Source: Catalinimonas alkaloidigena (GTDB lineage Bacteria > Bacteroidota > Bacteroidia > Cytophagales > Cyclobacteriaceae). From it: DNA of 64,000 bases. The number at the start of each line of letters is the position of its first letter. Within the stretch, counting starts at the first letter, position 1. Positions 1-64,000 of this stretch are shown piece after piece. The notes below the pieces were generated by a model. That model was not told the origin of the DNA, ran no database searches, and worked only from the letters and a program-made list of their open reading frames with translations. The translations under genes were made by a program, and so were the position numbers. Location: contig NZ_JAQFIL010000001.1 in assembly GCF_029504655.1 (NCBI RefSeq), positions 5,709,001 to 5,773,000 of the forward strand, given 5' to 3'.

Positions 1-1529
1 AAAGAAGCTCCCTGGTAAGGAAAAAAGTCAGTAGAATACTGTGTATTCACTACTGCCAGATCCGCAAAGAAAGAAGGAGTACTGATACCTACTCCACCAG
101 AAAGTACCTGTCGGTCTCTGTCCAGGTTGTCATTCACATACTGCGTAGGATCAGCATACATAGCATAGCCTAAGCGCAGGCGAAAAATATCATACCTGAA
201 CTCTCCTCCTACCTTATAATTGATGACAGACTCCATCACATCGTCAATCTCAATATTTACATCTCCGGTATTAAACTCATTTGAGCTAAAGCGATTCGCT
301 GCGTAATTGATATACTCCACGTCGGCAGTAATAAAACCGTATTTTTCAAAGAAATAAGCAAACCCACCGCTGACTTTAGAAGGCGTAGATAAGGTGTATT
401 CAGAAAAGTTTTGAGGGCTTCTTCGTATTTCTTCAGGCCCTCCTGAATCAAAAGGCTCACTATCATCACTTTCTTGTATACCTAGTACTAATGATTCAAG
501 GTTGAAAAAGTACTCTTCTGTAAGGCTGTAAAAGGTCGGTGTCTTGTAAGAAAAGCCTAAAGTAAGCTCGTTGATGGGGCGGTATACAAAGCCGAGGGTA
601 GCATTGATCCCACTGCCGTCTAACCTCAATGTCTCTTCTAAGGTGACATAATCCACATAGTCAATAGACAACTGATTGTCTACTGGAAAGAAGGGAAAAC
701 CCTCCGCTACATCATCCTGATACTCCTGGGTATAAATGGGTGTTTCGTCAAAAACACTAACCTTTTCGTAGGTGAAGTTTTTGAACCCTATGCTCGCACC
801 AAAATAAAGCTTATCTTTGTAGTTACCTCCATACGCAAAATTCCATTCACTCTGTCTACCTATTTCTTCCACTCGTCCCTCCTGGAGAGCGATAGTACCG
901 GCAGGGATGGAGGCTACATAAGAATCCTGATCATCCGGATAAGCATTAATCAGGTAGTTTTCATAGGCCGCATCTATATAGCGCGGAAAAAAACCTTCGG
1001 CTGCATTGTCCAGCAGAACATCAGCATTATCACCAATGTCATTGGCCTGCAAAGCAAATTCATCAAGCAGTGAAAATGTATTTTCAGCGGGGCCAAAGGT
1101 ATAATTCACATTGTACGAGTTGGTCTGATTATAGGTGATCGCGAATGAGCCTCCTCTATAATCAGCCGGAATAATATCATCCTTGGTATTATTAATTACC
1201 ACACCAAAATTGGATACATTAAAATGATTATCAAACGTCTCTGAGTTAACGCCCAGAAAGTTCGTATTGGTGCGGGCATTCTGAAAATTTGGAGAGATCA
1301 CTGCCTGCGAGCGGTTATAAAATCCTAATCCGGCAGGATTAATAAAAGCTGAGCTCACATCACCTCCGAGGGCAACGCCTCCCCCTCCGATACCCAATAT
1401 TCGGGCTGTGCCAAGGGGAGCATTTCTGCTGATAAGCAGCGCATCTTCAGCAAACTGTGCATAACTCTCTGCTACCAAAAAGGCACAGAAAATAAAGGTT
1501 AATATATAGTGTTTATTAAGATACTTCAT
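1..1529 (-). CDS. Outer membrane protein, OmpP1/FadL/TodX-like, 3' end outside the window
   Basis: The reading frame starts at an ATG complementary to 1527-1529 and stays open to the window edge, so about 509 codons are visible and the C-terminus is missing. The protein opens with a signal peptide (MKYLNKHYILTFIFCAFLVA, cleavage near ESYAQ). A glycine-rich segment follows (GIGGGGVALGGD, then SAFINPAGLGFYNRS), which is typical of FadL/OmpP1-like beta-barrels of Bacteroidota. The rest alternates aromatic and polar residues as in outer-membrane strands. The likely role is uptake of hydrophobic compounds or a related porin-like function in the outer membrane; the substrate cannot be read from sequence. 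A PorV-like barrel is the main alternative. Translation was done by hand, so internal details are less certain than the family call. Confidence 0.72.
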   Translation of the reverse strand, partial: MKYLNKHYILTFIFCAFLVAESYAQFAEDALLISRNAPLGTARILGIGGGGVALGGDVSSAFINPAGLGFYNRSQAVISPNFQNARTNTNFLGVNSETFDNHFNVSNFGVVINNTKDDIIPADYRGGSFAITYNQTNSYNVNYTFGPAENTFSLLDEFALQANDIGDNADVLLDNAAEGFFPRYIDAAYENYLINAYPDDQDSYVASIPAGTIALQEGRVEEIGRQSEWNFAYGGNYKDKLYFGASIGFKNFTYEKVSVFDETPIYTQEYQDDVAEGFPFFPVDNQLSIDYVDYVTLEETLRLDGSGINATLGFVYRPINELTLGFSYKTPTFYSLTEEYFFNLESLVLGIQESDDSEPFDSGGPEEIRRSPQNFSEYTLSTPSKVSGGFAYFFEKYGFITADVEYINYAANRFSSNEFNTGDVNIEIDDVMESVINYKVGGEFRYDIFRLRLGYAMYADPTQYVNDNLDRDRQVLSGGVGISTPSFFADLAVVNTQYSTDFFPYQGAS

Positions 1530-1551
1530 AGGTTATTCAAATCGTATTGAC

Positions 1552-1590
1552 AAAAAAATAGTGTAGTAAGATAACGCTCTCACTACACTA
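1552..1590 (-). terminator. Intrinsic terminator of the Ser/Arg-rich lipoprotein gene
   Basis: A perfect 9-bp inverted repeat (TAGTGTAGT at 1559-1567, ACTACACTA at 1582-1590) is followed on the minus strand by ATTTTTTTG. It lies just downstream of the lipoprotein gene and upstream of the FadL-like gene, so the two are probably separate transcripts. Confidence 0.85.
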
Positions 1591-1633
1591 CATGTTGCCT
1601 TCAAAAAAGGTCTTAAACCTTAATCTTAACTAT

Positions 1634-2917
1634 TTATTCACCGCCTCCGCCACGAGAGCTGCGTCCTCCGCTACTTCTGCTGGGAGAAGAGCTTCTGGAG
1701 GGTGATGAGCTTCTGTTATAGCTTCCGCTGCTCCTGGATGGAGAGTAAGAGCTATTGCTGCGAGAACGGCTGTTATAGCTGGGAGAAGAACTTCTACTGT
1801 TACTTCTTGTGCCATAGTTGCTACGTGAATTGTAGCTGGGGCTAGAAGAATATGTCCTTCTGGAAGGACTTGTACTACGGTAAGAGTTGCTTCTGCTGCT
1901 TCTGGTAGCTTCAGTGGCAGAATATGTTCTGCTACCTCTGCTGGCAGGCGTTGAACTTCTGTATACTCTACTTGACTCAGCAGATCCTGCACTTGATCTT
2001 GAGCGCTTATAATACTCGTTTTGGGTACGGGTATAATCTCTGCTGCTGGTAGTACGAGAATTTCTAATACTGCTGCGGTCAGAAACGGCTGTTGCTCTGT
2101 TCCTGCTGTTGTAAGAACGTCCTAATGCATCACGATTACTTCTGGTATCATATGATGCCCTGCTAGCTCTCTGAGTGCTCCTTCCGGTCGTAGCCAGACG
2201 GCGATTCACACCAAGCTCGTTATTATTGATGATCACTACACCGGGTCGGTTGTAATATCCACCGTAAAAGCCATCATAGAAACCGGCATAATAGCTATTT
2301 CTAAAGCCCCACGGACTTCCATATCCCCAACCTCTGTAAAACGGATCTCTCCAGGGACGATATGCCCAAGCATTACCAAAGCCCCATCCGAATCCAATGT
2401 TGACTCCTACATTCCAGCCCGGGCGACCCCACATGGAAGAGCCCATAAAAGGATCATAGAATGAGCTGTAGAAAGGATCGTAAAATCCACCGTAATAAGG
2501 ATTCCCAAATGAGCTATAGCCCATGGGCGAACCGTAGAAATTGTTCACAACCTGAGGTTGTCTTTCATTTCCCTCGTAATAACCTTCACGATTATAGTCT
2601 TCTACATAATACTCTTCATTCTGCACAGAGTTTTCTTCTACAGGCTGCTGACTTTCAGCATTACTATACTTTGCAATGTACTCAGGGTTAACGTTCTTGG
2701 AGGAATAACTTTGCTGGTCGTAGACATAAGATCCCTGTTGGTACTCTGCTTCTTTAGGCTCATTTAGCTTAGTGAATTCTACTGTATTCCTATCGCTGGC
2801 CGTAAAGTACAAATCATCGTACTCATTTGATTGAGTAAGCTGATCTGAGGTAGCACAGGCACCTAACAGCGTCAATGCCGCCAGACCAATTGCTAATGTT
2901 GTTCCGTAAGTTTTCAT
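1634..2917 (-). CDS. Secreted lipoprotein with Gly/Tyr/Phe-rich middle and Ser/Arg-rich tail
   Basis: The 427-aa protein has a lipoprotein signal peptide (lipobox LLGAC, Cys21). An acidic, Gln/Tyr-rich stretch follows, then about 110 residues rich in Gly, Tyr, Phe and Trp (repeated GFYDPFYSSFYDP-like units). The last ~190 residues are built almost entirely of Ser, Arg, Tyr and Asn and end in SSRGGGGE. The Arg-rich tail is strongly basic, so this may be a cell-surface or matrix protein with low-complexity character; no enzymatic domain is visible. An unusually strong Shine-Dalgarno sequence (GGAGGA, complement of 2923-2928) precedes the start, which is uncommon in Bacteroidota. It is divergent from proS. 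Function unknown. Confidence 0.85.
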   Translation of the reverse strand: MKTYGTTLAIGLAALTLLGACATSDQLTQSNEYDDLYFTASDRNTVEFTKLNEPKEAEYQQGSYVYDQQSYSSKNVNPEYIAKYSNAESQQPVEENSVQNEEYYVEDYNREGYYEGNERQPQVVNNFYGSPMGYSSFGNPYYGGFYDPFYSSFYDPFMGSSMWGRPGWNVGVNIGFGWGFGNAWAYRPWRDPFYRGWGYGSPWGFRNSYYAGFYDGFYGGYYNRPGVVIINNNELGVNRRLATTGRSTQRASRASYDTRSNRDALGRSYNSRNRATAVSDRSSIRNSRTTSSRDYTRTQNEYYKRSRSSAGSAESSRVYRSSTPASRGSRTYSATEATRSSRSNSYRSTSPSRRTYSSSPSYNSRSNYGTRSNSRSSSPSYNSRSRSNSSYSPSRSSGSYNRSSSPSRSSSPSRSSGGRSSRGGGGE

Positions 2918-2989
2918 AAATATCCTCCTATTTAAACTAATACTCTACAATTATTATACGGCAAAGTACGAAAATAGATTTGTAATAAA

Positions 2990-2997
2990 TATCTTTG
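2990..2997 (+). promoter_or_regulatory. Candidate -7 element for proS
   Basis: TATCTTTG fits the Bacteroidota -7 consensus TAnnTTTG and lies 64 nt before the proS start. No TTG -33 element is seen 19 nt upstream, so support is moderate. Confidence 0.5.
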
Positions 2998-3061
2998 CCA
3001 GTGCCTAATATACCATTTTCAGGTAAAAATTCACAAATATAGTACCAACAATAAGCATTTC

Positions 3062-4540
3062 ATGAGTAAAGGACTACCCAAAAGAAGCGAAGATTATTCA
3101 GCCTGGTATAATGAACTGGTTAAACGTGCAGAACTGGCAGAAACCTCTGAAGTTAGGGGGTGTATGGTCATTAAACCCTACGGATATGCCATCTGGGAAA
3201 AGATGCAGGCTCAGCTAGACAAGATGTTTAAAGCGACAGGACATACCAATGCTTATTTCCCTCTTTTTATCCCAAAATCTTACCTGAGTAGAGAAGCAGA
3301 CCATGTGGAAGGATTTGCCAAAGAATGTGCAGTGGTTACGCATCACCGCCTGAAAAATGCCGAAGATGGAAGTGGTGTAGTAGTAGACCCTGAGGCTAAA
3401 CTGGAAGAGGAACTGATTGTGCGCCCAACCTCTGAAACCGTGATTTGGAACTCATATCGTAACTGGATACAGTCATACCGGGATTTACCCTTACTGATCA
3501 ACCAATGGGCCAATGTGGTAAGATGGGAACTCAGAACCCGCCTTTTCCTGCGTACTACCGAGTTCTTATGGCAGGAAGGGCATACCGCACATGCAAACAG
3601 AGAGGAAGCGATTGAAGAGACGGTCCGTATGATGAATGTGTATGCTGAATTTGCTGAAGAGCACATGGCTATGCCCGTGATCAAGGGCATAAAAACTGAA
3701 AGCGAACGTTTTGCCGGCGCATTGGATACCTATTGTATTGAAGCCCTTATGCAGGATGGCAAAGCCTTACAGGCTGGCACCTCCCACTTTCTGGGGCAGA
3801 ACTTTGCCAAAGCTTTTGATGTAAAGTTCGCAACTAAAGATGGAGGACTGGAACACGTATGGGGGACATCATGGGGTGTTAGCACTCGTTTGATGGGAGC
3901 TTTGATCATGGCACACTCCGATGACAACGGTCTGGTGCTTCCTCCTAAGCTAGCCCCTATACAGGTAGTGATCGTGCCCATCTTCAGAAAGCAGGAAGAA
4001 TTTGAAGCCATTTCTGAGAAAGCATTAGAAATGAAAGCTAAACTTGAGCAACTTGGAATTTCGGTCAAGTATGATGATCGTGACACACACAAGCCAGGGT
4101 GGAAATTTGCCGAATACGAACTTAAAGGTGTACCCTTGAGAATAGCGATGGGACCTCGTGACCTGGAAAATGGAACTGTTGAAATAGCACGCAGAGATAT
4201 ACTCGAGAAGCAGACTCATCAAGCCGATGAGAAGCTCCCTCAGATGATACATGACCTTCTGGACACGATCCAAAAAGATATTTACAACAAAGCATATAGT
4301 TTCAGAAAAGAGAGGACGGTACGTGTAGACAGCTATGATGAAATGAAAAAGATTTTGGAAGATGAAGGAGGATTCATCTCTGCGCACTGGGATGGCACCG
4401 CTGAGACAGAAACCCGTATCAAAGAAGAAACCAAAGCTACTATACGCTGTATCCCCCTAAACAGTGAAGGGGAAGAAGGTACGTGTATTTACTCCGGGAA
4501 GCCATCCTCTCAGCGGGTGATCTTTGCCAAAGCATATTAA
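3062..4540 (+). CDS. proS: Prolyl-tRNA synthetase, archaeal/eukaryal type
   Basis: Charges tRNA-Pro with proline in the cytoplasm. The 492-aa protein is a class II synthetase. Motif 2 region: [16 protein letters not shown], then [15 protein letters not shown] and [18 protein letters not shown] later catalytic segment is [15 protein letters not shown]. The anticodon-binding domain begins near residue 300 ([11 protein letters not shown]). The protein ends with the short C-terminal domain and terminal Tyr (IFAKAY) characteristic of the form without an editing insertion. It starts an apparent cluster with nfeD and floA. The start ATG at 3062 gives the usual N-terminus ([17 protein letters not shown]). 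Confidence 0.97.
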
Positions 4541-4588
4541 TCTTGTATATTGAGGAGTTCACTGCAGGCTCTTCAAAATTTTACCATC

Positions 4589-5080
4589 ATGTGGTTAGCT
4601 ATCATTATCCTGTTGATTATCGGTATTCTACTGATCGTAACTGAATTAGTTTTCATTCCGGGTACTACAATATTCGGAATTGCCGGCTTAGTACTCACTG
4701 CCGCGGGTGTAATTATGGCTTTCATTAACTTTGGTACGGCTACTGGTCTCATCATATTGGCAATTTCTTTCGTGCTCATCTCTGCTTTGTTGATCGTAAG
4801 CTTCAGGTCAGATACCTGGGAGGGTATATCTCTGAAAAGCGCAAATACTGGACACGTCAATGAGGATGTGAAAAACAATCTCTGGAAAGGTGATAAAGGC
4901 ATAGCTCTTTCTGCACTTCGTCCGGGAGGTAAAGCTGAATTTAAAGATACAATAGTAGAGGTGAGCACCTTAGGTCAATATCTTGACGCAGGATCAGAAA
5001 TAAAGATTATTAGTATAAAAGATCATAAAATCATTGTAGAACCAGCGAATACACACCAAACTAAAACTACTAACCAGTAA
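4589..5080 (+). CDS. NfeD-family membrane protein
   Basis: A short NfeD-like protein of about 163 aa. The ATG at 4589 is preferred over an in-frame TTG at 4550, because it starts directly with the first hydrophobic helix ([20 protein letters not shown]). Three membrane helices fill residues 1-75. The soluble C-terminal part (from about residue 85, including [18 protein letters not shown] and [10 protein letters not shown]) matches the OB-fold domain of this family. NfeD proteins are typically encoded next to flotillins and are thought to work with them in membrane microdomains. The floA gene follows after 7 nt, which supports co-transcription and the assignment. Confidence 0.88.
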
Positions 5081-5087
5081 AACTTCT

Positions 5088-6077
5088 ATGGACGGACTCT
5101 CGCTCATTTTGATCATTGTTGCTTCAATAGTAGCATTTTTCACTTTTTTGTATTTTATCCCACTTAACCTGTGGATCACTGCCCGCTTTTCAGGCGTAAA
5201 AGTTGGGCTACTGGAGCTGGTCTTCATGCGAATCCGTAAGGTTCCTCCTCGTATCGTCGTGGACTCACTTATTACAGCAACTAAAGCGGGACTTGATGTT
5301 ACCTCTTCTGACCTGGAAACGCACTACCTTGCCGGAGGTAATGTGCCTTCAGTGATCAAAGCACTGATTTCAGCTGACAAAGCGAATATCAGGCTTACTT
5401 TTAAGCAAGCTACTGCCATTGACCTGGCTGGCCGGGATGTATTTGAAGCGGTGCAAATCTCGGTGAACCCCAAAGTAATCAATACGCCTGAAGTTGCTGC
5501 TGTCGCTGCCGATGGTATACAACTGATGGCCAAAGCCAGGGTAACGGTTCGTGCCAATATTGCTCAACTTGTGGGAGGTGCCGGTGAAGACACAATACTT
5601 GCCAGAGTTGGTGAAGGGATTGTAACCTCTATAGGCTCTGCCCGCAAGCATACTGATGTACTGGAAAACCCTGATAATATTTCCAAGCTCGTACTACAAA
5701 GAGGCCTGGATGCCGGCACAGCCTTTGAAATTCTTTCCATAGATATTGCTGACGTAAACGTAGGAGACAATATCGGAGCAAAGCTGCAAATTGACCAAGC
5801 CAATGCTGACCTGAAAGTCGCAGAAGCCAAAGCTGAAGAACGCAGGGCCATGGCGGTGGCTAATGAGCAGGAAATGAGGGCCAAGTCGCAAGAGGCAAGA
5901 GCAAAAGTAATTGAAGCTGAAGCTGAGGTGCCCAAAGCGCTGGCCGAATCATTTCGCTCCGGTAACTTAGGTGTGATGGATTATTATCGTATGCAGAACA
6001 TTCAGGCTGATACCGATATGCGCTCCGCCATCTCCGGCGAGGATGATACGCGTGCTAAGAAGGATGATGAAGATTAA
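5088..6077 (+). CDS. floA: Flotillin-like protein FloA
   Basis: A bacterial flotillin that scaffolds ordered membrane microdomains. The 329-aa protein has an N-terminal hydrophobic hairpin (residues 4-30) and the conserved block [21 protein letters not shown]. The SPFH-like core includes [13 protein letters not shown] sequence and [19 protein letters not shown]. An Ala/Glu-rich coiled coil follows ([19 protein letters not shown]), and the tail is acidic ([13 protein letters not shown]). Length and order match FloA (formerly the UPF0365 family). It directly follows the nfeD-like gene. Confidence 0.96.
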
Positions 6078-6173
6078 CGCTTGATACATTATCACCCCGG
6101 CCTTTCATCTATCATTCAGCAGTAGAGAAAGCTTCAATCGCTGATTGCTTTTTACCCAACAAAACAAAAGATT

Positions 6174-7604
6174 ATGCTGGCCAGAGTTTTTGCAAAAGGT
6201 GGAATTATCTCTCCCGGTGATTTTTCCAAAGTGCTGGAAATAGCACAAGAATTAGGTTCAGACTATGTGCACCTGGGGGCCAGACAAGATATTCTTTTTC
6301 CTATCCGCATAAGTAATATGGAGAAAGTGGGTGAGCTGCTGAAGCAGTTGCCTCTAAAGTATGAGTACCAGAGTAAGGACCGTGAAAACATCGTGAGCTC
6401 ATATGTTACACTGGATGTGATGCCTTCTACCTCCTGGCTGGCACCACATATTTACCATTATATTCTGGATAGCTTTGACTACGAACCTTCCGATAAAATT
6501 AATATTACCGACCCTACGCAGGGCATGGTGCCGCTGTTTACCGGGAATATTAATTTTATAGCCTCCAATATTGACAATTACTGGTACATGTACATTCGCT
6601 ACTCTGCCTTGGATGCCAAGCCCTGGTGTTGCCCTGATCTGATTTATGGATTTGACCTTGCCAAAGTTTCCCGGGCCATTGAAGCGCTTAAAGCCGTAGC
6701 GAACAAGATTTCACCGGCAGAGATTTACGCTCAGCTCAAGACTAAATTACACTTCAATGCTCGCACGCTAGCGCAACCTCTGGAATATCCGGAAATGATC
6801 TTTCCTTATTTTGAAGGTATCAACCGTGCAGAAAGTGATAAGTACTGGATGGGTCTTTACTGGCGTAATAACCGCTTTACCATCAAATTTCTGGAAGTTT
6901 TCTGTAATCAGTGTCTCAAAACCAATATCGGTATCATCTGCCTTACTCCCTGGAAATCCATTCTGATCAAAGGGGTGATGGAAAAAGATAAGCTGGAATG
7001 GGAGAAAATCCTGGGAAAATACGGCATCAATATGCGCCACTCTTCTCTGGAGCTTAACTGGCACCTCCCGGTAGCCGATCAGGATGCTTTAGAGCTAAAA
7101 AATTACCTGGTACGTGCGCTTGACCAGCAGGACATCAGCACCTACGGACTTTCATTTTCTATCAAGACACAGAAACATGTTGTGCTTTTTACTTCTATCG
7201 TTATAGAGAGAGAAGAAGCTGAAAATGAAGAAGACGCTTACCAGTACAACATCTTATATGCCAAAGATTTTAACCCTAACTTTTTTGAGTATTACTATTA
7301 TGCCCGGGCAGTTAATCGTGATATCATCCCTTCCTTGCTTATTGAGCTAAGCAAGAAATATTACGAGCAGCTCAACACCAAAAAAACAGCTCCTCCTGAT
7401 TCAGAAAAAAGCCAGACTCATCAGGAATCACATAAATTGGTTTTTCAGTGCAGCGAATGTCTGAGTGTTTACGATGAAGCTTATGGAGACACCTTGGCAA
7501 AAGTTCCTGCCGGCACGCCATTTTCCTTGTTGCCCGATAGCTTTAGATGCTCAGTTTGTGGAAGCCCTAAATCTAAATTCAGGCAGGCTGAACTTTCCAG
7601 GTAA
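6174..7604 (+). CDS. Rubredoxin fused to nitrite/sulfite reductase ferredoxin-like half-domains
   Basis: A 476-aa protein. The N-terminus (FAKGGIISPGDFSKVLEIAQ, then YVHLGARQDILFPI) resembles the ferredoxin-like half-domain of nitrite/sulfite reductases. A second, similar segment appears near residues 245-305 (CLKTNIGIICLTPWKSILIK, then NMRHSSLELNWHLP). The Cys-x5-Cys plus Cys-x3-Cys siroheme/4Fe-4S signature is not evident; only CC near residue 160 and CNQC near residue 243 are seen. The C-terminal 55 residues form a rubredoxin iron site (CSECLSVYDEAYGD, then FRCSVCGSP). It is probably an electron-transfer protein derived from a reductase scaffold. Partner and reaction are unknown. It ends 6 nt from the convergent pdxA. 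Confidence 0.8.
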   Translation: MLARVFAKGGIISPGDFSKVLEIAQELGSDYVHLGARQDILFPIRISNMEKVGELLKQLPLKYEYQSKDRENIVSSYVTLDVMPSTSWLAPHIYHYILDSFDYEPSDKINITDPTQGMVPLFTGNINFIASNIDNYWYMYIRYSALDAKPWCCPDLIYGFDLAKVSRAIEALKAVANKISPAEIYAQLKTKLHFNARTLAQPLEYPEMIFPYFEGINRAESDKYWMGLYWRNNRFTIKFLEVFCNQCLKTNIGIICLTPWKSILIKGVMEKDKLEWEKILGKYGINMRHSSLELNWHLPVADQDALELKNYLVRALDQQDISTYGLSFSIKTQKHVVLFTSIVIEREEAENEEDAYQYNILYAKDFNPNFFEYYYYARAVNRDIIPSLLIELSKKYYEQLNTKKTAPPDSEKSQTHQESHKLVFQCSECLSVYDEAYGDTLAKVPAGTPFSLLPDSFRCSVCGSPKSKFRQAELSR

Positions 7605-7610
7605 ACACTC

Positions 7611-8678
7611 TTATTCGTCAGGCATCTGCTCCTGTCGGGCTTTGATTACATCACATGCGAGGTAAAACGCTTCGCGCATGGATACTTCACTAGCTTCTCC
7701 TTTACCGGCAATATCATAAGCGGTACCATGATCGGGTGAGGTGCGTACTACAGGCAGGCCGGCAGTAAAATTTACGCCCTGCTCAAAAGCCATTGTCTTG
7801 AATGCAACCAATCCCTGATCATGATACATAGCCAGTATGCCATCAAATTTCTTGTGCATATTTACACCAAAGAAACCGTCGGCAGGAAAAGGGCCGAAGA
7901 TCAGTTTACCTTCCTCTTTAAGTTCCTGAATCACTGGCTTGATAATCTCCTGCTCTTCTGAACCCAACAAACCATCTTCTCCGGCATGTGGATTGAGACC
8001 TAAAACCGCAATTTTGGGCTTAAGAATTCCAAAGTCCAGCTTCAAGGATTCTTCCATCACCTTCAGCTTACGGCGGACGAGATCGCGGGTCAGGTGGTTG
8101 CTCACCTGGTTGAGTGGAATATGACCGGTAGCGACACCCACACGCAATTGGTCATGCACCATCATCATGAGCATATCTTTAGCCTCAAAGGTTTGGGCAA
8201 AATATTCAGTATGTCCGGCAAATTTAAACTCCTCATTCTGTATGTTATGCTTGTTGATGGGCGCTGTTACGATAGCATCTGTATAGTCATCTTTAAGGGC
8301 CTGTGTAGCTTCTTTCAAAGAGAGCCAGGCTGCTTCACCTGCCTCATTCGTAACTTTACCAGCTTCTACCAGTACCTGCTGCCAGCAGTTGATCACATTG
8401 ACTTTACCATACGCAATCTCATCCATTGACCTGATGGTCATAAAGTTGAAGCTGTCTTCCAGATTAAGGCTTTTACGGTAAAAAGATACTACTTTAGAAG
8501 AACCAAAAATGACAGGTGTCATCATGTTTAGCATACGCTTATCTGCCAGTGCTTTGATCACTACCTCCGGACCTATACCATTGAAATCCCCCAGACTGAT
8601 TCCTATTACCGGAAGCTCGCCTTTCTTTTTCCGCTTGATTTTCTGTGGTTTACTTACTGAAATATCTGTCTTTTCCAT
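7611..8678 (-). CDS. pdxA: 4-hydroxythreonine-4-phosphate dehydrogenase
   Basis: Catalyses NAD-dependent oxidation of 4-phosphohydroxy-L-threonine in pyridoxal 5'-phosphate synthesis. Visible family motifs are GISLGDFNGIGPEVVIKAL, VTAPINKHNI, FAGHTEYFA, the metal-binding region MYHDQGLVAFKTMAF and RTSPDHGTAYDIAGKG. At 355 aa it is slightly longer than usual because of a basic N-terminal leader (KPQKIKRKKKGE). It follows pepA after 5 nt on the same strand, so the two are probably one transcript. Confidence 0.96.
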   Translation of the reverse strand: MEKTDISVSKPQKIKRKKKGELPVIGISLGDFNGIGPEVVIKALADKRMLNMMTPVIFGSSKVVSFYRKSLNLEDSFNFMTIRSMDEIAYGKVNVINCWQQVLVEAGKVTNEAGEAAWLSLKEATQALKDDYTDAIVTAPINKHNIQNEEFKFAGHTEYFAQTFEAKDMLMMMVHDQLRVGVATGHIPLNQVSNHLTRDLVRRKLKVMEESLKLDFGILKPKIAVLGLNPHAGEDGLLGSEEQEIIKPVIQELKEEGKLIFGPFPADGFFGVNMHKKFDGILAMYHDQGLVAFKTMAFEQGVNFTAGLPVVRTSPDHGTAYDIAGKGEASEVSMREAFYLACDVIKARQEQMPDE

Positions 8679-8683
8679 GATCT

Positions 8684-10120
8684 CTATTTCGCCAGTGTTT
8701 TAAGAAACTGATACAAAAGTCTTACGCCAGCACCGCTACCATTTTTACCCTTATAAAAGTCGGGAGTTTCCAGAAAAGCTGAACCTGCGATATCCATATG
8801 TATCCAAGGGTAAGCTGTGAAGTGCTTCAAAAACACAGCTGCGGTGATCGCTCCTGCCATCCTACCTCCGATATTTTTAAGGTCAGCGATATCAGAATTG
8901 AGATACTCGCGGTACTCATCCCATAAAGGAAATTCAACGAGACGTTCGTAGGTTTCGTTTCCTGCGTTTTTTAATTGCTGCTTTGTTTTTTCATCTGCGG
9001 TGCCCATCATCACAATGCCTTCTTTACCCAGCGCCATCGCTGCAGCTCCGGTAAGGGTAGCCAGGTCAATGACCAGTTCGGGCTCGTATTTTTTGGCATA
9101 TACCAGCGCATCGGCCAGTATCAGCCGTCCTTCAGCATCGGTGTTTAGTACTTCTACAGTAGAGCCATCAGAAATGCTAATCACATCACCGGGAGTGATG
9201 GCATTTCCGCCAGGGCGATTATCGGTAGAGGGAATCAGGCCTACCAGATGAATAGGTAATTTATTCTTGACCGTTGCCATAAATGCCCCCGCCACCGCAG
9301 CAGCACCTCCCATGTCCGACTTCATCATCATCATGGAGTTTGAAGGCTTCAGACTTAAGCCACCAGTATCGTAGGTTACACCTTTGCCCACCAGCACGTA
9401 AGGCTTTTTGTTGACTGCTTTATCCGGCTTGTATTCCAGTACAATAAAAGCAGGTGGATCTACACTCCCTGCATTTACCGCCAAAAGCCCCCCCATTTTC
9501 AAAGCCCTGATTTTATCTTTACCAAACACCTCTACTTTGAATCCAAGCTCTTTTCCGGCCTTCCGCAGAGATTTGCTCAATTGTTCAGCACTCAGTGTAA
9601 CTACTGGTTCATTGACCAAGTCACGCGCGTAGAAAGTAGCATCTACAAGCTTACTGACTTCCTCCAGAGCCTTCTTTTTTAAATTAGGATGGATAATGGT
9701 AAGTGCTTCAAATACCCTTGCATCTTTCTCTTTAACAGCGGATTTATATTTGTCAAAGCTATAGCTTGAAAGCAGCAGTCCTTCGCTGAAATCAAGAAGG
9801 GGTTGTACATCTGAAGTAGTGGTAAGCTGAAGGTCTTCCAGTTGCTCACTCCGAATAATATTCGCCAGCTCAAAGCCTTTCTTGCGGTAATACTCACGCT
9901 TCAGATGACTTTCTTGCTCCTCGGCAGGCGCAATAAAAAACAGCATGCGCTCATACTGATTGACGGAAACAAGTCTTATTTTATCCTTCAGCTTCTTTTT
10001 CACATACTGCTTTTCCGCCTCATTTTGGCAGTAGCCTGAAGCCTCCTCCTGGCTGGCGAGCAAGACTGCCAGAGGTGCATTTTTTTTAACTTCTTTAGCC
10101 TGCTTTAGCATTACTGACAT
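8684..10120 (-). CDS. pepA: Leucyl aminopeptidase, M17 family
   Basis: A cytosolic di-metal exopeptidase that removes N-terminal residues from peptides. The 478-aa protein carries the M17 signature NTDAEGRLILADAL and the metal/active-site stretch YVLVGKGVTYDTGGLSLKPS with SDMGGAAAVAGAF. The N-terminal ~160 residues form the variable macrodomain-like part. It is the first gene of a probable pepA-pdxA transcript. It is divergent from rsmA, with 112 nt between the starts. Confidence 0.95.
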   Translation of the reverse strand: MSVMLKQAKEVKKNAPLAVLLASQEEASGYCQNEAEKQYVKKKLKDKIRLVSVNQYERMLFFIAPAEEQESHLKREYYRKKGFELANIIRSEQLEDLQLTTTSDVQPLLDFSEGLLLSSYSFDKYKSAVKEKDARVFEALTIIHPNLKKKALEEVSKLVDATFYARDLVNEPVVTLSAEQLSKSLRKAGKELGFKVEVFGKDKIRALKMGGLLAVNAGSVDPPAFIVLEYKPDKAVNKKPYVLVGKGVTYDTGGLSLKPSNSMMMMKSDMGGAAAVAGAFMATVKNKLPIHLVGLIPSTDNRPGGNAITPGDVISISDGSTVEVLNTDAEGRLILADALVYAKKYEPELVIDLATLTGAAAMALGKEGIVMMGTADEKTKQQLKNAGNETYERLVEFPLWDEYREYLNSDIADLKNIGGRMAGAITAAVFLKHFTAYPWIHMDIAGSAFLETPDFYKGKNGSGAGVRLLYQFLKTLAK

Positions 10121-10232
10121 AAAAAATCTCTTATTTTACGACGCAATTTAACAATGCTTTTTTAATAAAGAGGATTATTGCTCACCTTTCTATTTTAAGC
10201 TTGACAAAGCATAAACCTGAGAAGCTAACACT

Positions 10233-11018
10233 GTGGTAAGACCAAAAAAACACCTGGGACAACATTTTTTGAAAGACAAGAACATCGCTTCCAAAATTGT
10301 TCAAAGCCTGACACTGCACCGAGGCTACCGGCAGGTATTGGAGATTGGTCCCGGCACTGGTGTGCTGACGCAGTTTTTGGTACAGGACAACCGCTTCACT
10401 ACTTCCCTAATAGAGCTGGACACAGAATCTGTACATTATCTTCAGGAACATTATCCTGATCTGAAGCCGCGCATATTTTACAAAGACTTTCTCAAAACTG
10501 ATCTGCTGGCACTGATGCAGGAACCTTTCGCGGTGATTGGCAATTTCCCTTACAATATTTCTTCACAGATATTCTTCAAAATCCTGGATATCAAAAATGA
10601 AGTACCGGAGGTTGTCTGTATGTTACAAAAGGAAGTAGCCGACCGACTTAAATCGCCTCCCGGAAGTAAGGCATATGGCATACTGAGCGTATTGTTACAG
10701 GCTTATTATGACATAGACTATCTCTTTACCGTGGAGCCGGGCGTCTTTAACCCGCCTCCCAGGGTACGCTCGGGCGTAATCCGGCTGAAGCGTAATGATA
10801 CTCAGCAGCTTGCCTGCGACGAGCAGCTATTCCGAAAGGTGGTAAAGCAAAGTTTTCAAACCCGCCGCAAGACCTTGCGCAATGCATTGAAACCTCTAAA
10901 TTTGCCCGAAACAATTAGGCAGCTTAATACCTTAGATTTACGAGCAGAGCAATTATCCGTCAATGATTTTGTAGAACTCACGCTAAAAATAGAAGAGTCT
11001 TGGAAACAGGAGCCATAA
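10233..11018 (+). CDS. rsmA: 16S rRNA adenine(1518/1519)-N6 dimethyltransferase
   Basis: Dimethylates two adjacent adenines in helix 45 of 16S rRNA, using S-adenosylmethionine. The start is a GTG, giving VRPKKHLGQHFLKDKNIASK, the classic KsgA N-terminus. SAM-binding motif I is VLEIGPGTGVLTQFL and the catalytic motif is GNFPYNISSQIFFKIL. The C-terminus has the family pattern FNPPPRVRSGVIRLKR. At 261 aa it is of normal size. Its TAA overlaps the mgtE start by one base (TAATG), so translation is probably coupled. Confidence 0.97.
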   Translation: MVRPKKHLGQHFLKDKNIASKIVQSLTLHRGYRQVLEIGPGTGVLTQFLVQDNRFTTSLIELDTESVHYLQEHYPDLKPRIFYKDFLKTDLLALMQEPFAVIGNFPYNISSQIFFKILDIKNEVPEVVCMLQKEVADRLKSPPGSKAYGILSVLLQAYYDIDYLFTVEPGVFNPPPRVRSGVIRLKRNDTQQLACDEQLFRKVVKQSFQTRRKTLRNALKPLNLPETIRQLNTLDLRAEQLSVNDFVELTLKIEESWKQEP

Positions 11019-12373
11019 TGCATTTTGAGGTATCGCAGGAGTATCTGGAGTGGCTGAGAGCAGCCATTCGCCAGGATGAAGCGCAGTCTGTGCAGGAGAG
11101 TATGGAAGATGCCAGCCCCCCTGATATCCTCACGGTACTTTATGAGCTGAATACCGAAGAGTCCAAGTACGTGATTAAGCTGTTGGATGAAGAACGGGCG
11201 GCTGATATTATTGTAGAGATTGAGGATGAGCAGCAAACTGCTTTTCTGAGAAACTTTACTTCTGAAGAAGTAGCTCGCTTCATCGACTACCTGGACTCAG
11301 ATGATGGTGCTGATATTCTCAACCGCCTTCCTATACAAACCCGCGAGGAAGTCATTGATAAAATGGAGAATGCAGAAAAGGCACGCCATGTCAAAGACCT
11401 GATCCGTTATGAGGAAGACCGGGCCGGTGGCCTGATGGCCAAGGAGTTGATCAAAGTCAATATTGACTGGACAGTAAAGCAATGTATAGAGGAAATCCGC
11501 CGGCAGGCAGAAAATGTGGAGAAAGTCTATTCAGTTTATGTAGTAGATAAGCAAAATCACCTGACCGGTAAAGTATCCTTGAAGCGAATTGTACTATCTA
11601 ATGATGATACTAAAGTCGCAGATATTTACGACGAAGAAGTAGTATCGGTAGAGACTTATCAGGAAGAGGAGGAAATAGCCGATATCATGCGTCGCTACGA
11701 TTTGGAGGCTATTCCGGTGGTTGACATTATGAACCGGCTGGTAGGCCGCATCACCATTGATGACGTAGTGGACGTCATTACCGAGATGGCAGAGCAGGAG
11801 CGACAGATGATGTCCGGTATTTCTGAAGATGTGGAGGAACGCAGCGGAAGCGTATGGTTGCTCTCGCGTGCTCGCCTTCCCTGGCTGGTCATTGGTATGG
11901 TAGGAGGACTTTTAGGAGCACAGTTCATCGGTATTTTTGAAAAAGACATTGCACTGGTTCCGGCCATGGCCTTTTTTATTCCCCTGATTACAGCTACCGG
12001 AGGTAATGTAGGGATTCAGTCTTCCTCATTGGTAGTACAAAGTCTGGCAAACACTTCAGTGTTTAGTGATAACCTGGGGAAACGACTCTGGAAGGTACTC
12101 CTTGTCGCTCTTCTTAACGGATTAGCGCTAGCTGCTCTTGTATTTGCTTTCAACCTTTTGTTTGGAGAAAAATTAACCCTGGCTGCTGTTGTAGCCATAG
12201 CATTATTCAGTGTAGTCTTGCTGGCTTCGCTCATGGGTACGATTACGCCACTTATACTTAACAAACTCGGTGTCAATCCGGCCCTGGCTTCCGGTCCCTT
12301 CATTACTACTGCCAATGACCTTTTAGGCCTAGCCGTCTATTTCTCAGTAGCCCACATGCTTTACGGATTTTAA
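11018..12373 (+). CDS. mgtE: Magnesium transporter MgtE
   Basis: An inner-membrane Mg2+ channel/transporter. The ATG at 11018 is preferred over a TTG at 11000, giving MHFEVSQEYLEWL and a 451-aa protein. The MgtE N-domain spans residues 25-130 (EERAADIIVEIEDEQQ, LDSDDGADILNRLP). Two CBS domains follow (GLMAKELIKVN; PVVDIMNRLVGRITIDDVVDVI). Five C-terminal membrane helices contain the conserved ATGGNVGIQSSSL pore segment. It is translationally coupled to rsmA by a one-base overlap. Confidence 0.96.
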   Translation: MHFEVSQEYLEWLRAAIRQDEAQSVQESMEDASPPDILTVLYELNTEESKYVIKLLDEERAADIIVEIEDEQQTAFLRNFTSEEVARFIDYLDSDDGADILNRLPIQTREEVIDKMENAEKARHVKDLIRYEEDRAGGLMAKELIKVNIDWTVKQCIEEIRRQAENVEKVYSVYVVDKQNHLTGKVSLKRIVLSNDDTKVADIYDEEVVSVETYQEEEEIADIMRRYDLEAIPVVDIMNRLVGRITIDDVVDVITEMAEQERQMMSGISEDVEERSGSVWLLSRARLPWLVIGMVGGLLGAQFIGIFEKDIALVPAMAFFIPLITATGGNVGIQSSSLVVQSLANTSVFSDNLGKRLWKVLLVALLNGLALAALVFAFNLLFGEKLTLAAVVAIALFSVVLLASLMGTITPLILNKLGVNPALASGPFITTANDLLGLAVYFSVAHMLYGF

Positions 12374-12409
12374 CTATTTTTGGCATCATGTTTCTCGCTG
12401 CAATAGTGC

Positions 12410-12519
12410 TTGGTGTTATGGTTTTTAATGGTGTAGTACGATTGCTATTGTGTCATTAAACACACTAAGAACCACGAGTTATAACACCATGAACCAAGAA
12501 CCACGAATTATAACCCCAT
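12410..12519. repeat. Inverted-repeat intergenic element, copy A (no gene inside)
   Basis: The left half is G/T-rich (TTGGTGTTATGG, TTTTTAATGGTGT). The right half is A/C-rich and opposite in sense (CTAAGAACCACGAG, TTATAACACCATGAACCAAG, AACCACGAATTATAACCCC). The same vocabulary recurs around 36.1, 40.1, 40.77 and 41.35 kb in this window. It fills the mgtE to dehydrogenase gap. Confidence 0.6.
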
Positions 12520-12526
12520 AAAAAAA

Positions 12527-13456
12527 ATGAAAACCTGTCTGATTATAGATTTAATGCATGAAAGTATCACCCCTCTTCTCCAACAGATTGGTTGGCAGGC
12601 AGACTACCGTCCGGAGATCAATCGCGAAGAAATCCTTCAGATCATTCACCAATACGAAGGATTGATTGTGAGGAGTAAGACTACCATTGACAAAGAAGTG
12701 ATTGATCGTGCAGAAAAACTTCAGTGGATCGGCCGCGCCGGTGCCGGACTGGATCAATTGGATGTTGAAACACTGGAGGAAAGAAATATCAAGATTGTTA
12801 ATGCTCCTGAAGGTAATCGTGATGCATTAGGTGAGCATGCCGTTGCCCTGCTGCTAAGCCTGTTTAATAAAATTCATGTGGCCGACCGTCAAATTCGTAA
12901 AGGGAGCTGGGACAGGGAAGGTAATCGGGGTGTGGAACTTATGAGTAAGACTGTCGGAATCATTGGTTACGGTTTCATGGGTCAGGCTTTCGCTCGTCGT
13001 CTTCAGGGATTTGGTGTAAAAGTACTGGCCTATGATAAATACAAGCAAAATTACGGCGATGAGTATGCCCGAGAAGCCAGCCTGGAAGATATATTTGCGC
13101 AAGCAGATGTACTGAGTTTACATGTGCCTTTGACTGAGGAAACCCGCTTTATGATTAACCATACATTTCTGCAAAAATTCAGTAAAGATATCTATCTTCT
13201 CAATACTGCACGCGGCAAGAACATAAGCTTCAAAACCCTGGTAGAGGCGTTGGATAGCGGAAAGCTCAAAGGGGCTGCACTGGATGTATTGGAAAATGAA
13301 AAAATCACACATTTTACTACTGAACAGCAGCATTATTTTAACTTAATCATCCATCATGACAATGTTATTTTTACTCCACACGTTGGTGGGTGGACATTTG
13401 AGTCTTATGAGAAGATTAACAAAACTCTGGTGGGCAAAATCAAATCTTTAAAGTAA
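12527..13456 (+). CDS. D-isomer 2-hydroxyacid dehydrogenase, phosphoglycerate dehydrogenase-like
   Basis: An NAD-dependent oxidoreductase of 309 aa. It has the substrate-domain motif GRAGAGLDQLDVETL and the Rossmann loop VGIIGYGFMGQAFARRL with a downstream acidic residue (AYDKY). The catalytic Arg is in LLNTARGKN, Glu in ALDVLENEK and His in TPHVGGWTFES. It lacks the C-terminal ACT domain of long SerA forms. It could be 3-phosphoglycerate dehydrogenase or another 2-hydroxyacid dehydrogenase; no serC or other serine-pathway gene is adjacent to decide. Confidence 0.88.
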   Translation: MKTCLIIDLMHESITPLLQQIGWQADYRPEINREEILQIIHQYEGLIVRSKTTIDKEVIDRAEKLQWIGRAGAGLDQLDVETLEERNIKIVNAPEGNRDALGEHAVALLLSLFNKIHVADRQIRKGSWDREGNRGVELMSKTVGIIGYGFMGQAFARRLQGFGVKVLAYDKYKQNYGDEYAREASLEDIFAQADVLSLHVPLTEETRFMINHTFLQKFSKDIYLLNTARGKNISFKTLVEALDSGKLKGAALDVLENEKITHFTTEQQHYFNLIIHHDNVIFTPHVGGWTFESYEKINKTLVGKIKSLK

Positions 13457-13558
13457 AATACTTTGTTCAATGTGCGTTTTGCCCACATTTCCAAACTGAA
13501 TTCATAAGCCAGATTGTTAAATTGCAAGACTATTGCATCAATCTATTGCGCCGCAGGC

Positions 13559-14401
13559 ATGAAATACACAGTAAAATATAAGAAAATTATTGACTGGTAT
13601 AAGTCCATTATGGAGCGCCCGGTTACAATTTCGCTTTTTGTACTATTATGCCTTTCTGTTTTAGTTCTTTCTTTAAGCTATGAGTATTATAAGTACGATT
13701 TTTATGAGTTTTGGGGTCAAGTACTGGCTGAAGCTCACGGTATGCTCTTTGACATTGCTGTCATCGGTATCCTGATCTACTGGCTCAATGAGCGAGGACA
13801 GAAAAGGCAGGCTATTCGTACCTACAAAGATGAAATTGAAGATTTCCGTACCTGGCAATCAGAAGAAGCGGCCTTTCGTACGGTAGGTAATATCAAAAGG
13901 TTAAACCGTGAGAAAATTTACAGTATTGATCTGGTAGACTGTTATCTTACCCGCACAAACCTCAGTCATGTAGTGCTCAAATCGGCTAACCTGAATAATG
14001 CCAATGTTACGCATGCTAACCTGATAGAGTGTAATCTGGAAGGCGCTCGTCTTAATCAAACTAACTTTGAAGGCTCCAATCTCAACCAAGCTTTTCTTAA
14101 GCATGCCTATGCCAGTGGAGCTTCTTTCAAAGATACGTATCTCATCAAAGCCACTCTTCAGGCATCTTTCCTTATCAGGTCTGATTTTGAAAACGCCTTT
14201 ATGATGGAGGCTGATCTGCGAGATGCCTACGTAGTGGGTGCCAATTTCAAAAATGCTAATCTTTATAAGGCTGACCTGAGGGGAGCTGAAGGGCTTACAA
14301 TAGAACAGCTTACCCAGGCCAACACGCTGCATCAGGCATTGCTGGATGACGACCTGATGAATCAGATTAAAGACAGGCATGCTACCCTTCTGGCTCGCTA
14401 G
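13559..14401 (+). CDS. Membrane-anchored pentapeptide-repeat protein
   Basis: The ATG at 13559 gives about 280 aa; an upstream in-frame TTG at 13514 is less likely. Two hydrophobic segments (VTISLFVLLCLSVLVLSLSY and MLFDIAVIGILIYWL) lie in the first 80 residues. After a charged linker come about 25 pentapeptide repeats of the A(D/N)LxX type, from LTRTNLSHVVLKSANLNNAN to NLYKADLRGAEG. These fold as a right-handed quadrilateral beta-helix. The function is unknown; pentapeptide proteins range from gyrase mimics to structural or signalling adaptors. It looks monocistronic. Confidence 0.87.
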   Translation: MKYTVKYKKIIDWYKSIMERPVTISLFVLLCLSVLVLSLSYEYYKYDFYEFWGQVLAEAHGMLFDIAVIGILIYWLNERGQKRQAIRTYKDEIEDFRTWQSEEAAFRTVGNIKRLNREKIYSIDLVDCYLTRTNLSHVVLKSANLNNANVTHANLIECNLEGARLNQTNFEGSNLNQAFLKHAYASGASFKDTYLIKATLQASFLIRSDFENAFMMEADLRDAYVVGANFKNANLYKADLRGAEGLTIEQLTQANTLHQALLDDDLMNQIKDRHATLLAR

Positions 14402-14562
14402 CACAAAAAATTATTCTTCATTTCTTAGAATTACTTTCTAAAGCAAGCTGACATTTTATCATCAGCCAAATAATTTATTATATTGACCTCATAAAGTTTA
14501 GCTAATAGGCTTACCTAAATTTCCATCATTTTTTTCCTAAACCTTAATCTATACTGCACTTT

Positions 14563-17500
14563 ATGAGAACATTCTTTCATTACACAACAGCACTACTGCT
14601 GTGTCTGCTTTTGTTTCATCCACTTATTGGGCAGCGAAACAGGGCAAATTCTTCTTTCGAAACTCCCATGACAGCCTCAACCTTTGAGGGGCTGGAACTG
14701 CGTAACATTGGCCCGGCTTTTATGTCAGGACGTATTGCGGACCTGGCCATTCATCCTGAAGATCCGAGCACCTGGTACATTGCTGTAGGCTCAGGCGGCG
14801 TATGGAAAACCGTAAATGCCGGGACCACTTTTGAGCCTATTTTTGACGAACAAAATTTGTATTCTATTGGCTGCCTCAGCATAGATCCTTCCGATTCTGA
14901 TATCATCTGGGTAGGCACTGGTGAAAATGTTGGAGGCCGCCATGTGGGCTATGGAGATGGCGTTTACCGCTCTGAGGACGGAGGCCAGAGCTGGCAAAAT
15001 ATGGGACTGCCAAATTCTGAGCATATTTCTAAAATTATTGTTCACCCTGAGAATTCAGATATTGTCTGGGTAGCTGCCCAGGGGCCCCTTTGGAATAAGG
15101 GAGGAGATCGTGGCCTCTACAAAACTACCGATGGCGGTAAGAGTTGGAAGAGAACATTAGGTGATGATGCATGGACAGGGGTTACTGACTTGCTCATTGA
15201 CCCTCGGAACCCTGACCAACTGTATGCCGCGACCTGGCAACGGCATCGTACCGTAGCCGCTTATATGGGTGGTGGTCCGGGCACCGGCATTTACCGCTCC
15301 ACCGACGGAGGCGAAAGCTGGGAAGAACTGGCTAACGGTCTGCCCGAATCGGATATGGGTAAGATCGGCCTGGCAATTTCCCCACAACAACCCGATATTG
15401 TCTATGCTGCCATAGAGCTTGATCGGGGCACAGGAGGAATTTTTCGCTCTGCCGACCGAGGAAGTAGTTGGGAGAAAAGATCTGATGTGGTTTCTGGTGG
15501 CACCGGCCCACATTATTATCAGGAACTCTATGCTTCTCCTCATCAGTTTGAACGGATTTACCTGGCTGATGCTACCATGCAGGTTTCAGACGATGGAGGA
15601 AAAACTTTTACCAATCTCAACACACAATTTCGTCACGGCGATAACCATGCCCTTACTTTCAAAAAAGATGATCCTGACTACCTCTTGATTGGCACCGATG
15701 GTGGGGTTTACGAAAGCTTTGACCTGGGCAAAACCTGGCGTTATATGCAGAATTTACCCCTCACTCAGTTTTATAAAATTGCGCTGGACGATACAGAGCC
15801 TTTCTACAAGATCTATGGTGGTACCCAGGACAACGGTTCTCAGGGTGGTCCATCACGTACCGATAATGTGCAGGGCATCCAGAATGCTGATTGGAAACTG
15901 GTACTCAACTGGGATGGCCACCAACCTGCCACTGAGCCTGGCAACCCCAATATTGTATATGCCGAACGGCAGCAGGGAGCACTTTCCCGCCTGGACATGA
16001 AAACCGGTGAAGTTATTGACATTCAGCCGCAACCTAGTGCCGATGAGGACTACGAACGCTTCAACTGGGATTCTCCCATCCTGGTAAGTTCGCATGATCC
16101 GGCCAGAATTTATTTTGCCTCACAGCGAGTTTGGAGGTCCAACAATCGGGGTGACGAATGGGAAGCCATTTCAGGTGATTTGACTAAGGATCAGGAACGC
16201 ATAGAATTGCCTATTATGGACAAAACCCAAAGTTGGGATGCTGCCTGGGATGTTGGGGCCATGTCTAACTACAACACCATTACTTCTTTGGCAGAATCTC
16301 CTGTGCAGGAAGGAACTGTATACGCTGGTACGGATGATGGTATTGTACAAGTGACAGAAGATGGAGGTCAGAACTGGCGTAGAATAGATGTAGGGAGCAT
16401 GCCCGGTGTGCCTGCGACAGCTTTTGTCAACGATATTAAAGCAGACCTACACGATGCCAATACCGTTTATGTGGCTCTGGACAATCACAAATATGGTGAC
16501 TTTTCACCTTATCTGGTTAAAAGTACAGACCGGGGAAGAAGCTGGCAGTCCATCCGGGGAGACCTGCCCGACCGCACACTGGTATGGCGACTCGTACAGG
16601 ATCATGTAAAACCTGAACTCATGTTTGCTGCTACTGAGTTTGGTGTCTACTTTACCGTAGATGGCGGGGAGCGCTGGATAAAACTGGAAGGTGGCGTACC
16701 TACTATTTCATTTAGAGATCTCGCGATTCATAAAAGAGAGAATGACCTGGTGGCGGCTTCTTTTGGCAGAGGTATTTATATTCTGGATGATTATACTGCC
16801 CTGCGTGGTGTATCTGAGCAGCAACTGATGGCCGAAGCTACCCTCTTTCCTGCCCGAAAAGCTTTGTGGTATATTCCTCGCTCCGACATTGACTTTGAGG
16901 ACAAAAAAGGTTCTTTGGGTGATGCTCATTTCGTAGCGCCCAACCCTGACTTCGGAGCCACTTTCACTTATTATCTCAAAGATGGGCTTAAGACACGTGA
17001 AGATGTCCGCGTAGAAAATGAAAAAACACTGAAACAGGAAGAGCAGGCGATTCCTTTTCCCGGCTGGGATGCGGTAGAAGCTGAGCGGAGAGAGCAAGCT
17101 CCTCAGATTTTACTTAGCATTCAGGACAGCAATGGTAATACCATTCGTCGTATTGAAGGGCCTGTTACCTCTGGCTTCCATAGAGTCGCCTGGGATCTTC
17201 GCTACCCTGCTCCCGAGCCTTTACAAATGAATAGTGAAGCCGGAGAGAGCCAGGGAATGATGGCTGCTCCCGGTACTTATACGGCTTCGCTTTCAAAAAA
17301 AGTAGATGGTGAAGTTACAGCACTTTCTGAACCCATCACTTTCGAAGTAGAACCTCTGTATGATGGAACGCTTGAGGGCGCTCCTGCCAGTCAGGTGGCT
17401 GAGTTCTGGAGAGCGTACGAGGATACATACCGGGCAGTGAGTGCCATAGGGATTTCGCTAGACAATGCCCTGACCAAAGCTGAGCGTTTGCAGTTAGCGC

Positions 17501-17865
17501 TGGAACGCTCTACTACTGCCCCCGGTGAGTTTGATGCGCAAATGTATAGTCTGCGTCAGTCGCTGATGGACCTGGATGAAGAGCTAAACGGTAATCGTGC
17601 CAAGCAGGATATTGGAGAAAAAACCAAGCCTACCATTAGCGAACGACTTTTTGCTGTAGAAAGAGGGATCAGCCATTCTACTTATGGCCCGACGCCTACC
17701 CATCAGCAAAACCTGGCTATTGTTAAAGAGCAATTGCAGAACATTCAGAATAAGCTCAAATCAGCACAGAGCCAGATAGCGCAAATATCCGCTGAACTTA
17801 TGGAGAATGGAGCTCCCTGGGTAGAAGGTGAAGCCCTCCCGCCAGTAGGGCCTGAGAAAAACTGA
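14563..17865 (+). CDS. Secreted VPS10/sortilin-like Asp-box beta-propeller protein
   Basis: An exported 1100-aa protein with a signal peptide (residues 1-23, cleavage near LIGQ). Residues 45-760 carry many BNR/Asp-box turns of S-x-D-x-G-x-x-W type: SEDGGQSW, TTDGGKSW, STDGGESW, SADRGSSW, SDDGGKTF, SFDLGKTW, TEDGGQNW, STDRGRSW and TVDGGERW. This indicates one or two beta-propellers, as in the glycosidase-like/VPS10 family common in Bacteroidota. A beta-sandwich-like region (SGFHRVAWDLRYPAP) and a helical C-terminal region (LALERSTTAP onward) follow. It is annotated in some genomes as a glycosyl hydrolase, but no catalytic residues can be assigned. Probably periplasmic or secreted. Confidence 0.88.
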   Translation: MRTFFHYTTALLLCLLLFHPLIGQRNRANSSFETPMTASTFEGLELRNIGPAFMSGRIADLAIHPEDPSTWYIAVGSGGVWKTVNAGTTFEPIFDEQNLYSIGCLSIDPSDSDIIWVGTGENVGGRHVGYGDGVYRSEDGGQSWQNMGLPNSEHISKIIVHPENSDIVWVAAQGPLWNKGGDRGLYKTTDGGKSWKRTLGDDAWTGVTDLLIDPRNPDQLYAATWQRHRTVAAYMGGGPGTGIYRSTDGGESWEELANGLPESDMGKIGLAISPQQPDIVYAAIELDRGTGGIFRSADRGSSWEKRSDVVSGGTGPHYYQELYASPHQFERIYLADATMQVSDDGGKTFTNLNTQFRHGDNHALTFKKDDPDYLLIGTDGGVYESFDLGKTWRYMQNLPLTQFYKIALDDTEPFYKIYGGTQDNGSQGGPSRTDNVQGIQNADWKLVLNWDGHQPATEPGNPNIVYAERQQGALSRLDMKTGEVIDIQPQPSADEDYERFNWDSPILVSSHDPARIYFASQRVWRSNNRGDEWEAISGDLTKDQERIELPIMDKTQSWDAAWDVGAMSNYNTITSLAESPVQEGTVYAGTDDGIVQVTEDGGQNWRRIDVGSMPGVPATAFVNDIKADLHDANTVYVALDNHKYGDFSPYLVKSTDRGRSWQSIRGDLPDRTLVWRLVQDHVKPELMFAATEFGVYFTVDGGERWIKLEGGVPTISFRDLAIHKRENDLVAASFGRGIYILDDYTALRGVSEQQLMAEATLFPARKALWYIPRSDIDFEDKKGSLGDAHFVAPNPDFGATFTYYLKDGLKTREDVRVENEKTLKQEEQAIPFPGWDAVEAERREQAPQILLSIQDSNGNTIRRIEGPVTSGFHRVAWDLRYPAPEPLQMNSEAGESQGMMAAPGTYTASLSKKVDGEVTALSEPITFEVEPLYDGTLEGAPASQVAEFWRAYEDTYRAVSAIGISLDNALTKAERLQLALERSTTAPGEFDAQMYSLRQSLMDLDEELNGNRAKQDIGEKTKPTISERLFAVERGISHSTYGPTPTHQQNLAIVKEQLQNIQNKLKSAQSQIAQISAELMENGAPWVEGEALPPVGPEKN

Positions 17866-17875
17866 TACTAAACTT

Positions 17876-17912
17876 AACTCTGCTAAAGTGCAATGCTTTG
17901 GCAGAGTTTTCC
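17876..17912 (+). terminator. Probable intrinsic terminator of the Asp-box protein gene
   Basis: Arms AACTCTGC (17876-17883) and GCAGAGTT (17901-17908) extend inward through AAAG/CTTT pairing, followed by TTTTCC. It lies 11 nt after the stop codon. The T-run is short, so efficiency is uncertain. Confidence 0.65.
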
Positions 17913-17954
17913 TTCCCCCTACCCTCCAGTTACTGATGCTACTACAAACGTTGG

Positions 17955-20900
17955 TTAATTGACTGTAGCTTGTATGATTTTGTCAATCATCTCATAACTA
18001 TTGTTTCTGAGCTTAGGCTGAACAGTTGATTTAGCAGCTTCGTCATTGGTCCAGGTCGCTAATACCCATTTTGCTTCCGGGCTTTCAGCTTTTTCCAGCT
18101 CTGACAGTTTTTTAGAAAGCTCATCTGTTTTTCCTAGCTTTTTCAGTGCTCCCAGCAGCAAGAGACTATTTACCCCACCATTACTACTATTCTCATAACG
18201 TTGGACAATTTGTTGTAGGTGCTGATCAGCTTTCCGCGTCTGTCCCAGCCTTTGGTAAGCATGGGCCAGCAGAAAGTCCTGTTCACTCTCATCAGGATTA
18301 TAGGGTTTTCCTACGCCCAGATTCTCCGGCCACTCCAAAGAAGCCTGAAGAATTTTGACAGCCTTTTTGTAATTATTTTTATCCATCTGAGCCATGGCAG
18401 CCTTCAGATGCGCGCGCTCATAAATTGCCCTTCCTTCCGACGCACCTTCATAGGGTAATACATGAATTTTATCTAGCAAAGTTAAGCTTTGCTCATATTG
18501 GTCATTGTGTAACAAGGCCTGGGCATAGTCCATCCCAATCACATAGTTGTCAGGAAACATGCGATAGGCTTGCACTGCCATCTTCAATTCTTCTTCATAC
18601 TTTTCTTCCTTATTCAGGTATTGGAGCAGTAAATGCCAGCTATTCCACAGTTCCTCATTTAGAGTCAGGGCTTTACGCAAGTCATCTTCTTTATCTTTTC
18701 CTTCTGTCTTTTCCAGCAGTTCAGCCCTGCTCAGGTAGAAGGGCGGAAAGTCCGGCTGCTCTCCACAGGCCTTGAATTGCTCAACAGCTTTGTCCATTTG
18801 ATTTTTAGCCCAATAGTTCAGCCCCAGATAGTAGTGTAGCTTCCACTGTTTTTGCTGACTGACTGCCCATTCCAGGACCTTTAAAGTTTCACTGCGAAAA
18901 GGTGCGACAAAAGCAGCTGATTGAGCAACTGCCTCATCCAAATATTTTTTTCCTTCTTCTGTATTCTCCTGATTTAAATAAGCCAGCCAAAGCGTAACTA
19001 TAGTATTTTCAGGAGATTGCTGCAACACAGCCTGAGCATCTTCCTGCTGCCCCATTTTCAGATAATCCATCGCCACTTCCAGATAGGTCTGTGCCGGGAA
19101 TTCGTTTTGGATATGGGATTTGAATTGCTCCAGATACTGTGAATTATTGTCCAATAGGTAAGCTTCAAAACGGGCAAAGTGATTCAGTGGGTCCAAGGCC
19201 AAAAGCCGGTCAAGCAACTCGCGGGCAGCAATCTCATTTTCGTTTTTTCTATGAATAACCATCAGGCTTTGCAGTCCACTGATGTTATAGCTGTTGAAGG
19301 CTAACGACTGCTGAGCATAATGCTTCGCCCGATCAAAACTTTGAGTCTGCATATAAATTTCAGCCATCTGGGCATAAGCGGCAGAACGATATTCCATAGA
19401 GCGGGCAGCCCACCCCAGCGCTTCCAAAGCATTTACCTTGTCTTCTAAAGCTTTGTAAATAATTCCCGCTACATAATTGGCATCAAAGTCATAGGTATCT
19501 GCTTTCAGGGCATGATTGGCCTGTTCCAGCGCATCTTCATATTGCGCATTTTGATAATGCAATTCTGCCAGAGCTACACGCGCCTCATAATGGGCGGGAT
19601 CTTCCTGCAGACTAGCTTTCAGCTTTTCTTCCGCCTGTGCATAATTTCGGTTTTTCATTAAGGACTTGCCGGCTTCAAACAATTGATAGGCCGGGGTGGG
19701 TTGAATATCCTCATCACCTTCAAAAGGACGTTTCAGGTCATTTGTTTCTTTCTGAGTTGTAGAGAAAATGACTTGATCACCGATACTGACTACTAGCTCC
19801 TGAACTCCCTCATTTGTATTTACAGTTTGCTGAAAAACCTCCATGGGTTTTAGCGACACTGCTTCCCGGAAGAGAACATCATCGCCGGATTTTATTATGA
19901 ACACATCGTCAATTTGCTGAAATGCGTTGAAACCGATAGCCAGCCCATTTTCTGTTTCTTCCACATTGACAGCTCCTAAGGGAGAGGCCGCACTGATACC
20001 TCCGATTTCTTTGACCGGAAACCACAGTTCACGCCACTGATCCGTTACATAAGGCCCAAAACCCACTTCACTGACAGGGTTGACCTGGCTGGAATAGGAA
20101 TACTGATTCAGCAGACGGCCTGCCTGAAACTCAATGTACTGCCCATCGGAATCGGTGAGCAGGTCTTCCCAGATTGCCCCTGAGCGAGATAATGCCCATA
20201 TCCATAGCTTCTGTCCCGGCATTTCTTCGTACAGTGACCAATGGCCGAAGCCGAAATCTTTTTCATGCCAGTATCCCCCAAAAAAGTCGTGATAGTTGCC
20301 TACCACATGATAAGATTTGCTTCCACCAAAAGCATTGTTTTTATACATGGCCAGATCTCTGCCCTCCTCATCTGTTGGCCAGGAGTATACATCACCGGGA
20401 TGCCCCAAATAAGCATCACCGGGGTAAAATAACTCCAAATCCTGAGAGGCACGAGCAGCGGCGGTCATCCAATTGTAATAGGCCTGATGCGCAGGAGTGG
20501 GATTGTACCATAATGCTTCAGTTTCAAAATAGGCTTTGTCTGCCGGCAAGGTAATCTTAACGCGCCACTGCGTGCGTGAGGGAAGGTCAATGGTGCCAAC
20601 GGTACAGCTTACGCTGCCATCTTCCTTTTCTTCAATAATATAATCTACCGGCGATGCCGTGGAAGGAGCATGACCGATAATTCCGAAGTTGAACTCTATA
20701 CCCCCGGAGGTCCAGGGACCACGCATGGCAATATTGCGAAACTTCATGACCTCATTTCGGTAGATAAACTCCTCACCCGTTTCTTTCTCTATCGCTCCCC
20801 ATACCTTACCACCTGACTCTGGTAATACAAAGACCTGGATGTAATCATTTTCCATGGTGACTACCTTCCACTCCTGTTCTTTCCCTTCATGGCTGTAACC

Positions 20901-21119
20901 GGTAAATTGATGGTAAGGATAGATTTTGGGGTTGAAAGTGAGGGCAGGAACAGGGTTAGGATCAGAATAAGGATAGGTTTTGATCATTCTGTTTTCCTCT
21001 TTGATGGTAGCTTTTTGAGCTTTAAGAGGAAGGTGACATAAGATAAGAGCACTGGTAAATATCAAATATTTGAAAAGAATAATTTGAGTGCATGAAAAAA
21101 AAGGGCAGCTAAGATGCAT
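17955..21119 (-). CDS. Secreted DUF5107-TPR protein
   Basis: An exported protein of 1054 aa with an N-terminal hydrophobic signal segment (FKYLIFTSALILCHLPLKAQ). Residues ~45-410 match DUF5107, a galactose-mutarotase-like beta-sandwich often found with carbohydrate-active proteins (VFVLPESGGKVWGAIEKETG, FNFGIIGHAPSTASPVDY, ALWYNPTPAHQAYYNWMTAA, then FGFGHWSLYEEMPG). From about residue 490 to the end come TPR-type helical repeats (AQAEEKLKASLQEDPAHYEA, YDFDANYVAGIIYKAL). The combination suggests carbohydrate recognition or processing with a protein-interaction scaffold. It is convergent with the Asp-box gene. Substrate unknown. Confidence 0.85.
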   Translation of the reverse strand: MHLSCPFFSCTQIILFKYLIFTSALILCHLPLKAQKATIKEENRMIKTYPYSDPNPVPALTFNPKIYPYHQFTGYSHEGKEQEWKVVTMENDYIQVFVLPESGGKVWGAIEKETGEEFIYRNEVMKFRNIAMRGPWTSGGIEFNFGIIGHAPSTASPVDYIIEEKEDGSVSCTVGTIDLPSRTQWRVKITLPADKAYFETEALWYNPTPAHQAYYNWMTAAARASQDLELFYPGDAYLGHPGDVYSWPTDEEGRDLAMYKNNAFGGSKSYHVVGNYHDFFGGYWHEKDFGFGHWSLYEEMPGQKLWIWALSRSGAIWEDLLTDSDGQYIEFQAGRLLNQYSYSSQVNPVSEVGFGPYVTDQWRELWFPVKEIGGISAASPLGAVNVEETENGLAIGFNAFQQIDDVFIIKSGDDVLFREAVSLKPMEVFQQTVNTNEGVQELVVSIGDQVIFSTTQKETNDLKRPFEGDEDIQPTPAYQLFEAGKSLMKNRNYAQAEEKLKASLQEDPAHYEARVALAELHYQNAQYEDALEQANHALKADTYDFDANYVAGIIYKALEDKVNALEALGWAARSMEYRSAAYAQMAEIYMQTQSFDRAKHYAQQSLAFNSYNISGLQSLMVIHRKNENEIAARELLDRLLALDPLNHFARFEAYLLDNNSQYLEQFKSHIQNEFPAQTYLEVAMDYLKMGQQEDAQAVLQQSPENTIVTLWLAYLNQENTEEGKKYLDEAVAQSAAFVAPFRSETLKVLEWAVSQQKQWKLHYYLGLNYWAKNQMDKAVEQFKACGEQPDFPPFYLSRAELLEKTEGKDKEDDLRKALTLNEELWNSWHLLLQYLNKEEKYEEELKMAVQAYRMFPDNYVIGMDYAQALLHNDQYEQSLTLLDKIHVLPYEGASEGRAIYERAHLKAAMAQMDKNNYKKAVKILQASLEWPENLGVGKPYNPDESEQDFLLAHAYQRLGQTRKADQHLQQIVQRYENSSNGGVNSLLLLGALKKLGKTDELSKKLSELEKAESPEAKWVLATWTNDEAAKSTVQPKLRNNSYEMIDKIIQATVN

Positions 21120-21176
21120 CTTAAAATGTATTAGGTAGATTGATAATGTAAAAGAGTTTTAAGAAGTACAGTTTGA

Positions 21177-21614
21177 CTATTCTCTCACCTGCGAGTTCAG
21201 CACAATTACATTAGCCCAGCTATCTTTATTGACCTCAATAAAACGTTGATGTGCGGGATGGTTAAAGTACTCCTCAATGGCTTTTTCGCTTTCAAAAGTA
21301 GCATAATGCAGCACATCATAGTCACCGGTATTTTCATATGCTGCCGGGAAAGTCTCTCCTGCGCGATACGACAATATTTGTGGAATGCTATCCTGAAGAG
21401 ATTCAAAGTATTTCATATGCGCTTGAATGGCCTCTTCAGAAGCATCTTCCTTAAACTTAAAAGCAACGACCCGCTGAATAGGCGGCGATTCTTCTGACAA
21501 AGCAGGGGTAACTTTAGGCTCTACATCAGGTTGGACCTGCTCACTTACCCGGCTTTCCTGGGGTTGACACGATAGGCATAATAGCATACTGCCAATTATC
21601 AGATATCTCTGCAT
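21177..21614 (-). CDS. Lipoprotein with Dabb (stress-responsive A/B barrel) domain
   Basis: A small 145-aa protein. The lipobox is LLCLSC (Cys16), followed by a Glu/Pro-rich linker to about residue 45. The Dabb domain fills the rest: IQRVVAFKFKEDASEEAIQ, LQDSIPQILSYRAGE, YDVLHYATFESEKAIEEYF, HPAHQRFIE. Dabb domains are dimeric ferredoxin-like barrels; this one should be attached to the outer membrane or periplasm. It lies 57 nt upstream of the DUF5107 gene on the same strand, so co-transcription is possible. Ligand or reaction unknown. Confidence 0.88.
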   Translation of the reverse strand: MQRYLIIGSMLLCLSCQPQESRVSEQVQPDVEPKVTPALSEESPPIQRVVAFKFKEDASEEAIQAHMKYFESLQDSIPQILSYRAGETFPAAYENTGDYDVLHYATFESEKAIEEYFNHPAHQRFIEVNKDSWANVIVLNSQVRE

Positions 21615-22071
21615 GTATTCAGGTTTTAGATGAATGTAATGGTATTATTACTAATTTAAAGATTTGATTTGGCATGTACTCAAGTACAGACTGGTTAAAT
21701 TAAAGCAGAGTTTTTTGTATAGCAACCCTCTTATCTTAATACCTGCTAATACCAAAAAAAGATTCTACTTCTATAATTTGCTGATGGCTTATTGCGCTTT
21801 TTAAGCACAGCAAAATTACCTGCCTACCTGTTACGTTTAGCATTTTTTTTGTTCCGCTACATAAAACTTACCAAGTTAGATTTTGACAGCTTTGGTAAAC
21901 TTTAGTGTTAGAAAAACAGTATACAAACACTATGGTGAAAGATTGAGAAATATTTTTGTTATACTTTACATATTAAAAATGTAACTTTTTATTGTTTTGA
22001 ATATTTTTTATCACTATTTTTATTAAATATTACATAAAAATACTTTTTCCTATTATAAAAAGTGAAGAGAT
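21615..22071. other. A/T-rich intergenic region between divergent genes
   Basis: 457 nt without a supported gene. It holds a small palindromic site (TGTACT/AGTACA, 21675-21688) and an inverted repeat (TTACCAA 21868-21874, TTGGTAA 21892-21898). Long A/T runs follow from 21940 to 22060, just before the small membrane-peptide gene. These are possible regulatory sites, but no exact TAnnTTTG promoter was found. Confidence 0.5.
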
Positions 22072-22260
22072 ATGAGTACAAGATCCGCTTTAGAACTGAA
22101 AGTTAGAATTACGATAGTATTACTTCTTTGGGCTGCCATATGCCTAACTACTTTCTCAGGACGTTCCACTATTCTAAACAGCAAACTCAAAAGTGATGCT
22201 GACCAGAAAGAGAAAAATTTGCCTGAGTATGTGATGAACTGGGGTAAACTGAACGACTAA
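22072..22260 (+). CDS. Small single-pass membrane peptide, function unknown
   Basis: A 62-aa reading frame preceded by a purine-rich GAAGAG 6 nt before the ATG. The product has a basic N-terminus, one hydrophobic helix (ITIVLLLWAAICLTTFSG) and a polar tail ending VMNWGKLND. Its stop codon overlaps the stop of the convergent epimerase gene by 4 nt. No family is recognised. The gene could be real, with a long A/T-rich upstream region as its promoter, or a chance ORF. Confidence 0.45.
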   Translation: MSTRSALELKVRITIVLLLWAAICLTTFSGRSTILNSKLKSDADQKEKNLPEYVMNWGKLND

Positions 22261-23531
22261 TTCAGTTTATCCCTCACATTTTTTAAGCGCTCAATAGACT
22301 GAACCATTGCCCTGACAGTGTGATAGTTTACTTTCCAGGAGTGGCTCATATGGGTCCAAACAGGTTCACCTTTACGGCTTAATAAAGGCCACCACTCTCC
22401 TACCGGATGATGAATCATCTTATCAAATACAAAGCGATGAACATTTTCATATACCTTCAGGTATTTTTCATCACCGAAGGTAAGGTAGGCCTGTAACATC
22501 CCAATCAGCACTTCTGCCTGCTGCCAGAACTCTTTTTCCCGATCATAGACCTCACCTGCATGCGAGCCTTCTACGTAGACCCCACCATGGGTTTCATCTA
22601 TTCCGTAATTCACCGCATGCTCGTAGGAAGCTTTGAGCACTGAAACATAATCTTTAGTGTCTATCTTGAGTATCTTTAAGGCATGGGTGAAAAGCCAGGC
22701 AAATTCCACATTATGCCCGTAACTGGTATTATCATCAGCCTGCTTTTTAGCTCCATCTTCCGTAAAGCGGTCCCAGCCCCAGACAATATCAAATTTGATC
22801 TGAGGAGCTACTTCCCAGTTCGGATAAAACTGAGGAACGCCTGTACGATATTTAGGGTGCAATATCCTTTTTAGCATAATGTCAATCACTTCTAGGAGTT
22901 TGCGACGATGTACAGGAAGCTGGCTGCATTCATAAAGACTGGTGAAAGCTTCCATCAGGTGCATATGTACATCCAATGTCTTACGATCACCTCCCGCAGC
23001 TCCCGGCCCTTTAAGCTGCCAATCGCGAGTAAACATTTCAAAATAGCCCCCATACATGGTATCAGCACAATACTTCTGTATCAGATCAAAGACTTTGCAG
23101 GCATACTCCAGTCCAATATCATCACCAGAGGCCATCGTATATTCACAAAGGCTGTAGATGGCAAAACTATGACCATATAATATCTTTTCATCTATTTTGA
23201 CATTAGCCTTGCGATCCAGTAGCCAATAAAAACCACCATATTCCCGATCCCACATGTGGTTAATCAGGAAATCTACTCCATGTCTTGCGTACTCAAGACA
23301 CTTACCCTCACCATAACCTGCCCGATGGGCTGAGGAAAAAGTATATACGCAACGTGTCTGGGCAATGAGAGATTTTTCATCTGTTTCCGCATCTTTACCG
23401 TCTTTGTCAAAGTGGGTGATGAAGCCTCCGTGCTCCTCATCTTTACTGCGGTCCAGCCAGAAGGGAAGTAACTCTTGTTTTAAGTGCTGTTCTGCCTCTT
23501 GCAGAAAGTCTTGAATTTGCTGTGTATTCAT
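22257..23531 (-). CDS. AGE-family epimerase, probably cellobiose 2-epimerase
   Basis: A 424-aa (alpha/alpha)6-barrel sugar epimerase/isomerase. Family motifs in order: HGGFITHFDKDG, QTRCVYTFSSAHRAG, YGGFYWLLDRKANV, KILYGHSFAIYSLCEY, KTLDVHMHLMEAFTSLYE, DDNTSYGHNVEFAWLFTHAL, EFWQQAEVLIGMLQAYL and HMSHSWKVNYHTVRAM. The conserved His residues in GHSFAIY, YGHNVEF and SHSWKVNYH correspond to the catalytic set in cellobiose 2-epimerases (known for the family). It would convert a reducing-end glucose to mannose in beta-1,4 disaccharides. No signal peptide is seen, so it is cytoplasmic. N-acylglucosamine 2-epimerase activity is the alternative. Confidence 0.9.
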   Translation of the reverse strand: MNTQQIQDFLQEAEQHLKQELLPFWLDRSKDEEHGGFITHFDKDGKDAETDEKSLIAQTRCVYTFSSAHRAGYGEGKCLEYARHGVDFLINHMWDREYGGFYWLLDRKANVKIDEKILYGHSFAIYSLCEYTMASGDDIGLEYACKVFDLIQKYCADTMYGGYFEMFTRDWQLKGPGAAGGDRKTLDVHMHLMEAFTSLYECSQLPVHRRKLLEVIDIMLKRILHPKYRTGVPQFYPNWEVAPQIKFDIVWGWDRFTEDGAKKQADDNTSYGHNVEFAWLFTHALKILKIDTKDYVSVLKASYEHAVNYGIDETHGGVYVEGSHAGEVYDREKEFWQQAEVLIGMLQAYLTFGDEKYLKVYENVHRFVFDKMIHHPVGEWWPLLSRKGEPVWTHMSHSWKVNYHTVRAMVQSIERLKNVRDKLN

Positions 23532-23666
23532 ATAAGTTTAGGTTGTTAGTATACTGCTAAAGCTAAATGAATGTAAAAAGAAAACCAATGAAGAAGCACC
23601 CAAAAGGTAGGGGATAGCAGAACATTTTTGTAAATTCAATATATACAGATGCCTAATACAACAAGC

Positions 23667-24695
23667 ATGAAAAAGCTCACCTACACCAGCCTTATTATAC
23701 TGATCAGTATTTTTATATTTCAAAATTTTGTCCCAAGGGCAAATGAAGACTCAGTCTTGCGAAGTGCACAGGCTTTCCTCAATTCACTCAATGAGAACCA
23801 ACTGGATAAAGCTACCTTTTCACTGGCAGATGAAGAACGCTACAACTGGAACTTTACCCCTGTTCCCCGGCAAGGACTTCCTATCAAAGAAATGACGGAT
23901 GCCCAGCAAGAAGCCGCTTTCTCCCTGATGAGGGCCTCACTCAGTGCTGAAGGCTACGAAAAGGCACAGCAGGTTAGAGAGCTGGAAGAAATACTGAGAG
24001 GAGTTGAAGGCCGTAGCCCCGATGATACTTACCGCGATCCCGACAACTATTATTTTACTGTTTTCGGAAAACCCGCGCATGATGAAGCCTGGGGGTGGCG
24101 CTTTGAAGGACACCATATTTCGCTCAATTTTTCCTCAGTCAGCGACGAAATTGTATCCGTTACACCTACTTTTTTCGGATCAAACCCTGCCAAAGTACCC
24201 TCAGGGCCTCGCAAAGGCTGGAGAATTCTGGAACCGGAAGAAGACCTGGGCAGAGCATTGGTAAAATCACTTAGTCAGGAACAGCAGAAAACAGCTTTGA
24301 TCGCAGAGGAAGCTTACCCGGATATAGTAACCAGTAATGATAAGGTCGCAAACATATCAAAGATGGAAGGACTTGCTTACAGCCAGATGACGCAAGAACA
24401 GCAGGAGCAACTGATACAACTGATTGAGGTATATTATAGTGTACATAAACCTGAGATCGCGAAAGAAGCTATGTTACGTATAAAAAAAGCGGGTTTGGAG
24501 AATATTCGTTTTGCCTGGGCAGGAAGTTATGAGGTAGGTGACAAACATTATTACCGTATCCATGGGCCGGGCTTTGTAATAGAATATGATAACACCCAGA
24601 ATGACGCCAATCATATTCACACCGTCATCCGTGATATGGAAAAAGACTTTGGAGAAGATATACTCAGTAAGCATTATGAGGAAGCACACAATTGA
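23667..24695 (+). CDS. Exported DUF3500 protein
   Basis: About 342 aa from the ATG at 23667, which places a signal peptide at the start (MKKLTYTSLIILISIFIFQN); an in-frame ATG at 23649 adds six residues. The DUF3500 pattern is clear: ATFSLADEERYNWNFTPVP, GLPIKEMTDAQQEAAFSLMR, DPDNYYFTVFGKP, WGWRFEGHHISLNF, AWAGSYEVGDKHYYRIHGP, and the terminal DANHIHTVIRDMEKDFG. The role of this family is not established. It is divergent from the epimerase gene. Confidence 0.88.
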   Translation: MKKLTYTSLIILISIFIFQNFVPRANEDSVLRSAQAFLNSLNENQLDKATFSLADEERYNWNFTPVPRQGLPIKEMTDAQQEAAFSLMRASLSAEGYEKAQQVRELEEILRGVEGRSPDDTYRDPDNYYFTVFGKPAHDEAWGWRFEGHHISLNFSSVSDEIVSVTPTFFGSNPAKVPSGPRKGWRILEPEEDLGRALVKSLSQEQQKTALIAEEAYPDIVTSNDKVANISKMEGLAYSQMTQEQQEQLIQLIEVYYSVHKPEIAKEAMLRIKKAGLENIRFAWAGSYEVGDKHYYRIHGPGFVIEYDNTQNDANHIHTVIRDMEKDFGEDILSKHYEEAHN

Positions 24696-24770
24696 TTTGC
24701 TGAAACTTAATTAATTTTCTGTGTAGTGTAAGGTATCAGGAAAGCCCATCAAATTCTCCTGAAGTCTATC

Positions 24771-24792
24771 GGTAATTTTAAGGCCAATTACC
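24771..24792. promoter_or_regulatory. Inverted repeat before the lipoprotein array
   Basis: GGTAATT (24771-24777) and AATTACC (24786-24792) form a perfect 7-bp inverted repeat 16 nt before the first lipoprotein start. It may be an operator or a leader hairpin. Confidence 0.35.
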
Positions 24793-24808
24793 AACAGACT
24801 TTAGAAGG

Positions 24809-27055
24809 ATGTTCAAAAATTTATTCTATACCATTCTCATTTTAGTTTCAATATTCTCCTGCCGCGAGGAGGAGGTCATCATCATACAACAGCCTGCTGA
24901 CCCAGTAATAGAAGACTCTACCAGTAATAGCAAGGTAAATATCAATGGCTATGTACAGAAAGGACCCTTTATCAACGGAACTACGTTGATCATTACCGAA
25001 CTGGATGACTCGCTGGCAGCCACCGGCAAAACTTTTACTACCCAGATCACTGATAATCGTGGTTCTTTCTTTATCAAAACCAGCCAGCTAGACTATACCA
25101 ACCTTCAACTCATTGCGACTGGCTTTTATTTTGATGAAGTCAAAGGTAAAAAGTCTGCCGCACAGCTCACGCTCTTTGCGCTGGCCGATGTCTCTACGGA
25201 TGCCAGAATTAATGTCAACATCCTTTCTCATCTGGAAAAAGACCGGGTGCTTTATCTTATCAATCAGGGCAAAGACTTTCTGGAAGCCAAAGCACAAGCC
25301 CAGGCTGAAATCCTGGCCATTTTCGGCATTGAAAAAGAAGATATGCAACATTCTGAGCTACTTGACATCTCACAGGCAGGTGAAGATAATGCTATTCTAC
25401 TTGCCATTTCTGCCATTCTACAAGGAGAGAATTCCGTAGCCCAACTTTCTGAATTACTGGCAGATATCAGCACTGACCTTAGGGAAGATGGTATGGTGAA
25501 CAGTGAGAAAATTCTAGAAGCCCTCAAACACAATGCCATCAATCTTGATCTTCCGGCTATCCGACAACATCTGGTAAAAAGATATGAAGAACTAAGCGTA
25601 GAGGCCAGCATCGCCAACTTTGAACAGTATGTAGACAGTGATGGGGATGGAATACTAAATAAAGATGATGATAATACGCCCGATGAATTTGTCTTCACTG
25701 CTGTAGAGAACGCTAAGCGTAATACTGTTTATCTCTCAGAAGTAGTTACTATAAGTGGATTACCCTATCCGGCAATCGCCCAGCTTAGTGAAGGTGAGCT
25801 GATTAAGAACGGAGAAAGCATAGGGCAAGATACTGCTTATGTCAGCGATGGAGATGAGCTGCAAATTAAAATGATTAGTCCTATAAGCTGGGGCGGACAG
25901 ATTTCTTCTCTACTCACTGTAGGAGATTATCAGACATCTTTTGCGCTGAGCAATGAGGCTTATCCCTGGGCGACTGCTGTTTCTGGCTACCTGCAGGTAG
26001 GACCTTTTTCCAATGGAGCTTCATTTGCTTTAACACAACTGGATTCTAGCCTCAGTAAAACTGATAAAAGCTTCAACACCCAAACTACCAACAGCCAGGG
26101 CGCTTATCAAAAGGGAGAAATAGAAGTAGATTACCCCTGGGCAATAGTTGAGGGAAAAGGGTATTACTATGATTTTATCAATACACAAACTTCAGAAAGT
26201 GAGATGCAACTCAATGCTTATACTGATTTGTCTACCAATGATCAAATTAATGCTAATGTGCTCACGCACCTGGAAGTACCAAGAGTAAAATACCTGATGA
26301 ATTCAGGACTAAGTTTCACTGAAGCCAAACAGCAGGCACAGAAGGAAGTGCTGGCAGTATTTGAAATTCAGGAAGACATTTCTACCCTCTCCGAGCATTT
26401 TGACATTACAAAGAACAATACAGAAGGAGCTATTCTGCTTGCCATATCTGCCATACTGCAAGGCTATGAAAGTACCGGAACTTTGCAGGAATTATTACGG
26501 AATATCAGCGAAGACCTGGAAACTGATGGTACGCTGGACAATCCGGTATTAGGTTCAGCTTTGATCAATAATGCCATGTATTTGAATCTGGCCTCCATTC
26601 GTACGACTGTAAATAACAAATACAAAGAATTAGGTAAAACCATTACTGTGGCTGATTTTGAGAAGTGTATAAAGGCTTTTATAAACACTACTGAATTTAC
26701 GCTGACGAAGAAAATTGAATATCCTGCTTCTGGAATATATGGAGAGAATATCTTAAGTGGTAAAAAAACTAAATATCCAAAAGAAACTCGTGAAATAGGT
26801 GCTTATGTAAATTTACCTTCTCATTCAAAATTAGACATCAGAATTACAGCGATCAATCCGAAAAATTTTTCCTTTGGAACCTTGGTAAGAGAAGGATGGA
26901 CTTACGTTGATTCAAAAAATGGATTAGTCATTTTGAGAGCAAACCAGACAGGGGAGATCAAGTTTCAGATAGACATTTTTGAAGATACCAAAATTGAAGT
27001 ATTTGAAAATGGAGCTACTACACCCACACGTATAATAAATATTGATGCTTATTAA
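24809..27055 (+). CDS. Array lipoprotein 1: two copies of the N-terminal module, no Kelch domain
   Basis: A 748-aa lipoprotein. The lipobox IFSC (Cys18) is followed at once by REEEV, an acidic tract like the Bacteroidota lipoprotein surface-export signal. Module 1 (residues ~48-275) begins NGYVQKGPFINGTTLIITEL and is helical later (LEKDRVLYLINQGKDFLEAK). A calcium-type loop follows (DSDGDGILNKDDDN). One Ig-like repeat spans ~290-390. A second, diverged module copy spans ~395-630 (SGYLQVGPFSNGASFALTQL). The last ~115 residues (from TEFTLTKKIEYPASG) match nothing in the neighbours, and their DNA is visibly A/T-richer. This replaces the Kelch propeller of the other three paralogues. The next gene starts 7 nt later. 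Function unknown; likely adhesion or glycan binding. Confidence 0.85.
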   Translation: MFKNLFYTILILVSIFSCREEEVIIIQQPADPVIEDSTSNSKVNINGYVQKGPFINGTTLIITELDDSLAATGKTFTTQITDNRGSFFIKTSQLDYTNLQLIATGFYFDEVKGKKSAAQLTLFALADVSTDARINVNILSHLEKDRVLYLINQGKDFLEAKAQAQAEILAIFGIEKEDMQHSELLDISQAGEDNAILLAISAILQGENSVAQLSELLADISTDLREDGMVNSEKILEALKHNAINLDLPAIRQHLVKRYEELSVEASIANFEQYVDSDGDGILNKDDDNTPDEFVFTAVENAKRNTVYLSEVVTISGLPYPAIAQLSEGELIKNGESIGQDTAYVSDGDELQIKMISPISWGGQISSLLTVGDYQTSFALSNEAYPWATAVSGYLQVGPFSNGASFALTQLDSSLSKTDKSFNTQTTNSQGAYQKGEIEVDYPWAIVEGKGYYYDFINTQTSESEMQLNAYTDLSTNDQINANVLTHLEVPRVKYLMNSGLSFTEAKQQAQKEVLAVFEIQEDISTLSEHFDITKNNTEGAILLAISAILQGYESTGTLQELLRNISEDLETDGTLDNPVLGSALINNAMYLNLASIRTTVNNKYKELGKTITVADFEKCIKAFINTTEFTLTKKIEYPASGIYGENILSGKKTKYPKETREIGAYVNLPSHSKLDIRITAINPKNFSFGTLVREGWTYVDSKNGLVILRANQTGEIKFQIDIFEDTKIEVFENGATTPTRIINIDAY

Positions 27056-27062
27056 TTTGGCT

Positions 27063-29660
27063 ATGCGAAACTTTATAATATCGACCTTAATATTATCAAT
27101 ACTTGCTGTCATTAGTTGCCGCGAGGATGAGGAAGTCATTGATACTCCTCCGGTGGTTGTGGATTCAACTCTGACAGTGGATATTTCCGGATATGTGCAG
27201 AAAGGACCATTCATCAATGGGACAGCGATTACGGTATCCGAACTAGATAAAAAACTGGTCACTACCGGAAAGAACTTCACTACCCAGATTGCTGACAACA
27301 AAGGTTCATTCAGCCTGAAAGGCATCAAGCTCAAATCCAATTTTGTACAGCTACAAGCCGATGGTTTTTACTTTGATGAAGTGAAAGGAGAAAAGTCCGC
27401 TGCCCAACTCACGCTCTTTGCCCTTTCCGATCTAAAAGATATTACAAACATCAATGCCAACCTGCTCTCACACATGGAAAGAACGAGGGTCATCTACCTG
27501 ATGCAGGAAGAAGAGAAAAGCTTTGTGGATGCTAAACAACAGGCTCAGCAGGAAATACTGACCGTCTTTGGGATTGAAAAAGAGGACATTCAACACTCTG
27601 AAGTTCTGGATATTTCTCAGGAAGGCGATGATAATGCTATCCTATTGGCAATTTCAGCCATACTACAGGCCGATAACTCTGTAGCCGAACTTTCAGAGTT
27701 GGTAGCCAATATCATCACTGACTTAAGAGAAGATGGCGTGCTTAATAGCGAAACCAGCAAAACCAAGCTTAGAGAGCAAGCCATGTCACTCAATTTGCCT
27801 CAGATCAGAGCTCATCTGGAGAAGCGCTATGCGGATATGGGTGTAGAAGCCAGCATCCCTAACTTTGAGCAGTATATTGACAGTGATGGAGATGGTATTC
27901 TGAATAAAGATGAAGATGATACTCCTGAGAACTTTGAATTTACCACGCAAAAAGATGTAGCCATTAATACCAAAGTTATTTCCAATGCTGTCAAGATAAG
28001 TGGGCTGAAAGAAGGAGGCACTGCCGATGCAGTCGTGCAGAATGGGCATATCCTTTTGAATGATAAGCTGCTAGAAGACTCGGTCGTCCAAATCAGGAAC
28101 GGCGATCAGCTACAACTTCAGCTTACTTCCAGTAGTGGTTATATGGACACGGTAAGCACTAAAATTACGATTGGAACACTAGTCAAAAGCTTCACCGCCA
28201 TTAGCGATGACTATACTCCTGATGCTTTCAGCTTTACTGCTCAAAAAGATGTAGCCATTGATTCTTTCTACACTTCCAATACCATTACCGTAAGTGGAAT
28301 CCCTTTCGCTACACCGCTCAAAATTGAAGGTGGAACCATGATCAAAAACGGTGAAGAACTGGAAAGCGACACTACATCAGTGAAAAACGGAGATGAACTG
28401 GCTGTCAAACTACTTTCCAGCAGTGAGTTTGAGGCCAACACCTCAGCGCTGGTAGATATTAATGGCATAAGTGCCAGCTTCAGCATTATTACTGACGATT
28501 ATACACCTGATCCATTCAGCTTTACCTCTATTGAAAATGCGGAAAGAGATTCAGTTTATACTTCTAATACCATTACTATCAGTGGACTTCCTCATGCTAC
28601 GCCAATATTTCTAGACTCTGGATCTTTATTCATTAATGGAAAAGTTGTATCAAACGAAAGTGCTACGGTAAAGGATGGAGATAAGGTTATGATACAATTG
28701 ACTTCTAAAAATGATTTTGATCATGTATCTAAAGCTTTATTGCAAATTAACACTTTTAATAGAACTTTTGAGGTTAGCACTCCCGACAATGTATGGCAAC
28801 AAATTACTGTTCACCCGGGAGGAATAGGTAATATAGAAATATCTGGCTTTGTGATTGATAATAAGATTTATATCGGCCCCGGAGACATAAACCGTAGATA
28901 CTTTTACGAATATAACCCTGGCACTAAACAGTGGACCCAAAAAGCCGATCTTCCAAAGATAATAGATGATCAAGGAGATGAAAATGAATTACGTGGAAGA
29001 GGCACAGGGTTTTCTGTCAATGGCAAAGGTTATCTATTTGGTCTTTATAATGGATGTGAATCCCACGCATTTTTTGAGTATGATCCGGATACCGATATAT
29101 GGACGAAAAAGGCGGATTATCCGGCTATGGGGGTGTGTGATATGGTATCTTTTTCTATAGGTGATTACGGATATATGGAAGGTTGGCGGTACGACCCATC
29201 TCATGATCTTTGGACAGAAATTGCAAAGACACCTTTTCTAGAAGAGAAACGTGCAGAGCTTCGTGCAGGTTTTTCCACCAAAGAAAAAGGTTATACAATT
29301 TTAAATAACAATTTCTGGGAATATGATCCTGGTACTGATACCTGGAAACAACTTAGTGATTACCCAGGAGAGCCATCATCTCGTCACTTCGTTGACTTCG
29401 TTATTGGTGAATACGCTTATGTAGGCAGTAGTGTATCTGCATATGACCTTGACCCTGAGAGAGAAACTATATATGCAGGATCACATGAGAAAACAAGTTT
29501 CTGGAGATATGAATTTAAAACTGATACCTGGAAAAAGATTGATATTGGCTCATTCTATTTTCAGTATACTTTCAATTGCAGCGCTTCAGAAAAAGGCTAT
29601 CATTGGAGAAATGATAACTGGTCTCCAAATATATACGAGTTCACCCCACCGCAGGAGTAG
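27063..29660 (+). CDS. Array lipoprotein 2: module, three Ig-like repeats, Kelch-like propeller
   Basis: The ATG at 27063 is preferred over the upstream TTG/ATG at 27042/27045, because it gives a normal lipoprotein signal (MRNFIISTLILSILAVISC, then REDEE). The protein has about 865 aa. Order: conserved module (~35-275, SGYVQKGPFINGTAITVSEL), calcium-type loop DSDGDGILNKDEDD, and three Ig-like repeats of ~90 aa (FEFTTQKDVAINT; FSFTAQKDVAIDS; FSFTSIENAERDS). A Kelch-like propeller follows (YEYNPGTKQWTQKADLP, FEYDPDTDIWTKKADYP, WEYDPGTDTWKQLSDYPG) and the protein ends YEFTPPQE. It is nearly identical over long stretches to lipoprotein 4. Probably surface-anchored by the acidic post-Cys signal; ligand unknown. 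Confidence 0.88.
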   Translation: MRNFIISTLILSILAVISCREDEEVIDTPPVVVDSTLTVDISGYVQKGPFINGTAITVSELDKKLVTTGKNFTTQIADNKGSFSLKGIKLKSNFVQLQADGFYFDEVKGEKSAAQLTLFALSDLKDITNINANLLSHMERTRVIYLMQEEEKSFVDAKQQAQQEILTVFGIEKEDIQHSEVLDISQEGDDNAILLAISAILQADNSVAELSELVANIITDLREDGVLNSETSKTKLREQAMSLNLPQIRAHLEKRYADMGVEASIPNFEQYIDSDGDGILNKDEDDTPENFEFTTQKDVAINTKVISNAVKISGLKEGGTADAVVQNGHILLNDKLLEDSVVQIRNGDQLQLQLTSSSGYMDTVSTKITIGTLVKSFTAISDDYTPDAFSFTAQKDVAIDSFYTSNTITVSGIPFATPLKIEGGTMIKNGEELESDTTSVKNGDELAVKLLSSSEFEANTSALVDINGISASFSIITDDYTPDPFSFTSIENAERDSVYTSNTITISGLPHATPIFLDSGSLFINGKVVSNESATVKDGDKVMIQLTSKNDFDHVSKALLQINTFNRTFEVSTPDNVWQQITVHPGGIGNIEISGFVIDNKIYIGPGDINRRYFYEYNPGTKQWTQKADLPKIIDDQGDENELRGRGTGFSVNGKGYLFGLYNGCESHAFFEYDPDTDIWTKKADYPAMGVCDMVSFSIGDYGYMEGWRYDPSHDLWTEIAKTPFLEEKRAELRAGFSTKEKGYTILNNNFWEYDPGTDTWKQLSDYPGEPSSRHFVDFVIGEYAYVGSSVSAYDLDPERETIYAGSHEKTSFWRYEFKTDTWKKIDIGSFYFQYTFNCSASEKGYHWRNDNWSPNIYEFTPPQE
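27195..28600 (+). repeat. Long duplicated segment, partner at 32296-33701
   Basis: Matching landmarks in lipoprotein genes 2 and 4 all lie exactly 5,101 bp apart: 27195/32296, 27771/32872, 28035/33136 and 28359/33460. Local runs of more than 60 identical bases occur (for example 27761-27822). Similarity stops near 28600/33701 and resumes only at the last codons and terminator. Confidence 0.85.
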
Positions 29661-29676
29661 GCTGATATTGCCTACT
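29656..29676 (+). terminator. Hairpin at the end of lipoprotein 2
   Basis: AGTAGGC and GCCTACT arms with a 7-nt loop overlap the stop codon. The same hairpin ends lipoprotein 4. There is no long T-run, so it may be an mRNA 3'-end stabiliser rather than a strong terminator. Confidence 0.5.
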
Positions 29677-29857
29677 TCTCTCTGAAGTGTATCCTGATAC
29701 ACATACATTCAAAACTAAAGTAAGAATGTATATTTCACATAGTGAGTTTCAGTTTTCATGCGTATAACTTATGTAAATAATCAAACAAATCACCCTTATA
29801 TTTACATATAAATACTTAACATACTATATTTATGGCGTATTATCATTAATATTTATT

Positions 29858-31900
29858 ATGAGCAAACACTTAATTTTACTAGCGCTTATATCAATTTCCC
29901 TGATTAGCTGCCATGAAGATGAAGTAAATGAGCCAGAAATAAAGGTCAACTTATCCGGTTATGTGCAGAAAGGCCCCTTTCTGAATGGCTCAACCGTTAT
30001 GATCATTGAACTGGATGATGCGCTTCAGCCCAGCGGAAGAACTTTTAGTACTGAAGTTCAGGACAATCAGGGTACATTTTCTTTTAGCGATATCAGCCTG
30101 ATTTCTCCTTACGTACAAGTGGTAGGTGAAGGATTTTACTATAATGAAGTAAAGGGTGAAGCGTCTTCTGCCCCCTTAACGCTTAAGGCATTGGTAGATA
30201 TCACGGATAAGTCAACGGTCAATCTCAATGTATTGCTGCATCTGCAGAGAGAAAGGGTAAGCTATCTGATAGAACAAGGAAAGTCATTTGAGGAAGCCAA
30301 AACACAGGCGATGCAGGAAATTATACACGTTTTTGGGATAGAAAAAAATACTGTTGCTGATGCCGAAATGATGGACATTTCCAAAGAAGGAGATGATCAT
30401 GCCATCCTGCTGGCCGTTTCTGCCACCTTACAGGGGAGGCTTACGGTAGCTGAGCTCTCCGAACTGCTGGCCGGTATCAGTACAGATGTAAAAGAAGATG
30501 GAAAACTGGACAGTGAAGCGATACAGGAAAAAATCCGTGCCGGTGCCACTTATGCCAGTGCAGGGGTTATCAGAGAAAATCTCACCGAACGCTACAAAGC
30601 GCTGGGAACAGATATTACCTTACCTGATTTTGAAAAGTATCTGGATAGTGATGGGGATGGAATCATCAACTCAGAAGATGACGAAATGCCGGAGGCATTT
30701 GCTTTTACCCCTGTCACCAAAGCTAAAATGGATACTTTTTATGTGTCCGAGACCATTATGCTGGAGGGGCTTCCCCATCCTGCAGAAAGCTGGCTGTCCG
30801 GAGCAGGCGCCCGCCTGATCGTCAACGGAGAAGAAAAAGAAAATGGAATTGCTCTTTCCGAAGGAGATGAGATAGCCATCAAACTGCCAACCGGTGATGA
30901 GTACTCCACCACCCATACTGCCGAACTGACGGTAGGAAAATTTACGACACAGTGGACAGTGACCACTGCTGCCAACCCGCTTCAGACGATAGGGTATCCC
31001 GGACATTCGGAATACTCCTTAACAACTTTTGTGTGGGGAAACAATCTGTTTGCAGGCCTGGGGGAGGACATTGGTTTTGCTGCCAGAAAAGAGTGGTATG
31101 CCTATGATACAAACGATGAGCAGTGGGGGCCAAAAGCTAACTTTCCTGGCAATGCTGATGTCAACATCAGGCTTTCTGCAAAGGATAAATTTTATGCCGG
31201 GCTGGGTGAAAATGGGCAGGCTATCTGGCAATATGATCCTGTTGCGGATACCTGGACAGCTATCGCCGACTTTCCTGGTCAGGCCACTACTTACTTTACC
31301 TATGCTAGTGGCAGTAAATGGTATGCCGGACTGGGAGATAATGGTAATGCCCTGTGGGAATATGACCCTGCTACCAACACCTGGTCGGCTATTGCTGATT
31401 TTCCGGCAGGAGCTTCAGCAATCCAAACTTTTACTATCCATGATAAAGTATTTGCCAGCCTTACTTTTCAGGAATCCGGAAAATCCGCTGAAATATGGCA
31501 ATTTGATACAGTGAGCAAATCATGGAAATCCGTAGGAAATGCCGAAGCCTCAAACTTTCTTTTTGCCATAGATGAAAAGGGGTATTTCGCCAGAGAAAAC
31601 TCCTCTGAGCTCCTCAGCTTTTCGCCTGCTACCGCTTCCTGGACCACTGTAACCACATTGCCCCAATCCAAACCCAAATTTGGTTTCTCAATGCAGGGCA
31701 AAGGCTATTTGTATTTTGATACTGACTTCAAAAATTCACTCTACGCCTATGACCTTGCCAGTAACACCATAACGCAAATCAAAGGGATTGAGCAGGAGTC
31801 CCGTATTTTTACTTTTGCCGTGACTGCTGAAAATTATGCTATTTTATGTACCAGCGTCAGCACTGCCATGGGAAGCTCATTTTATAGGTTTTCTCCTTAG
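29858..31900 (+). CDS. Array lipoprotein 3: module, one Ig-like repeat, Kelch-like propeller
   Basis: A 680-aa lipoprotein: lipobox LISC (Cys18) followed by HEDEV. The conserved module (~30-265) starts LSGYVQKGPFLNGSTVMIIEL. The calcium-type loop is DSDGDGIINSEDDE. There is a single Ig-like repeat (FAFTPVTKAKMDTFYVSETI). Kelch-like blades follow (WYAYDTNDEQWGPKANFPG, WQYDPVADTWTAIADFPG, WEYDPATNTWSAIADFP). It is more diverged than the 2/4 pair and visibly richer in G/C. It has its own 197-nt leader containing TATATTTACATA (29797-29808), an element repeated before lipoprotein 4. Probably surface exposed; ligand unknown. Confidence 0.87.
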   Translation: MSKHLILLALISISLISCHEDEVNEPEIKVNLSGYVQKGPFLNGSTVMIIELDDALQPSGRTFSTEVQDNQGTFSFSDISLISPYVQVVGEGFYYNEVKGEASSAPLTLKALVDITDKSTVNLNVLLHLQRERVSYLIEQGKSFEEAKTQAMQEIIHVFGIEKNTVADAEMMDISKEGDDHAILLAVSATLQGRLTVAELSELLAGISTDVKEDGKLDSEAIQEKIRAGATYASAGVIRENLTERYKALGTDITLPDFEKYLDSDGDGIINSEDDEMPEAFAFTPVTKAKMDTFYVSETIMLEGLPHPAESWLSGAGARLIVNGEEKENGIALSEGDEIAIKLPTGDEYSTTHTAELTVGKFTTQWTVTTAANPLQTIGYPGHSEYSLTTFVWGNNLFAGLGEDIGFAARKEWYAYDTNDEQWGPKANFPGNADVNIRLSAKDKFYAGLGENGQAIWQYDPVADTWTAIADFPGQATTYFTYASGSKWYAGLGDNGNALWEYDPATNTWSAIADFPAGASAIQTFTIHDKVFASLTFQESGKSAEIWQFDTVSKSWKSVGNAEASNFLFAIDEKGYFARENSSELLSFSPATASWTTVTTLPQSKPKFGFSMQGKGYLYFDTDFKNSLYAYDLASNTITQIKGIEQESRIFTFAVTAENYAILCTSVSTAMGSSFYRFSP

Positions 31901-31957
31901 CGCTATGCGGTTTCTACAATAAACATTCAAAGCCATAAGCCATGTTAATTCCTAGTA

Positions 31958-31986
31958 AAGCTCCTATCCTCATCAGGAGCTTTTTT
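31958..31986 (+). terminator. Intrinsic terminator of lipoprotein 3
   Basis: Arms AAGCTCCT (31958-31965) and AGGAGCTT (31975-31982) run into TTTTTTC. It separates lipoprotein 3 from the transcript of lipoprotein 4. Confidence 0.85.
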
Positions 31987-32157
31987 CATTTACTCTAAAA
32001 GATCAAATTGCTGGGCGCATCTTTTCTCCAAAACCTGTGAGATTCTTCCAACTCCAATTCAAGGAAGCTTAGCATACTTATTGGTAAATTTAATTTTTTT
32101 ACTATAAAAAATACATTTATGAGTATATTTACATAAAAAGGTAAATATAAACTTGTA

Positions 32158-34746
32158 ATGAAAATATTTATAAGCTCCACCCTACTATTCATTTTTTGCT
32201 TTTTCATCTTATTGTCCTGCCGCGAGGATGATGAGGTCATCAGTACACCACCCATTGCAACAGATTCTACCCTCACCATTGACCTTTCCGGTTATGTGCA
32301 GAAAGGCCCATTTATTAATGGGACAGCTATCACTTTGGGTGAACTCAATGAAAACTTACTAGCTACCGGTAAGAATTTCACTACTCAAATCAATGACAAT
32401 AAGGGAGCTTTCAATTTTAAGGAAGTACCGCTTAACTCCCCCTTTGTACAACTTCAGGCCAATGGCTTCTATTTTGATGAAGTGAAAGGGGAAAAGTCTG
32501 CTGCACAGCTCACCATCTTTGGCTTAGCTAAGGTTACTGATGCTACTTCGGTCAATGTCAACCTGCTTTCCTACCTTGAGTTTAGTAGGGTAGCCTACCT
32601 TATGCAGGAAGAAGAAAGTGCTTTTGAAGAGGCTAAGCAGAAAGCCCAAAAAGAAATTCTAACCATTTTCGGTATAGAAACTGACAGCATTGGCTATTCC
32701 GAAACGCTGGACATTTCACATGATGGCGATGATAATGCCATACTTCTGGCTATTTCAGCAATACTTCAAGCCAATAATACCGTAGCTGAGCTTTCTGAAC
32801 TTCTGGCCAACCTGATCACTGACCTCAAAGAAGATGGTGTGCTCAATAGCGAGACTACCAAAACCAAGCTTAGAGAGCAAGCCATGTCACTCAATTTGCC
32901 TCAGATCAGAGCTCATCTGGAAAAGCGCTATGCGGATATGGGCGTAGAAGCCAGCATTCCTAACTTTGAGCAGTACATTGACAGTGATGGGGACGGTATC
33001 CTCAACAAAGATGAAGATGATACGCCGGAGGATTTTACTTTTACATTACAAAATGATGTAGCCATCAATACCAAAGTTATTTCCAATGCTGTCAAGATAA
33101 GTGGACTGAAAGAAGGAGGCACTGCCGATGCTGTTGTGCAGAATGGGCATATCCTTTTGAATGATAAGCTGGTAGAAGACTCAGTAACGCAAGTAAAAAA
33201 CGGCGATCAGCTACAACTTCAGCTTACCTCCGGTAGCGATTATATGGACACGGTAAGCACTAAAATTACGATTGGAACTTTAGTCAAAAGCTTCACCGCC
33301 ATTAGCGATAATTATATTCCTGAAGCTTTCAGTTTCACGGCGCAGAAAGATGTAGCCGTTGATTCTTTCTACACTTCCAATACCATTACCGTAAGTGGGA
33401 TACCCTACGAAACACCGCTCAAAATTGAAGACGGAATCATCATCAAAAACGGTAAAGAACTGGAAAGCGACACTACATCAGTGAAAAACGGAGATGAACT
33501 GGCTGTCAAATTGCTTTCCAGCAGTGAGTTTGAGGCCAGCACCTCAGCGCTGGTAGATATTAATGGCATAAGTGCCAGCTTCAGCATTACTACCGATGAC
33601 TACTCTCCTGATCCTTTCAGCTTCACGCCTATTGAAAATGCTAAGAGAGATTCGGTTTATACTTCTAATACGATTACTATCAGCGGACTGCCTCACCCCA
33701 CTCCTATTGGAGTAGCACAGTTTTCTACAGATAATGGCATTATATATGTCAATGGAAATGAATACTTAGACAACACGTTCAGTCTGAAAAATGGTGATGA
33801 AGTATTTATAAAGATAAGTTCTTCTAAAGAGTTTTCCTCTATCACTAACGCTTCATTATCCATTAATAATATAATTAGCCTATTTCAAGTCACTACGGAG
33901 CAAAATCCTCTAAGAGTAATTGATAATAACATTCCTTTTAAATATCGCACTAATTATGATGGTATTTATCTAGATCGTTCTCTGTATATTATTACTGGAG
34001 ATAAACTTTATGAATTTAGTTTGACTGACAAAACCTGGAATAAAAAAGCTAATTACCCTGGAGGATATGTTGATTGGCTCACATTTTTTTCCATTAATAA
34101 CAAACTCTATGCTGGACTAGGGTGGGATGACCCTAAAGTAGCAATGGCCGATAAAAACTTTTGGGAATATGATCCCAATACCAATATTTGGAAAGAAGTC
34201 GCTTCGTTTCCTGGAAGAAAAAGGTACAGTGCAAAAAGTTTTGTAGTCGGTAAAAAAGCATATGTTGGCCTTGGAAACAGTGGTGATCCTAGTGATATAT
34301 TAAAAGATATTTGGGAATATAACCCTGAAACAAACCTATGGACTCAAATCACAAATTATCCTGGTAACATAAACAGTAGTAACGACAGGATAATAGCACA
34401 AATATTAAACTCAAATATGTTTATAGGTTCACCCATCGTTAATGAATCTTCTAGTACTTTTGAGTTAGAGTATTGGCAATATGATATAAATAATAATGCT
34501 TGGAAAAAAAGAGCGAATAACCATCATATTAATACTACTGCTAATCAAGGTTTTGTTCTTTATGATAAAGGATATATCTTAAGTAAAAACTCCCTTTCAT
34601 TTTATAATTACGATACCAATATTTGGAGTAAATCAATATATCTTCCTTTCTCAGATACTGATCTCAAAATAATCTTCACAAGCCCAAAAAGTATATATTT
34701 CATCAATGGCTATTCTCTATACGAATTCACCCCACCCCAGGAGTAG
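32158..34746 (+). CDS. Array lipoprotein 4: module, three Ig-like repeats, A/T-rich Kelch-like propeller
   Basis: An 862-aa lipoprotein: lipobox LLSC (Cys21), then REDDEV. The conserved module, the DSDGDGILNKDEDD loop and the three Ig-like repeats parallel lipoprotein 2 at a constant offset. The C-terminal propeller (WNKKANYPGGYVDW, WEYDPNTNIWKEVASFPG, WEYNPETNLWTQITNYPG) is different in sequence and visibly more A/T-rich. The last residues YEFTPPQE are again shared. TATATTTACATA at 32124-32135 is common to the leaders of genes 3 and 4. It is convergent with der, 11 nt away. Likely surface protein; ligand unknown. Confidence 0.88.
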   Translation: MKIFISSTLLFIFCFFILLSCREDDEVISTPPIATDSTLTIDLSGYVQKGPFINGTAITLGELNENLLATGKNFTTQINDNKGAFNFKEVPLNSPFVQLQANGFYFDEVKGEKSAAQLTIFGLAKVTDATSVNVNLLSYLEFSRVAYLMQEEESAFEEAKQKAQKEILTIFGIETDSIGYSETLDISHDGDDNAILLAISAILQANNTVAELSELLANLITDLKEDGVLNSETTKTKLREQAMSLNLPQIRAHLEKRYADMGVEASIPNFEQYIDSDGDGILNKDEDDTPEDFTFTLQNDVAINTKVISNAVKISGLKEGGTADAVVQNGHILLNDKLVEDSVTQVKNGDQLQLQLTSGSDYMDTVSTKITIGTLVKSFTAISDNYIPEAFSFTAQKDVAVDSFYTSNTITVSGIPYETPLKIEDGIIIKNGKELESDTTSVKNGDELAVKLLSSSEFEASTSALVDINGISASFSITTDDYSPDPFSFTPIENAKRDSVYTSNTITISGLPHPTPIGVAQFSTDNGIIYVNGNEYLDNTFSLKNGDEVFIKISSSKEFSSITNASLSINNIISLFQVTTEQNPLRVIDNNIPFKYRTNYDGIYLDRSLYIITGDKLYEFSLTDKTWNKKANYPGGYVDWLTFFSINNKLYAGLGWDDPKVAMADKNFWEYDPNTNIWKEVASFPGRKRYSAKSFVVGKKAYVGLGNSGDPSDILKDIWEYNPETNLWTQITNYPGNINSSNDRIIAQILNSNMFIGSPIVNESSSTFELEYWQYDINNNAWKKRANNHHINTTANQGFVLYDKGYILSKNSLSFYNYDTNIWSKSIYLPFSDTDLKIIFTSPKSIYFINGYSLYEFTPPQE

Positions 34747-34762
34747 GCCGCATTTGCCTACT
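34742..34762 (+). terminator. Hairpin at the end of lipoprotein 4, overlapping the der stop
   Basis: AGTAGGC and GCCTACT arms with a 7-nt loop. The right arm contains the complement of the der stop codon, so the element belongs to both convergent genes. It lacks a T-run. Confidence 0.45.
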
Positions 34763-36065
34763 TCTGCCTGAAGAATATGTTCAAAGGCACGCCTTCAAAG
34801 TTAAAGTGTCCTCTTAGTTTATTCTCCAGGTAACGTTTATAGGCGTTCTTTACATATTTGGGATGGTTGCAGAAAAAGGCAAAAGAGGGTGTTCTGGTCG
34901 GTAATTGCGTAATATACTTGATCTTAATATGCTTACCTTTGACCGAAGGCGGTGGATAATGCTCAATATCTTTACCCAGCAGGTCATTTAGTTTGGAAGT
35001 ACTGATACGTCGCTGGCGGTTTTCATAAATCTCAGAAGCTTTTTCTATCGCCTGAAACACTCTCTGTTTGGTGGCCATAGAGGTAAAGACAATGGGGATA
35101 TAGTTAAATTCGCCCAAGCGCTCATCAATCTGCTTTTTGTATGCCAGCGCTGTTTTGGTATCTTTCTCTATCAAATCCCATTTATTAACCAAAATCAGTA
35201 TGCCTTTCCTGTGTTTGTCGGCGAGCTGCACGATATTCATATCCTGCGCTTCCATCCCCCTTTGTGCATCCAGCATGATGATGCAGATGTCGCTGTCTTC
35301 CAGTGCCTGTACAGAGCGAATAGTGGAGTAAAATTCTATATTATCCGAAATCTTGGCTTTCTTCCGTAGCCCTGCGGTGTCAATCAGGATAAAATCCTTT
35401 CCGTACAGCTTATAACGAGAATGTAATGCATCGCGCGTAGTACCGGCAACATCAGTAACGATGCTACGCTCCTCTCCCAAAAGCACATTCAGAAAAGACG
35501 ATTTGCCTACATTGGGCCGGCCCAAAATAGCCAGCCGGGGAATGCCCGCTTCCGGATCCTCATCATCATCGGCCGGAAAGTGGGAAACGACGGCATCCAG
35601 AAGATCACCGGTACCTGAGCCGCTTACGGATGAGATAGGAAAAACTTCTCCCAGACCTATGCCATAAAACTCAGAGGCCATAAACGAACGCTCATGGTTA
35701 TCCGCCTTATTGGCGACGATATAAAGAGGCTTCTGGGTACCCCGCAGAATATTGGCAAAGCTCTCATCCAGATCTGTGATGCCGGTTTCACAGTCTACCA
35801 TAAAAAGAATTACGCTAGCCTCATTGATCGCCAACTGCACCTGCGTACGTATTGCACCCTCAAAAATATCGTCAGAATTGGCTACATAACCTCCGGTATC
35901 AATTACTGTAAAGTGCAGTCCATTCCATTGTCCATAACCATAATGCCGGTCACGGGTCACGCCACTCACATCATCCATAATGGCCTTGCGTTGCTCAATT
36001 AAACGGTTGAACAGCGTTGACTTCCCTACATTGGGCCTACCTACGATCGCTACTATATTTGACAC
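34758..36065 (-). CDS. der: Ribosome biogenesis GTPase Der
   Basis: A tandem-GTPase needed for 50S subunit assembly. The 435-aa protein has a first G domain with IVGRPNVGKSTLFNRL, DTGG and NKAD. The second G domain, near residue 178, has ILGRPNVGKSSFLNVL, DTAGLRKK and NKWD. The C-terminal KH-like domain ends with PTRTPSFAFFCNHP and GVPLNIFFRQK. It lies downstream of era on the same strand, separated by an inverted-repeat element, and is convergent with lipoprotein 4. Confidence 0.98.
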   Translation of the reverse strand: MSNIVAIVGRPNVGKSTLFNRLIEQRKAIMDDVSGVTRDRHYGYGQWNGLHFTVIDTGGYVANSDDIFEGAIRTQVQLAINEASVILFMVDCETGITDLDESFANILRGTQKPLYIVANKADNHERSFMASEFYGIGLGEVFPISSVSGSGTGDLLDAVVSHFPADDDEDPEAGIPRLAILGRPNVGKSSFLNVLLGEERSIVTDVAGTTRDALHSRYKLYGKDFILIDTAGLRKKAKISDNIEFYSTIRSVQALEDSDICIIMLDAQRGMEAQDMNIVQLADKHRKGILILVNKWDLIEKDTKTALAYKKQIDERLGEFNYIPIVFTSMATKQRVFQAIEKASEIYENRQRRISTSKLNDLLGKDIEHYPPPSVKGKHIKIKYITQLPTRTPSFAFFCNHPKYVKNAYKRYLENKLRGHFNFEGVPLNIFFRQK

Positions 36066-36077
36066 TTTATTTTTATC

Positions 36078-36217
36078 TTATGGTTCTTGGTTCTGAATGT
36101 TACGGTTTTTGGTTCTTAGTTCTGTGTCTAGTTGTGTTATAGTTAAAAAAGATGAAAATTAATAACCATAGCACCCTAATACCTTAAACTATAACGCTTA
36201 GAACCATAACACTATTT
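36078..36217. repeat. Inverted-repeat intergenic element, copy B (no gene inside)
   Basis: The left half is TTATGGTTCTTGG, GTTTTTGGTTCTTAG and GTTGTGTTATAG. The right half is AACCATAGCACCC, AAACTATAACGCTTAG and GAACCATAACACTA. It occupies the whole der-era gap and reaches the era stop codon. Same family as copies at 12.4, 40.1 and 40.76-41.4 kb. Confidence 0.62.
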
Positions 36218-37112
36218 ATCTATAGCCAAAATTATGAAGTTTCGGCTGCTTTTTACGCCAATCGGGAGAAACTTTCACAAATTGCTCTAAGTAAACCTGC
36301 TTGGCAAAAAACTTTTCCAGGTCAGCCCGGGCTTCTATACCCACTTTTTTGATAGCTTCTCCTCCTTTTCCAATCAGTATTCCCTTCTGACTTTTACGCT
36401 CCACGAAGATCTCAGAACGCATGCGGATGATACTTTCGTCTTCTTTAAACTCAGTAACTACTACCTCACAACTGTAGGGAACTTCTTTCTTATAATTTTT
36501 AAAAATCTTCTCCCGAATGATCTCAGCTGCAAAGAAACGCTCAGGCTTATCGGTAAGTTCATCTTTGGGGAAATATGGCGGGTGCTCAGGAAGCCGGCGT
36601 AAAATAGCTTCGAAAACCTCAGAAATATTTAAACCTTCCAGTGCGGAAACCAGCATGGCTTCTTCGGGCTTAAGAATTTCCTGCCAGTAAGCCATCTTAT
36701 CTTCAGCTTGTGAGCCTTTGGCAAGATCAATTTTGTTCATGACCAGAATGACCGGCACCTCTGCTTCTTTAAGCCTTTCAATATGCTCCTCTTCCTGATA
36801 TTTTTCGTAGAGGTCGGTTACAAAGAGGATGACATCCGCATCTTCCAGGGCTACACTTACAAAGCGCATCATAGACTGGTGTAGCTCATATTCCGGCTTC
36901 AGGATGCCCGGGGTATCGGAGTACACCACCTGAAAATCATCGCTCGGTGATGATCCATTGATGATGCCCATAATGCGATGTCGGGTGGTTTGGGCCTTGG
37001 AAGTGATGATAGAAAGCCGTTCACCCACCAGTTGGTTCATCAGGGTAGACTTCCCCACATTAGGCTTCCCTACGATACTCACAAATCCAGCTTTATGTTT
37101 TTTAGCTTCCAT
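36216..37112 (-). CDS. era: GTPase Era
   Basis: A GTP-binding protein that assists 16S rRNA processing and 30S maturation. The 298-aa protein has G1 SIVGKPNVGKSTLMNQL, switch region SKAQTTRHRIMGI, G3 SDTPGILKP and G4 VMNKIDLA. The C-terminal KH domain has the RNA-binding loop GILIGKGGEAIKKVG. The promoter lies just upstream and is interlocked with that of the divergent initiator tRNA. Confidence 0.98.
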   Translation of the reverse strand: MEAKKHKAGFVSIVGKPNVGKSTLMNQLVGERLSIITSKAQTTRHRIMGIINGSSPSDDFQVVYSDTPGILKPEYELHQSMMRFVSVALEDADVILFVTDLYEKYQEEEHIERLKEAEVPVILVMNKIDLAKGSQAEDKMAYWQEILKPEEAMLVSALEGLNISEVFEAILRRLPEHPPYFPKDELTDKPERFFAAEIIREKIFKNYKKEVPYSCEVVVTEFKEDESIIRMRSEIFVERKSQKGILIGKGGEAIKKVGIEARADLEKFFAKQVYLEQFVKVSPDWRKKQPKLHNFGYR

Positions 37113-37127
37113 CTAGAAAAATTTTTA

Positions 37128-37135
37128 CAAAGATA
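37128..37135 (-). promoter_or_regulatory. -7 element for era
   Basis: On the minus strand TATCTTTG (exact TAnnTTTG) lies 15 nt before the era ATG, implying a very short leader. No TTG is found 19 nt upstream. It abuts the -33 element of the divergent tRNA promoter. Confidence 0.6.
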
Positions 37136-37166
37136 TTTGATTAAAAAATAAAAAGCGCTACTTTTG
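37136..37166 (+). promoter_or_regulatory. Promoter of the initiator tRNA gene
   Basis: TTTG (37136-37139), 19-nt spacer, TACTTTTG (37159-37166): a complete Bacteroidota -33/-7 promoter. The expected start is near 37173, about 30 nt before the tRNA. Confidence 0.85.
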
Positions 37167-37204
37167 TATCCTCTTAAGCGAAAAAGACGTTTAAAAATAT
37201 ACAT

Positions 37205-37277
<73 letters not shown>

Positions 37278-37284
37278 CTCATTA

Positions 37285-37312
37285 ACCTGAAGTTCTCACT
37301 TCAGGTTTTTTT
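37285..37312 (+). terminator. Intrinsic terminator of the tRNA gene
   Basis: ACCTGAAGT and ACTTCAGGT arms with a 4-nt loop, followed by seven T. It starts 8 nt after the tRNA, giving a single-gene transcript. Confidence 0.92.
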
Positions 37313-37445
37313 GTTTTTATTCCTTCTAAATGCTCAAGTTACAATTTTTATAATAATTCATTTGTCTGTTTCCATTTTGCAGATTCAGACATTCTGCCCA
37401 TCTTGTTTGCTGTTCATTTGAGCTTGTAGTAATCGCAGAGACATC

Positions 37446-38819
37446 ATGCACTGGAATCATCTTTTTTCTCCTGTCCGCTTAGGTGTGGAAGATCGCCCTA
37501 CGCATACGGATATGATCCGTAATCCTTATCAGCAGGATTATGACCGGCTTATCTTTTCTTCTCCTTTCCGGCGTTTGCAAAATAAAACCCAGGTTTTTCC
37601 GCTGCCCGGTAGTGTATTTGTCCATAATCGCTTAACACATAGTCTAGAAGTAGCTTGTGTAGGAAGATCACTGGGCAATATCATCGGGCACCGTATCGCG
37701 GATGAGTACCCTGAGGAAGAAGCCCGGTTTGAGCACTTTTACCGCAACGAAATGGGTTCGGTGATCAGTGCGGCCTGCATCGCCCATGACATTGGCAATC
37801 CACCTTTTGGTCATTCAGGAGAAAAAGCGATTTCTACCTATTTTACCAATCTGGAAGGGGAAATCAGAAGCCTTTTAGAAGACAGTTTTAACCCCAGCCA
37901 GTGGAACGACCTGACCAATTTTGAAGGAAATGCCAACGGTTTACGGCTGCTGACGCATCAGTTTAAAGAGCGGAGCTATGGCGGCTTACGACTTACCTAC
38001 ACTACTTTGGCAGCTATGGTAAAGTATCCCTGTGAATCGTCTATAGGCCTGGATAAAAACCGCAAGAGCCGGAGCAAGTTTGGGTTCTTTCATTCAGAAA
38101 TTGAGACTTTTAACAAAATTGCAGCCGAACTGAAAATCAAAGCTACTTCTGATGCTCCCCAGGCTTATGTACGCCACCCTTTTGTGTACCTGGTAGAAGC
38201 GGCTGATGACATCTGCTATCAGGTAATTGACTGGGAGGATGCCCACCGACTTAAGATCATTAGCACAGAGGAAGCGCAAAATCAGCTCTTACAGTTTTTT
38301 GCCGACTCCCCCGAGCATTATCAAAAGCATAAAACAAATGCGCTCAAAATTCAGGACCTGAATGAAAGAATGGGTTACCTGAGAGCAGTGACAATCAATA
38401 GCCTGGTGAATGAGTGCGCAGAAATTTTCTGGCAAAATCGTGATGCGATCCTGAAAGGTACTTATGAGAAAAGTTTGCTGGATGAATTGTCAGATACTTT
38501 GGGCAAAGCATTTCAAGCTTTACAAAGCAAATCTGTGGACCGCATTTACAATTATCGCCCGGTAGTAGAGATTGAGCTAGCCGGCTATAAGATTCTGGGA
38601 GGTTTACTGGAAGAGTTTGTACCGGCAGTACTGGATATGAAAGGCCATCAAAGTAAGAAACTACTTCGCTTACTTCCCCTCCAGTTTCAACCCGATGGAA
38701 ATACCAGTCTGTATGAAAAAGTACAATCAGTTGTGGATTTCGTTTCTGGAATGACCGATCTCTACGCGGTTGATCTTTTCCGCCATATCAAAGGAATTTC
38801 TTTGCCGGAGTTACGCTAA
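37446..38819 (+). CDS. dgt: dGTP triphosphohydrolase
   Basis: An HD-superfamily enzyme that cleaves dGTP (or dNTPs) to the nucleoside and triphosphate. The 457-aa protein starts with DYDRLIFSSPFRRLQNKTQVFPLP. The HD motifs are NRLTHSLEVACVGRSLGN and AACIAHDIGNPPFGHSGEKAI; a later conserved segment is YLVEAADDICYQVIDWEDA. It lies downstream of the tRNA terminator and appears monocistronic. Confidence 0.94.
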   Translation: MHWNHLFSPVRLGVEDRPTHTDMIRNPYQQDYDRLIFSSPFRRLQNKTQVFPLPGSVFVHNRLTHSLEVACVGRSLGNIIGHRIADEYPEEEARFEHFYRNEMGSVISAACIAHDIGNPPFGHSGEKAISTYFTNLEGEIRSLLEDSFNPSQWNDLTNFEGNANGLRLLTHQFKERSYGGLRLTYTTLAAMVKYPCESSIGLDKNRKSRSKFGFFHSEIETFNKIAAELKIKATSDAPQAYVRHPFVYLVEAADDICYQVIDWEDAHRLKIISTEEAQNQLLQFFADSPEHYQKHKTNALKIQDLNERMGYLRAVTINSLVNECAEIFWQNRDAILKGTYEKSLLDELSDTLGKAFQALQSKSVDRIYNYRPVVEIELAGYKILGGLLEEFVPAVLDMKGHQSKKLLRLLPLQFQPDGNTSLYEKVQSVVDFVSGMTDLYAVDLFRHIKGISLPELR

Positions 38820-38935
38820 GCAAAACATACAGGCAGCAATACTTATTTAGAAATAGAAAAGGGACAAAAGTTTAGAGATTCACAGATTAGTCATTATCTC
38901 TAAGAACCTTCAACTTTTAACCTTTAACTATTTCC

Positions 38936-39604
38936 ATGTCTGGAAAAGAAGCATTTAATATTGATCTGGCAATAAGTCTGTTGCGAAAAGAAGTTGCAGG
39001 ACTTCCCAAGGCTGCCCTTTTTGACCTCTACGATCAGGGCTATACTTCTTTATTTGAGCAGTTGGTCACCTGCATGATTTCCATACGCACTTATGATGAA
39101 GTTACCGTACCAACTGCTATTCAGCTTTTTGAGAAGGCACGAACCCCCAAAGCAATGGCAAAGCTATCGGTAGAAGAAATTGATACTGCCATTCAGGCTA
39201 GCACTTTTCATGCTGCTAAGGCCCAACAGATTCTTGATATTGCTGAAAAGATCATGGATGAACATAAAGGACAGCTAGCCTGTGATTTTGATACTTTACT
39301 CTCTTTCAGTGGAGTGGGTCCCAAGTGTGCAAACCTGGCATTAGGCATTGCCTGCCAGCAGATGCGCATTGGCGTAGATATTCATGTGCACAGAATAACT
39401 AACCGTTGGGGTTATGTACAAGGCAAAACACCTGAGAAGACCATGCTGGCGCTTGAAGAAAAACTGCCGGAACAATACCGGGTAGAAATAAATCGTCTGC
39501 TTGTACCTTTTGGCAAACACGTTTGTAAGGGTACTATTCCTCTGTGTTCTCATTGCCCGTTAGAATCTATGTGCCAGCAAGTGGGAGTAAGTAATCCCCG
39601 TTAG
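38936..39604 (+). CDS. Endonuclease III-like DNA glycosylase with [4Fe-4S] cluster
   Basis: A 222-aa HhH-GPD protein for excision of oxidised pyrimidines. The helix-hairpin-helix is LLSFSGVGPKCANLAL, with the catalytic Lys. The catalytic Asp is in GVDIHVHRITNRW. The cluster motif is CKGTIPLCSHCPLESMC (C-x6-C-x2-C-x5-C). The N-terminal helices (LFEQLVTCMISIRTYDE) diverge from standard Nth (normally LLSAQ-TD), so substrate range may differ. It is preceded by a degenerate AACTTTTAACCTTTAAC-type intergenic sequence. Confidence 0.88.
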   Translation: MSGKEAFNIDLAISLLRKEVAGLPKAALFDLYDQGYTSLFEQLVTCMISIRTYDEVTVPTAIQLFEKARTPKAMAKLSVEEIDTAIQASTFHAAKAQQILDIAEKIMDEHKGQLACDFDTLLSFSGVGPKCANLALGIACQQMRIGVDIHVHRITNRWGYVQGKTPEKTMLALEEKLPEQYRVEINRLLVPFGKHVCKGTIPLCSHCPLESMCQQVGVSNPR

Positions 39605-39665
39605 AAAACAGTTTGCCAGGTATTTCTTTTATTGAAAAAAGGGGAAGTATACTTTATATTTATTT

Positions 39666-40040
39666 CTATTTTAAAAACTCCTGAAAGCGTTGTTTCAGAG
39701 CTTTGTATCGTAAAGAAAACTCTTCCATCTCCCCTTTCACAATATGATGTTCTTCATCCGTAATCACATGATCTTTGGTACGGTTGGCAAGTTCCAGTTT
39801 ACGGTAGAGCCGGGCTTCGTGAGCATATACTTTGTGACGGAAATCATCAATTTTGGAAAGTATTTCTATCCATTGACCCTTAAAATACAGCGCATCTTCT
39901 TTTAGATCACGCTCTTGCAGCTGAGGTACTTTTTTGGCTAGCAGGTGTTGAAAATATTTGATTTCATCCTGATAAAGGTCAAACTCATTGAGCCAGTGGC
40001 GATGCTCATTATGCAGGTGTACTAAATTCTTGTAAGCCAT
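39666..40040 (-). CDS. Helical protein of unknown function
   Basis: A 124-aa, charged and His-rich protein without signal peptide or membrane segment. The sequence (LHNEHRHWLNEFDLYQDEIK, then EARLYRKLELANRT) suggests long alpha-helices or a coiled coil. I do not recognise a domain. It is convergent with the endonuclease III-like gene. Confidence 0.7.
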   Translation of the reverse strand: MAYKNLVHLHNEHRHWLNEFDLYQDEIKYFQHLLAKKVPQLQERDLKEDALYFKGQWIEILSKIDDFRHKVYAHEARLYRKLELANRTKDHVITDEEHHIVKGEMEEFSLRYKALKQRFQEFLK

Positions 40041-40111
40041 AGTTTTGAAGGGTATGTTGCAATTATTCCAATGTAACGAAAAGACAGAGAAAAATCAGGT
40101 TTAAAGCCATC

Positions 40112-40197
40112 TTGGTTCTAGGTGATATAGTGATTAAGAGAGGAGGTTTATGACTTTGTACTTTCTAAACTATAATACCTAGAACCATAACACCATC
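40112..40197. repeat. Inverted-repeat intergenic element, copy C (no gene inside)
   Basis: The left arm TTGGTTCTAGGTGATATAGTG (40112-40132) pairs with the right arm ACTATAATACCTAGAACCAT (40169-40188), including a perfect 10-bp core TGGTTCTAGG/CCTAGAACCA. The right end reaches the stop codon of the next gene. Confidence 0.7.
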
Positions 40198-40753
40198 ATA
40201 TCGGTGCAGGCAAAAGCTGATTTTCTCTGAGCAAAGGTCTAAGCTTACGACGGAAGTTTAGCTGCTGACCGGAGTTGGGAAATTCAATTATATCATCATG
40301 GATCACATTAAAACCACTGGCTCGCAGAGATTCGCCTATAGCCCGGAAAACCACTGCCGAAATTAGTACGATTGGTGTACCAGGACGTGCTACCTGCAAT
40401 ATTTCTTTCATCAATACCGGCAGGTTCTCACGGTATAGGTTTGTCCTTGCAGCAGCCGTTTTTCCAGGTAAAGGCTTATCAACTGCGCCAATAAGGTAGT
40501 AGCCTTCTTCCTGTAATCGTTCCAAAAAATAAGTCTTTTCCCGCCTGATTGCTTTGACGGTTTCAAATGCTTCTACCTCTTCGGGGAATAATACCTTTAT
40601 CGTTTCCAAAAACAAGCTATCCCCTCTTCGCACATGCTCATAATAGAAATACCGGTTTCGCTCTTCGACAGGGGGGGCTTCAGTGATAAAAAGAACTTTT
40701 ATATTTGCAGGACGATATTTCTCTCTGGCTTGCTGAAACGCGCTGATACTCAT
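40196..40753 (-). CDS. Uncharacterised protein, faintly uracil-DNA-glycosylase-like
   Basis: A 185-aa cytoplasmic protein. The N-terminus has a Rossmann-like strand plus loop (IKVLFITEAPPVEERNRYFY). This, and the late PNSGQQLNFRRKLRPLL, recall the uracil-DNA glycosylase fold (motif VGEAPG and a C-terminal loop), but the match is weak and no catalytic residue can be assigned. It is divergent from the four-helix-bundle gene. Treat the function as unknown. Confidence 0.65.
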   Translation of the reverse strand: MSISAFQQAREKYRPANIKVLFITEAPPVEERNRYFYYEHVRRGDSLFLETIKVLFPEEVEAFETVKAIRREKTYFLERLQEEGYYLIGAVDKPLPGKTAAARTNLYRENLPVLMKEILQVARPGTPIVLISAVVFRAIGESLRASGFNVIHDDIIEFPNSGQQLNFRRKLRPLLRENQLLPAPI

Positions 40754-40860
40754 GTAATATAGTGTTATTGTTCTTGTGATTTGGTTTAAAGCTGATGGGG
40801 AACGATATCATGGTGTAAAAACGCAGGAAGTTGATTTTGTGTTAACTGAAAAAAGGTAAA

Positions 40861-41346
40861 ATGGCTAAAGTAGAACGTTTTGAGGACTTAAGATGCTGGC
40901 AAATGGCAAGGGTTCTGGTAAAAGAAGTCTATCAGTCTGGTTCATCCGGCGAGCTTGGCAGGGACTTTGGCGCCCGCGATCAAATCAGGCGGGCTTCTAT
41001 TTCTGTGATGAACAATATAGCTGAAGGATTTGCCAGATATCATCCCAAGGACTTTGGGCGCTTCCTCAACTATGCTCAGAGTTCAGCTGCTGAAGTAAAA
41101 AGCATGCTTTACCTGTTTGAAGATCTGGCCTATATGGAGCAGGAGAAAATCCAAAAATTGCATACACAAACGGACAATACCAGAAAATCTATTTTAGCAC
41201 TAATCAAATATTTGTCAGCAAGTGAAAAGAAACTTAGTGGCATGAGCGGCTCCCGAGTCAGAGAACCCCGAGAAAATTATCGTACAAATGTAGAATCGTA
41301 TCAAATATCAGAAGAGCACCTCCAACCCTCAACCCAAAAACCATAA
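40861..41346 (+). CDS. Four-helix-bundle protein, 23S rRNA intervening-sequence (IVP) family
   Basis: A 161-aa protein matching the small four-helix-bundle family first known from ORFs inside 23S rRNA intervening sequences. Its signature is FEDLRCWQMARVLVKEVYQ, FGARDQIRRASISVMNNIAEGFAR and FGRFLNYAQSSAAEVKSMLY, then LIKYLSAS. Family members are usually ~115-130 aa. Here about 30 extra residues (MSGSRVREPRENYRTNVESY onward) run into the flanking repeat, and the stop codon lies inside a repeat unit (CCATAACAC). The protein is small and basic and may bind nucleic acid; its role is not established. Confidence 0.88.
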   Translation: MAKVERFEDLRCWQMARVLVKEVYQSGSSGELGRDFGARDQIRRASISVMNNIAEGFARYHPKDFGRFLNYAQSSAAEVKSMLYLFEDLAYMEQEKIQKLHTQTDNTRKSILALIKYLSASEKKLSGMSGSRVREPRENYRTNVESYQISEEHLQPSTQKP

Positions 41347-41400
41347 CACACTAAGAACTATAACACCATAACACTCAAACACCATCGCACCCTAACACTA
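41335..41400 (+). repeat. Intergenic repeat family, right-hand unit (copy D)
   Basis: Iterations of AACCATAACACACTAAG, AACTATAACACCATAACAC and CACCATCGCACCCTAACAC between the four-helix-bundle gene and mnmA. The coding sequence ends within the first unit. Confidence 0.62.
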
Positions 41401-41442
41401 ATTCTCCCGAACCTTTTTTCCTCACTTCCGGTATTACATATT

Positions 41443-42642
41443 ATGAAACGCGTAGTAGTAGGTATGTCGGGCGGAGTAGACTCCAGTGTCGCCGCCTATT
41501 TATTGAAAGAACAAGGCTATGAAGTCATCGGCCTGTTCATGAAAAACTGGCATGACGATAGTGTAGTCATCAGCCGTGAGTGCCCCTGGCTGGAAGACAG
41601 CAATGATGCCCTCATCGTAGCGCAAAAGCTGGATATACCTTTCCAGACCATTGACCTCAGCAAAGAGTACAAAGAGCGTATCGTAGACTATATGTTTCAT
41701 GAATATGAGCGTGGCCGTACGCCTAATCCTGATGTGCTCTGTAATCGGGAGATTAAATTTGACATCTTTCTAAAAACTGCGCTTAAGCTAGGTGCTGACT
41801 ACGTAGCTACCGGACATTATTGCCGCAAAGCGGAAACCATTAGTGCTGATGGCAGTACTACCTATCATCTTTTGGCGGGAAAAGACGGTAACAAAGATCA
41901 AAGCTACTTTCTTTGCCAGTTAAACCAGGAGCAATTGAGCAAAGCTATGTTCCCTATTGGTGAATTGCAGAAAGCTGAAGTGAGACAAATTGCCCGCGAG
42001 CAGGACCTGGTTACTGCGGACAAAAAAGATTCCCAAGGGCTTTGCTTTGTAGGTAAGGTAAGACTTCCTGAGTTTTTGCAGCAAAAACTTCAGCCAAAAC
42101 CCGGCAAGATCATTGAAATCCCTGCTGATGCGGCTGTGTATGAAAAGTTTTTAGCGGTAGCCGGAACATCAGACGCAGCGCCTGTAAGCCTGAGTGAATT
42201 GAGTACTCCCTACGAATATTCTGCGGACATAGGCAAAGAAGTTGGCTCTCATAATGGCGCGCATTATTATACCATAGGCCAGCGCAAAGGCCTGAATGTG
42301 GGAGGTACGCCCAAGCCTCTGTTTATTATTGCCATAGACACGGACGAAAATATTGTCTATACCGGACAAGGGGGTGATCATCCGGGGCTTTACCGTCCTG
42401 CGTTGTTCATCAGTCAGGCTGAGACCCATTGGGTAAGGGAAGATCTGAAGCTGAAAAACAGAGAATCTGCTTCATATCAGGTACGCATACGTTATCGCCA
42501 GCCTTTGGAAAAAGCCACCCTTTATCAGGAGCACGATGGATTATACATTATTTTTGATCGTCCACAGAAAAGTATTGCCAAAGGACAGTTTGCAGCCTGG
42601 TATCAGGCTGATGAGCTTATAGGTTCGGGAGTGATTGCTTAA
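41443..42642 (+). CDS. mnmA: tRNA-specific 2-thiouridylase MnmA
   Basis: Adds sulfur to U34 of Lys/Glu/Gln tRNAs using ATP. The 399-aa protein has the P-loop [15 protein letters not shown] and the first active-site Cys in [15 protein letters not shown]. The substrate loop is [10 protein letters not shown] and the second Cys is in [17 protein letters not shown]. The C-terminal beta-barrel is present ([15 protein letters not shown]). An insertion near residues 235-260 ([20 protein letters not shown]) makes it slightly longer than the E. coli enzyme. Confidence 0.97.
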
Positions 42643-42854
42643 CTCCCGATACCTTTTCCCTTCTTGCCATACTGATTCAAATACCATTTTCATTCAGAAT
42701 CACTTTTTGCCCTGTATGAGGGGAATTCTTTCTCTTTCGGTACATTTTAACTACTGCCCGTTTCTTTTCTCATAAACCAAGCGGGTATATTCTTGCTTAT
42801 ATTTAAGAAGTGACTTGACAATGTGAAAAGTTTCGCTTAATTAATAAGCAGTTT

Positions 42855-43607
42855 ATGAAAGCAGTTATCCCCCTGATGCTCCTCTGCATCGTCCTTACTT
42901 CAGCATATTCTCAACCAGAATCCACTAATTCTGCTGTTTCTTCAGTAGAACATAATGGCTTTTCCTTTGCCCATTTTAATGAACTAACGATTCCCAAAAA
43001 AGCTTTTCATGCAGAAGACTGCATGTACTATCAGGAAGATTTGCTGGAAGCTTACCAGCGTAATAAAGATTTCCTGGATCAAGCATTACTACCCAGTCTG
43101 ATTGCACTGGCTTATTACCCTGAGCTGAAAGACACTAAAATCCGCTTCGTATACTTAGATACTAAAACTTCACTGGCAGCCCGTCCACGTTTCTGGAGTT
43201 TGTTTCGTGGCAGGGACAAACGGAGCTATAATATCTTTATTGATAAGAAGGTAAAGGAGCGCGAAGGTGTTCTTTTTGAAGACTTTCCTTTTAATGCTCA
43301 ACTGGGCGGAATTGGGCATGAATATGCGCATATTATAGACTACTCCAAACGGAGTGGATTAGATATTCTTTGGCTAGGTATCAAATACCTTTTTAGTAAG
43401 AAAGCCAAAGCCAAACTTGAACATAAAGTTGATAAAATCGCCATTGAAAGAGGGCTGGGCTGGCAGGCAATTGCCTGGGAAGAACACGTAATTCAGAACT
43501 CTAAAGCTTCCAAAAAATACAAGACGTATAAAAAAAGTGTTTATCTGAGTACAGAGGAAATTAAAGAACATATGCAAAACTGTGCTGTTTATGAGGAGGC
43601 GAGATAG
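42855..43607 (+). CDS. Secreted HEXXH protein, putative zinc metallopeptidase
   Basis: A 250-aa protein with a signal peptide (MKAVIPLMLLCIVLTSAYSQ). A HEXXH zinc-binding motif appears near residue 159 (GGIGHEYAHIIDYSKRSG). A downstream acidic helix (KLEHKVDKIAIERGLG) could give the third ligand, as in gluzincin-like enzymes. The context FEDFPFNAQLGGIGHEYAH suggests a peptidase core without a known prodomain. The family is not recognised, so substrate and activity are inference. Confidence 0.7.
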   Translation: MKAVIPLMLLCIVLTSAYSQPESTNSAVSSVEHNGFSFAHFNELTIPKKAFHAEDCMYYQEDLLEAYQRNKDFLDQALLPSLIALAYYPELKDTKIRFVYLDTKTSLAARPRFWSLFRGRDKRSYNIFIDKKVKEREGVLFEDFPFNAQLGGIGHEYAHIIDYSKRSGLDILWLGIKYLFSKKAKAKLEHKVDKIAIERGLGWQAIAWEEHVIQNSKASKKYKTYKKSVYLSTEEIKEHMQNCAVYEEAR

Positions 43608-43706
43608 AGTTAGCTTGTTTTCTATTTGAGTCTGGTTTTGCTTACTTTTAGTATCAGCAATTTCAAATAATAAATAATTATTTTTTCAACTTAAAGTCAT
43701 CACATT

Positions 43707-44081
43707 TTGTCCGATTTAGTCAAACCAATCGCAGAGTGGTGTGCAGCAATCGTAGAAGTAATTGGTGTAGGCATACTCACTTTAACAGCTCTTTATATTT
43801 GCATTTATAGCTTAATAAAAGTTTTTGGCAAGGATAAAACTGAAAATACATTTCATAAAGCCCGTCAACAACTTGGAAGGGGTATCCTTATGGGACTTGA
43901 ACTACTTGTAGCCGCTGATATTATCCATACGGTGGCGGTAGATTTATCATTCAGCACTGTGGGAGTACTGGCAATTATAGTTCTCATTCGTACTTTTCTT
44001 AGTTTCACGCTGGAACTGGAACTTACTGGTAAATGGCCCTGGCAACATAATAGTAGTGTGAAGCAGGGTCAGAATACTTAA
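43707..44081 (+). CDS. DUF1622 membrane protein
   Basis: A 124-aa integral membrane protein starting at a TTG (SDLVKPIAEWCAAIVE). Three hydrophobic helices are visible (VIGVGILTLTALYICIYSL, ILMGLELLVAADIIHTVAVD, VGVLAIIVLIRTFLSFTLE). The pattern RGILMGLELLVAADIIHTV followed by IRTFLSFTLELE is characteristic of DUF1622, whose function is not known. Confidence 0.85.
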   Translation: MSDLVKPIAEWCAAIVEVIGVGILTLTALYICIYSLIKVFGKDKTENTFHKARQQLGRGILMGLELLVAADIIHTVAVDLSFSTVGVLAIIVLIRTFLSFTLELELTGKWPWQHNSSVKQGQNT

Positions 44082-44205
44082 GCACCAGTGCTATTTTACT
44101 CCAAGCCTAAAATGTTGTACGTCAACCTTTTATAACAAAAAACGCCTTATTATTTATGCTCAGCTACTTAAAACTGACTTTGCTAAACTTTAGGAAGCTG
44201 CTTCA

Positions 44206-44409
44206 TTATCTTATTTCATAGATATCAAAATCGTTAGACTTACCGTATTTGATCAGGTCATTCAGGGTATAAATTTCTAAGGAGGTGAGGTCTTTTAGTT
44301 TGTAGTTATCTTCACCTAACCGCTCCATTACCTCAAACTCTGACTCTTCACCATAATTTGTTAAGAAGTATTTTTTTCCTATCCTGATATTGTCAAATGA
44401 AATGGGCAT
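44206..44409 (-). CDS. Small hypothetical protein
   Basis: 67 aa from the ATG at 44409 (MPISFDNIRIGKKYFLTNYG); an in-frame start at 44445 would add 12 residues. It is acidic, with alternating beta-like segments (SEFEVMERLGEDNYKLKDL), no signal peptide and no recognised domain. It follows menD on the same strand with a 47-nt gap. Confidence 0.65.
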   Translation of the reverse strand: MPISFDNIRIGKKYFLTNYGEESEFEVMERLGEDNYKLKDLTSLEIYTLNDLIKYGKSNDFDIYEIR

Positions 44410-44456
44410 TCTTAGTTTATAGTTAAATGTTAGAAAGTTTAACACAAGCAGCTATT

Positions 44457-46197
44457 TCAGAATCCATAGTTCTGTTGAATTAGCTTTTTGTATTGCTTGA
44501 AAACTTCAGTATTCACAGGTGCGTCTGTGACGATTTCCAATAACCGAGCATGATCGGCTGAACGCTCATAAAAACCAGGCAACAACTGTTTTAGTTCTTG
44601 AATATCTGCTTCGCTTTTTAAATGAATGCGCATATACTGCAAACCAAAATCACGGGCAGTATTTTCACCTTCCAGTTGCTGACGGGTTTCAAAATATTCT
44701 TCCAGTTCGGGCTGACCTGCCGGCCCATCAATCATTCTGAAAATTCCTCCCGCATGATTATTTAGCAGTATTACCCGCAAATTGGGCAGCTTATAATTAT
44801 GCCAGAAAGCATTACGATCATAAAAAAAGGCAAGGTCCCCGGTGATTAGTACAGTCAGGCGGTCAGAACTCAAGGCGGAACCCACTGCTGCGCTATTGCT
44901 CCCATCTATACCGCTGCTACCCCGATTGGCAAAAACCTCTACTCTCTTTTGTTTTTCGCTTAGACCAATCAGATTAGCATAACGTACTGCCATGCTGTTG
45001 GCCAGATGTAAATTACTTTGGTCAGGCAAAGAGTAGAGGACCTCCTTTACCGCCTGAAACTCACTTGGCTGATTGACCTTCCCTCTTTCAAACAGAGTCT
45101 TGATATAGTTTACTGCTTTGAGCTCTTCACTTTGCCAGACCTCCGCAAAATCACTTTGAGTAGAAGGTATACCTTTTGACTGCTGCATGCCTTGGAAAAA
45201 CGCCAAAGGTGAAGCATGAATCACCTGAGTTAAAACCTGAAAAGTATCGGCTGCACTACCAGAAGGCTGTACATGCCAATGCTGGGCAGGGCTGTACTTC
45301 CGAAGGAAAAGCTTCAGATTTTTCGACATCACCGACAAGCCAAAAGTAATGAGCAGGGCCGGTTGAAGCCGTTTAAACAAGTCTTCGTCTTTTTGTGCCA
45401 GTAGTACATCAGCATGTTTGCCCCCTTCCGGTAAGGCATGCATATTAGAAATCACATCAGCTATTACTGGGACGTGCTGCTCACGACATATTCTTTCAAG
45501 AGCAGCTGACAGCTCCTCATTTAATACGCCCTGACCACAAACGATCAGCTTCTTTTCTGCTGCCCTCCACTGCTCCAGTAAAGCTGAAGTCTGTACCTCT
45601 GACAGACTATAGCTAGCAGGAATTTGTCGGATCACTTTTACCTTATGATCAAACTTAATTTCTTCATCAGGCTGCGGATAAAAGGGTTCTCTGATCGGTA
45701 TATTGATATGCACTGGCCCCTGCGGATACGCTATGCTAAGATTATGAGCCTCAGAAACTATTCTACCCGCAAACCATTGGTCTTCTTCCTGCTGACCTAC
45801 AGGAAACTCAAGACTGGCTTTGATGTGCTTTCCATATATCTCACGTTGCCGGATCGTCTGTCCATCCAATTGGTCTATCCATTCCGGTGGTCGGTCAGCG
45901 GTAAGTAAAAGTAAGGGTATCTGCTGAAAAAAAGCTTCGGCTACTGCCGGGGCATAGTTATAAGCGGCTGAGCCAGATGTACAAATCAAGACCACGCGGT
46001 TCATGTAGCTGGCGGGCTATGCCTAAAGCCACAAAAGCCGCAGAACGCTCATCACTTAGGGTATACGTTTTTATCTGAGGATGCCGTACAAAAGCAATAG
46101 AAAGTGGAGCACAGCGAGAGCCGGGAGAAAGCACCGCATGCTTTACACCCAATTGTGCACATATCTGTGCAGTATTTATGATTGAGGGAAGTATCAA
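44457..46197 (-). pseudogene. menD: menD with a single-base frameshift
   Basis: 2-succinyl-5-enolpyruvyl-6-hydroxy-3-cyclohexene-1-carboxylate synthase, a ThDP enzyme of menaquinone synthesis. The N-terminal part (TTG start at 46197, GVKHAVLSPGSRCAPLSIAF, SDERSAAFVALGIARQLHEP) is in one frame. The remainder (VVLICTSGSAAYNYAPAVAEA to VNTEVFKQYKKLIQQNYGF) is in another, including the ThDP region RGSSGIDGSNSAAVGSAL and ITGDLAFFYDRNAFWHN. Removing one base near 45995-45998 restores HEP-VVLICTSG. The rest has no other lesion, so this could be a recent mutation or a sequencing error. The second frame has an ATG at 46004 that would give only a truncated protein. Confidence 0.88.
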
Positions 46198-46293
46198 ACT
46201 ATTAGGACTTGCTATTATGCTTCAACTTTTATTGACACAGCAAGTTTGCCAAACTTTCCTGAATTAGCAACAAGCTTTATGTTTCAGGGATAG

Positions 46294-46320
46294 TAAAAAA
46301 AAAAGGAGCCGAAGCTCCCT
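46294..46320 (-). terminator. Intrinsic terminator of the M23 peptidase gene
   Basis: On the minus strand, AGGGAGC-TTCG-GCTCCTT is followed by a run of T. The UUCG tetraloop-type hairpin lies about 70 nt after the peptidase stop. Confidence 0.9.
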
Positions 46321-46390
46321 AATATCATTATACGCTTAGTTGTAAGTATCGTAACATTCAACTTTTAACCTAAAACTGTCAACTTATCTA

Positions 46391-47365
46391 CTAGAGTGAC
46401 TGGTTCTCTATAGACGCAAGCTGTACCAGCACTTCGTACTCCTCAGCCGTAATATCCTGGTAGAAAAAGTGGATAGGGTTTACTTTGTCATCGTCTTTCA
46501 AAATTTCATAATGTAAGTGGGGCGCAGTAGAAGTACCCGTATTTCCTACATAACCGATGCACTGCCCTCTTTCTATGGTTTGACCAACCTTTACGTTGAA
46601 GTCTGACAAATGCGCATACTTGGTAACATAACCAAAGCCGTGATCTATCTCAACCTGCTTTCCATAGCCCGTAAAGGAGCTCTTCACAGTAATCACCTTG
46701 CCTGCACCGGTTGCATAAATAGGGGTGCCCTGCGGAGCAGAAAAGTCTATACCGGGGTGCATCATTTTCACTTTATAAATAGGGTGCATGCGCATACCAA
46801 AGCCGGAGGCCAACCTTCTTAATTCCTTGTTAGAAACCGGCTGGATCGCCGGAATAGAAGCTAACATCTCTGTTTTATCTTCTGCCATACCCAGCAAATC
46901 ATCATATGACTTCGTCTGTATGTACAGCTGACGCTTAAGTTTGTCTACTTTTTCTTTGGTATTGAGAATCAGCTCTTCTCTTTCTAAACCATCTTCCAGT
47001 AGCTCTTTATACCGCTCCACTCCTCCTACTCCTGCATTTCTCACAGAGAGTGGTATAGGCTCGGCTTCAAATATAGTACGGTAAACATGATTATCTCTTT
47101 CCTGCAAAGACTCTAGCATATCATCAGCACGCTCCATGTCTTTACTTAGCATATCATAATAAAACTGTAGCTCTTCATTTTCTTTTTTTAGCCGGGCTGC
47201 CTTGGGAGACTCAAAGTAGGTATCAAATACTATAATCAGACATATTCCTGCTACCAACACCAATGATATGAAGCCCAATACATTTAAAAAAACATCCCAC
47301 TTGCTTACCCGGATGCGTTCGTATTTACAGGTTTCCGTATCGTAATAATATTTTATCTTAGACAT
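46391..47365 (-). CDS. Membrane-anchored M23 peptidase (LytM/NlpD-like)
   Basis: A 324-aa protein. One membrane helix (VLGFISLVLVAGICLIIVFD, residues ~28-48) is followed by a periplasmic coiled coil (~55-170). The M23 domain has the zinc motifs MHPGIDFSAPQGTPIYATG, HGFGYVTKYAHLSDF and STAPHLHYEIL, complete for an active endopeptidase. It probably trims or remodels peptidoglycan cross-links. It is divergent from alaS. Confidence 0.93.
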   Translation of the reverse strand: MSKIKYYYDTETCKYERIRVSKWDVFLNVLGFISLVLVAGICLIIVFDTYFESPKAARLKKENEELQFYYDMLSKDMERADDMLESLQERDNHVYRTIFEAEPIPLSVRNAGVGGVERYKELLEDGLEREELILNTKEKVDKLKRQLYIQTKSYDDLLGMAEDKTEMLASIPAIQPVSNKELRRLASGFGMRMHPIYKVKMMHPGIDFSAPQGTPIYATGAGKVITVKSSFTGYGKQVEIDHGFGYVTKYAHLSDFNVKVGQTIERGQCIGYVGNTGTSTAPHLHYEILKDDDKVNPIHFFYQDITAEEYEVLVQLASIENQSL

Positions 47366-47529
47366 TGTTAATGCTGGTTTCTAATCTTTAATTTTGTCCC
47401 TTTAAGCATTTGAAAATTAACAGTATCAGTCATATATACATGAAAGAGTGAGTTATATTATAAATGTGGTAATATCCTAAATTTTCTCTATTTCGTATTA
47501 TGCGTTTACGCTGAAAAATTACGTATACA

Positions 47530-50166
47530 ATGAATTCTCAGGAAATCAGAACAACATTCATACAATTTTTTGAAAGTAAAAAACATCAGTTTGTACCATC
47601 TGCCCCTATCGTAACAAAAAACGACCCAACTCTTATGTTTACGAATGCGGGCATGAACCAGTTTAAAGACTACTTTTTAGGCAACAAACCCGCACCAAAC
47701 ACTCGAGTTGCAAACAGTCAAAAGTGTTTAAGAGTTTCAGGTAAGCACAATGACCTGGAAGAGGTAGGCATAGATACTTACCATCATACCATGTTTGAGA
47801 TGTTAGGAAACTGGTCTTTCGGAGACTATTTCAAGAAAGAAGCGATCTCATGGGCCTGGGAACTGCTGACAGAAGTCTATAAGCTCCCTAAAGACCGCTT
47901 ATATGTCACTGTATTTGGTGGAGATAAAGGTGATAACTTACCCGTTGACCAGGAAGCTTATGACCACTGGAAGAATATCATTGAAGAGAGCCGTATTCTA
48001 TATGGAAACAAGAAAGACAACTTCTGGGAGATGGGTGATACCGGACCCTGTGGTCCCTGCTCCGAAATTCATATTGACCTTCGCTCTCAAAAAGAAGTGG
48101 ATCAAACTCCGGGTAAAGCGCTGGTCAATCAGGACCATCCGCTGGTAGTAGAGATATGGAACCTGGTATTTATGCAGTTCAACAGGCAGGCTTCGGGTGA
48201 ACTCAAACCCCTGCCTGCCAAGCATGTAGATACCGGAATGGGCTTTGAACGTTTGGCTATGGCCATACAAAAAGCAGCTTCTACCTATGATACCGATATT
48301 TTTACGCCCCTGATTACGCAGGTGTCCGTTTGGGCAGGCGTAAAGTATGGAGAAAAGAAAGAAACAGATATCGCCCTCAGAGTGATCGTTGATCATATCC
48401 GCGCTATTTCTTTCGCTATCGCTGACGGGCAACTGCCTTCCAATAACAAAGCAGGCTATGTAATTCGTCGTATCTTGCGAAGAGCTGTCAGATACGGTTA
48501 TACTTTTCTGAATTTCAAAGAGCCTTTTCTTTATCGCCTGCTTCCTACTCTTTCTGAACAGTTCGCAGATATTTTTCCCGAACTGCCCGCACAAAATGAC
48601 TTTGTGGCCAAAGTAATACAAGAGGAAGAAGCTTCTTTCTTAAGAACACTGGAAATAGGTTTACGCAAGCTGGACCAGATCAAGCAGGAATATGGTGAGC
48701 AGAAAATAATTCCCGGAGCAGTAGCCTTTGAATTGTATGACACTTATGGCTTTCCGCTGGACCTTACGGCTCTGATTGCCAGAGAAAGTGGCCTTTCAGT
48801 TGATGAAAAGGGTTTCCAGCAGGAAATGGAGAAACAGAAAAAGCGTTCTAAAGGGGCCGCTACAGTAGACACTGGCGACTGGGTCACCCTCCTGGATGAA
48901 GACGAGATAACGTTTGTAGGCTATGATAGCTTGCTTACTGAAGCACAGATTGTTCGTTACCGTCAGCTTAAAGAAAAGAATAAGACTTATTACCAACTTG
49001 TCCTGAACCGTACACCTTTCTACCCTGAAGGCGGTGGACAGGTGGGAGATACTGGCTACTTAGAGGCAGATGGCAAAAAGACTTATATCATAGATACCAA
49101 AAAGGAAAATGACCTGATCATCCACTATGCCAAGGAACTGCCGGAAGATGTCAACGCTACTTTTCAATGTGTAGTCAACGAGGAAAAGCGCCTGCTTACT
49201 ATGAATAACCACAGTGCTACGCACTTGCTGCATGCAGCGCTTAAACAGGTGCTGGGAGATCATGTACAACAGAAGGGATCACTGGTTAACGACCACCTGC
49301 TGAGATTTGATTTTTCTCACTTTGCCAGGATGAGTGAGGAGGAAATCAGAAGGGTAGAACATATTGTGAATCAAAAGATACGCGCTAACATTGCTTTGGA
49401 AGAAATGCGTAATGTCCCTATGGCCGAAGCCAAAGAGATGGGAGCGACAGCATTATTTGGTGAGAAATACGGTGATTTTGTACGTGTGATTGCTTTTGAC
49501 AGAAACTATTCCCTTGAGCTCTGCGGAGGTACACATGTGCCCTCTACTGGAAATATAGGCTTGTTTAAGATTGTATCAGAAAGCTCTATATCAGCCGGTG
49601 TAAGGAGGCTTGAAGCAATATCCGCTGATGCCGCTGAGGCTTATGTATATGAGCAGGAAGATTTGATGAAAGAAATCAAAGAAACCCTGAAAAACCCTGC
49701 TAATCTTAAAAAGGCGGTTGAAACGCTGGTAAATGAACGCAACCAGTTACAGAAAGAGATAGAAAGCTTACAGCAAAAAGAAGCATTAAACGCTAAGGAC
49801 AGCATTATCAATAAGGCTTACCAGCTTGGCGAGATAAAAGTGATTGTGGATAAAGTATCTTTACCTAATGCGGATATGCTCAAAAAGCTAAGCTTTGATA
49901 TTAAGAATCAACTGAGTAATCTAATCCTCGTATTGGCTGCTGATGTTGATGGCAAGCCTCAGATCGCTATGTCTATTGATGAATCGCTTATTAAAGCGCA
50001 CAATTTACATGCAGGAAATATGGTGCGGGAGCTAGCTAAGAATATCAAAGGGGGCGGCGGTGGTCAACCTTTCTTCGCAACAGCCGGGGGAAAAGATGTC
50101 AGTGGATTAGATAATGTACTGACGGAAGCTAAAAAAATGATTGAGGAAAAAATAAATAAACTTTAA
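47530..50166 (+). CDS. alaS: Alanyl-tRNA synthetase
   Basis: An 878-aa class II synthetase. The N-terminal catalytic core starts RTTFIQFFESKKHQFVPSAP and includes DPTLMFTNAGMNQFKDYFLG and GDTGPCGPCSEIHID. The editing domain has the zinc ligands HSATHLLHAAL and CGGTHVPSTGNIG. The C-terminal C-Ala domain contains a Gly-rich segment (IKGGGGGQPFFATAGG). All functional motifs are present. Confidence 0.98.
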   Translation: MNSQEIRTTFIQFFESKKHQFVPSAPIVTKNDPTLMFTNAGMNQFKDYFLGNKPAPNTRVANSQKCLRVSGKHNDLEEVGIDTYHHTMFEMLGNWSFGDYFKKEAISWAWELLTEVYKLPKDRLYVTVFGGDKGDNLPVDQEAYDHWKNIIEESRILYGNKKDNFWEMGDTGPCGPCSEIHIDLRSQKEVDQTPGKALVNQDHPLVVEIWNLVFMQFNRQASGELKPLPAKHVDTGMGFERLAMAIQKAASTYDTDIFTPLITQVSVWAGVKYGEKKETDIALRVIVDHIRAISFAIADGQLPSNNKAGYVIRRILRRAVRYGYTFLNFKEPFLYRLLPTLSEQFADIFPELPAQNDFVAKVIQEEEASFLRTLEIGLRKLDQIKQEYGEQKIIPGAVAFELYDTYGFPLDLTALIARESGLSVDEKGFQQEMEKQKKRSKGAATVDTGDWVTLLDEDEITFVGYDSLLTEAQIVRYRQLKEKNKTYYQLVLNRTPFYPEGGGQVGDTGYLEADGKKTYIIDTKKENDLIIHYAKELPEDVNATFQCVVNEEKRLLTMNNHSATHLLHAALKQVLGDHVQQKGSLVNDHLLRFDFSHFARMSEEEIRRVEHIVNQKIRANIALEEMRNVPMAEAKEMGATALFGEKYGDFVRVIAFDRNYSLELCGGTHVPSTGNIGLFKIVSESSISAGVRRLEAISADAAEAYVYEQEDLMKEIKETLKNPANLKKAVETLVNERNQLQKEIESLQQKEALNAKDSIINKAYQLGEIKVIVDKVSLPNADMLKKLSFDIKNQLSNLILVLAADVDGKPQIAMSIDESLIKAHNLHAGNMVRELAKNIKGGGGGQPFFATAGGKDVSGLDNVLTEAKKMIEEKINKL

Positions 50167-50185
50167 GTAAACAATTTGATTGGTG

Positions 50186-50217
50186 AGCCAGCAGAGGAAT
50201 TTACGGGTATGCTGGCT
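50186..50217 (+). terminator. Hairpin after alaS
   Basis: AGCCAGCA and TGCTGGCT arms with a 16-nt loop lie 20 nt after the alaS stop. Only a weak T-rich tail follows (TATTAGTCC), so this may be a 3'-end stem rather than a strong terminator. Confidence 0.5.
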
Positions 50218-50278
50218 TATTAGTCCTTTTACGGTATACGAGATGTAGTGCTTTGAGCAGACTTTGCTGCTTTTCATT

Positions 50279-50686
50279 TTATTCTTCGTTGAAATCAATC
50301 TTATCTACCAGGTAGGCTCCTCCTATCTGCTTGATCAACATAAAAACTCTAAACTCACCCCGGTCGTAAGTGTAGGTGCCTACTGTATATTTCAAACCTT
50401 CTTTTGAAGAACCCTGATGCACATAACGAAAGCCTTGAGGGGGGTATTTATTGAAAAAATCTTTGAGAACAAACTCTGCCTGGTTACGACTATAACTTGC
50501 CTTCTCTCCATTTACACTGATCTCTACAGTATTATTGAGGTATTTGCTCAGTTCTCTTGAGCTCCCTGTTTTTAAAGCATCCCTTACGTTATTGATCACT
50601 TCGTTCTGGGCATTAGAAAGTACGCTTCCTAACATCAGCCAGCATACTAAAGTAATCGCAAACGTCCTAATGATCTTTACATTCAT
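50279..50686 (-). CDS. Exported DUF4783 protein
   Basis: A 135-aa protein with signal peptide (FAITLVCWLMLGSVLSNAQ). The mature part follows DUF4783, an NTF2-like fold found mainly in Bacteroidota: VINNVRDALKTGSSRELSKY, NQAEFVLKDFFNKYPPQGF and a terminal YLVDKIDFNEE. Role unknown, presumably periplasmic. A long palindrome sits over its promoter region. Confidence 0.9.
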   Translation of the reverse strand: MNVKIIRTFAITLVCWLMLGSVLSNAQNEVINNVRDALKTGSSRELSKYLNNTVEISVNGEKASYSRNQAEFVLKDFFNKYPPQGFRYVHQGSSKEGLKYTVGTYTYDRGEFRVFMLIKQIGGAYLVDKIDFNEE

Positions 50687-50704
50687 AAACTTACTGCAAA
50701 ATTT

Positions 50705-50727
50705 ACAGTTTTGGTTACCAAAACTGT
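50705..50727. promoter_or_regulatory. Near-perfect 23-bp palindrome, candidate operator
   Basis: Arms ACAGTTTTGGT and ACCAAAACTGT flank a single T. It lies 18 nt upstream of the DUF4783 start, next to a weak minus-strand -7-like sequence (TAAATTTTG). Its size and symmetry fit a dimeric repressor site. Confidence 0.55.
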
Positions 50728-51012
50728 GCCAACGACCGGACTATTGGAAAGATTCAAATCTATCATCTATAAAACTTACTTTACCGCTCTATAGCTCAAC
50801 AGGATCCCCCTGTTAGCTATGGACAGCCTATGCGAACTGCATCATGTTAAAGATATCCACAAATTTAAACATACTGTAAAATCAGTAAAGACAAGTTACT
50901 CTTGTCTGGTAATTTAGCAATATAGAAAAAAAACACTCACTTATTTTTCATAATTCGTCAAATTACAGCTTTCCTTACTTAAATTTCCTTAACACCTACT
51001 CATACCATAATA
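50728..51012. other. Structured intergenic segment between DUF4783 and channel genes
   Basis: No ORF is supported. Two further hairpins are present: ATAGCT-(C)-AACAGG against CCTGTT-AGCTAT (50791-50820), and AGACAAG-TTACT-CTTGTCT (50889-50907). Neither has a T-run. Possible leader structure or small RNA; unproven. Confidence 0.4.
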
Positions 51013-51042
51013 TTGGTAGTTTTCTTTCAAACTGTATCTTTG
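51013..51042 (+). promoter_or_regulatory. Promoter of the potassium channel gene
   Basis: TTG (51013-51015), 19-nt spacer, TATCTTTG (51035-51042); the start codon is 45 nt downstream. Exact match to the Bacteroidota -33/-7 pattern. Confidence 0.8.
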
Positions 51043-51087
51043 GATTTATAGTATTTCCTATTTAAAGCTGATTCGTTTACTTAAAAC

Positions 51088-52128
51088 ATGAGTGCCGGTA
51101 ATATGATCCGAAAAATTGGGCTAAAAAAAATAAAGTTAGGCCGTATCACTCTTGGTTTATCATTACTTTTATTTAGTGTACTCATAGGCATGGTAGGCTT
51201 CATCACGCTTGAAGGATATTCAATGCTGGAAGCCTTCTATATGGCCATTATCACTTTATCTACAGTAGGTTTTACAGAAGTCCAGACCCTCTCAGACAAT
51301 GGGCGTCTGTTTACCAGCTTTTATATCATATTTAACCTGGGAATATTTGCTTATGCCATTAGTATTATCACTACCTATATTGTAGAAGGTGAATTCAAAG
51401 ACATTTTTCATCAATACATGATTAGTAAACGGGTTCAACGTATGCAGAATCATATCATCGTTTGTGGATTTGGCCGAAATGGTACCAAAACCTGTGCTGA
51501 GCTATTGAAAAGTCAGCGCTCATTTATTCTCATTGAAAAAGATGTGGATCTGGTAGACAGCTTTCCTTCCAATAATAATTTTGAATATATCATCGGTGAT
51601 GCTACCAGTGACGAAATACTGCTCACTGCCGGTATAGAGCGGGCAGGGGCAATCATTACCACGCTACCCCGCGATGCCGACAATGTATTCATCACATTAA
51701 CAGCCCGTGAACTTAACCCCAAAGTAAAGATCATTTCTAGGGCCACCGAAGAAAGAGCTTCTAAAAAACTGTACCGGGCTGGTGCTAACCAGGTGGTGAT
51801 GCCGGACGCTATAGGAGGTATACACATGGCACAGCTCATTACCAAACCTGAAGTAATAGAATTCCTGAACCTGCTCACCGGAGTAAGTAGTGAGCATTTG
51901 AAGCTAGAGGATTTTTCTTACAATGAACTCAAAGACGAATTTAAAGACAAAACCATCATGGACCTTGATATCCGTAGAAGGACTGGCGCAACGGTTATTG
52001 GTTTCAAAAGCCAACGCCATGGCTTCACCATTACCCCTCCCGGAGATTTGAAAATCACCGAAGGTGATACGATGATCATCATTGGCAACGCACAAAACAT
52101 TTCTGCCTTCAAGAAAACTTATGGCTGA
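51088..52128 (+). CDS. Two-helix potassium channel with RCK (TrkA-N/TrkA-C) domains
   Basis: A 346-aa inner-membrane K+ channel. The first helix is GLSLLLFSVLIGMVGFITL. The pore loop and selectivity filter are IITLSTVGFTEV, with TVGF in place of TVGYG. The second helix is FNLGIFAYAISIITTYIV. The cytosolic RCK-N domain has the Rossmann loop IIVCGFGRNGTKTCAELL and IGDATSDEILLTAGIERA. An RCK-C domain spans ~255-345 (HGFTITPPGDLKITEGDTMI). Nucleotides or ions binding the RCK ring probably gate it. Confidence 0.93.
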   Translation: MSAGNMIRKIGLKKIKLGRITLGLSLLLFSVLIGMVGFITLEGYSMLEAFYMAIITLSTVGFTEVQTLSDNGRLFTSFYIIFNLGIFAYAISIITTYIVEGEFKDIFHQYMISKRVQRMQNHIIVCGFGRNGTKTCAELLKSQRSFILIEKDVDLVDSFPSNNNFEYIIGDATSDEILLTAGIERAGAIITTLPRDADNVFITLTARELNPKVKIISRATEERASKKLYRAGANQVVMPDAIGGIHMAQLITKPEVIEFLNLLTGVSSEHLKLEDFSYNELKDEFKDKTIMDLDIRRRTGATVIGFKSQRHGFTITPPGDLKITEGDTMIIIGNAQNISAFKKTYG

Positions 52129-52146
52129 TTTTTGAACAATGATACC

Positions 52147-52188
52147 AAAAAGCTAATGGCAGCAGTCAGCTGCTGTTTTGCTTTTTTT
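52147..52188 (+). terminator. Intrinsic terminator of the channel gene
   Basis: A two-part stem: outer AAAAAGC/GCTTTTT, inner CAGCAG-TCAG-CTGCTG, ending in seven T. Confidence 0.88.
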
Positions 52189-52372
52189 CTTAAGCTGGTT
52201 TTGCCCGTCCATGACTTCAATTTTTACAGCACGCTTTGATTTCTACATTGACAAAACGCTAAAAAAGTAGGGTTTAGGTCTAAACTACATGACCTGCTTT
52301 TTTCAGACTGACAATAGCTTATAAAAGCTTGTCCGTACTTGTTATTCTGTACATAGCGGTGAATACTGAGCT

Positions 52373-52402
52373 TTTGAATTGTAGGTAAATCAAGTAGATT
52401 TG
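52373..52402 (+). promoter_or_regulatory. Promoter of ligA
   Basis: TTTG (52373-52376), 18-nt spacer, TAGATTTG (52395-52402), 21 nt before the ligA ATG. Confidence 0.75.
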
Positions 52403-52405
52403 TAA

Positions 52406-54445
<2,040 letters not shown>

Positions 54446-54451
54446 TGTGCT

Positions 54452-54985
54452 ATGTTCATGTTCATCACCAGAAAAATCATCAAATTTCAGCTTCCCGGAC
54501 TCTTGAAAAAGGCTCAGGCTAAGCACAAAACCGTTAACTACGACAAAGCTCAGAAAGTGGGCATACTGGTTACGTTTCATGATCATGAAAAGCAACACGC
54601 AATAGATGAGTTTATAGACCATCTGGTAGCTGATAAAAAGGAAGTACAGGTACTTTGTTATGATAAGCGTCGTGCCCGAAATAAGATTTTTGGTTATCTG
54701 CAATTTACCGATAAGAACATAACTTTGATGGGTAAATTTAAAGATGAGCATGTAATAGACTTTATCAATAATGATTTCGACTATCTATTTCACCTTGACC
54801 TGGAATCTAACGAAGTATTAGATAAAATTTTAGCTTTAAGCCATGCTAAATGTCGGATTGGAAATGATATGGAAGAACATCGGGCCTTTTATGAACTGAT
54901 GATCAAGTCTGATACTTTAACCCAGCTATGCAATCTTATGCAGTACTACGTTAAGATTGTAAATGTAAAGGAAGAGCAGGTCTGA
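54452..54985 (+). CDS. DUF6913-type protein
   Basis: A 177-aa soluble protein 6 nt after ligA and probably co-transcribed. Characteristic segments are KVGILVTFHDHEKQHAIDEF, VQVLCYDKRRARNKIFGYLQF and FDYLFHLDLESNEVLDKILA, which matches the DUF6913 family seen near ligA or dapA in many Bacteroidota. Function unknown. Confidence 0.8.
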   Translation: MFMFITRKIIKFQLPGLLKKAQAKHKTVNYDKAQKVGILVTFHDHEKQHAIDEFIDHLVADKKEVQVLCYDKRRARNKIFGYLQFTDKNITLMGKFKDEHVIDFINNDFDYLFHLDLESNEVLDKILALSHAKCRIGNDMEEHRAFYELMIKSDTLTQLCNLMQYYVKIVNVKEEQV

Positions 54986-55080
54986 AAAATCGATAGCCGT
55001 TTTTCCTGAAGCTAGCAGAAGAAAAGCCAGTACTACTAACTATTTTATATTTTTTCTAATGCCTGGTCCGCCCCACAAAA

Positions 55081-55111
55081 TAAAAAAGGCAGCTCAAAAC
55101 TGAACTGCCTT
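55081..55111 (-). terminator. Intrinsic terminator of the histone-like gene
   Basis: On the minus strand AAGGCAGTTCAG pairs with the complementary segment ending GAGCTGCCTT, followed by TTTTATTTT. It starts 28 nt after the stop codon. Confidence 0.82.
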
Positions 55112-55138
55112 ATGTCTTTAAAATCAGTGTAAGTGATT

Positions 55139-55315
55139 CTAAGCTTTGTTTTTAATATCCTGTACCTCGATTCTAATTTCTTGCGCCAAATTTTTCAGTT
55201 CCTGCATCCCCTTTCTTACGCGGGTACCTGCGGCCTGATTTTCTTTGTCGTAAAACTTCTCGAAGTCTCCTTCTAGGGACATTACTAAATCTCTAAGTTG
55301 ATCAAATCTTTTCAT
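55139..55315 (-). CDS. Histone H1-like (Hc1-type) protein, 58 aa
   Basis: A short ORF: ATG complementary to 55313-55315, stop at 55139-55141. The 58-aa product includes MKRFDQLRDLVMSLEGDFEK, then NQAAGTRVRKGMQELKNLAQ and ends VQDIKNKA. This is the Hc1-like histone H1 family common in Bacteroidota, a basic helical nucleoid-associated protein. It has its own terminator. A candidate promoter is TTTG, 21 nt, TATATTG about 50 nt upstream. It may affect nucleoid compaction; not tested in this lineage as far as I know. Confidence 0.88.
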   Translation of the reverse strand: MKRFDQLRDLVMSLEGDFEKFYDKENQAAGTRVRKGMQELKNLAQEIRIEVQDIKNKA

Positions 55316-55407
55316 AGTTAAGTCTGGTTGTATGAAAAATGTTGTTTAGGCGGCAATATAGCTAATATGCTATACAATGAGCAAAAAAATCTACCAATAA
55401 TTAAGAT

Positions 55408-56655
55408 TTATTGGAAAGCTGCCGCCAGCTCACCTTTTTTGTAAACGCCGGATTCCAATTTATGTTTTACTGCTTCAAATGCTTTTATGGTTACTTCCAC
55501 ATCTTCTACTGTATGTGCGGAGGTAGGAATCAAGCGCAACATTATCACATCTTTAGGTACTACCGGGTAAATCACCACGGAGCAGAAAATAGCGAAATTT
55601 TCTCTTAGGTCATATGCCAATGCGGCAGCCTCTCCTACTCCACCACTCAGAATTACCGGGGTAACAGGAGTCTGCGTAGTTCCAATATTAAAACCACGTT
55701 CTTTTAGGCCATTTTGTAATGCATTGACGACTGTCCAAAGGTTTTCACGCAATTCCGGCATAGTCTTAAGCATTTCAAGACGCTTGAGGCCACCTTCTAC
55801 CAGTACCATAGGCAATGACTTAGCAAATATCTGCGAACGTGTATTATAGCGCAAATAACGAATTACCTGCTCGTCGCCAGCTACAAAAGCACCAATGCTA
55901 GCCATAGCTTTTGCGAAGGTAGAGAAGTATAAGTCTATACCCTCCTGTACACCTTGCTCTTCTCCAGCTCCTGAGCCGTTGGGGCCCATCGTGCCGAACC
56001 CATGAGCATCATCTACCAAAAGGCGGAACTCATATTTTTCTTTCAGGTCTACAATTTCTTTCAGGGCTCCCATATTTCCCGACATACCGAATACACCTTC
56101 GGTAATCACGAGAATACCCCCACCGGTTTCCTTGGCAAGCTTAGTAGCACGCGCTAGTTGCTTTTCAAGGTTTTTGATATCGTTGTTAGGGTATACAAAG
56201 CGTTTACCCATGTGTAACCTCACTCCATCAATAATACAGGCATGAGATTCCGCATCATACACAATAATGTCTTTACGGTCTACCAAAGCATCTATAATAG
56301 ATAAAATACCCTGATATCCATAATTGAGCAACATAGCACTTTCTTTCTTCACAAAAGTGGCCAGATTCCTCTCTAACTCATCATGTTTTTCTGTGTTTCC
56401 CGACATGATTCTGGCTCCCATCGGGTAGGCCATTCCCCACTTTTCAGCGGCTTCTCTGTCGACTTTTCTAACTTCGGGGTGGTTGGCTAGTCCTAGGTAA
56501 CTGTTAAGACTCCAGGTCAAGACTTCGCGACCTCTGAACTTCATGTGGGGCGCAATATCCCCCTCTAATTTGGGGAACATAAAATAGCCCTCTTCTACTC
56601 CTGCATGTCTGCCCAAAGGCCCCATGTCAACCGTAAATTTCTTGAATAAATCCAC
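55408..56655 (-). CDS. Alpha-oxoamine synthase, serine palmitoyltransferase-like
   Basis: A 415-aa PLP enzyme that condenses an amino acid with an acyl thioester. Conserved parts are TWSLNSYLGLANHPEVRK, GARIMSGNTEKHDELERNLA, LNYGYQGILSIIDALVDRKD, LLVDDAHGFGTMGPNGSG and the PLP Lys in YFSTFAKAMASIGAFVAGD. In Bacteroidota such enzymes make 3-ketosphinganine (from serine) or the cysteate-derived sulfonolipid precursor. KBL and BioF are less likely because no biotin or threonine-catabolism genes are near. The promoter is identified upstream, and the gene is divergent from accC. Confidence 0.88.
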   Translation of the reverse strand: MDLFKKFTVDMGPLGRHAGVEEGYFMFPKLEGDIAPHMKFRGREVLTWSLNSYLGLANHPEVRKVDREAAEKWGMAYPMGARIMSGNTEKHDELERNLATFVKKESAMLLNYGYQGILSIIDALVDRKDIIVYDAESHACIIDGVRLHMGKRFVYPNNDIKNLEKQLARATKLAKETGGGILVITEGVFGMSGNMGALKEIVDLKEKYEFRLLVDDAHGFGTMGPNGSGAGEEQGVQEGIDLYFSTFAKAMASIGAFVAGDEQVIRYLRYNTRSQIFAKSLPMVLVEGGLKRLEMLKTMPELRENLWTVVNALQNGLKERGFNIGTTQTPVTPVILSGGVGEAAALAYDLRENFAIFCSVVIYPVVPKDVIMLRLIPTSAHTVEDVEVTIKAFEAVKHKLESGVYKKGELAAAFQ

Positions 56656-56699
56656 GTTTGCTCAGTTATGTGTAAACAAAATTTTACTAGATTATCGGG

Positions 56700-56729
56700 C
56701 AAAGTTAACATTATAAAATTCCTCCACAA
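56700..56729 (-). promoter_or_regulatory. Promoter of the SPT-like gene
   Basis: On the minus strand TTG (complement of 56727-56729), 19-nt spacer, TAACTTTG (complement of 56700-56707). Predicted leader about 40 nt. A 10-bp palindrome AGCGTACGCT (56751-56760) lies just upstream, between the divergent genes. Confidence 0.8.
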
Positions 56730-56830
56730 TGAATCATATCATTAATTTTGAGCGTACGCTTAGCTGATTTTAAACGAAACGCATCATTTGTTAATAATAA
56801 ATCAATAAATTATTAGAATACTCCTTTTTT

Positions 56831-58333
56831 ATGCCTGAAATTAAAAAACTACTTGTAGCCAATCGGGGCGAGATTGCTTTAAGAATTATGCGTACTGCAC
56901 GGGAAGAAGGGATTCCTACGGTAGCTATTTTTAGCGAAGCTGACCAGCACTCTCCTCACGTTCTCTATGCTGATGAAGCCGTCTGTGTAGGTCCTCCACA
57001 GTCTTCTCAATCTTATCTGAAAATAGACAACATCATTGATGCCTGTAAGCAGACTGGTGCCAATGCTATTCATCCTGGCTATGGTTTTCTCTCAGAGAAT
57101 GCTGCTTTTGCCCAGCGTGTCGCGGATGAAGATCTTATCTTTGTAGGCCCTACACCCTATGCTATTGAGACGATGGGCAGCAAACTCGCTGCCAAAGCAG
57201 CAGTAAAAAAGTATGGCGTTCCCCTTGTTCCGGGTACTGACCAACCCGTTACTGATATCGATGAAGCTAAAGCTGCCGCTAAAGAAATAGGCTACCCTAT
57301 TTTGATCAAAGCCAGTGCGGGCGGTGGTGGAAAAGGGATGCGCATCGTTGAAAAAGAAAAGGATTTTGAAGAGCAAATGGAAAGGGCTGTCAGTGAAGCT
57401 ACTTCCGCTTTTGGAGATGGCTCTGTGTTTATTGAGAAGTTTATTGTAGGCCCAAAACATATTGAAATCCAGATACTTGGTGACCAGCATGGAAACATTC
57501 TTCACCTTTTTGAAAGAGAGTGCTCTATCCAAAGACGTTACCAAAAAGTAATAGAAGAAGCACCCTCTCCTATCATGACAGAAAGTGTACGCCAAGCTAT
57601 GGGTAAAGCCGCGATTGGCGTAGCCAAAGCCTGTGATTATGTGGGTGCCGGTACTGTCGAGTTTGTCATGGGACAAGACATGCAGTTCTATTTTCTGGAG
57701 ATGAACACCCGCCTTCAGGTGGAACATCCGGTTACCGAAATGATCAGTGGGATTGACCTGGTCAAACAACAGTTACTGATTGCCCAGGGAAAGGCTATCT
57801 CTTACCGGCAGGAAGATTTATCCATCAATGGCCATGCCATTGAAATAAGAGTGTATGCGGAAGACCCTGCCAATAACTTTTTACCTGATACAGGAAAACT
57901 ACAAACTTACCGCCGCCCCCAGGGCCCAGGCATCCGGGTAGATGATGGGTTTGAGGAAGGCATGCAAATTCCTGTGTACTATGATCCGATGATCGCTAAG
58001 CTCATCGTCCATGCGGAAGATCGTGACACAGCTATCCGCAGAATGCTCAGGGCTATCCATGAGTATGAGATTACGGGCGTAGCAACTACCCTTGATTTTT
58101 GCCGCTTTGTGATGCAGCATGAAGCGTTTACCTCAGGGCGTTTTGATACTAAATTTGTAGACCAATATTTTGATGTAGAACAATTCACTGAACTGAAAAA
58201 GGATGAAACCTTAGAAAAAGTAGCAGCTTTTGTAGCTTCACATCTGTACCAGCAAAAAAATCATCAGCCGGTCAGGCCTACTCCCGCCTCTGGTAATAAC
58301 CAGCACGCATGGAAACAAAGAAGGTTCTCCTAA
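56831..58333 (+). CDS. accC: Biotin carboxylase (acetyl-CoA carboxylase subunit)
   Basis: Carboxylates biotin on the carrier protein, using ATP and bicarbonate. The 500-aa protein has LLVANRGEIALRIMRTARE, the ATP-grasp loop KASAGGGGKGMRIV, CSIQRRYQKVIEEAPSP, EMNTRLQVEHPVTE and EDPANNFLPDTG. The ~45-residue Gln/His-rich tail (YQQKNHQPVRPTPASGNNQ) is extra. accB is not adjacent, so it may serve acetyl-CoA carboxylase or another biotin enzyme encoded elsewhere. Confidence 0.93.
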   Translation: MPEIKKLLVANRGEIALRIMRTAREEGIPTVAIFSEADQHSPHVLYADEAVCVGPPQSSQSYLKIDNIIDACKQTGANAIHPGYGFLSENAAFAQRVADEDLIFVGPTPYAIETMGSKLAAKAAVKKYGVPLVPGTDQPVTDIDEAKAAAKEIGYPILIKASAGGGGKGMRIVEKEKDFEEQMERAVSEATSAFGDGSVFIEKFIVGPKHIEIQILGDQHGNILHLFERECSIQRRYQKVIEEAPSPIMTESVRQAMGKAAIGVAKACDYVGAGTVEFVMGQDMQFYFLEMNTRLQVEHPVTEMISGIDLVKQQLLIAQGKAISYRQEDLSINGHAIEIRVYAEDPANNFLPDTGKLQTYRRPQGPGIRVDDGFEEGMQIPVYYDPMIAKLIVHAEDRDTAIRRMLRAIHEYEITGVATTLDFCRFVMQHEAFTSGRFDTKFVDQYFDVEQFTELKKDETLEKVAAFVASHLYQQKNHQPVRPTPASGNNQHAWKQRRFS

Positions 58334-58365
58334 ACCTTTTTTGTCATCTTTTGTAGTTCACTAAT

Positions 58366-59646
58366 ATGACAGTAATTCGTCCGTTTAGAGCATGGAGATA
58401 TAATGATAAGCTGACTCAGAATATTGGAGATCAACTTTCACCTCCGTTTGATGTTGTTTCTCCCAAACAAAGAACAGCACTCTATCAAAATCCACTCAAT
58501 AGCATTCACCTTTCCGTGCCTTCAGGAGATCAACCGGCTCAGCAGGCGGCCAAAACCCTGGAAAAGTGGAAGATAGAAGGAGTTATTACGCAGGATGAGA
58601 TTCCTGGTATTTATGTATACTACCAGTTTTTCCGCCTGCCCGGTGATCAGAAAGAATACTGTCGCAAAGGGTTCATCTGCATGATTGAAGCTTCGTTCTG
58701 GGAAGAAAATGTGGTTTTACGCCATGAAGACACCATCCCCAGTTCTGTAAATGACAGAACTCAACTGCTGGAAGCCACTCAACTTAACGCCAGCCCTACG
58801 CATGGTCTATATACCGACCCTGAACATCGTTTAGAAACACTAATGGATCAGAGTATGGAAAAGGCGCTATATGAAGCCGAAGATTTTCAGGGCGTTCGCG
58901 ACGTGATGAGTGTCATTCGTGAGAAAGACAAAATTCAGCAGTTCTTATCACTACTCGCTGAAAAACAGATTATCCTTGCCGATGGGCATCATCGTTACGA
59001 AAGCTCTTTGATATACCGGAGAAAAATGATGCAGAATAACCCTCATCATCATGGGGAGGAAGGTTACAATTTTCACCTGATGTATATCACCAATACAGAA
59101 TCCGAGGACTTGAAAGTACTACCTACGCATAGGTTGATAAAAAATATCTCTGCAATGGATACTAATGAGTTATTAAGCAAGTGTTCTGTATATTTTGAGC
59201 TTAAATCCCAGGAAAATAATTGTGATATTCCCGAAGTCATCGCCGGTAAGACCTGGACATTTGGGCTCCTTCTAGCAGATAATTGTTATAAAATACAACT
59301 GAAGCCTGAGCTGCATCATGAGTTGAATTTACCTCTGAGCGCATCATTGAAAAAGCTTGATATAGTAGTATTGCATTATTTCTTTCTGGAAAAAGTACTG
59401 GGAATTGCCTGGCAGGAACAACGAAAGTCTGATCAAATAGCTTATGAAAGGAGTTTTGCCAGTTGTTTATATCAGGTAAGCACTACTCGTGAAGCACAAA
59501 TGGCACTCATTACAAATGGCGTAAGCATCGCCCAAATCAAAGAGGTCTGTTATGGAGGGCATCTGCTTCCTCAAAAATCTACTTACTTTTACCCCAAAGT
59601 TATTTGTGGCTTTCTATTCGGATCTATTCATGAAGAAAGATTATAA
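58366..59646 (+). CDS. DUF1015 family protein
   Basis: A 426-aa cytosolic protein 32 nt after accC. DUF1015 features are VIRPFRAWRYNDK, PPFDVVSPKQRTALYQNPLN, IYVYYQFFRLPGDQKEYCRK, RHEDTIPSSVNDRTQLLEAT and the strongly conserved LADGHHRYESSLIYRRKM. The biochemical role is unknown. Its 3' end overlaps maf by 17 nt. Confidence 0.92.
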   Translation: MTVIRPFRAWRYNDKLTQNIGDQLSPPFDVVSPKQRTALYQNPLNSIHLSVPSGDQPAQQAAKTLEKWKIEGVITQDEIPGIYVYYQFFRLPGDQKEYCRKGFICMIEASFWEENVVLRHEDTIPSSVNDRTQLLEATQLNASPTHGLYTDPEHRLETLMDQSMEKALYEAEDFQGVRDVMSVIREKDKIQQFLSLLAEKQIILADGHHRYESSLIYRRKMMQNNPHHHGEEGYNFHLMYITNTESEDLKVLPTHRLIKNISAMDTNELLSKCSVYFELKSQENNCDIPEVIAGKTWTFGLLLADNCYKIQLKPELHHELNLPLSASLKKLDIVVLHYFFLEKVLGIAWQEQRKSDQIAYERSFASCLYQVSTTREAQMALITNGVSIAQIKEVCYGGHLLPQKSTYFYPKVICGFLFGSIHEERL

Positions 59647-60202
59647 ACTAATACTTGCCTCTAATTCTCCTCGCAGGCAGCAGCTACTTAGCGAACTGGG
59701 ATTGAAATTCCAGCTACGGTCGCTGGAAGTAGAAGAAAGTTTCCCTGCCGAACTTGAAGTAGATAAAGTTGCTGAATACCTGGCCATTAAGAAAGGCAGA
59801 GCACATCAGAAAACGATGGAAGCGGATGAAATTATCATTACTGCTGATACTACCGTAGTCGTAGGTCAGTCTGTATTGAATAAACCTGCCGATGAAAAGG
59901 AAGCTTTTCAGATGCTACAGCAACTTTCTGATACCACCCACCAGGTCATTACGGGCGTGTGCCTTACATTGGCTGAACAGCACCAAAGTTTTCGCGATAT
60001 TACCAGCGTCACCTTCAGAAAGCTGGACGAAGAAGAGATCAATCATTATATCAAACACTACCATCCATTTGACAAAGCAGGTGGTTATGCCATTCAGGAA
60101 TGGATAGGCATGATTGGCATCACCCATATTGATGGCTCTTACTTCAACGTAGTGGGTTTACCTAGTGAAAAACTATACGGCAAACTTAAAAAAATCATCT
60201 AG
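59630..60202 (+). CDS. maf: Maf-like nucleoside triphosphate pyrophosphatase
   Basis: Hydrolyses non-canonical or selected NTPs to NMP and PPi. The ATG at 59630 (MKKDYKLILASNSPRRQQLL) is chosen over an upstream in-frame start at 59552 inside the DUF1015 gene. The protein is 190 aa. Motifs are ASNSPRRQQLLSELGL, IITADTTVVVGQ, ITGVCLTL and the terminal FDKAGGYAIQEWIGM. The 17-nt overlap with DUF1015 suggests coupled translation. Confidence 0.95.
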   Translation: MKKDYKLILASNSPRRQQLLSELGLKFQLRSLEVEESFPAELEVDKVAEYLAIKKGRAHQKTMEADEIIITADTTVVVGQSVLNKPADEKEAFQMLQQLSDTTHQVITGVCLTLAEQHQSFRDITSVTFRKLDEEEINHYIKHYHPFDKAGGYAIQEWIGMIGITHIDGSYFNVVGLPSEKLYGKLKKII

Positions 60203-60210
60203 CGTGTGTT

Positions 60211-60363
60211 TCAGGCATTATGAAATTTATATGCCCGCTTTGGTTTAAAATCTTTAACGTACTTATCAAAATTATCCACAGCTTTCAGCCACCCGTTATG
60301 GTAGCTACGATATACTGTGCCCTTATCTTTGTAAATGGAGGCTACTGTTTTCTCGGTTTTCAT
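60211..60363 (-). CDS. Small basic protein, 50 aa, unknown
   Basis: A short frame starting at an ATG complementary to 60361-60363. The sequence includes MKTEKTVASIYKDKGTVYRS and HNGWLKAVDNFDKYVKDF and is Lys/Tyr-rich with no hydrophobic segment. It is convergent with maf (8-nt gap). Its composition looks protein-like, but no family is recognised. Confidence 0.5.
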   Translation of the reverse strand: MKTEKTVASIYKDKGTVYRSYHNGWLKAVDNFDKYVKDFKPKRAYKFHNA

Positions 60364-60702
60364 GATACTAAAATTTAGAGTTCAAGCTACCTGTTAACAA
60401 ATATGAAAATGTTAACTTTTGTTAAAAATTTTTACTTATAACGCAACGTAAACAACAGAATGTTGTTGCTATCTTAATAATAATGAGCTATAAACATTTT
60501 GCTGTACTCCAATCATACCGACTACCAAATCACTAAAAATGACTTAGCCTAGTAAATTATAAGAAAAAACCATACCATTTATTACGCATGTAGAATCCCT
60601 GAACAAAAAAAATTTTTATTGTGAGCTTCGCACCTTTTCTGAACTTTGACCACACAATTTTTACGGGTATTTATAGAAAAAAAAATTGCAGGCGTAGTGC
60701 AA
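60364..60702. other. A/T-rich intergenic region
   Basis: 339 nt without a supported gene. It contains a hairpin AACAAC-AGAAT-GTTGTT (60451-60467) and a TTAACA/TGTTAA inverted repeat near 60392-60415 beside a TAACTTTTG stretch. It ends at the terminator of the anti-sigma-like gene. Confidence 0.5.
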
Positions 60703-60704
60703 TT
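60676..60704 (-). terminator. Terminator of the sigma/anti-sigma operon
   Basis: Minus strand AATTGCA-CTACGCC-TGCAATT followed by a long T-run. The stem overlaps the stop codon of the anti-sigma-like gene. Confidence 0.85.
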
Positions 60705-61119
60705 ATGAATCCTGAGAGAGTCTTTTTTTGTCCATGAGCCAGTAATCTGCAAACTGTATCAAGGCAAACATTGATACAGAAAATAACACGATCCAGCGCA
60801 CTTCACTCACCCACTTGAATATAGCTATGGCTGATGGTAATTGATAAACAAAAAGGGATGCTGCACAAATACACAGGGTAAAAAGAATACTTGAACCTAC
60901 CATAAGCCAATATCTTCTTATTTGTTTTTGCACACCCAATCGCATTGCTTTCCGGCTTACTTTTTCTGCAAAGTGTATTGGCAAGCCTTCATCAGGTTCT
61001 TGCGACAATGTATCAAAGAGCAATTGATAGGTTTTATAGGCATCCAAATCTTCATCAGACAGATATTGTTTTTTAGACTCCAATAAATCCTGAATTTCTT
61101 TATCGCTTAACTTTTTCAT
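60703..61119 (-). CDS. Two-helix membrane protein, putative anti-sigma factor
   Basis: 138 aa. The cytosolic N-terminus (~1-70: MKKLSDKEIQDLLESKKQYL) is helical and charged. Two membrane helices follow (WLMVGSSILFTLCICAASLFVYQL and IVLFSVSMFALIQFADYWL). Its start overlaps the sigma factor stop (ATGA-type, 4 nt), so the two are translationally coupled. This position and topology are typical of anti-sigma factors, but no zinc ZAS motif is visible. The assignment is from context. Confidence 0.72.
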   Translation of the reverse strand: MKKLSDKEIQDLLESKKQYLSDEDLDAYKTYQLLFDTLSQEPDEGLPIHFAEKVSRKAMRLGVQKQIRRYWLMVGSSILFTLCICAASLFVYQLPSAIAIFKWVSEVRWIVLFSVSMFALIQFADYWLMDKKRLSQDS

Positions 61120-61676
61120 AAGAGCTCCTCCTTTTTGAATACTTTCTCTAGTCTTTCTTTCAATATCTTACGTGCTCTGAAAATATAGTTTTTTACAGTG
61201 CCTTCCGGCATGTCACTGATTTTACCAATCTCAGCATAAGACATTTCTTCCAAATGATAAAGTGTCAATACTGTACGGTATTGCAAAGGCAACTGCCTGA
61301 TTAACCCATGTACATATTGATGAATATGCTGCCTATCTATACGTTGCTCAGCATTGAGTTGTATATCTTCCAGGCTAAATGAAACCTCCTCCAGATCAGT
61401 TTCTGTAAACCTTTTTTGCTTTTTCAGATAATTGATCGTCGTCCTGTACGCAATACTGGCTATCCAGGTAGAGAGTTGTGACTGAAATTTAAATTTGGAT
61501 AAGTTTCGGAAGACTTTTAAAAAAATTTCCTGACATAAATCTTCTCTCTCTTCCTGCCTGTCTATAAGTCGGTTGACCATATGGAATACCAGCTTTTCGT
61601 GCGCCTTGACAAGCTCACGAAAAGCCCCCTGGTCTCCTGCCAATACGCTTCTGACTATTGTATGATCATCCTTCAT
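61116..61676 (-). CDS. ECF-type RNA polymerase sigma factor
   Basis: About 186 aa from the ATG at 61676; an in-frame TTG at 61691 is less likely because it lies inside the promoter. Region 2 is LVKAHEKLVFHMVNRLIDRQ, then REDLCQEIFLKVFRNLSKF and LSTWIASIAYRTTINYLKK. Region 4 is LIRQLPLQYRTVLTLYHLEE, MSYAEIGKISDMPEGTVKNY and IFRARKILKERL. It is coupled to the anti-sigma-like gene. The upstream ECF-type promoter implies autoregulation and an almost leaderless mRNA. Confidence 0.94.
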   Translation of the reverse strand: MKDDHTIVRSVLAGDQGAFRELVKAHEKLVFHMVNRLIDRQEEREDLCQEIFLKVFRNLSKFKFQSQLSTWIASIAYRTTINYLKKQKRFTETDLEEVSFSLEDIQLNAEQRIDRQHIHQYVHGLIRQLPLQYRTVLTLYHLEEMSYAEIGKISDMPEGTVKNYIFRARKILKERLEKVFKKEELL

Positions 61677-61683
61677 TGTCGCG

Positions 61684-61711
61684 TTAGACAATAGATACTT
61701 ATAAAGGTTGC
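61684..61711 (-). promoter_or_regulatory. ECF-type promoter, sigma-factor side
   Basis: On the minus strand GCAACC (complement of 61706-61711), 16-nt spacer, GTCTAA (complement of 61684-61689). Only 7 nt separate the -10 from the sigma ATG. The pattern matches promoters known for Bacteroidota ECF sigma factors (GCAACC and cGTCT). Confidence 0.7.
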
Positions 61712-61732
61712 AATTTTTTTTTCAGATTTCCT

Positions 61733-61760
61733 GCAACATAATCTAAGGAGTACTGTCTAA
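61733..61760 (+). promoter_or_regulatory. ECF-type promoter, divergent gene side
   Basis: GCAACA (61733-61738), 16-nt spacer, GTCTAA (61755-61760), with the same spacing as the opposite promoter. The ATG of the divergent gene is 30 nt downstream. Confidence 0.65.
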
Positions 61761-61790
61761 TGCGGCAGAAACAACAAAATCATATTAATT

Positions 61791-62126
61791 ATGGAATTCA
61801 TCGGACCCGCGATTATCCTCGGAACTATCTTTTTTGGTACCGTAAGTATTATCAAAGCTTTCAGCGAGCATTTTCTAAGAAAGAAAATGATTGATAATAA
61901 TGCCCTGGACGAAAAAACTATAAATGCACTTAAACTGGATAATAACCCTCACACTGCCTTGAAATGGGGGATGGTAGCCTTTTTTGGTGGTATTGGCCTG
62001 ATCCTGTTGGAATTTATTCCTCATGCTTACGACTCACCTTTACCCTTCGGTGTGGAGGCGGTAATGATCTCTTTAGGTTTTCTGGTTTACTATTTTATGG
62101 TAAAAAAGCAATCAAAGCTGGTGTGA
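61791..62126 (+). CDS. Small membrane protein, DUF6249-like, probable ECF regulon member
   Basis: 111 aa with an N-terminal helix (FIGPAIILGTIFFGTVSIIK), a charged stretch (LRKKMIDNNALDEKTINALK), and two more hydrophobic segments (ALKWGMVAFFGGIGLILLEF, VEAVMISLGFLVYYFMV). This resembles the DUF6249-type proteins often located beside ECF sigma genes in Bacteroidota. The paired promoter suggests control by the adjacent sigma factor. Function unknown; it may take part in sensing envelope stress. Confidence 0.78.
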   Translation: MEFIGPAIILGTIFFGTVSIIKAFSEHFLRKKMIDNNALDEKTINALKLDNNPHTALKWGMVAFFGGIGLILLEFIPHAYDSPLPFGVEAVMISLGFLVYYFMVKKQSKLV

Positions 62127-62343
62127 CTTCACCATCTGCCGTGTATACCCCTTAGACTGGCCGCTTTTTTTCCGGTAAAATTTTCCTGCCAAAACTTGCA
62201 TGTAAAATATAAAACCCACTACTTTGTATTACATTGTACCTAACATTAGTTAGTACTGTACGTAAATTTTAACACAGGCTGCAACCATTTGTCAAAAAAA
62301 CGCATCCTGAAGTTAAGCCTATCAATTTTTTAAAGACCTAGCT

Positions 62344-62952
62344 ATGAAAAAGCCTGCAATAGTAAACATAAAGATTCAACCCAAAGGAAAAATATCACAG
62401 CTCTGCCTGAAAAGGGGTATGCAGAATTTGCAGGATGTAATTACTCATCTGCGCGCCCTGCCTTACGGGCGTATCTCGGACAAAAGAAAGCCAGAACTGG
62501 TTTTGCATGAAGGAAGGGGCACCTGTAGTGCCAAGCATGCATTCTTGGTACAACTGGCTTTTGAAAACAACATCAAAGGAGTACGCCTGACACTTTGCAC
62601 ATACAATATGACAGAAACTTCGCATCCTGAAGTGAAGGCTGTACTGAATTATTATGGCTTAACATCCATACCTGAAGCCCGATGTTTTATCCAAATTAAT
62701 AACTCTATATATAATCTGGTGGGGAGGCGAAATGCTTTCCATCCGGAAATTATTACAGAAATTGAGATCGCTCCGGTACAGATCGCGACTTTTAAGAAGA
62801 GGTACCATAAAAATTACATTGAGAACTGGCTTCAGATAGAAAGAATGCATAAACGCTGGAGCCCCGATCAGATATGGAGCATTCGGGAAGAATGCATTGA
62901 TGCTGCTGAAGAAAACTGGGAAAGCTGCCCGCAGCTCCTTTGCTGCGCATAA
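62344..62952 (+). CDS. Uncharacterised protein, possible transglutaminase-like fold
   Basis: A 202-aa soluble protein without a signal peptide. The segment LHEGRGTCSAKHAFLVQLAF, followed by an inner strand NIKGVRLTLCTYNMTE, recalls the catalytic-Cys helix of transglutaminase-like proteins (Gly-x-Cys-x-x-Lys-x). The later ARCFIQINNSIYNLVGRRN sits where such proteins carry the His-strand, but a clear His is missing there. It is Cys-rich (ends QLLCCA). Treat the function as unknown. Confidence 0.6.
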   Translation: MKKPAIVNIKIQPKGKISQLCLKRGMQNLQDVITHLRALPYGRISDKRKPELVLHEGRGTCSAKHAFLVQLAFENNIKGVRLTLCTYNMTETSHPEVKAVLNYYGLTSIPEARCFIQINNSIYNLVGRRNAFHPEIITEIEIAPVQIATFKKRYHKNYIENWLQIERMHKRWSPDQIWSIREECIDAAEENWESCPQLLCCA

Positions 62953-63033
62953 TGATCAACTGTCGTAAAAAAACTGTCAAAATAGCATGAAACGCTGACA
63001 TCAAGACAGCATGTAATATCTAAAGCAAAAAAA

Positions 63034-63201
63034 TTGGTTTTGGCATCCCTTTTGTTCAATTGATCATCTGATTGAAGCATGAGGAGGGGACACCAATCCA
63101 AAACCAGTCTACGGTAGGTAGACATACTGTTTTACAATAAGCAGTATCATAGATTCCACGGCCTTGACTTCTTCTTGAAACACGGGAGTCAAGGCTTTTT
63201 T
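63034..63201 (+). ncRNA. Candidate structured non-coding RNA
   Basis: Consecutive stems: TGGTTTTGG (63035-63043) with CCAAAACCA (63098-63106), enclosing TCCC/GGGA and TTCAAT/ATTGAA; GTCTAC/GTAGAC (63107-63123); ATACTG/CAGTAT (63124-63147); then the terminator stem at 63161-63195 with a T-run. No ORF is supported and no exact promoter is visible. The first stem also has a T-run on the minus strand, so strand is not certain. Confidence 0.5.
63161..63201 (+). terminator. Intrinsic terminator
   Basis: GCCTTGACT and AGTCAAGGC arms (9 bp) followed by six T on the plus strand. It may end the candidate RNA or the transcript of the gene at 62344. Confidence 0.85.
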
Positions 63202-63217
63202 ATGTCCCTCCTGCTAA

Positions 63218-63604
63218 CTAATGCTCCAATACAATCTTGGAAAGCTTTGCCCGGTTCAGGGGCTTGGTAATATACTCATAAATGCAACTGAAGCTAAGTG
63301 CACGCTCTTTATCTGCCTCACTAATTGAGCTGCTTAGCATATAAACCCGGGTGTCTTCGTGTTTTTTCCAAAACTTATGTTCATACCTTTCCAGAAACTC
63401 ATAGCCATCCATTTCAGGCATATTGATGTCTACAAAAATCAGATCAGGGTATATTTCTTTTCCTTCCGCATCCTGTAAATATTCCAGTGCCGACCACCCT
63501 CCATCCTTGATTTCATATTCGTGAATAAAATCAGTCCGACTCAGGATCGCATCTACTGTGAAATTATTTATTTCGTCGTCGTCAATAACCAGCACTCGTG
63601 TCAT
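63218..63604 (-). CDS. Single-domain response regulator (receiver only)
   Basis: A 128-aa CheY-like receiver. The acidic pocket is VLVIDDDEIN, the phospho-acceptor Asp is in LIFVDINMPEMDGYEFLE, the switch Ser/Thr is in VYMLSSSISEADKERA and the conserved Lys is in EYITKPLNRAKL. It has no output domain and no adjacent kinase, so it is an orphan regulator acting by protein interaction. Confidence 0.94.
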   Translation of the reverse strand: MTRVLVIDDDEINNFTVDAILSRTDFIHEYEIKDGGWSALEYLQDAEGKEIYPDLIFVDINMPEMDGYEFLERYEHKFWKKHEDTRVYMLSSSISEADKERALSFSCIYEYITKPLNRAKLSKIVLEH

Positions 63605-63948
63605 AAAAAGTTAAAATAGATAGTAATTTATTATCAGGTGATTTCATCCCTATCAAAAGTCTGCAAAAAATGAGTATTTTCTCAAATTAAACATAATATA
63701 TCCATAAATCAATACAACTGAACATATTAAAAAGCCTCAAAATACACCATGTTTTTATGAGTTTTTTCTAAGCACTGTCTATCATATGCCAAGATTTGAA
63801 TGCTTATGGGCAAATGACGTATGTTAACCGCCCTTATTTATTTAAGCACATTATTTATTTACCCCTGCAAAAAGACGCGCTACTTTGTCAGAATAATTTA
63901 TTTTCTATAACCTTGTAACTACTGTCAATAGTGAACATACCTATTCTT
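63605..63948. other. A/T-rich intergenic region
   Basis: 344 nt with no supported gene. A TACTTTG sequence near 63881-63887, one base short of the -7 consensus, could belong to the gene starting at 63949. Confidence 0.5.
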
Positions 63949-64000
63949 ATGAGAAAACAAATCAGCTGGAGTCTATATGTACTCATTTGTATAATGAGCG
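63949..64000 (+). CDS. Start of an exported protein, cut by the window end
   Basis: ATG at 63949 followed by an open frame to the edge: MRKQISWSLYVLICIMS, a basic N-terminus and the beginning of a hydrophobic signal sequence. The identity cannot be determined. Confidence 0.5.
   Translation, partial: MRKQISWSLYVLICIMS

Follow-up and report, generated by a model that had tools for sequence, protein, structure and literature searches.

Why would a bacterium keep, side by side, several lipoprotein genes that begin alike and end differently? The question is raised by a locus in Catalinimonas alkaloidigena, where four plus-strand genes (g1–g4) with no internal stops fill positions 24809–34746 of the window, i.e., the stretch of 64,000 nucleotides that was analyzed here. 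They are flanked by a DUF3500 gene on the left (23649–24695, plus strand) and by der, encoding the EngA GTPase, on the right (34758–36065, minus strand). A preliminary description of this DNA had listed four consecutive plus-strand lipoprotein genes, each with an acidic signal after the Cys, a module of about 240 amino acids, a DSDGDG loop and one to three Ig-like repeats, and all of these features were recovered from the open reading frames, the alignment and the profile.

Anatomy of the four lipoproteins

The g1 gene (24809–27055, plus strand; 748 amino acids) encodes two modules (residues 41–285 and 389–622), with a single Ig-like repeat between them (286–388), and a tail (623–748). The genes g2 (27063–29660; 865 amino acids), g3 (29858–31900; 680 amino acids) and g4 (32158–34746; 862 amino acids), all on the plus strand, each encode one module followed by Ig-like repeats and a Kelch head, which spans residues 576–865, 376–680 and 581–862, respectively. 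By our own segmentation of the alignment, there is one Ig-like repeat in g1 and in g3, and three in g2 and in g4. The start of g2 is the ATG at 27063; an alternative TTG at 27042 falls within g1.

The base module, of about 240 amino acids, is present in five plus-strand copies, two in g1 (24929–25663 and 25973–26683) and one each in g2 (27177–27908), g3 (29945–30673) and g4 (32278–33009), the first g1 copy and those of g2–g4 being delimited by the module alignment and profile. A profile search of the whole genome (7.92 Mb in three contigs) identified exactly five copies, all in g1–g4, and a degenerate pattern for the core gave four forward matches in the genome versus none with the reversed-pattern control. 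The core reads GYVQKGPF at residues 47, 43, 34 and 45 of g1, g2, g3 and g4, and GYLQVGPF at residue 393 in the second module of g1. The copies are 41–65% identical to the first one, and 54 columns are invariant across all five. Each gene has a single DSDGDG loop, at residues 276, 273, 263 and 275 of g1–g4, and the second module of g1 is without it. The longest DNA block common to the four genes surrounds this loop; it comprises 132 nucleotides, at 25559–25690 (plus strand) in g1, and the other genes are 64–76% identical to this copy.

The preliminary description could not assign the module to a characterized family, and it indeed appears to be without a name in the libraries searched; nor was a description of the family found in the open-licence PMC literature, as judged from title and start of abstract. 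Matches of the module profiles to OspC, MO25 and other proteins in the PDB had E-values of 0.014 to 1.4 and were taken as chance, and the entry 9i0d, which stands for the non-heme domain of PgcA, was absent from the PDB matches of the profiles A1 (E ≤ 1), A2 and A5 (E ≤ 10). PgcA of Geobacter sulfurreducens, in the parts of the sources available to us, has heme domains in the place of the Ig-like repeats and propeller of g1–g4 (PMC5732950, PMC11520253); a sequence match between PgcA and the module was not found, the identity being 13%.

Kelch propellers had been proposed for three of the genes, and the Pfam family PF13415 matches the heads of g2, g3 and g4 with 43, 47.9 and 32.4 bits, above the cut-off of 22. 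By their fold, these heads belong to the Kelch beta-propeller superfamily, and in structure the g3 head is matched best by galactose oxidases. Among the matches listed, the closest propellers outside the module family are in Bacteroidota Kelch proteins secreted by the T9SS (PF18962), which carry a C-terminal sorting domain, whereas g1–g4 have a lipobox but not this domain. Export through the T9SS by means of a known sorting domain was rejected, with zero families of this kind in g1–g4 at E ≤ 1. Weak matches to phage families were also seen, of the Ig-like repeats of g2 and g4 (27900–28700 and 33000–33800) to phrog_4924, a family named short tail fiber protein, at about 42 bits, and of the g2 and g3 heads to phrog_12615.

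For g1, the Pfam search gave zero families at E ≤ 1 and Foldseek with the whole model retrieved generic multi-Ig chains. The distal part of g1 had been described as a second module copy and an unrelated tail, of which the former holds. The tail, a beta-sandwich of about 126 amino acids (26675–27052, plus strand), is homologous to the ends of single-module relatives such as P0073, P0074, P0075, P0077, P0103 and P0110, and is thus a domain of the family rather than an unrelated sequence.

All four proteins have, after a signal-peptide-like stretch, a lipobox-like Cys followed by a polar or basic residue and acidic residues (CREEEV in g1, CREDEEV in g2, CHEDEV in g3 and CREDDEV in g4). A lipobox-like Cys precedes the module in 95 of the best 120 of 287 relatives, some of the others being truncated, and two or more acidic residues are found at positions +2 to +6 in 86 of these 95. 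The residues of the relatives resemble the export signal of Bacteroidota surface lipoproteins, which has been tested experimentally according to the part of the source available (PMC5080379). Judging from this signal, the g1–g4 proteins are probably exposed at the cell surface.

In the intergenic regions, the 12-mer TATATTTACATA is located at 29797–29808 and 32124–32135, 50 and 23 nucleotides before the starts of g3 and g4. This level of match, with one mismatch, was equalled in 4 of 100 shuffles, the 12-mer is absent from the five related loci checked, and it is perhaps a shared promoter element. A terminator-like hairpin with a T run between g3 and g4 (31957–31986), seen by eye and not in the scanner output, suggests separate transcription of g4.

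Relatives of the module and the decoupling of base and head

A genome scan with g1 alone gave no match, and the module alignment as query yielded 32 loci. The protein relatives considered here are the best 120 of 287 matches in a protein search and the best 120 of 234 in a further one. The module was identified in 20 of 390 genomes sampled from the GTDB family, 10 of 390 from the order and 3 of 395 from the phylum, counting the genome of the window itself, and one of the family-sample matches (G020) is weak (E 5e-4). Records that carry the labels Deltaproteobacteria, Desulfosudis, Fibrobacteria and Anaerolineae (L036, L025, L031 and L015) also contain module copies, which may have arrived there by transfer or by ancient spread, or may reflect contigs mis-binned in MAGs.

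A Pfam survey of 20 module proteins of other genomes, drawn from 18 of the 32 loci, identified SusD-like heads in three proteins (L029, L030 and L032), FISUMP heads in three (one in L011 and two in L016), laminin-G lectin heads in three (one in L025 and two in L028), Lcl_C heads in two (L012 and L020), an SBBP propeller in one (L014) and FN3-type domains alone in one (L009), with zero Pfam families in the remaining seven. Six further members without Kelch heads have DUF285, which we take to be an LRR-like repeat, in three cases (L053, L054 and L127), SprB repeats with FISUMP in one (L128) and no Pfam family in two. The module is thus best regarded as a promiscuous N-terminal base for typical extracellular heads. 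The SusD fusions with an N-terminal module are at L029:9824–11761, L030:4557–6857 and L032:9875–11629; no obvious SusC was seen beside them on inspection of the plain ORF list.

Base and head evolve decoupled. We compared 53 relatives with one near-full module, more than 640 amino acids and a Pfam Kelch family (P0034, with no Kelch family, was left out); the comparison was also made in a motif-filtered form with 51 proteins. Over 1378 pairs, the Spearman correlation is 0.70 between the two halves of the module and 0.09 between module and head, a value reached by 139 of 1000 permutations, and the nearest partner agrees for 9 of the 53 proteins when module and head are compared, versus 24 of 53 in the control with the module halves. 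For the 14 pairs in which the modules are 0.90 or more identical, the median head identity is 0.33 (range 0.23–0.79); for the 315 pairs with modules at 0.70–0.75, it is 0.29. The g2 protein and P0031 of Catalinimonas sp. 4WD22, for example, are 0.91 identical in the module and 0.29 in the head, and the values for g4 and P0050 are 0.92 and 0.37. P0050, which has the base of g4, has a head identity of 0.62 to P0051, the base of which is only 0.62 identical, and P0010 and P0011 are 0.97 identical in the tail and 0.87 in module 2. Among 57 proteins longer than 520 amino acids, and solely for pairs with a head identity of at least 0.5, the head is closer than the module in only 2 of 25 pairs.

The g3 protein follows a different course, in that its module and head are 75% and 73% identical to those of P0081. 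Its head is conserved and behaves as a uniformly diverging ortholog.

Recombination and turnover at the DUF3500–der site

The g2 and g4 genes share a gene-conversion tract that covers residues 205–498 of g2 (27675–28556, plus strand). Their amino acid identity is 0.70 in the module before the tract, 0.90 inside it and 0.34 after it, and the numbers of identical fourfold sites in the successive segments are 19/48, 84/111 and 14/37. In the genome of the window and in 4WD22, paralogs are 0.90 and 0.91 identical in the first Ig repeat versus 0.74 and 0.74 for orthologs, whereas in the modules it is the orthologs that are closer (0.91 and 0.92 versus 0.77 and 0.74 for paralogs), which points to concerted evolution of the stalk. 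Conversion of the base was independently repeated in a pair of genes in L016 (Fulvivirgaceae JP3-4), with an identity of 0.94 and 160/179 fourfold sites in the base versus 0.68 and 49/91 in the head (p 1.4e-10). The L016 heads resemble ordinary diverged paralogs on converted bases.

Two relatives appear to be mosaics. In P0005, a g2-type module (0.88) is followed by an Ig repeat and a second module that are both of the g1 type (0.77 and 0.78), and in P0017 a g1-type module (0.97 to P0003) is followed by an Ig–Kelch part that is nearest to P0020 (0.57–0.60). Both break at the border of module and Ig repeat, just past the DSDGDG loop, in a region that coincides with the DNA block common to g1–g4. 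They are located on short metagenomic contigs (4977 and 3149 bases, respectively), and assembly chimeras are therefore possible.

A contrast between base and end is also seen between genomes. The two modules of g1 are 0.91 and 0.85 identical to those of its ortholog in the same-genus genome G001 and the tail 0.28, a divergence that exceeds that of every control ortholog. The 35 control genes outside the array (more than 70% coverage, one non-syntenic weak match of 0.35 included) have a median identity of 0.82 and a lowest syntenic value of 0.41. At fourfold sites, the g1 modules (108/183 identical) are above the controls (1460/3964; p 3e-9), and the base was thus probably shared after the genomes diverged. 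A weaker repeat of this pattern was obtained for L006 and L007, with 43/83 fourfold sites in the base versus 330/902 (p 0.009) and identities of 0.85 in the base, 0.55 in the Ig part and 0.31 in the head. Between species, fourfold sites approach saturation, and an old replacement then leaves much the same trace as fast divergence. With the g2 head or the g1 tail as query, the genome yielded no further close copy, which leaves silent copies of the two unsupported, and in the search for a donor of the g4 head the nearest relative is only 43% identical. With silent sites near saturation and donor searches empty, replacement and very fast divergence are inseparable for most heads.

Uniform divergence of orthologous propellers, named in the preliminary description as what would speak against it, was rejected for g1, g2 and g4 on the basis of the fourfold-site contrasts and the head and module identities, but it does describe g3. 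The constant base with variable heads that had been proposed thus applies to g1, g2 and g4 and not to g3, and diversification by duplication is supported, together with mosaic recombination.

The site itself is fixed. In each of the six genomes with both flanks read (the window, G001, G002, L006, L007 and L124), the Kelch-type locus is bordered by DUF3500 and der, with four copies in the window, one each in G002, L006 and L124, one plus a remnant in G001, and one plus a broken copy in L007. The intact copy in G001 is of the g1 type, whereas of the Kelch-type copy, a g2-type gene, only a remnant in two broken pieces is left immediately 3' of the g1 ortholog (L047:9837–10569), which represents decay of the array. 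The second array gene in L007 (11021–13486), a MAG, is interrupted close to both of its ends, which may reflect decay or an assembly error. The head in G002 has Kelch family matches below the Pfam cut-offs only. In a seventh locus (L005), DUF3500 adjoins the module gene and the contig ends there, and four non-Kelch module genes of the family (L125–L128) are located away from the site. In nine genomes that lack the module, DUF3500 is adjoined, within the stretch read, by neither der nor the gene for an N-acylglucosamine 2-epimerase, which is found near the site. The position of DUF3500 beside the array in seven loci and elsewhere in these nine genomes may indicate a functional link or mere shared descent.

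Proposed surface recognition and its rivals

We favor, as on balance probable, the hypothesis that g1–g4 are surface binding lipoproteins with recombining bases and diversified heads at one fixed site. Such proteins would be outer-membrane lipoproteins flipped to the cell surface by the Bacteroidota lipoprotein export signal, with the module as pedestal, the Ig-like repeats as stalk and the propeller or the g1 tail as recognition head. The DUF3500–der locus would remain in place while its content turns over by gene duplication and loss. Homologous recombination in module and stalk would homogenise the paralogs, carry bases between relatives and join different bases to different heads, and selection would maintain the diversity of the heads. 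The principle is known from flagellin, a surface protein with a constant anchor and a recombining variable region. The likeness is in the conserved anchoring part, the diverse exposed part and the recombination via the former, whereas g1–g4 differ in forming a multi-gene lipoprotein array of pedestal, stalk and head at a single site. Evidence against this hypothesis comes from the even divergence of g3, the empty donor search and the small number of pairs (2 of 25) in which the head is the closer part.

According to one alternative, heads are not exchanged at all: being weakly constrained, they would diverge fast, and the bases would be kept alike by gene conversion and occasional transfer. 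Conversion of the base in g2/g4 and L016, the failure to find donors for the g2 and g4 heads and the g1 tail, and the broken copies in G001 and L007 are all consistent with this alternative. However, the heads remain open and Kelch-like, that of g3 is conserved, and heads are shared discordantly, as in P0050 and P0051 and in the tails of P0010 and P0011, and we consider it unlikely on the whole. A serious rival, although in our view less likely than not, is nutrient capture, in which the heads would bind a glycan, siderophore or vitamin and hand it over to a TonB-dependent transporter, and would differ because the substrates differ. BtuG and XusB of Bacteroides, as described in the parts of the sources available, are seven-bladed propeller surface lipoproteins encoded beside genes for TonB-dependent transporters (PMC6143338, PMC13142918). 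They are similar to g1–g4 in the lipid anchor with its export signal, and their propellers are proposed or shown to bind ligands at the cell surface; the passages in question describe neither a module nor an Ig stalk. The SusD-like domains fused to the module, the galactose oxidases matched by the g3 head and the epimerase gene also agree with a role of the SusD, BtuG or XusB kind. On the other hand, the immediate neighbors at six loci are DUF3500 and der and not a transporter gene, and congeners with almost the same base would not be expected to carry such unrelated-looking heads if the substrate were stable.

Such extreme diversity of heads on a conserved base between congeners, along with expansion and decay at one site, would suit receptors or decoys for phages, grazers or competitors, or tags for kin recognition, which change to escape or to mark identity. 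Set against this, no PADLOC model matched, and the phage likeness of the Ig and Kelch parts is weak and limited to two families, only one of which is named as a short tail fiber; we think that this explanation is rather improbable. Similarly speculative, and in our view improbable as a whole, is a wider scheme in which the module would be a general outer-membrane display pedestal across distant phyla, PgcA-like in Geobacter and in the g1–g4 family in Bacteroidota, and the DUF3500–der site in the Catalinimonas lineage a dedicated diversification locus where recombination would join pedestals and recognition heads in new pairs, with phages, grazers or rivals as the attackers.

Our findings draw attention to an unnamed base domain in Bacteroidota lipoproteins, to which SusD, lectin, FISUMP, LRR-type and propeller heads are joined. 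They also point to a compact locus in a fixed position, where comparisons among strains give direct access to the diversification of heads. Should these heads serve in recognition, the locus would help to explain why strains of marine Bacteroidota differ in their interactions with phages, grazers, surfaces or rivals.
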